DNA of 26,034 nucleotides from a virus, in IMG/VR virus record IMGVR_UViG_3300025806_002385, positions 1-26,034 of that record, one strand, 5' to 3'. Position 1 is the first letter of the stretch. Every line of letters begins with the position of its first letter. Made by a program: the position numbers and the translations under genes. This document shows, in pieces, positions 1 through 26,034 of this stretch. The notes below the pieces were generated by a model. The model worked only from the letters and a program-made list of their open reading frames with translations. It was not told where the DNA came from and ran no database searches.

Positions 1-15
1 GGCAAATTTTTAAAC

Positions 16-1017
16 TTAGGCTTCTCTCACTTGGGCGTTTTGACTATGTGAATCAAATAAAACTTTCTTACCAGTAGTGAGATTTTCCTCAGTTTTTTCA
101 ATTGAAGATATTATTTTTCCGCATTGAGACTTACATAAACTAAATGATCTGTCATACCCTTTTAAGTAATTTTGTAATTTAGTCCAATAGTCATAGCTTA
201 GTATCTTTTCCAAAGGAACGTGTAGCCCATTAAATAGATTTTCAAACTTAGGAGGATAGTAAAATCTAGACTGAGCTTCATCATAGTAATGACCCCCAGT
301 CCAACAACATCTGAATACTAAACCCTCTGGAGATACATACCATTTACCCCAATTATCCCATACACATTTAATTACTCGTTCAGCTTTATCCATATTTTCT
401 TTACTTTTTTTAGAATGAACAAACTTTCCGGTTTTAGGAGCAAATACATCTCTAGAAGTTTTAACAGTAGAAAATGTATGAAAATTATGATCTAAAGCCA
501 TTTGCCTAGCTTCTTCTACTTGGTGTTTATTATGTTCAAATACAATATATTTCCAATGTACTTGTGCATTATTAGTTTTAATTACCGAACAAGCATTATT
601 AAATACATCTTCAAATTTAGTGTTAATACGATACTTTGAATGAGTATCTGATAGACCATCCATATCAAAATTAATAATATCACGTTTTGTTAATATATTA
701 CCTACATCTGACCAATAATCATCTCCATGAATACCTCCATTAGTATGAATTAGGATTCTAGTATCATGTTCTTTAACATATGATATAATTTCACGAAACT
801 GTTTATTCATAACAGAATCACCGAAGTTACCATTAATAACTAGCCATTCTAAATTTCTCAGTAGTTCAGGATAAAATAATTGTTTAAATCTATCTAATGA
901 TATAGTATATTTTTTATCATTTAAATTAATACGAAGAGGCTTAACTCTATGACAAGCAGGACATTTAGCATTACATCTAAAAGTTAGTTCAGTTGTGAGT
1001 TGTCTATATTTTCTCAT
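16..1017 (-). CDS. Radical SAM protein with C-terminal SPASM/twitch-like cysteines
   Basis: This 333-residue protein carries a radical SAM cluster motif at its very N terminus, CNAKCPAC (Cys15, Cys19, Cys22), preceded by a first beta strand (TTELTFR). The usual GGEP-type strand is replaced by an NGNFGDS variant near residues 62-68. The C-terminal part has further cysteines (Cys218, Cys237, Cys238, Cys295, Cys299) arranged like a twitch or SPASM auxiliary Fe-S domain, around a V-S-P-E-G-L-V turn. Enzymes of this type use SAM and a [4Fe-4S] cluster to start radical chemistry, often on peptides; the substrate here is unknown. The ATG overlaps the stop of the upstream fibre gene by 1 nt (TAATG), so the two are probably translated together. 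It is the last gene in the window and stops at 16. Family assignment is strong; function is inference. Confidence 0.85.
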   Translation of the reverse strand: MRKYRQLTTELTFRCNAKCPACHRVKPLRINLNDKKYTISLDRFKQLFYPELLRNLEWLVINGNFGDSVMNKQFREIISYVKEHDTRILIHTNGGIHGDDYWSDVGNILTKRDIINFDMDGLSDTHSKYRINTKFEDVFNNACSVIKTNNAQVHWKYIVFEHNKHQVEEARQMALDHNFHTFSTVKTSRDVFAPKTGKFVHSKKSKENMDKAERVIKCVWDNWGKWYVSPEGLVFRCCWTGGHYYDEAQSRFYYPPKFENLFNGLHVPLEKILSYDYWTKLQNYLKGYDRSFSLCKSQCGKIISSIEKTEENLTTGKKVLFDSHSQNAQVREA

Positions 1018-3608
1018 TAGGTTGGAGGATTCAGTGTTATAATCTGAACAGTCAAGCCTGACGGTATAGCAGCATCTTTAAAAGTTACTTTACCTGTATT
1101 TTTATCATATAAATAATCTGTAGTTTTAGCTTGAGTGATTCCATTTATACTAACTACAACATTATCAATACTAGTAGGATTAGAAGCTCCAGGAGTAGCT
1201 ACAAAAAAGTTATTATTACCTGTTCCTTCTCCTGTAGCGCTTGCTGCAACATTTATAAGTTGCTTAAGACCTAAAGCAACGTTTGCTGATACTAAATTAA
1301 TATTAGCATTTAGTCTAGTATATGTTACATAGTCATTAGAAGCAGAAGCAGTAGTAGCTATTTTAGAATCTAATTGAGTTTGTATAGAGCTAGTAGCATC
1401 AACATATCCTAACTCTGTTGACGTTACAGATGCTAAAACAGCTACCTTACCGCTACCATCAGATACAAGGGCTCTAGACGCTGTTAAGTCAGAAGTTGTA
1501 ATAGTAGATACAGCTCCACCAATATTAGCAACTCTTCTAGTTTCTACAGCAGCAATACGAGTAGAGTTATCTGCTAAATTAGTGTTAGTAGTTCCAATCT
1601 GAGTTTGTATCGCACTACTAACGCCATCTAGATAGCCAAGTTCTGTTGATGTTACATCAGAGACAGAAATTTTACCACTACCATCAGATACTACAGCTCT
1701 AGACGCTGTTAAGTCAGAAGTTGTAATAGTAGATACAGCTCCCGCAATATTAGAAACTCTTCTAGCTTCTATACCTACTGCTTCAGTAACAACAGCTGCA
1801 GCGTTAGTTACTCCAGTATCTAACTGAGTTTGTATAGAACTAGTAGCGTCAACATATCCTAACTCTGTTGACGTTACAGATGCTAAAACAGCTACCTTAC
1901 CGCTACCATCAGATACAAGGGCTCTAGACGCTGTTAAGTCAGAAGTTGTAATAGTAGATACAGCTCCAGCAATATTAGCTACCCTTCTAGCTTCTACAGC
2001 AGCAATATTAGAAGAGTTACTACCTTGCCTAGTATTAATATCATCAATTTGATTTTGTATACTAAGGGTTACGCCATCTAGATAGCCAAGTTCTGTGCTA
2101 GTAACATCTGAAACAATAATTTTACCACTTCCATCTGAGGCTAAAGCGCGAGAAACTGTAAGATTATCTTTATATACGGTAGAAATAGCTCCTGATCTAT
2201 TATCAGTAATAGCAGTATTTAAATCTGCTCCATTATATTTTAGTGTGCCTACTGCCAAATTAGCTAAACCTGTAGGACTAATGACAACATTACTATCAGG
2301 ATCTCTAGTTTCCGCCATAGTAAATGATTTAGCAGATTCATCATAAAAGAGAGCAGCGTTACCTTCGTTACCCCTATTCATAAGAATACCTATATCAGCA
2401 CTAGGAGCTCCTGTTGCAGAGTTAGCTAATAATAAAAATCTATCTTGTATAACAGCATTAATAGTATTAGCCGTAACACTATCACCAAGCACCGTTAAAT
2501 TACCTTGAATGACTAAATCATCACCCATAGTAACGCCACCAGTAAAGTTTTTAGTACCCGCAAGCACTCCAGCTATATTAGCTTCTGCAGCAACAATACG
2601 TGTAGAATTATCAGCTAGATTAGTATTCGTATTATTAATCTGTGTTTGTATAGCACTAGTTACGCCATCAATATAACCTAGTTCTGTAGCTGTAACATCT
2701 GATATAGCTACTTTACCGGCCCCACTAGATACAAGGGCTCTAGACGCTGTTAAGTCAGAAGTTGTAATAGTAGATACAGCTCCAGCAATATTAGCTACTC
2801 TTCTAGCTTCTATACCTACTGCCTCAGTAACAACAGCAGCAGCGTTAGTTACTCCAGCATCTAATTGGGTTTGTACAGCACTGGTTACGCCATCTAGATA
2901 TCCAAGTTCTGTAGACGTAACATCTGATATAGCTACCTTACCTGTACCACTAGATACTACAGCTCTAGACGCTGTTAAATCAGAAGTTGTAATAGTAGAT
3001 ACAGCTCCTGCTACATTAGCAGCTCTTCTAGCTTCTATACCTAATGCTTCGGTAACAACAGCAGCAGCGTTAGTTACTCCAGCATTTAACTGAGTTTGTA
3101 TAGAACTAGTAGCATCTAAATAACTAAGGTCTGTAGCCGTAACAGTTGAAACAGCTACCTTACCTGCACCACTAGATACAAGTAAACGTGAAGCTGTAAG
3201 GTCTGCAGTAGTAATAGTAGATACAGCACCCGCTATATTTTGAGTTCTTCTAGTCTCTAACGCAGCAACATTAGCGGTGGTTTGATTTACATTAGCAGCT
3301 AAATTATGTTGTAACTGTATAGTATTAGCTGCATTAAGATTTACATTTGCTAACAAACTAACAGTGTTACCAGTACCTGAAGCTACATTTAATGAGACCG
3401 CTGCTATATTAGCTGAAGTTTGATTCAGATTAGCAGTAAGTAAATTTATATTAGTAGTAAGACTAAAGGCATTAGCACTAGCAGCAAAGTGACTAGCGTC
3501 AATTGATTTTACTCCATAGAGTCTTGTTACTAATGATCCATTAGCTAACTTTTCTGCAGACACTGCATTTGCTTCTAAAACTGTAGATGTTACACGCGTA
3601 AGTGCCAT
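1017..3608 (-). CDS. Repeat-built tail fibre protein
   Basis: An 863-residue, Ala/Thr/Ser/Asn-rich protein with almost no cysteine, as expected of a trimeric fibre shaft. The N terminus (about 1-115) is a low-complexity region with recurring T-A-N and A-A-N heptad-like segments. Seven related units of about 74-75 residues follow, each with a version of AGAVSTITTSDLTASRA, then V-T-S-T-E-L-G-Y-(L/V)-D and an IQTQ(L/I) helix. Between units 3 and 4 sits a distinct domain (about residues 350-470, nt 2200-2560) with QDRFLLLANS and GILMNRGNEGNAALFYDES, which I recognise from fibre or structural proteins of marine and cyanobacterial phages. The C terminus (about 800-863) is a small beta domain (V-S-I-N-G-I-T-Q ... 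V-T-F-K-D-A-A). An AAGGA ribosome site precedes the ATG. Likely role: side or distal fibre in host binding. Confidence 0.8.
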   Translation of the reverse strand: MALTRVTSTVLEANAVSAEKLANGSLVTRLYGVKSIDASHFAASANAFSLTTNINLLTANLNQTSANIAAVSLNVASGTGNTVSLLANVNLNAANTIQLQHNLAANVNQTTANVAALETRRTQNIAGAVSTITTADLTASRLLVSSGAGKVAVSTVTATDLSYLDATSSIQTQLNAGVTNAAAVVTEALGIEARRAANVAGAVSTITTSDLTASRAVVSSGTGKVAISDVTSTELGYLDGVTSAVQTQLDAGVTNAAAVVTEAVGIEARRVANIAGAVSTITTSDLTASRALVSSGAGKVAISDVTATELGYIDGVTSAIQTQINNTNTNLADNSTRIVAAEANIAGVLAGTKNFTGGVTMGDDLVIQGNLTVLGDSVTANTINAVIQDRFLLLANSATGAPSADIGILMNRGNEGNAALFYDESAKSFTMAETRDPDSNVVISPTGLANLAVGTLKYNGADLNTAITDNRSGAISTVYKDNLTVSRALASDGSGKIIVSDVTSTELGYLDGVTLSIQNQIDDINTRQGSNSSNIAAVEARRVANIAGAVSTITTSDLTASRALVSDGSGKVAVLASVTSTELGYVDATSSIQTQLDTGVTNAAAVVTEAVGIEARRVSNIAGAVSTITTSDLTASRAVVSDGSGKISVSDVTSTELGYLDGVSSAIQTQIGTTNTNLADNSTRIAAVETRRVANIGGAVSTITTSDLTASRALVSDGSGKVAVLASVTSTELGYVDATSSIQTQLDSKIATTASASNDYVTYTRLNANINLVSANVALGLKQLINVAASATGEGTGNNNFFVATPGASNPTSIDNVVVSINGITQAKTTDYLYDKNTGKVTFKDAAIPSGLTVQIITLNPPT
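1365..3252 (-). repeat. Seven tandem 222-225 bp coding repeats in the fibre gene
   Basis: Repeat units are recognisable at both protein and DNA level. On the plus strand the marker TAGTAGATACAGC ends at about 1514, 1739, 1964, 2780, 3005 and 3227, giving periods of 225, 225, 225 and 222 bp with one 816-bp interval holding the central non-repeat domain and a diverged unit. The first and third units in plus-strand order are the most alike: 1399-1518 and 1849-1968 are identical over 120 nt at a 450-bp offset, while the unit between them differs. This points to recent duplication or gene conversion. Confidence 0.85.
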
Positions 3609-3624
3609 ATTTATTCCTTATGTA

Positions 3625-4236
3625 TTATACTTCATCATCTTCTAGTTGTTCAAAAAATTCAGCTAAAAAATCTACTGTCTCTAATGAAGTATTATTAAAT
3701 CTATCTTTTATTCTTGTGTCTAGTGTATCTGTAGATGTTTGACCCTCTTCAAAGAAATTAGCTAAAGGATCATCCTGTTTATTAGATTTTTGCTCTAGGG
3801 GTTCTAACTCTTCAAAAAACTCAGCTAAAAAATCTTTTTGTTCTAGCGGTTCAGAATCTCCTTCTTCAAAAAACTCTTTTATAAAATCCTCAACCTGTTC
3901 ATCAATTGTTGGAGGTTTTAATAATTCGTCATATACTTCTTCTACACATACTTTTTTACTTAGTTCTATAATCCAATCAATTAACTCAGGCTCTAAAGGC
4001 TCAATTCTATCAATCCATTGTCTCTCACTTACAATACTACTACCTCGTTGCTCATAGTATATACCAATAATAGGTCCAGCAACTAGCTCTTCTATTTTTG
4101 GTTCTTTTTCTAAAATTTTAGAAAAAGGAAAAGCTCTTGTTATTAAAGTGCCTTTTTTATCTTCTTCTATTATTCTATATTCAAAAAATACATGTTCTTG
4201 ACTCATCTCGTCTACATGAAATTTTATATATTCCAT
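3625..4236 (-). CDS. Acidic protein with four FFE linear motifs
   Basis: A 203-residue protein I do not recognise. The N-terminal half (about 1-110) looks like a small folded domain with alternating strands (FHVDEMSQEHVFFEYRI) and a W-I-I-E-L helix. The C-terminal half is strongly acidic and probably unstructured, and carries four copies of a short motif: DFIKEFFEE (117-125), DFLAEFFEE (135-143), DPLANFFEE (156-164) and DFLAEFFEQ (189-197). The linkers also repeat: EPLEQK occurs twice, just before copy 2 and just after it. It lies between two fibre/collar genes and has its own ribosome site (GGGAATAAAG before the ATG). A role in fibre attachment or as a fibre assembly helper is a guess from position; repeated amphipathic motifs would suit multivalent docking to a trimeric or hexameric partner. 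Confidence 0.7.
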   Translation of the reverse strand: MEYIKFHVDEMSQEHVFFEYRIIEEDKKGTLITRAFPFSKILEKEPKIEELVAGPIIGIYYEQRGSSIVSERQWIDRIEPLEPELIDWIIELSKKVCVEEVYDELLKPPTIDEQVEDFIKEFFEEGDSEPLEQKDFLAEFFEELEPLEQKSNKQDDPLANFFEEGQTSTDTLDTRIKDRFNNTSLETVDFLAEFFEQLEDDEV

Positions 4237-4246
4237 CTTTATTCCC

Positions 4247-5506
4247 CTATGTTTTTATTATATAACGTACAACAGCATGTGGAACCACAGCTGTATGAGT
4301 ATGGCCACCTGCAGTTACTGCAGTTAATAGTGTTACACCACCAGCATCTTTTACACCTGTAGATGCTGAACCAGTCGAAGTAGATAAAGCAGCTGTTCCA
4401 GAAGCAGTAGTAATCGTACCTCCTGATGCAAAACTTCCAGCCCCATTACCCTGAGTTCCGTTGTTATCTCCTACTCCTATTAGTGTTTTATCTTTAAAAT
4501 CAGGTGTTGCAAATGTATTACCTGCATCAGCGCCGTCACCATAAGTAGTTCCTATTGCTGCAAATAGTGCAGGATATGTAGCACGAAGTAAACTTAGTCC
4601 TTGACATTTTTGGTATCCCTCAGGAGTAAATGTACCAGCAAATGCTATAATAGTACCTACAGGAACTAAAGGAACAGGTTGTGCACCTCCCCCTGAAATG
4701 GGAGATTGTAATACAACCCCTGCATTAATAGCAGAATAAGTACCATCTTGTTGTACAATTGATAAACCATTTAAAGTGTCACTTAGTAATGGCTGGTATG
4801 CTAACGATACATTAGAAGTAGAACTACCAAACCCAAATTGTATAGCAGCATTTTTAGTAGCACCTACACTAGAAATTCTAAGAGCTGCATGTCCTACACC
4901 TTCGGCTGTTGGAGACCAATCAATACCGCCAGTCGAAGTAGCCGAGGTTACTTTAAGATTAGCAGTAGCCACTCCTCCCGATGTTAAATTAACTCTATCA
5001 GAGTTAACACCTGCAACTGCAATCATATCACTTACTACTGATAGAGGCGGGGGCTTACCTATATCAATAAATGAGGCATCAACATTAGCATTAGCTATTT
5101 TTAAATAAACTCTAGAGTTAGCAGCTAGTGTACCATTCTCAGAAACAGTAGCTGATAGTTCGCCTATATCATAATGTTGAATATTGGCCATCATAGCTTC
5201 AATGCCGTTTTCAATTCTATGACCTATACCTACTCTAGTAAAGTTACCACCAATAAGAGAAGACTTTTTAGTAGTAGAATCTGATATATATAAAGCATTA
5301 ACTTTAGTATTAGCAAAGTGCATTAATGTACCGTCAGGCACTGCAGTAGGTTCTCCAGATGTAGTAATATTTACAGTAGCAGGTGCGCTAGAACTTCTAA
5401 AATTAGTTAGAAGTGACCTCATAGAATTATTAAACTGTGTTCGTGCACTATTTAATGCTGTACCTGCAGTTGGTTCTATATAGGTATTTGAGTCTACTAA
5501 AGCCAT
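4247..5506 (-). CDS. Tail collar domain fibre protein
   Basis: This 419-residue protein ends in a phage tail collar domain (about residues 281-337). The evidence is VPVGTIIAFAGT, a conserved P-E-G-Y-Q-K-C-Q-G segment, then Y-P-A-L-F-A-A-I-G-T-T-Y-G-D-G and F-A-T-P-D-F. After it come a Gly/Ser/Thr-rich stretch and a terminal H-T-H-T element (402-405), like the metal-binding HxH motifs of some fibre tips. The first 270 residues are unlike anything I can name but look like a beta-rich shaft. The gene abuts the J-like gene, and its AGGAG ribosome site lies inside the last codons of that gene. Likely role: receptor-binding short fibre or tip fibre. Confidence 0.85.
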   Translation of the reverse strand: MALVDSNTYIEPTAGTALNSARTQFNNSMRSLLTNFRSSSAPATVNITTSGEPTAVPDGTLMHFANTKVNALYISDSTTKKSSLIGGNFTRVGIGHRIENGIEAMMANIQHYDIGELSATVSENGTLAANSRVYLKIANANVDASFIDIGKPPPLSVVSDMIAVAGVNSDRVNLTSGGVATANLKVTSATSTGGIDWSPTAEGVGHAALRISSVGATKNAAIQFGFGSSTSNVSLAYQPLLSDTLNGLSIVQQDGTYSAINAGVVLQSPISGGGAQPVPLVPVGTIIAFAGTFTPEGYQKCQGLSLLRATYPALFAAIGTTYGDGADAGNTFATPDFKDKTLIGVGDNNGTQGNGAGSFASGGTITTASGTAALSTSTGSASTGVKDAGGVTLLTAVTAGGHTHTAVVPHAVVRYIIKT

Positions 5507-8500
5507 TTATACTCCTGTTGCTGTTATCATTACAGACATTCCTGAAGAGGTTGATGCAGCACCTCCATCATCACTTTTAAATACTTGAAAACTAATTTCT
5601 TGGTTGGATGCTGCAGTGGTTACTACTACATGTGGTTTATTAGAATCCTCATTCAACATTGCGTAACTTATAACAGGTCTAGTTAAAAAACCTGCACTAG
5701 TAATATCAACATCTACAGTGGTAGAACCATATGCAACAGTATCTGTAAAAGTAACTGTATCCTTTTCTATAGTATACCTAAATTTATCAATTGTAAAGTC
5801 AAATTCGTCGGGCTGATTATTTTGTACAATAAATTTTAATTGAAATTGTCTAAAGGTTCTACTACCTGCTTGATACGTCTGAAAACCATCATTTACTGCT
5901 GAACCAACAAATTTATTTACATTTACATTACCATTAGCATAGTATAAGTCAGCATTTGCAGAGGTAGTAGTTCTAATTAGGGTCTGACTAGTAACAGCCC
6001 CTAAGGTACCTGCAAAAGTATCACCAGAACCAGTATCATTATATTGCTTAAGATTTACTAATTTATAGTTAGAAGCTACACTTGTTATATTAGCAAAAAC
6101 ATTCCCTCCTGTAGCATCACCGTTTGCATGGTAACTAGCACCCAATGCAATTTCATCAGCATCAATAGTACCAGCTATTAGAGCATAAGAATTTGAATTT
6201 GCATAGTCACCTTCGTCTACTACACCTCCAGAGCTATATGTTGTAAAGCCACTTGAGTTAAGTGCTGTACTTTGAGTAGCATCCGTAAATATTTCTACTG
6301 TAGTATCTGATGCATATTTTGCAAATACCTCTCTATTATTAATTTCAGTCATTCCTAAGACATCATGTATAATTACTCGAGTTGCTGTAGTAGCTGTACC
6401 TCCAGAGGTGTATGTTGTAAATCCAGAACTATCTGTTCCAGATAATTCAAATGTATTATCACTTTTATTTGCAACTGTTTTAGTGGTTCCATTTAATTCT
6501 GTCATCCCACCGATACTTGCAAACTTAACTACATCACCATTAATAAACCCATGATTAGCTGCTGTTACTACAGCAGGATTTGCTTTTGTTATTGCAGTAA
6601 TAGAAGCAGGAGGTAGTATTTTATGATTTGCATCTGTTGTTATCACTGCAGGACTAGCTTTTGTTATTGCACTAATAGAAGTTACATTACCAGTATACTG
6701 CCCATCATTCCATATGGCAAACACAAAGCCGTCACTACCACCAGTCATAAAAGTTTGATTTGGAGCATCAAATCTAGGATTTACTACAGCAGTATTACTA
6801 ACCCCTAATACATGCCCGATACCTCCAAAAGCCGTTTCTTTTAGTACATTAGCTGTTGCAGATACTTCTGTAACACCAGATAGATAAGTTGTTTTAGTAT
6901 CATTAAAAGTAGTCTCAACAGCACTTGTTCCTTCTATGTCTACAAATACTGCACCTGTTACCGTAGCCCCTGCATCTCTAATGGAAGTTATATACTCTGC
7001 TGATTCTGCTGCTAGTAAATCACTAGAAACTCCTGCAGCAGAAAAACCCGTAGCAGTACCATTAGCATTATCAACTACATTAGATTCAACATCTCCAGGG
7101 GGTTTTGCAAAAGCTAATCCTGCAGTATTAGAAGAAGCAAAAGAAGGAAAATTAGTTTCTCCACTATTATCATTAGTTCTACCTGCAAAAGCACTGCTTG
7201 GATCATCCTCATTATATGCTTTTATAACACTACTTCTAACAGGTCTAGAAGTAGTTAATGTGATAAGAGCCACACCCTCACTAAAGTTACCACTAGTATC
7301 TCTAGTTCTAGCTAAATAAGTAAATTCTCCAAAGGTATCAATAGGAATTGACTTACGAGCAGTACCCGCAGAAACAGTTACAAGATCATCTGCAACAACA
7401 AAAGTCCCAATTAGCTGGTCATTCTCAAGAGCTGCAGAAACAGATCCTGGTACACGTTTTATTACTACTTCTTTAAGATCAATGTCTGCAAGTTCTCCAT
7501 CATCAGTACGTGGATAAGACCATAATAAGGTAATCTGATCAGTTTGTTGTCCTCCTGTAAAATTAAATATATTTGCTGGTTGAGCTGTTTTACCAATAAT
7601 AGATCTAGTTGCAGTAGCAGTTACACCTCTTATTTCTTTGTTTAAAGGGACAATTTTAAATAAAATATTTCTAGTATCACTAGTTTCACCTCTATTCACA
7701 CCATTAACAGTAAATCTAATTTTACCATCATCATCTACACCCGTAGCCGGAACTTTTACAGTATTAAAAGAAGTTAAATCTGTACCGCCATCATCAACAC
7801 CTACATTATCTACCGAATCTAGTTTATAAGATATTTCATAGTCTGTGACACTTTGCTGTAGAATATGGTCAAATTGTACAGTTACCCTAACAGCAACGCC
7901 GCCGGTTTGCTCGCGATATAAAGACTCTTCTATACTAAGATTTTCTACTTTTCTTATAGGAATAAAGTCAACATTTATAGATTTAGTATTAAAGGGACTA
8001 GTTCTTCCTCCTCTAGTTTTATTTCTAGCTCTTACAGATGTAGTACCTATTCCTAGATCTCGCACTACACTATCTTTAGTAAGAAATAAAGGCTCAAAAT
8101 CAGAACCAATTTCTAAATTATATACTCTATTATTAGCTAATCTAAACAGGCCGGGAAACCTATTAGTGTCATAGTCAAAAGTACCTGAGCCACCAGAAAT
8201 ATTACCTATAGAACCAACAGGATCTGGAGTTATATTTGTAAAATTAAATCCTCCTAAATTAAGTTTAGGTTCAGTATGAGTATATATTCTAAATATAGAA
8301 TTAGTAGTTAGCTGAACATTATATTTAGCAGAAAGAGGATCATAGCTAGTATCAGTAATACTAAATACATTAGCATGAGAAGTTTGTACGTTATCCCCTA
8401 CTTCAAATACAGGCACAGTATAATAATCTACTTCTACTCTAAAACTAGAGTCTGTACTAATACTAGTATACACTATATTTGCATTATTTAACTCAACTGT

Positions 8501-11500
8501 TTTATTTGGATTAAAAGTATACTGTCCTGAAGTTTTTTCAAACCCGTCTACAAAAAATCTAATAAAAGCTTTATCTCTAGGAGTTACGGGTAAGTCAACA
8601 GTAATAGTTTCATTACCTGTTATTTCTCCTGATTTTATATAAGTACTATCTTGACCTGAAACATAAAAACTATTATTATTATAGAATCTAGAGTCTAACA
8701 GTTGGTTTAAAGTAATATAAAAAGGAGTAGAAGGTATTTTATTAATTAAAGTTACACCATCTGTTCTTATATTTGTTATTTTTACAGTATTGGAAGCAAC
8801 ACTAAAGTCTGTGATAGGCTGGCTAAGAGCAGTTACTATTCCTGCAAACCCTACAAAATTAAATAGTCCTTGCTGTTGGTCTTTTTCATTAACAGGTATA
8901 GTAATATGATCTGTACCTTTTAAAGTCCCAAAAACACCAGAGTCGTTAGCATCTAAAATGCTGCGATTAAAATTTTCATCAAATACAACTCCAAAACCTT
9001 CTAAAGTTAATTGTATTTTCCCATCCTGAGTACCCCCAACAGTATCAGTATTCTCAATAGTAGTACATAATAATTTTACCTCTCCTGCTGGACTACTAAA
9101 GCCATTTTTACCTGTTAAAGTCACAGAAGGTAAACTAGTAGCTCCTGTAAATAAATTACTCTGGTCTATACTGAGGGATTGACCACTAACTCCTGATAAA
9201 CTTGCATTAGCTACTAAACTAACACCTGTTGGTTTAGATAATTCATATTGAGTAATGTAAGTTATACCAAAACCTTCTTTTTCAGTTGATGCTGTTAATA
9301 AACCATCTGTTATAATAGATCCATCTAGTGTTGATCTAACATTTTTTTCAAATGTAAAATTAGGAACAGGAGGTACAGTTAGTCCTGATTGTAAATTAGT
9401 GTATGAAGTAGGTTTATAGTCAATAAAGGTATCTGAATCTACATAAATATTAGATATATATTCTGTAGCTACTATATCAACAGTTTCATCAGAAGGCTGT
9501 CTAGTTAATTCAATAACTTTAAATAATTTATCACTTTTAGCTGTATAAGGATTAGATTCTTCTTCAAGTTCTCCAAAAGTCCATAAATCACCTTTTTCGG
9601 GTTTAGTATTTGCTGTAAAGGCTGTGTAGGCATCCCAACTTCTAGTTATGTCGTTGTATTTTTTATTAGGATTTACTGTTGCTAGATCAAATCCGCTATT
9701 AACATTATCAGTTTTAGTTAAAGCAAACCTATCTTTAGCTACTTGGTATAAATCAATTCTTTCATCTTTTACTTTAATTACACGTAAAACAAGTAAATTG
9801 GTAGCAGCAAAATCAGAAGAAGATAAAGACGGCACACTAAAGTGTTCAAGAAATACATTAGTATTACTTGCTTGAACAGCAGAATCTGCATGAATCTTAC
9901 CTCCAAAGCCATAAGCGACCCCACTAGCTTGTTGAGATACTGCTATAACATCTCCAGGAATAAGTTGTAAAGCATCAGTGCTTGTAGTAAAATTACATAA
10001 TCTTCTTATATATTTAGAAGATGCTATCTGATACTGTGCAAATCTTAATGCTTGGCTTCTTCTAGTAACACCTACTAAGTCTAAAGATGCTATATTTTCT
10101 ATTTGTGCCTTTACTATACCATCATTGCTACCTTCTTGATCTACACGTACTGTTTCTCTTTTATAGTGATTAGTAGTATCAATATAACTTACATCTACAC
10201 CGGTTAGTACCTCACTTTCTTTATTACCACTTATACTAAAGCTACCGTGTTTCATTGTAGCTTCGTTAAACAACATAACAGGAGTTTCATCAGGCAAATC
10301 ACAAGCTAAAGTAATTTTACCATGTGAGTATATAACTGCACCTCTAAAACTTGCTGCCAACATATTAACAGTATCAAATGATTGTTTTTGATCAGAAATG
10401 AGAACATCTAAAATAAATCTTCTTTCTTTAATTTCAGTGCCTTCAGGTAATCCTAGTTGATTTTCTCTAATTGTCGTAAAAGTATTTCTAGGCTTATATT
10501 TAAAAGTTCCATCTGATAAGCCATCTACTCCTACAAAATTACCAGTAGTAACATCACATGCATCACAATACTGAGCTATTTGATAAAATCTATATTTATC
10601 AATATTTTCTTCTGGTATTGATAACCCATATGTTTTATTTGTTAATATATCATATATAATCCATACAGGATTTTGAGACCAAGAATATACAAAACTTCCG
10701 TCCCAACTACCTTTATAAATAGTTATAGCAGCGTCATTTTGTACCTCAGTACCAGTTGATTGTAGAAAATAACCAGCAGTAGCAGGACTATTATCACCTG
10801 TAGAAGGTGTTTCTATATGTCTCCAATCAATTTCTCCATTAACTAAAGTGGGTTGATTATAATTACTAGGTACTTTAAGTAATAATCCTTTTACAATACT
10901 AGTAAATGTAGGAACTCCATTGTGCTCATCTGTAGCTCTTAATGCAAATCCTATATGAGCTGTTCTGGGATATGCTTGAGGAGAATTTTCTATTTCATTC
11001 CAACCAACTAAAGATACACTATCTGTATCTTTAGAACTACTACTATCTGCAGAAGTTTTTTCTACAGAGAATTTATAACCACTAATACTTTTATGTTCTT
11101 CTGGTATTTGAATTTTTACACTAAATTTAAATCTAGTATCAGTTTTACCTCCTACTGTACGTTCAGCAGTAGCTATTAAAGTAGTACCTAGTCTATCAAA
11201 TATATCTATTTTTACAGTTAAATTATGCCTGAGTATATCCCCTTTTTCAGTTACTCTACGTAATGCTTGGACCACAAAACCAAATTCTAAAGAATCCCAG
11301 TCTTTAGAAGAGGTATCTTGTAGGTTAACTCCTGATTTTGGTATACCTGCTGTACCACTTTTTAAACTTACAGGGCTTGCAAAATTTTGAGGAGTAGTAG
11401 TTGTTTCGCCAAATACATCTAATCTTCCTTGTGTACTAGTTCCTGTAGTAGATAAAGTTTTAAACTTACTAGTATCTTCTAGTCCATTTCCATCTAAATT

Positions 11501-11740
11501 TATTAGATCATCAATATTACTATCTGAAAGTTCAATATCTTGAGGACCATTAGGATTAATTCTATATACAGGGCCTTCTCCTAAACCTACTACTACAAAT
11601 AAAATATCAGTAGAAAATAAACTTTGAGGATCTTCTGTAGGCTCATAAGGCTCTCCTCCACCTCCTCCTTTACCACCTTTAGCTCCTTGAATTTGTGGGA
11701 CTTGTATATTAGCATGTTCAGTAAAATTTCTATATGCCAT
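5507..11740 (-). CDS. J-like tail tip / central fibre host-specificity protein
   Basis: At about 2077 residues this is nearly twice the size of lambda gpJ. The N terminus has the family signature: a Gly-rich run (about 22-29), then E-P-Y-E-P-T-E-D-P-Q-S-L-F-S and an E-G-P-V-Y turn. A hub-type domain with VWIIYDILTNKTYGL and a Y-C-D-A-C segment lies near 350-395. Two fibronectin-III-like regions fall near 1264-1380 and 1395-1495, the second with I-T-L-L-W-S-Y-P. FCCH-type repeats occupy about 1688-1842, and the C terminus is a beta-rich domain probably facing the receptor. The protein closes the tail tip and likely contacts the host. I prefer the ATG at 11740 with AGGGAG eight bases upstream; a TTG at 11743 is also possible. 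It overlaps the I-like gene by about 11 nt. Confidence 0.9.
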   Translation of the reverse strand: MAYRNFTEHANIQVPQIQGAKGGKGGGGGEPYEPTEDPQSLFSTDILFVVVGLGEGPVYRINPNGPQDIELSDSNIDDLINLDGNGLEDTSKFKTLSTTGTSTQGRLDVFGETTTTPQNFASPVSLKSGTAGIPKSGVNLQDTSSKDWDSLEFGFVVQALRRVTEKGDILRHNLTVKIDIFDRLGTTLIATAERTVGGKTDTRFKFSVKIQIPEEHKSISGYKFSVEKTSADSSSSKDTDSVSLVGWNEIENSPQAYPRTAHIGFALRATDEHNGVPTFTSIVKGLLLKVPSNYNQPTLVNGEIDWRHIETPSTGDNSPATAGYFLQSTGTEVQNDAAITIYKGSWDGSFVYSWSQNPVWIIYDILTNKTYGLSIPEENIDKYRFYQIAQYCDACDVTTGNFVGVDGLSDGTFKYKPRNTFTTIRENQLGLPEGTEIKERRFILDVLISDQKQSFDTVNMLAASFRGAVIYSHGKITLACDLPDETPVMLFNEATMKHGSFSISGNKESEVLTGVDVSYIDTTNHYKRETVRVDQEGSNDGIVKAQIENIASLDLVGVTRRSQALRFAQYQIASSKYIRRLCNFTTSTDALQLIPGDVIAVSQQASGVAYGFGGKIHADSAVQASNTNVFLEHFSVPSLSSSDFAATNLLVLRVIKVKDERIDLYQVAKDRFALTKTDNVNSGFDLATVNPNKKYNDITRSWDAYTAFTANTKPEKGDLWTFGELEEESNPYTAKSDKLFKVIELTRQPSDETVDIVATEYISNIYVDSDTFIDYKPTSYTNLQSGLTVPPVPNFTFEKNVRSTLDGSIITDGLLTASTEKEGFGITYITQYELSKPTGVSLVANASLSGVSGQSLSIDQSNLFTGATSLPSVTLTGKNGFSSPAGEVKLLCTTIENTDTVGGTQDGKIQLTLEGFGVVFDENFNRSILDANDSGVFGTLKGTDHITIPVNEKDQQQGLFNFVGFAGIVTALSQPITDFSVASNTVKITNIRTDGVTLINKIPSTPFYITLNQLLDSRFYNNNSFYVSGQDSTYIKSGEITGNETITVDLPVTPRDKAFIRFFVDGFEKTSGQYTFNPNKTVELNNANIVYTSISTDSSFRVEVDYYTVPVFEVGDNVQTSHANVFSITDTSYDPLSAKYNVQLTTNSIFRIYTHTEPKLNLGGFNFTNITPDPVGSIGNISGGSGTFDYDTNRFPGLFRLANNRVYNLEIGSDFEPLFLTKDSVVRDLGIGTTSVRARNKTRGGRTSPFNTKSINVDFIPIRKVENLSIEESLYREQTGGVAVRVTVQFDHILQQSVTDYEISYKLDSVDNVGVDDGGTDLTSFNTVKVPATGVDDDGKIRFTVNGVNRGETSDTRNILFKIVPLNKEIRGVTATATRSIIGKTAQPANIFNFTGGQQTDQITLLWSYPRTDDGELADIDLKEVVIKRVPGSVSAALENDQLIGTFVVADDLVTVSAGTARKSIPIDTFGEFTYLARTRDTSGNFSEGVALITLTTSRPVRSSVIKAYNEDDPSSAFAGRTNDNSGETNFPSFASSNTAGLAFAKPPGDVESNVVDNANGTATGFSAAGVSSDLLAAESAEYITSIRDAGATVTGAVFVDIEGTSAVETTFNDTKTTYLSGVTEVSATANVLKETAFGGIGHVLGVSNTAVVNPRFDAPNQTFMTGGSDGFVFAIWNDGQYTGNVTSISAITKASPAVITTDANHKILPPASITAITKANPAVVTAANHGFINGDVVKFASIGGMTELNGTTKTVANKSDNTFELSGTDSSGFTTYTSGGTATTATRVIIHDVLGMTEINNREVFAKYASDTTVEIFTDATQSTALNSSGFTTYSSGGVVDEGDYANSNSYALIAGTIDADEIALGASYHANGDATGGNVFANITSVASNYKLVNLKQYNDTGSGDTFAGTLGAVTSQTLIRTTTSANADLYYANGNVNVNKFVGSAVNDGFQTYQAGSRTFRQFQLKFIVQNNQPDEFDFTIDKFRYTIEKDTVTFTDTVAYGSTTVDVDITSAGFLTRPVISYAMLNEDSNKPHVVVTTAASNQEISFQVFKSDDGGAASTSSGMSVMITATGV
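5512..5516 (-). promoter_or_regulatory. Ribosome binding site for the collar gene, inside the end of the J-like gene
   Basis: Minus-strand reading gives AGGAG, then TATAA, then ATG at 5506. The TAA stop of the J-like gene lies inside the spacer, so the site is embedded in coding sequence and fixes the collar start. Spacing is 5 nt. Confidence 0.75.
6218..6680 (-). repeat. FCCH-type repeats in the J-like gene, one nested inside another
   Basis: Two copies of a module beginning (S/T)AITKA(N/S)PAV and ending G-F-T-T-Y-(T/S)-S-G-G are present. The inner copy (nt 6392-6606, about 72 codons) is complete. The outer copy is split: its first half (AITKASPAVITTDANHKI) lies at 6613-6680, and its second half (V-I-I-H-D-V-L-G-M-T-E-I-N) at about 6218-6385. 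At DNA level the plus-strand word GCTTTTGTTATTGCA recurs at 6582-6596 and 6657-6671. A third relative lies in the L-like gene near 16300-16503. The name follows the ubiquitin-activating enzyme E1 FCCH family to which such phage repeats are usually assigned. Confidence 0.75.
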
Positions 11741-12479
11741 CAAACTGACTCCCTACACTAATTGTATCTCCACTACCATGTCCGATAGTAGTTATATAAC
11801 CACTTAAAAACTGACCAGCTACTCTATGCCTACCATATATTAAAGCAATAGGTGTTCCACTTGTAGAGGTATTAGTCAAAGATCCAAACATACCACTCTC
11901 TCGTGAATTAGACTCTGTCTGTTTACTCTCTCTTGCAGCAGGAGACTTAGTCATCATTTGTGAAACCATTGATAAACCTATTTGAAGACCTGCCATTTTT
12001 AATAGTGACATGCCTGTTACAGCAGTTGGTGCTGCGGTAGCACCAACCATGCCCGCTTCTGCAATACCTGGAGCAACCATAGGAGCACCTGGACCCAGCA
12101 GTGCAGGTCCTAGTACTGTAAATGCAAAATATATAGCAACTACAGCAAAAACAACATAAATAAGAGTTCTTATAGCTTTTCCACTTCCTCCTATAGCAGG
12201 AACTAAATGTATAGTTTCACCGTCTTTAAAGTGTTTAATGTCTATCATGTCTAAAGTAATTGGTTTTAAATCGCTATCTAATAAACAAAAAGGTTCTTCT
12301 GATTGTCCAGATAATATCTGTTTCATATATTTAGAAAATTCAGGATGTACCCCTTTAAGATATGCTATAATATCCTGAACTACTGTAGCCTCAAGTGAGT
12401 AAGTACTTTCTTTAAAAAATTTACTATATGCTGAATGTATTTTAAGATTTATTAACAAGATGTTCTTCCTTAAACTCAT
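11730..12479 (-). CDS. I-like tail assembly protein with ubiquitin-like N terminus
   Basis: About 249 residues. The first ~95 look like the beta-grasp (ubiquitin-like) domain of lambda tail assembly protein I, ending in L-V-P-A-I-G-G-S-G. A hydrophobic segment follows (about 103-130) and then a Gly/Ala/Met-rich stretch. The C-terminal signature is F-G-S-L-T-N-T-S-T-S-G-T-P-I-A-L-I-Y-G with a V-A-G-Q-F-L-S-G strand. In lambda the product is needed for tip assembly but is not abundant in the mature tail. Start choice is open: ATG at 12479 has no good ribosome site and overlaps the JAB gene by 38 nt. A TTG at 12458 has AAGGAAGA at 12464-12471 and would overlap by 17 nt, like the neighbouring genes. 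The 3' end overlaps the J-like gene. Confidence 0.85.
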   Translation of the reverse strand: MSLRKNILLINLKIHSAYSKFFKESTYSLEATVVQDIIAYLKGVHPEFSKYMKQILSGQSEEPFCLLDSDLKPITLDMIDIKHFKDGETIHLVPAIGGSGKAIRTLIYVVFAVVAIYFAFTVLGPALLGPGAPMVAPGIAEAGMVGATAAPTAVTGMSLLKMAGLQIGLSMVSQMMTKSPAARESKQTESNSRESGMFGSLTNTSTSGTPIALIYGRHRVAGQFLSGYITTIGHGSGDTISVGSQFDGI

Positions 12480-12819
12480 CAAATATGAGTACGTCTAGGT
12501 CTTGATCTAACCAGTATGTATAAAATTTATTATTAAATCCTACTAAAAAGGTGTATTCTTTAAAAGCAGCACTAACTTTATCTTCTTTACTAGGGATAGG
12601 ATTTTCATCACCAGGATGTGAGTGAAATATTCCCCATATATTTCCATCATTTCTTACTAAATCTGCAGGATCTAATAAAAATGTCATTTTTGGGTAAGGA
12701 GAAATATTAGAACAAGGAATGTAAGTAAAATCATTACTTATAATACCTACACACTCTTTTGGATAATCACGCAAAGCATGTGCATTCATATCTTCTTTTA
12801 GTTTTACAAATCTTTCCAT
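12442..12819 (-). CDS. JAB/MPN (JAMM) metallopeptidase, K-like N-terminal half
   Basis: A 125-residue stand-alone JAMM domain. The zinc-site residues are present: Glu22 in P-K-E-C-V-G-I-I, His66 and His68 in the HSHPG segment, then Ser77 and Asp80 in P-S-K-E-D. The gap between the second His and the Ser is 8 residues, one more than the common spacing. Lambda gpK joins this domain to an NlpC/P60 domain in one chain; here they are separate genes. It overlaps the NlpC gene before it by 16 nt and the I-like gene after it. Likely role: tail tip maturation or assembly peptidase. Catalysis is inferred from the motif. Confidence 0.88.
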   Translation of the reverse strand: MERFVKLKEDMNAHALRDYPKECVGIISNDFTYIPCSNISPYPKMTFLLDPADLVRNDGNIWGIFHSHPGDENPIPSKEDKVSAAFKEYTFLVGFNNKFYTYWLDQDLDVLIFDEFKEEHLVNKS

Positions 12820-13238
12820 CTAAATATCCCCGTAGTATACTGTTTATAGTAGTTACCGTAAGGTGCTACCCAACTTTTATGTTTTATCATGGTTTGTAAT
12901 ATTTTACCTCTATCAACGTATAACGCACAATGATTAGTAACATTAGTAGATCCCAAACTCATAGTAACAACATCATATAGCTGTATGTCCTTAACTTTTC
13001 TCCATCCATAAGTACCAGGTTCTTCACCATTTGGTTTTTCAAAGTATCTATTATGAGTTTTGCTATACCAATCTTCATCTACTATATTACAAAAATCAGA
13101 ACTAATATAGGGAATATCTATCCCTAATTCCTTTAGATATACTAATCTACAGAGATTAAAGCAATCAATCCCCGTCTCTGCATTATTACCTAAATGTAAA
13201 TATGGAAAATCTTTATATTTATTATACCAAACTGTCAT
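12804..13238 (-). CDS. NlpC/P60 family tail peptidase, second copy
   Basis: 144 residues. The nucleophile segment is T-G-I-D-C-F-N-L-C-R-L-V-Y (Cys26), and the His segment is T-N-H-C-A-L-Y-V-D (His103), followed by GKILQTM. The third polar position, His in many relatives, is Gln115 here; Gln is tolerated in some NlpC/P60 proteins. It resembles the C-terminal half of lambda gpK more than its upstream neighbour does. Expected activity is cleavage of D-Glu-diaminopimelate-type peptide bonds in cell-wall stems, or a structural tip role. The start has no obvious ribosome site and overlaps the preceding NlpC gene by 17 nt, so coupled translation is likely. Confidence 0.82.
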   Translation of the reverse strand: MTVWYNKYKDFPYLHLGNNAETGIDCFNLCRLVYLKELGIDIPYISSDFCNIVDEDWYSKTHNRYFEKPNGEEPGTYGWRKVKDIQLYDVVTMSLGSTNVTNHCALYVDRGKILQTMIKHKSWVAPYGNYYKQYTTGIFRWKDL

Positions 13239-13611
13239 GTCTATAGATCGAATGTATACTCTCTATCCAATCGTCAGATAAAGTTTCTACACGCGAAAAT
13301 CCCCCCGCTGCGATGTGTAACATTTTAGAAGGCATTAAGTACATACCAAAATGTATTATTAAATCCGTTTTTACTGATTTGAATACTATTACATCATAAT
13401 CTTTAGCGTTTGTCAAACTTACTTTTTTAGAACATTTTGCTGCTAATGTATCAACATTATCAGGTTTAAATTGTTTCATCCATTTTAGTGAATGTGGATA
13501 ATCAGGTAAAGAAAAGTCTAAACCTAATTCATTAAGATAAAAACTTTTAATTAAAGTAATACAATTTATACCTGAGTAGGTATGGGGTAAACCTATATAT
13601 TTTCGTACCAT
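13222..13611 (-). CDS. NlpC/P60 family tail peptidase, first copy
   Basis: 129 residues with a complete Cys-His-His set: Cys17 in Y-S-G-I-N-C-I-T-L, His87 in I-I-H-F-G-M-Y-L and His99 in K-M-L-H-I-A-A-G-G. It shares the fold pattern and length of the next gene, but only scattered identities beyond the motifs, so the two are old paralogues or separate acquisitions rather than a fresh duplication. A GGAG site precedes the ATG by about 8 nt. It overlaps the radical SAM gene by 19 nt. Position in the tip cluster argues for a tail-borne wall peptidase rather than a lysis endolysin. Confidence 0.8.
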   Translation of the reverse strand: MVRKYIGLPHTYSGINCITLIKSFYLNELGLDFSLPDYPHSLKWMKQFKPDNVDTLAAKCSKKVSLTNAKDYDVIVFKSVKTDLIIHFGMYLMPSKMLHIAAGGFSRVETLSDDWIESIHSIYRHDSLV

Positions 13612-14816
13612 GATGCAAACTCCGGAAAGGTTTTAACAAATGATTCATTACGTAGCTTATCTACTCTTTCAGTCTCCTGTTTAAAAGATGCTAGTTGATT
13701 ACTTTCATCTGTGCTAGTCATATAACTTAGCCAATTTTTTATTTGTTCTAAGTCATATGTTGTTAAAATTGGTCTATATTCTTTTATAAATTTTTTATAT
13801 ATAGCTAATACTTGTTGTTTAGATTCTTTAGGTAAGCATGTAACTTTTTGGTAAGAAGGCTCTAACTGTGTTGATCCATAAAAATCAAAATCATTACGTT
13901 TACACCATAATATAAGATCTGGCATAGAAGTTATGCTATAAATATTTATTACACAACTAACTGTTTGTATATGGTCTCTAAACATAATAGCATGTTTTTC
14001 AAATTTAGTCCAGGATAATCCTTTCCTAGCATACTCTACTCTAGTTCCATATCCTTCAATACTAGGCCAGATAGATACTTTTTTAAAATTAGACCATAAC
14101 TCGGTAAGATCATATTTTTTAAATTTAGAATAACTTAGGTTTGTATTATAACTAATATGAATATTTTTAGCATAACCAGAATCAATCATTAACATTAGCA
14201 TTTTATAATGACCTTCTTGCACAAAAGGCTCACCTCCTGCAAAATATATTTCTTCTAAGTTAGGTATATATTGTGGTACATCTTTCCAAAAATCGTCATT
14301 ATCAGTATAGTAATCAATTGTTTTTGACCATTTAGGATCATCACTATCTTTATACCAGCTAGTAGAAGCATAAGGACCACACATTCTGCATTTAAAATTA
14401 CATAGATTACCAAATCTAATATCTAAATATGTAGGAGTATTATCTATGCTACCATCTTCATTAGTTTTATCTTGTATGTAAGCATTTTTAGAAAATCTTT
14501 GATTTACTTGTAATCTGTTACTACCACTACCTTGTTTTTCCTTATTATAACACGCCTCAATACACTCACTAGGTATTTCATCTTTTAAGAAACTAAGACG
14601 AGCTTGTTTATAATCTTCATTATTCCAAATATCTCCTAAAGATTGTTTGTAGGTTCCCATAGATTTGGGATTAGAAGTATACTCAGCATGACAACATATA
14701 TAAAAGTTACCCCCTAAACTGCCAAATAAATGCATCCATGGAAGTATACAACCTTTTATATTAGTGTTTAGGGATTGTTCGTCCTGTCGCAGGGAAGCCT
14801 CCAAAATGTATTCCAT
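13593..14816 (-). CDS. Twitch-domain radical SAM protein
   Basis: 407 residues. The radical SAM motif CNFKCRMC (Cys139, Cys143, Cys146) sits in L-D-I-R-F-G-N-L, and the SAM-binding strand YFAGGEPF follows (GGEP at 194-197). Unusually, the auxiliary-cluster-like segment comes first: C-I-L-P-W-M-H-L (Cys23), Y-I-C-C-H (Cys41, Cys42), then Cys85 and Cys89. I associate this order with proteins named twitch domain-containing radical SAM protein, common in marine phages. The substrate is unknown. The gene overlaps the end of the L-like gene by 56 nt and the NlpC gene by 19 nt. The ATG lacks a good ribosome site; a GGAGG lies inside the first codons, so a slightly later non-ATG start is possible. 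Confidence 0.88.
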   Translation of the reverse strand: MEYILEASLRQDEQSLNTNIKGCILPWMHLFGSLGGNFYICCHAEYTSNPKSMGTYKQSLGDIWNNEDYKQARLSFLKDEIPSECIEACYNKEKQGSGSNRLQVNQRFSKNAYIQDKTNEDGSIDNTPTYLDIRFGNLCNFKCRMCGPYASTSWYKDSDDPKWSKTIDYYTDNDDFWKDVPQYIPNLEEIYFAGGEPFVQEGHYKMLMLMIDSGYAKNIHISYNTNLSYSKFKKYDLTELWSNFKKVSIWPSIEGYGTRVEYARKGLSWTKFEKHAIMFRDHIQTVSCVINIYSITSMPDLILWCKRNDFDFYGSTQLEPSYQKVTCLPKESKQQVLAIYKKFIKEYRPILTTYDLEQIKNWLSYMTSTDESNQLASFKQETERVDKLRNESFVKTFPEFASWYENI

Positions 14817-17034
14817 TGTTTCTAAGATTGCATGCTAATATATTTTTACCGCATATATCACCTTCAGGTCCTGAAGCAGTTTCATTATTAGCACCAATAG
14901 GATTATTATTAGCACTAAGAGAAGTTCCAGGTATAGTACCACCAGCTGGTCCTGGATATTGACATTCTTCACCTTTGTACTGCCATTGACAAGTATTTTT
15001 ATAGTATTTACGTCTAGGAGTTACTTGTTTAAAATACTGTAACCAAGTTACTAAGCCAAAAGCAGCAGTACTCTGATTTAATTCTTCTAAATTGTTTATT
15101 TTAAATCTATCTTCTATATACGATTCAGTATCTACATCAGCATTGACTATAAAAATTTCATCACCTATGTTAGTATTAGATTCTAGTGGATTAGATAAAA
15201 ATAAAAATCTATTTTCTTCTATGGTTTGTATAGTTGCCGTGGTAGAACCTTTTGAAGATTTTACTGTATCTCCAACTCTATAAGGCATAGCATTATATAC
15301 TTCAATAATGTTTGAAGTAACATACTTAGTAACACTATGTTCCGGCCACACATCTAAAAAATTAGCAAATGTAGTTTTAATATTAACTACACCTCCTTGC
15401 AAGTCTCTAGTATCATTTTTCTGTGCCTGCCAACTTCCGGCAATTGCTTCTGTCTGATCTTTTGTAAAAGATGCATTAGCCTTTCCATAATAACCAACAA
15501 TATCTGCACTATAAGCAAGACCATTTCCTCTTGCTCTAGTTAAAGAGTCAAAAGCTACTTCACCAACATTACCTACTTGGGCTGGGGTAAAATTAATAGT
15601 TCTGGGATCAATACCGTTAACAGGAACTCCATTAACATTAGCTACACAGGCGTTAGCTGTATTATTTCCTACAATATAAGGATCTTCTACTAAAGCAGAT
15701 ATAATGTTGTCAACATTAAATACCGTCAAAGTTAAATCATCAATTTTACCATCTTGATTTTGTTTAATACTAGTTATATCTATAGGAAAGGGTATGTAAG
15801 ACTCTCCATCATAAGTTACATTATACTTTAAATCAGATACTAAGTCTCCTGCTATGTCTGCAAATTTTATAGGAAAATCCGTGGGCCATGCTCGTCCTTC
15901 TCCATCGCCAGTAGGATTACCGTGTTTGTCTGGAGGAAACCACTCGCCTGGGTAGTATACATCATATAAACGTACTATAGGATTTTGTGTGAAAGCATTT
16001 TTTGCTGCTATAAAAGGGCTAGGAAGTTGAGAAGCTATGGTAGTTGTAGCAGTAGTTACTTCACTAGTTGCAATATTAGCAGTAAAAGGAGTAGAAGCTA
16101 AGTTACTTGTTACATCAACAAATTTTACTTCTCCATTAGGTATAGTATTTGGAGGAGCAGATATAGTTAATGTTGTAGAACTGGGTACGGCAGTAACAGT
16201 TTGTGTGCCTGTATACCCATTACTATTTGGAGAATTGATTGTATAGCCTGGCTCAATACCTGAAGTATCAGCAACTGTTAAAGTATTAATACTAGTTACT
16301 TTACCACCGCTTGTATAGGCAGTAAATGAACTAGTATTAACTATACTAAAAGTATCTTCATCAATTACGGTGATTGTATAGATATTCCCATTAACTTCTG
16401 TCATACCTACTACATCAGTAAAATAATATCTATCTCCTGTAGTAAATCCATGTTCTATAATTGTTACAACACCAGGATTAGCTTTTGTTATGGCTGTAAT
16501 TGCTGTAGGAAATTGTGTACCGCTAAATCCACCAGTAGTTGCTACATTAAAAGTTAACGCAGCAGCTCCGCCACTGCCTAACTTACTATCTGCAACAGTT
16601 ATAACATCGCCTACAACAAACCTATTGCCACCAGCTGTAACTGTTACTGCTGCAGCACCTGAATCGTTTACTACTATGCTAAAACTTGCATCAGCACCTA
16701 CACCTGTTTTTGTATAGTCAGTAGCAGTAATAGCATAAGTTCCTGCTGTGCGATCACTATCTGCTGCTCCAATATTAGTAATTGTTGATATAGGAGTAAA
16801 TACTGTTGTATTTATTATTCCACCAGATATAATAGCGCTATTTGAATTTATAGTTTCACTAGTATGAAACTCTTGCAATACATTATTTAATTTAACTTTT
16901 AACTGATTAGCAGTAGCGTCAACATTAGCAATAAAAGCTACTGTCTTACTAGTAACTCCTATAATACTATTACCAGAAATAAATCCAGTAGGATTAGCTA
17001 CAGTTAATATTGTATCGTAATTTCTAGCAGTCAT
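14761..17034 (-). CDS. L-like tail tip protein with Fe-S cysteine set and FCCH insert
   Basis: 757 residues, about three times lambda gpL. The C-terminal 480 residues hold the L-like core (L-Y-D-V-Y-Y-P-G-E-W-F, then L-T-V-F-N-V-D-N) and end with four cysteines: Cys682 (T-C-Q-W-Q-Y), Cys691 (E-C-Q-Y-P-G), Cys728 (I-C-G-K) and Cys735 (A-C-N-L). This matches the [4Fe-4S] site reported for lambda gpL-type tip proteins. The first 280 residues are extra: a beta module with a Gly-Ala-Ala-Ala-Val-Thr-Val-Thr-Ala-Gly-Gly pattern (about 95-165) and an FCCH-type repeat (about 178-246). The ATG overlaps the stop of the previous gene by 1 nt (TGATG). It probably forms part of the tip hub below the tape measure. 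Confidence 0.87.
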   Translation of the reverse strand: MTARNYDTILTVANPTGFISGNSIIGVTSKTVAFIANVDATANQLKVKLNNVLQEFHTSETINSNSAIISGGIINTTVFTPISTITNIGAADSDRTAGTYAITATDYTKTGVGADASFSIVVNDSGAAAVTVTAGGNRFVVGDVITVADSKLGSGGAAALTFNVATTGGFSGTQFPTAITAITKANPGVVTIIEHGFTTGDRYYFTDVVGMTEVNGNIYTITVIDEDTFSIVNTSSFTAYTSGGKVTSINTLTVADTSGIEPGYTINSPNSNGYTGTQTVTAVPSSTTLTISAPPNTIPNGEVKFVDVTSNLASTPFTANIATSEVTTATTTIASQLPSPFIAAKNAFTQNPIVRLYDVYYPGEWFPPDKHGNPTGDGEGRAWPTDFPIKFADIAGDLVSDLKYNVTYDGESYIPFPIDITSIKQNQDGKIDDLTLTVFNVDNIISALVEDPYIVGNNTANACVANVNGVPVNGIDPRTINFTPAQVGNVGEVAFDSLTRARGNGLAYSADIVGYYGKANASFTKDQTEAIAGSWQAQKNDTRDLQGGVVNIKTTFANFLDVWPEHSVTKYVTSNIIEVYNAMPYRVGDTVKSSKGSTTATIQTIEENRFLFLSNPLESNTNIGDEIFIVNADVDTESYIEDRFKINNLEELNQSTAAFGLVTWLQYFKQVTPRRKYYKNTCQWQYKGEECQYPGPAGGTIPGTSLSANNNPIGANNETASGPEGDICGKNILACNLRNNGIHFGGFPATGRTIPKH

Positions 17035-18635
17035 CAGTCAAAAGTCTCTTTTAATTTAAAATTAACTGAATAAAAATTATCAGTTAAACTAGTACCACTT
17101 GATAGAACTTGGTTTATGTTTAAACCACCATCAAATCTTGCAGTTATTGTACCACTTTCACTTAGATGTGACAAGTCAAAACTAAAAGATTCAAATTCTC
17201 CGCTTCTAGCGTTATAAAAATTTTCAATTGCAGTTCTTTCTACACCACTTATATTAGTATATTCTAAGTTATACTCTCTAAGAGGTCTTCTACTATTTAA
17301 TCTTCTTTTTTCATATCCAGCTTGAGACTTAAATGTTGTTACATCAAATTTTTTCTCAGTCCCAAATCCTCCATCAGGTTTTCTGTCAGCCATAGAGTTA
17401 AACCTATCTGAAACAGTTACAGAAGCATCAAAAACTCGTATAGATAATGTATCTGCACTATCCATAGCACCTAAAGGAGCTCCACCAATTACAGTAGCAG
17501 TATGTGTAAGAGCATTTATAGTAGAGGTTCTATATCTAGAACCGTCTGCCATACGTAAGTATTCAAGTTTACCTTTAAAACGCTCTTGACCTGCAACAGC
17601 AGAAGTATTTAACGCTCCCCCAAATAAAGGACCACTCATAGTAGATCCGCCAGGATTATAGTTTACAGCACTGACTTGGATTTCTGCTACATATAATCTT
17701 AAAGCTGCGTCAGCTTTATCATAAGAGACTGCAACATTATAAGTAGTACCGCCGTTACAATTGCCTCCATATATCTCTGTTAAACTGCCTCCATTATTTA
17801 CAATAAAACCTATAGTAGAATTTGATCCTACTGTTCTCAAGGCATAATAATTAGAAGCATTAGTATATTGAGATAATATGGTTTGATTAGAACTCATAGT
17901 AGTTCCTGAATCAGGAGTTATAATAGTATCATATGTAAAAGATTTTTCTTCACCTACTGCAAAATCAGTACTAGAAGGAGCTTTTATAAAATTAGTTCCA
18001 TCCAATACTAAATTAGAGGCACTATATGTAGCAGAGCCACTACTCATAGTTACAGTATGCGTTTTAGGACTAGAATCAGTTAAGTTACTAGCAAAGTTAG
18101 TTAATAAGTTAACAGCACTATTATCACCTATATCTATACCTTGATAAGCTAAAGTAACAGAAGGATAAGTATATGCCGAAGGTGATTGAAAAACACCACC
18201 TACATATACCATAAAATCACTAGTAGTACTAACATTAACAGTAGAAGGTAAAGCAAAAGCCTCTGTAACTCCATTTATACTATAAGTATTACCGTCAACT
18301 GTAATAGCAGCACTAGCATAATCTGCAGATGTTACTTCTGGAAAAGTTCTATTTAGTCTGTATCTAGCTGGGAGTGTTATTGTTTTTACTATCAACTCAG
18401 TAGCATTAGGAGCTTCTGCAAATGTTATAGTTTGTCCTGCATTAGATAAGCTATAGGTAGTAGTGGATTGTAGAATACCATCATCAAAAGCAGTAACTTC
18501 ACCTTTACTAGTAACAGCACTAGGTAAATTAAAAACTACTCTACTTACACCAGTATTACTAAAAGTACTAGTAGCTATAACAGAAAAAGCTGTTATAGGT
18601 GCTATTGCATCATCAGGGTATATAGGGGTGGTCAT
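17034..18635 (-). CDS. Distal tail / M-like protein with inserted LamG-like domain
   Basis: 533 residues. The C terminus (about 429-533) matches the M/DUF2460 type of distal tail protein: K-F-D-V-T-T-F-K-S-Q, Y-E-K-R-R, a Y-N-L-E-Y-T strand, then I-E-N-F-Y-N-A-R-S-G-E-F-E-S-F-S-F. Residues about 175-370 look like a LamG/concanavalin-like sandwich, with Y-S-A-S-N-L-V-L-D-G-T, S-F-T-Y-D-T-I-I, Y-Y-A-L-R-T-V and a closing F-K-G-K-L-E-Y-L-R. The N terminus has a small beta module (F-D-D-G-I-L-Q-S-T-T-T-Y-S, 50-62). Normal relatives are much shorter, so the LamG part is an addition and may bind sugars. TAAGGA, overlapping the tape measure stop, serves as ribosome site. Position directly after the tape measure supports the role. 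Confidence 0.8.
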   Translation of the reverse strand: MTTPIYPDDAIAPITAFSVIATSTFSNTGVSRVVFNLPSAVTSKGEVTAFDDGILQSTTTYSLSNAGQTITFAEAPNATELIVKTITLPARYRLNRTFPEVTSADYASAAITVDGNTYSINGVTEAFALPSTVNVSTTSDFMVYVGGVFQSPSAYTYPSVTLAYQGIDIGDNSAVNLLTNFASNLTDSSPKTHTVTMSSGSATYSASNLVLDGTNFIKAPSSTDFAVGEEKSFTYDTIITPDSGTTMSSNQTILSQYTNASNYYALRTVGSNSTIGFIVNNGGSLTEIYGGNCNGGTTYNVAVSYDKADAALRLYVAEIQVSAVNYNPGGSTMSGPLFGGALNTSAVAGQERFKGKLEYLRMADGSRYRTSTINALTHTATVIGGAPLGAMDSADTLSIRVFDASVTVSDRFNSMADRKPDGGFGTEKKFDVTTFKSQAGYEKRRLNSRRPLREYNLEYTNISGVERTAIENFYNARSGEFESFSFDLSHLSESGTITARFDGGLNINQVLSSGTSLTDNFYSVNFKLKETFD

Positions 18636-18647
18636 ATTTTATTTTCC

Positions 18648-21600
18648 TTATCCTCTACTAAGAGCTTTTCTAATAGGTCCATTATTTTCAAGATCTCTCA
18701 TTACCACTTCAACTACTATCTTATCTGCATCAAACTTAGGAGGACCTTCTTGTTCAGCTTGCTTAGGCGAGCCTTCATTAACAATATTAAATTCTATATT
18801 ACCTATACCTGCAGAACCAGTGGCATTCATTTGTCCTAATCTATTACGTCCAATAGACTTAGCTGAATTTTTACGTATTACAAACTCACCTGGTTCTAGC
18901 ATAGCAGGCACACGATCGCGAAGTGCATTTACTTGGCCTCCATCTGCCATATGACGAACAGAGCCTCCTGCTGCTAGGTGCACTGGTCCGCCACCAGCAA
19001 ATAACATTCCAGTAATAGCTCCAGCTAGCGGTTTAACAATTGCTTGCATTTGTATTTCTTTTATAATACTTTGCATAAAGCTTCTGAACACATCTTTTAC
19101 CTGCTCGCCAAAACTCTTAGTCTCGTCTCCAAGACCCAACAGTATATCTCCTAAGTCAGAAAAAGCAGTGATAAGTCCATCTTCTATAGTATTTCTTACA
19201 GCATTCATATCAGTATCAAATTTTCCTAATTGATCTTCTCCTTGCTGCATAGCAATTGTTAAAGCACGCATACCATTTGTATATTGTGCTTGTGCTTCGG
19301 TTAACTGCAGTTGTACACTGTGTCCACCGCCCGTACCTTCTGCTTCTAGTAATTCATATTGACGCCTCAATTTATTTACTTGAATTTGTTTTTCAAGCAT
19401 TTCTCTTTCTAGAGCAGATATAAAGTTGGCTCTTTGTTCATTAGTTAACGATTTTTGTATTTCTGCTAACTGCATTAAATTATTTTGTTGTAAGTCTAAT
19501 TGAGATAATTTTTCTTTATTTATTGCATCTTCAGCAGCTCGAACCTCTGCTAATGCATTATCTTCTGCTAAACGTTCTGCTTCTGTATTAGGTTTTCGTT
19601 GAGCTATTCTAGAGCGAGCATCAGCAATTATGGTGTTACCTTCCATTTCTTTAATTTTTTTAGCACCCTCACCTTCTAGTTGTTGATTTACTTTATTTGC
19701 GAATAGTTCAACAAACTTTCCAAAACCGGATATAGCTACTAAAAACTCGTCTACAAAGGCAAATTGTGCATCTTCAGCTGCTCTATCATTTCTTAATTTA
19801 GTATCTTCTAATGTGCGCATAGCTGTAAGTCTTTTTTGTGCTAATTCTTCTAATTTTTTTGCTGATTCAGCCATTTTAAGATCGTGTTCTATTTTATCTA
19901 GTAGTAGTTGTTGTTCTTGGTTAAAAACATCCAGTCGTGCCTGACGTTCTTCTTGAGTAGCGGATCTTCTAGCCCTCTGAATTATTTCTGGATCCGCATT
20001 TGGTCCCTGTGAAGCAATGATTTCTGGGGCCCCGAGCAGTGGAGTGTAGTTATAAGGTGTCAACGTACGCATTGGATCTTTTTTGCCTCCAGAAAATAGA
20101 CTAGTACGTAAAGGATCTTCAACTAAATCCATTTGATCTGAACCTCTAATTTGTCCACTTGCAGACTTTATACCCGGCGCTAGTGCCAATATGTTGCGTG
20201 CAATCTCTGCCATCTCAATTTCTCTAGCTCTAGCAGTAGCACCTGCTTGAGCTTTTATAGCTGCCATCTGTAACTTATGATTAGCTGTTAATGCTTTTTT
20301 TTCTGCTTCTATAATAGCTAATCTAGCTTTTTTTACGTCATTAAGTCCTCTAGTAGGATCTAGCTTTAATTTTTCTAAGTCAGCTTGCATATTCATTATT
20401 TCTAGCTCACTTCGTAACTCTTGCATTCTTACTCTGTGATTTGCTCTATCAGCTCCACTAGATTTTGCTAGGCGTACTCTTCTTGCGTGCAAACTTCTAT
20501 CAATTCTTTCTTGTTGCCTAAGTTCCCTTTCCTGTGCAGAACCTTGTAGTCTGTTAGAACGAATTTGTAAACTTTGTACAATCATTTGATTTTTTCTTGC
20601 ACTAAATTGAAAAGCTTGTTGTTGTCCTGCTATAGATACTTGTTGTTTTTGTACAGCTAATCCAGCTAGTGCTACACTATTTTGTTGCATTATTAATTGT
20701 AGTCTTTCAGCATGCTTAGCATTTAACTCTCCCATTGTAATGCCTTGTTTAATTAATATACCTAAAGCAATTTGTTCATTTTTTGCATATGCCTCAGCTT
20801 GTTGTACCTCATTAGCGTTAGGTGCTATAGATGCAAGTTCTGTTCTAGTGGCACCAGCTTCTAAGGCTTTATTATATTCTGCAACTTTTTCACTAGCTTT
20901 TGCATATTCTCCGCCAGCCCTTCCTATAGAACCTATCAGTTTCATTTGAGCGACTCGGGCTTCATCCATAGAATTAGCTAATTGACTAACATGAGTACTC
21001 ATACCCATAGCCATATTTCCTACTTTACCTATACTGTCTAAAAAGAATTTATCTTTTGCTAATCTATCTGAGTCTAGTCTAGAGTTTACATTATCAGCGC
21101 TAATTATACCACTAAATCTTAAGTTTTCTGAATCTTTTATTTCTTTGCTAAAGGTTTTAGTAAGACCTTTAAAAGTAGCTTCTGTTTTCTTTAATGCTTT
21201 CTGAAACTCAATAAGTTCATCTCTTCTTTTTTTAAGTGTATCAAAAAATCCACTTGATTCTAATCCTGCACCCTTTAAAGCTTCACCAGCATTTTTAATC
21301 TGTGCAGTAACACCTGCTATAACAGATGCTAACTTATCAGAAGTTGTAGCTCCACTTAAAAAAGAATCTTTAGCTTGTTTCATTGCATTACTACTAATTA
21401 TAGATGCTTCAGCTAATAGCTGTTGATCTTTAGTTAGACTCTCAAAACTATAAGTGCCGTCGTCTAGTTTTTTAAGTTCTATGCCAAATATAGTTACACT
21501 ATCAGCCGCTTGTTTAATTTGAGATTCCCCACCTGCAAACATTTCTACTAAAGTGTCTGGTGTAATACCTGTAATACGGCTTAAACTTCCTATAACAGGT

Positions 21601-23771
21601 AATAAAGCTTCATCAACTTGTTTGTATAACTCGATAGCAGCTTCTAATAATATTTTTCTTTCTCGTAACTCATAGTTATATCTATTTTCTGCTTCAAGCA
21701 ACTGTTCTGTTACGCTTTTTAATTCTTGTTCCGCAGCACCAAGCAAAGTTGTAGCGCCTACTACTTTTTCAATTGCAGCATCCTGTACCTCTGCACCAGT
21801 TGAAGCATTATTTAGTATATCTGTTAGCTGCGTCATAATTTCTTCAGTAATTCCTCCTGCATCAGCAAATTTTAATAATCGCTTTCTAGTTTCTGCTATT
21901 TTAGCATCAAACATTTCTGCAGTGTCTACGTTAGATACTAATACTGAACCAAGATCAGCCATACTAATAACTGCCTCATCTACTTTCCTTATCTGATCTA
22001 ATACTGGAATCAGACCACCCTTATCAAATGTCTGATTTGTTCGTGCCTGCTGTGAGGTAATATTTCCGTCGCTGTCTGTAAGTTTATCTGCAGCTTCATT
22101 AGCTTTGAGCGCAATTGACATTAAATCATCATTTAACATATTCATTCTGCTACCAATTTTTTCTAAATCAGTATCTGTGCCGCCTATACGTTTAAGCTCT
22201 TTTGTAAGTTCTCCACCTCCACCAGCCATATTAGTAAAAGCACCTGTAACTGCTGCTTCCATATTTTTAGCTGCTTGACTAGTATCCACAAAAAAATCTT
22301 TAATCCTACCAAAAACATTAACACCTGCTAGTTCAAATACAGAAGCTACTATGAAAAAGGTACTAAATATGCCCATTAATCCACTCATTACAGTGCCTAA
22401 AAGTCCAGCTACTCTTGCTAGTCCTGATAATGCTGCGCTGGCTAGTTTAGCTACTGGACCTGTTTTAGCCAAAGAAGCATTCATAGAATTTATCATAGTT
22501 GTAGTCTGTGCGTATGCTATCGTATTTTTACCCAAACTACCTTTAACAGCTGTTAAAGCTGCTATATGAGTTTTAAGATCTTTATTACTTTTTATAGTAC
22601 CCTTGGTAAAAGCTGTTCTGGCAGCAGAAGCTGCTGAAGCTGCATCTCTTCCTACACCTTTTTGTTGAAATCTACCGCTAGTAGTGCTTGTATCTGTTAC
22701 AGCACCAAAAGCTCCACCCATTTTACGTACTTCTGATGCAGTAAGAGTAGCTCCAGTTATACCTTTAGCAAACTGTTTATTCATTGTAGCACCTGCAGTA
22801 GTAACTTGAGTCATAGCTGCTTTAACTGATCCTAAACTAGCTATACCAGCGTTAGCAAAATTAGTAAAGTTAGTTAAACCAGCTGCACCAAATCCTCTTA
22901 AAATATCTATAGACTTACTAAATACTAATAAAAGTATGCCTCCGAATAATACTAAAGCATTGCCTGCATCATTTTTCAAGAAGTTAACAAAAGGCAATAG
23001 AATTTGAGTAAGCAACTGCCCAAATTCAAGAGCTAGTTCCATAACTTGTGTTTGTAATTGTTCTAAAGATTTTTGTGCTGAAGGGGCAGATACATCTATC
23101 ATACCAAACTTTCGAGTACCTTCTTCAATAGCAGCATTAGCAAATGCTTGACCTCTCTCAAACTGAGAAAGTGAAGATGCAGCAACACCAAGTGATCTAG
23201 CATAAGCATTTACAGCAGGTTCAATTCTAACAAATATACCAAGTTCATCTAACAGTTCAGGTTCTAGCTTAGCAACACCTCTAAATACACGTTGTAGTGA
23301 GTCTGTTAAATTTCTACCTAGTGCACGAGAAGCTCCCATAGCAACTTTAGTTAATCCTTCGATTTGTGTACTATCAAAACCTGCAGAAAGACCAATATTA
23401 GCATTTTGTGCGGCCTCAGCTAGTGTTAACTGACCTTGTGTTATCTCTTGTAAAGAAGCAATAATTCTAGGACCACTCTGCGCAATACCAGCAGCTAGTG
23501 CAGAAGTACCTTTAACAATAGTCTCAGCTTGTGCAGCTTTAGCTAGGGCAGTAAAAGCAGCTTCTAGTGCAAACACTGTAGCAGCAGCACCAGCATAAGC
23601 ACCAACTAAACCGCCCAATCCTTGGGATTGAGCGGCAAAAGAGCGTCCAGCACTTGCAGAAGCTTGGCCCATACGTGTCTGTGCGCGACCAACGCTTTCT
23701 GTATCATCTTTTACTTTAGCTGCACCTTTACTAGTAAAGTTAGTCTGTATAGTATTTTTAATGGTTGCCAA
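18648..23771 (-). CDS. Tail length tape measure protein
   Basis: 1707 residues, mostly helical. The N-terminal domain is Ala/Gly-rich with repeated Q-A-rich segments. Hydrophobic membrane-like segments lie at about 270-290 (L-V-L-F-G-G-I-L-L-L-V-F) and about 445-487. A long Gln/Glu/Lys/Arg-rich coiled-coil region follows. The segment I-T-A-F-S-D-L-G-D-I-L, then F-G-E-Q-V-K-D-V-F, resembles the C-terminal part of lambda-type tape measures. The last ~110 residues have the G-G-x-V and V-P-A-M-L-E-P-G-E-F-V-I-R-K motif seen near the C terminus of many tape measures. The start is TTG at 23771 with AGGGG six bases upstream; no in-frame ATG occurs before residue 34. By the rough rule of 0.15 nm per residue the tail would be about 250 nm, an inference only. 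Confidence 0.95.
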   Translation of the reverse strand: MATIKNTIQTNFTSKGAAKVKDDTESVGRAQTRMGQASASAGRSFAAQSQGLGGLVGAYAGAAATVFALEAAFTALAKAAQAETIVKGTSALAAGIAQSGPRIIASLQEITQGQLTLAEAAQNANIGLSAGFDSTQIEGLTKVAMGASRALGRNLTDSLQRVFRGVAKLEPELLDELGIFVRIEPAVNAYARSLGVAASSLSQFERGQAFANAAIEEGTRKFGMIDVSAPSAQKSLEQLQTQVMELALEFGQLLTQILLPFVNFLKNDAGNALVLFGGILLLVFSKSIDILRGFGAAGLTNFTNFANAGIASLGSVKAAMTQVTTAGATMNKQFAKGITGATLTASEVRKMGGAFGAVTDTSTTSGRFQQKGVGRDAASAASAARTAFTKGTIKSNKDLKTHIAALTAVKGSLGKNTIAYAQTTTMINSMNASLAKTGPVAKLASAALSGLARVAGLLGTVMSGLMGIFSTFFIVASVFELAGVNVFGRIKDFFVDTSQAAKNMEAAVTGAFTNMAGGGGELTKELKRIGGTDTDLEKIGSRMNMLNDDLMSIALKANEAADKLTDSDGNITSQQARTNQTFDKGGLIPVLDQIRKVDEAVISMADLGSVLVSNVDTAEMFDAKIAETRKRLLKFADAGGITEEIMTQLTDILNNASTGAEVQDAAIEKVVGATTLLGAAEQELKSVTEQLLEAENRYNYELRERKILLEAAIELYKQVDEALLPVIGSLSRITGITPDTLVEMFAGGESQIKQAADSVTIFGIELKKLDDGTYSFESLTKDQQLLAEASIISSNAMKQAKDSFLSGATTSDKLASVIAGVTAQIKNAGEALKGAGLESSGFFDTLKKRRDELIEFQKALKKTEATFKGLTKTFSKEIKDSENLRFSGIISADNVNSRLDSDRLAKDKFFLDSIGKVGNMAMGMSTHVSQLANSMDEARVAQMKLIGSIGRAGGEYAKASEKVAEYNKALEAGATRTELASIAPNANEVQQAEAYAKNEQIALGILIKQGITMGELNAKHAERLQLIMQQNSVALAGLAVQKQQVSIAGQQQAFQFSARKNQMIVQSLQIRSNRLQGSAQERELRQQERIDRSLHARRVRLAKSSGADRANHRVRMQELRSELEIMNMQADLEKLKLDPTRGLNDVKKARLAIIEAEKKALTANHKLQMAAIKAQAGATARAREIEMAEIARNILALAPGIKSASGQIRGSDQMDLVEDPLRTSLFSGGKKDPMRTLTPYNYTPLLGAPEIIASQGPNADPEIIQRARRSATQEERQARLDVFNQEQQLLLDKIEHDLKMAESAKKLEELAQKRLTAMRTLEDTKLRNDRAAEDAQFAFVDEFLVAISGFGKFVELFANKVNQQLEGEGAKKIKEMEGNTIIADARSRIAQRKPNTEAERLAEDNALAEVRAAEDAINKEKLSQLDLQQNNLMQLAEIQKSLTNEQRANFISALEREMLEKQIQVNKLRRQYELLEAEGTGGGHSVQLQLTEAQAQYTNGMRALTIAMQQGEDQLGKFDTDMNAVRNTIEDGLITAFSDLGDILLGLGDETKSFGEQVKDVFRSFMQSIIKEIQMQAIVKPLAGAITGMLFAGGGPVHLAAGGSVRHMADGGQVNALRDRVPAMLEPGEFVIRKNSAKSIGRNRLGQMNATGSAGIGNIEFNIVNEGSPKQAEQEGPPKFDADKIVVEVVMRDLENNGPIRKALSRG

Positions 23772-23774
23772 CGA

Positions 23775-24131
23775 TTACCCCTTTTTACTTCTACGTGAAG
23801 TTTTAGCTTCTTGTGCGTAATATTTTCCTAGTATAGACTCAGCTTCTTTTAATAGTACAAATACTGCACGTCTATCATCAACTTCATAGATATCCATGAT
23901 AGTACCTAAACCACTATAGTCTTTCCCTAACCAAGTACCATTCATACCTTCCCATATATCGGGAAGAGCATTAAGAACAGTTAGAGCTTGTTGACACTCT
24001 AGCGATAGATTAGAACCATCTTGAGGTAGATCTTCCTCTTTTGGTTCCCAACCCATCTGTTCACACATCAATATGTATTGATCTGCCGTTAAGCCACCAC
24101 CCCCAAAAGAACTTTGGAGGTAGTCAGTTAG
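23775..24131 (-). CDS. Frameshift extension of the tail chaperone (GT-like)
   Basis: This frame is open from the slip site at 24131 to the stop at 23775 and encodes 118 residues when entered by -1 frameshifting, making a fusion of about 261 residues with the preceding ORF. The junction reads A-E-T-N-I-K-N, then L-T-D-Y-L-Q-S-S-F-G-G-G-G. Its conserved-looking core is M-C-E-Q-M-G-W-E-P, and it ends in a basic tail (S-R-R-S-K-K-G). A free start at ATG 24068 (or TTG 24071) is possible but has no ribosome site and would discard a plausible linker. In lambda gpG/gpGT the extension recruits tail tube subunits to the tape measure; the same role is inferred here from position just before the tape measure gene. 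Confidence 0.85.
   Translation of the reverse strand, partial: LTDYLQSSFGGGGLTADQYILMCEQMGWEPKEEDLPQDGSNLSLECQQALTVLNALPDIWEGMNGTWLGKDYSGLGTIMDIYEVDDRRAVFVLLKEAESILGKYYAQEAKTSRRSKKG
24100..24120 (-). promoter_or_regulatory. Stimulatory hairpin for -1 frameshifting
   Basis: In the minus-strand RNA, CCTCCAAA (24120-24113) pairs with TTTGGGGG (24107-24100) around the five-base loop GTTCT. That gives 8 pairs, one of them a G-U wobble. The stem begins 10 nt after the slip site, slightly longer than the usual 5-9 nt spacer. Confidence 0.6.
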
Positions 24132-24559
24132 TTTTTTATGTTGGTTTCAGCTTTCTTAACTGAGAACTGTTCAAAATCATTCATGGTATCTGTGATGAAC
24201 TGATCAAAAATCGTTGAATTTTTTAAAAGTTCAATTGCATCTTCCATAGAATACTCTACTTCTTCTGCGGCGTCCATTGTTGAAATGTCAACAGGTAAAA
24301 GAACCGGTAAATGCTTTACTTGAAGCCCTTTCCAGCCAGCAATAGCTTTTTCTGCATATGCTTCAAGAAATTTTTCATTGTCAACTTCTTCTTCACGTTG
24401 GCGAGTACGTTTATTGAACTTGTATGTAAGAGCTTTATTACGCACTTTCATTAAATCCTCGCGTGAAAGATAACGAAGGTGAATTTCAAAACCTTCAATT
24501 TCTGGAAACTCAACCCAAGTTGCTGTTTCTTTAGCGATTAAGCCTTTAATTTTACTCAT
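24128..24559 (-). CDS. Tail assembly chaperone (G-like)
   Basis: 143 residues, charged and mostly helical after a short beta start (T-W-V-E-F-P, then F-E-I-H-L-R-Y-L-S-R-E-D-L). Such small acidic proteins between the tube and tape measure genes are the G-type tail chaperones. They coat the tape measure during assembly and are absent from the virion. The slip site at its last codons confirms the assignment better than its sequence does. The ribosome site is GAGGGG (24571-24566), and an upstream RNA arm may compete for it. A strong signal between this gene and the tube gene suggests the two are expressed at different levels. Confidence 0.88.
   Translation of the reverse strand: MSKIKGLIAKETATWVEFPEIEGFEIHLRYLSREDLMKVRNKALTYKFNKRTRQREEEVDNEKFLEAYAEKAIAGWKGLQVKHLPVLLPVDISTMDAAEEVEYSMEDAIELLKNSTIFDQFITDTMNDFEQFSVKKAETNIKN
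24131..24137 (-). promoter_or_regulatory. A_AAA_AAC slippery heptamer for programmed -1 frameshift
   Basis: The end of the chaperone ORF reads ATA AAA AAC TAA, so the heptamer A AAA AAC sits exactly in the X_XXY_YYZ phase, with the zero-frame stop directly after it. A slip of one base back continues as CTA ACT GAC TAC and stays open to 23775. This is the classic arrangement for G/GT-type tail chaperones. Confidence 0.9.
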
Positions 24560-24584
24560 AGTTTTCCCCTCTAGGATGATAAAC

Positions 24585-24681
24585 GAACACCCACTACATA
24601 TCTGCTTGTCTTAGGTGAGGGGGAACCTGGACTTGCAAGTAGTGGGTGTTCTTCTGGTTAATAATGTGGTGTTCCCCCTCA
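24585..24681 (-). promoter_or_regulatory. Interleaved inverted repeats in the only intergenic gap
   Basis: The 142-nt gap between the tube and chaperone genes holds two perfect inverted repeats in crossed order. On the plus strand, arm A is GAACACCCACTAC (24585-24597), B is TGAGGGGGAAC (24616-24626), A' is GTAGTGGGTGTTC (24639-24651) and B' is GTTCCCCCTCA (24671-24681). Pairing A with A' (13 bp) and B with B' (11 bp) together would make an H-type pseudoknot with spacers of 12-19 nt; otherwise they are competing hairpins. The perfect palindrome ACTTGCAAGT (24631-24640) lies between. No clear U-run follows either stem, so a standard terminator is not well supported. A role in lowering or tuning downstream chaperone expression is inference. 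Confidence 0.7.
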
Positions 24682-24701
24682 GAAACACATTAATTTTTTA
24701 A

Positions 24702-26012
24702 TTAAGCTTTGATAGCTACAATCTCAACTTCTCCGCCATCGCCTTTATTAGCATCAAGTTCTTGTGCCATAAAGTCAACACTCATAGAGATAACATCTTC
24801 AGTTTGAATTGCTGGGAAACTAAACTGTGCTGCATTCATTTGGAAAGCAACGTATGGCGCAGTAGTTCCGCCAATAATAACATTAGCATTAGATGTTTGA
24901 GCAGAGTTAGTGCGAGTATCTTCACTAATATTACGTAAGAAACCTGCAGATTCTAAATCTCCTGCACGCAGATACATAGTAGTAGAACCTGTTACACTTC
25001 TAGTTCCTGAGAATTGACCAATAGGCTCGTTAAGGGCAGAGATTTGCTCTGGAGTAAGATAGGTAATATTGTTATTATACTCGATATTCATAGAAGTTAC
25101 TGGGAAAGTAAACTTTTCATCAGAAGCTGATGCAGTTGCTTTATGATGGAACTCAATAGCACTCAAACGATTTTTAATAAATGAGTTAGTTGTTACTGTA
25201 CCGGCAACATTCATAGTATTAAATGGGTGATAAGCAGATGCAGCGCTAAGTGCGTGAGCATTAGAGTTACCCACAACAGCTGTACCACCAGCATTTTTAA
25301 TACCGCCAAAGGTTGCAACAGCAATATCTCTTGGCGCTCCGGTAAGTTCTTTCATTGTAGTACCGAAACCACTCCAAGTAACAGTAGCAATGTCTTCGAT
25401 TCCTGCATCAACAGATGCTGAATTAACAGTAGCTTTGTCTACTTGATAGATTACGTTATCAAGTTTAAAGTACATAAAGTATTCTGGGGCAACAGCCCAA
25501 TTAGATGTTGAAGCATGAATACGAGTTCCCGCTGTGATAGTATTAGTTTTAAGAGTACCACCAGTTTGCCAAATAGATTGCTCTGCTACACGAGTAGCAG
25601 CTACTTGCGATTTTGTAGCAGCAAGAGTACTTGAAGTAAGAGCTTGCCACATATACCAATCTGCAAGAGGTTTTGTGTTGCCTGATTCATTAGTTTTTGC
25701 AACAGTGCCATTAGCAGCACCAGTAGTTTCTACACCTGTTGGGCGCATATACACCTGAATATTCCAATCAACAGGATTGATTGCGGTATTGAATCTTTGT
25801 TGTGAACGATCTGGGCTAAGACCCGATTCGAGAGAAGTGATGTCTTGAGTAGCTGATGTAGAAGTAGCAGCAAAACCAGCTAATACCTCAAGTTTCCAGG
25901 TATTAGCCGGAGTCATTGCTACAGCAACTGACGCTGAACCACTAGTGGTACCAAGTATGTCAACTGTTGAAAAGAACACTTCAGAATTTCTCTGTAAATT
26001 GAGAGATGCCAT
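24702..26012 (-). CDS. Major tail tube protein
   Basis: 436 residues, Ala/Thr/Ser-rich and beta-rich, with no cysteine and no membrane segment. Its position immediately before the chaperone pair and tape measure is where the major tail protein gene lies in lambda-like phages. Sequence features fitting a tube protein include the N-terminal strand S-L-N-L-Q-R-N-S-E-V-F-F, a central W-N-I-Q-V-Y-M-R-P segment and a C-terminal V-I-S-M-S-V-D-F-M-A-Q strand. It is longer than lambda gpV, so it may carry an added surface domain. A strong ribosome site (AAGGAG) precedes the ATG, fitting a product needed in many copies. Assignment rests on context more than on a recognised motif. Confidence 0.85.
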   Translation of the reverse strand: MASLNLQRNSEVFFSTVDILGTTSGSASVAVAMTPANTWKLEVLAGFAATSTSATQDITSLESGLSPDRSQQRFNTAINPVDWNIQVYMRPTGVETTGAANGTVAKTNESGNTKPLADWYMWQALTSSTLAATKSQVAATRVAEQSIWQTGGTLKTNTITAGTRIHASTSNWAVAPEYFMYFKLDNVIYQVDKATVNSASVDAGIEDIATVTWSGFGTTMKELTGAPRDIAVATFGGIKNAGGTAVVGNSNAHALSAASAYHPFNTMNVAGTVTTNSFIKNRLSAIEFHHKATASASDEKFTFPVTSMNIEYNNNITYLTPEQISALNEPIGQFSGTRSVTGSTTMYLRAGDLESAGFLRNISEDTRTNSAQTSNANVIIGGTTAPYVAFQMNAAQFSFPAIQTEDVISMSVDFMAQELDANKGDGGEVEIVAIKA

Positions 26013-26019
26013 GTTATTT

Positions 26020-26024
26020 CTCCT
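26020..26024 (-). promoter_or_regulatory. Ribosome binding site of the major tail protein
   Basis: Minus-strand AGGAG lies seven bases before the ATG at 26012, the strongest such site among the genes here, and sets the start. Any promoter further upstream is outside the window. Confidence 0.7.
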
Positions 26025-26034
26025 TAATTTTCTA

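Follow-up and report, generated by a model that had tools for sequence, protein, structure and literature searches.

A predicted structured RNA conserved between the tail tube and tail assembly chaperone genes of uncultured phages

The mRNA of T4 gene 32 carries, 67 nt ahead of the start codon, an H-type pseudoknot to which gp32 binds, with a single-stranded A+U region over the ribosome site (PMC3014915). The manA and wcaG motifs are conserved structured RNAs of marine phages and metagenomes (PMC2864571). In the guanidine-II riboswitch, a kissing contact between the loops of two hairpins has been proposed (PMC9094411).

The tube-chaperone gap and its inverted repeats

Our window, i.e. the whole stretch of DNA analysed, is IMG/VR record IMGVR_UViG_3300025806_002385, positions 1-26,034 (26,034 nt); its closest cultured relatives are Demerecviridae (T5-like), at protein identity below 60%. 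The largest gap in its ORF list is the 142 nt from the stop codon of the major tail (tube) protein gene to the start of the tail assembly chaperone gene, both on the minus strand. Gene order continues from the chaperone into a second chaperone frame and then a tape measure gene (1707 aa). In this gap we find an element that almost certainly encodes, on the minus strand, a conserved structured RNA, as judged by comparing related phages. It is most likely an intercistronic element that acts in cis within the tail mRNA. Its length is about 120 nt, and it occupies the entire gap, from the tube stop codon to the chaperone ribosome site.

We note some further features of the tail module: (i) An A AAA AAC slippery site (24131-24137, minus strand) lies just before the chaperone stop codon and is conserved in L042, L064, L080, L093 and other relatives; a -1 shift there extends the chaperone through the next frame as far as 23775, giving a protein of 261 aa. 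Such a shift at the chaperone end is the usual G-GT tail chaperone frameshift. The segments CCUCCAAA..UUUUGGGGG may form a hairpin 3' of the site in the window. (ii) Two radical SAM domain genes lie within the module (13593-14816 and 16-1017, minus strand); we know of no role for such genes in tails. (iii) At 12442-13611 (minus strand) are two adjacent small ORFs that both resemble NlpC/P60-type peptidases, and the ORF after them resembles a JAMM-type protein, by motifs only, as among tail-tip genes of other siphophages.

A sequence-only reading of the window had described two perfect inverted repeats in crossed order within the gap, and both are there: one of 13 bp (24585-24597/24639-24651) and one of 11 bp (24616-24626/24671-24681). 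Read 5' to 3' on the minus strand, the arms are UGAGGGGGAAC (24681-24671), GAACACCCACUAC (24651-24639), GUUCCCCCUCA (24626-24616) and GUAGUGGGUGUUC (24597-24585). Dinucleotide shuffling of the 141-nt region gave the crossed 13 x 11 pattern in 4 of 5000 shuffles; a 13-bp repeat, of which the real window has one, arose in none of 20 whole-window shuffles. Also present is the six-base complementarity of GAGGGG (24571-24566) to CCCCUC (24622-24617). Unseen in that reading was a separate 7-bp hairpin (24688-24682/24675-24669), here termed H1, whose loop and 3' arm are made up by the 5' part of the 11-bp repeat.

Fold, covariation and distribution

IMG/VR protein searches and pattern scans yielded over 300 loci, of which many overlap; the loci obtained by protein search were not selected for the RNA element. 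They include 113 distinct upstream regions, all carrying it: by an automatic rule that in part permits short arms, 112 of the 113 show GAGG followed by an inverted repeat enclosing CCCUC, and the last (L108) shows the same with a mismatch. The window belongs to variant A of the element, for which covariation was counted over 34 representatives (alignment A3); more distant relatives carry variant B. Comparison shows a predicted hairpin H1 followed by a long P2-P3-P4 arm with apical loop CCCCUCA, while P3 and P4 are supported less strongly in variant A. The features in the window, in the order in which the mRNA would carry them, are:

24702-26012, minus strand: tube protein gene (phrog_3575, E 4.5e-44), 5' of the element
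24682-24688, minus strand: H1 5' arm GUGUUUC; 6/7 H1 pairs changed on both sides; recovered by RNAalifold
24676-24681, minus strand: H1 loop UGAGGG, predicted kissing strand 1; partner 24616-24621 (99.5% of cells paired), with hardly any variation
24669-24675, minus strand: H1 3' arm GGAACAC; covariation
24653-24658, minus strand: conserved unpaired ACCAGA, the linker before P2; alignment A3
24639-24651, minus strand: P2 5' strand GAACACCCACUAC; double changes in 12/14 P2 columns, 98.4% of cells paired
24635-24638, minus strand: predicted P3 5' strand UUGC; RNAalifold consensus
24626-24628, minus strand: predicted P4 5' strand AGG; A-U to G-C double change at one pair in 3 sequences
24616-24625, minus strand: predicted P4 apical loop UUCCCCCUCA, facing the H1 loop and complementary to the ribosome site
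24613-24615, minus strand: predicted P4 3' strand CCU; RNAalifold
24602-24605, minus strand: predicted P3 3' strand GCAG; RNAalifold; then a conserved AUAU bulge (24601-24598)
24585-24597, minus strand: P2 3' strand GUAGUGGGUGUUC; covariation
24566-24571, minus strand: chaperone ribosome site GAGGGG, a repeat of the H1 loop sequence that is complementary to the P4 loop
24128-24559, minus strand: chaperone gene (phrog_313, E 1.1e-15), 3' of the element

In variant A, 18 pairs of H1 and P2 carry double changes, and the alignment holds 102 double-change cells against 32 in shuffles, with none of 500 shuffles as high; the sequences are related, so that these counts, like the others over relatives, are not independent. 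When the partners are slid along each other, pairing drops from 93% to 42-57%. The H1 of the window (GUGUUUC-UGAGGG-GGAACAC) is replaced in relatives by AUGUUUC..GGAACAU, UAUUUC..GAAAUA and UUGUUCU..AGAACAA, for example. The 13-bp repeat is thereby upheld as a true stem (P2), and the search for relatives lacking the repeats or the compensatory changes, proposed in the sequence-only reading, came out in favor of a structured RNA. RNAalifold independently finds H1 and P2 and adds P3 (UUGC/GCAG) and P4 (AGG/CCU); the P3 pairing is weak evidence, since it is nearly invariant. Even with the pseudoknot excluded, folding of the window RNA lies 3.8 s.d. below that of shuffles. When the minus strand is read, there are 56 G-U cells to 10 A-C cells, an excess that fits an RNA of that strand and disfavors function at the DNA level.

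The 11-bp repeat fared differently. Its loop part (6 bp) is kept in practically all relatives, but its 5-bp extension is complete in 17 of the 34 variant-A representatives. We therefore reject, as the conserved form, a simple H-type pseudoknot with 11- and 13-bp stems: the 13-bp stem is kept, while the extension of the other is often broken and the competing H1 is kept and covaries. P3 and P4 would place CCCUCA in a hairpin loop, so that the pairing becomes loop-loop kissing of two hairpins rather than an 11-bp helix, and it is strongly suggested that the H1 loop UGAGGG kisses the P4 apical loop. Both partners are predicted as hairpins with complementary loops, H1 covarying and P4 weak in variant A but good in variant B. 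Five of the six loop-loop pairs (UGAGGG/CCCUCA) never vary; with the kissing pairs nearly invariant, covariation speaks neither for nor against the kiss. The predicted conserved fold accounts for both repeats without the partial complementarity between the outermost arms that had also been pointed out.

Variant B is carried by L281-L306, most of L310-L368, and L308, a contig of a SAR86 MAG. It keeps H1, P2 and the GAGGGG/CCCCUC loops, while a P4 stem that is mostly longer (often 7-8 bp) replaces the apical region of variant A. Of the 23 arm pairs tested in variant B, 14 changed on both sides, and double-change cells number 72, compared with 23 in shuffles. Its H1 stems include AAUUUCUA/UAGAAAUU, UUAGUUA/UAACUAA and UUUAUGA/UCAUAAA. 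Seventeen stems from both variants were listed by hand, picked by eye and without weak ones such as that of L288; in these, 115 of 115 positions pair, versus 61% after arms are swapped between phages. A model built from variant A alone detects variant B at the same gene position (E 1e-4 to 0.03).

The element was seen nowhere outside the tube-chaperone gene pair, in a search that was not exhaustive. A covariance model finds none in five cultured T5-like genomes (L196-L200), in which tube and chaperone are separated by at least one other gene (where there is an annotation, a minor tail gene). With these five genomes free of such an RNA, the element belongs to an uncultured clade of IMG/VR metagenome contigs. 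We infer that this clade is marine from one SAR86 MAG and the general character of the relatives. In bacterial and archaeal genomes a pattern scan did not find the element, and the protein scan recovered only two short contigs of that MAG (L308, L309). There, a chaperone gene relative occurs with a variant-B element, which either hints at the host or reflects a phage contig that was binned wrongly. DNA similarity in cultured phages gave only chance matches in Bacillus SPO1-like phages and no homologous element.

Readings of the element's function

The sequence GAGGGG serves as the chaperone ribosome site in 20 of 28 contigs, compared with 0 of 100 other genes and 1 of 107 in a second other-gene set. 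Among 59 representatives, the ribosome site can form at least six contiguous pairs with the P4 loop in 48, and at least five in 57, whereas the sites of other genes do so at 1.4-2% and about 6%, respectively. The P4 loop is thus a conserved segment complementary to the ribosome site. One variant-B group has a canonical AAGGAG and then GAGGGG close to the AUG; with a separate AAGGAG beside it, GAGGGG seems to be kept for something other than ribosome binding. Five representatives have a reduced or absent ribosome-site match (L083 with AAGGA; L082, L093, L097 and L112 with GAGGAA) and retain the match between H1 and P4, so that the kiss is the more constant of the two pairings.

The element probably sets the amount of tail assembly chaperone made. 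The likeliest mechanism, which we rate about as probable as not, is a translation switch acting in cis, with the H1 loop and the chaperone ribosome site as competitors for one P4 loop. The segments would then be laid out as anti-anti-SD (H1 loop), anti-SD (P4 loop) and SD (ribosome site). With the kiss between H1 and P4 formed, the ribosome site would be free and the chaperone translated. Opening of H1, e.g. by a bound protein or ligand, or by ribosomes that finish translating the tube gene just a few bases before it, would free the CCCCUC loop, which could then cover the ribosome site and lower chaperone translation, the net effect being chaperone output kept low relative to tube output. A pseudoknot or ribosome-site switch had been proposed from the repeats at the outset, and it is still the best reading, now with hairpin loop kissing hairpin loop.

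Across relatives the distance from the tube stop to H1 is 0-16 nt, short enough in many of them for H1 to be opened by a terminating ribosome; since the distance varies, such opening cannot be the same in all of them, and the terminating ribosome as trigger is speculative. It is doubtful that the switch senses ribosome traffic on the tube gene, which would balance tail-tube and tail-chaperone output by RNA alone and make it a new class of RNA switch. Readthrough or bypass of the stop codon into the chaperone was set aside, since the tube stop often has additional stop codons after it.

Competition for the ribosome site leaves the conserved unpaired ACCAGA and the AUAU bulge unexplained. Together with a third conserved unpaired motif, RAWUCA, these exceed the needs of base pairing and point toward an operator or aptamer, i.e. 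a folded RNA that binds a phage protein (tube or chaperone, autogenously) or a small ligand and so alters chaperone translation, with or without pairing to the ribosome site. T4 gene 32 is a precedent, its phage mRNA pseudoknot being bound by the gene's own product (PMC3014915). Against this, most of the apical internal-loop sequence is replaced in variant B with synteny kept, and the regulated gene is not metabolic, nor does a chaperone gene suggest a ligand; we consider this reading unlikely.

We rate similarly low the chance that P2 is a partial terminator (attenuator) stem, a 3'-end exonuclease block or a processing site, so that less mRNA would extend into the chaperone, tape measure and later genes than spans the tube gene. 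The position fits, as the gene before it supplies a protein required in many copies, and in variant B the G+C-rich P2 stands directly before a U run (5 or more T of 8 in 23/25). A U run also follows P2 in some variant-A clades (16/34), but several variant-A members have 0-3 T of 8 there, and the window has only GUUUAUCA, a weak U run. In a few variant-A clades (L041, L042, L067, L116) a run of 6-7 U directly follows P2, as in variant B, so that likeness to a terminator varies within the family. Given the run in variant B, partial termination may act as well. The P2 loop, at about 40-55 nt, is of unusual size for a terminator, and this reading predicts neither the kissing loops nor the second GAGGGG at the ribosome site nor the conserved unpaired bases. 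A terminator pattern scan that allowed only short loops found none at the gap. Least probable is that the stable RNA acts purely as a structural spacer or insulator, blocking re-starting on the chaperone by ribosomes ending on the tube gene: this suits an RNA filling the whole gap, but any stable hairpin would suffice for it, and it predicts neither conserved loops nor a repeated GAGGGG.

Comparison with described RNAs

Virion structural genes are often on shared mRNAs and are needed in very different amounts; to our knowledge, little is known of how phages control structural-gene ratios beyond promoters, terminators and frameshifting. A strongly conserved RNA between tube and chaperone genes in a widespread uncultured, putatively marine phage group offers a defined, testable cis element for such ratios.

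The element is an RNA family missing from Rfam: searches of the window and 13 relatives against Rfam 15 at relaxed E-values gave no covariance-model match at the element. We found no published account of it in open-licence full text. In T4-like cyanophages, the manA and wcaG motifs have been reported with metabolic, photosynthesis, ibpA or exopolysaccharide genes (PMC2864571), and the Rfam search gives no match to them here. With the guanidine-II riboswitch (PMC9094411), the predicted element shares the proposed kissing of two hairpin loops and differs in the loops, the gene context and the lack of an Rfam match.

The T4 gene 32 operator is the nearest functional analogue, likewise a phage mRNA pseudoknot 5' of the ribosome site and thought to control translation (PMC3014915). 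The present element, by contrast, would be a loop-loop kiss of two hairpins with an anti-ribosome-site loop; it lies among tail genes and has no known ligand. Nearest in layout are the translational riboswitches. They differ in that no ligand is known here, that the element sits between two phage structural genes and that Rfam holds no match for it; alike are the predicted order of anti-anti-SD, anti-SD and SD and the presence of conserved unpaired bases.
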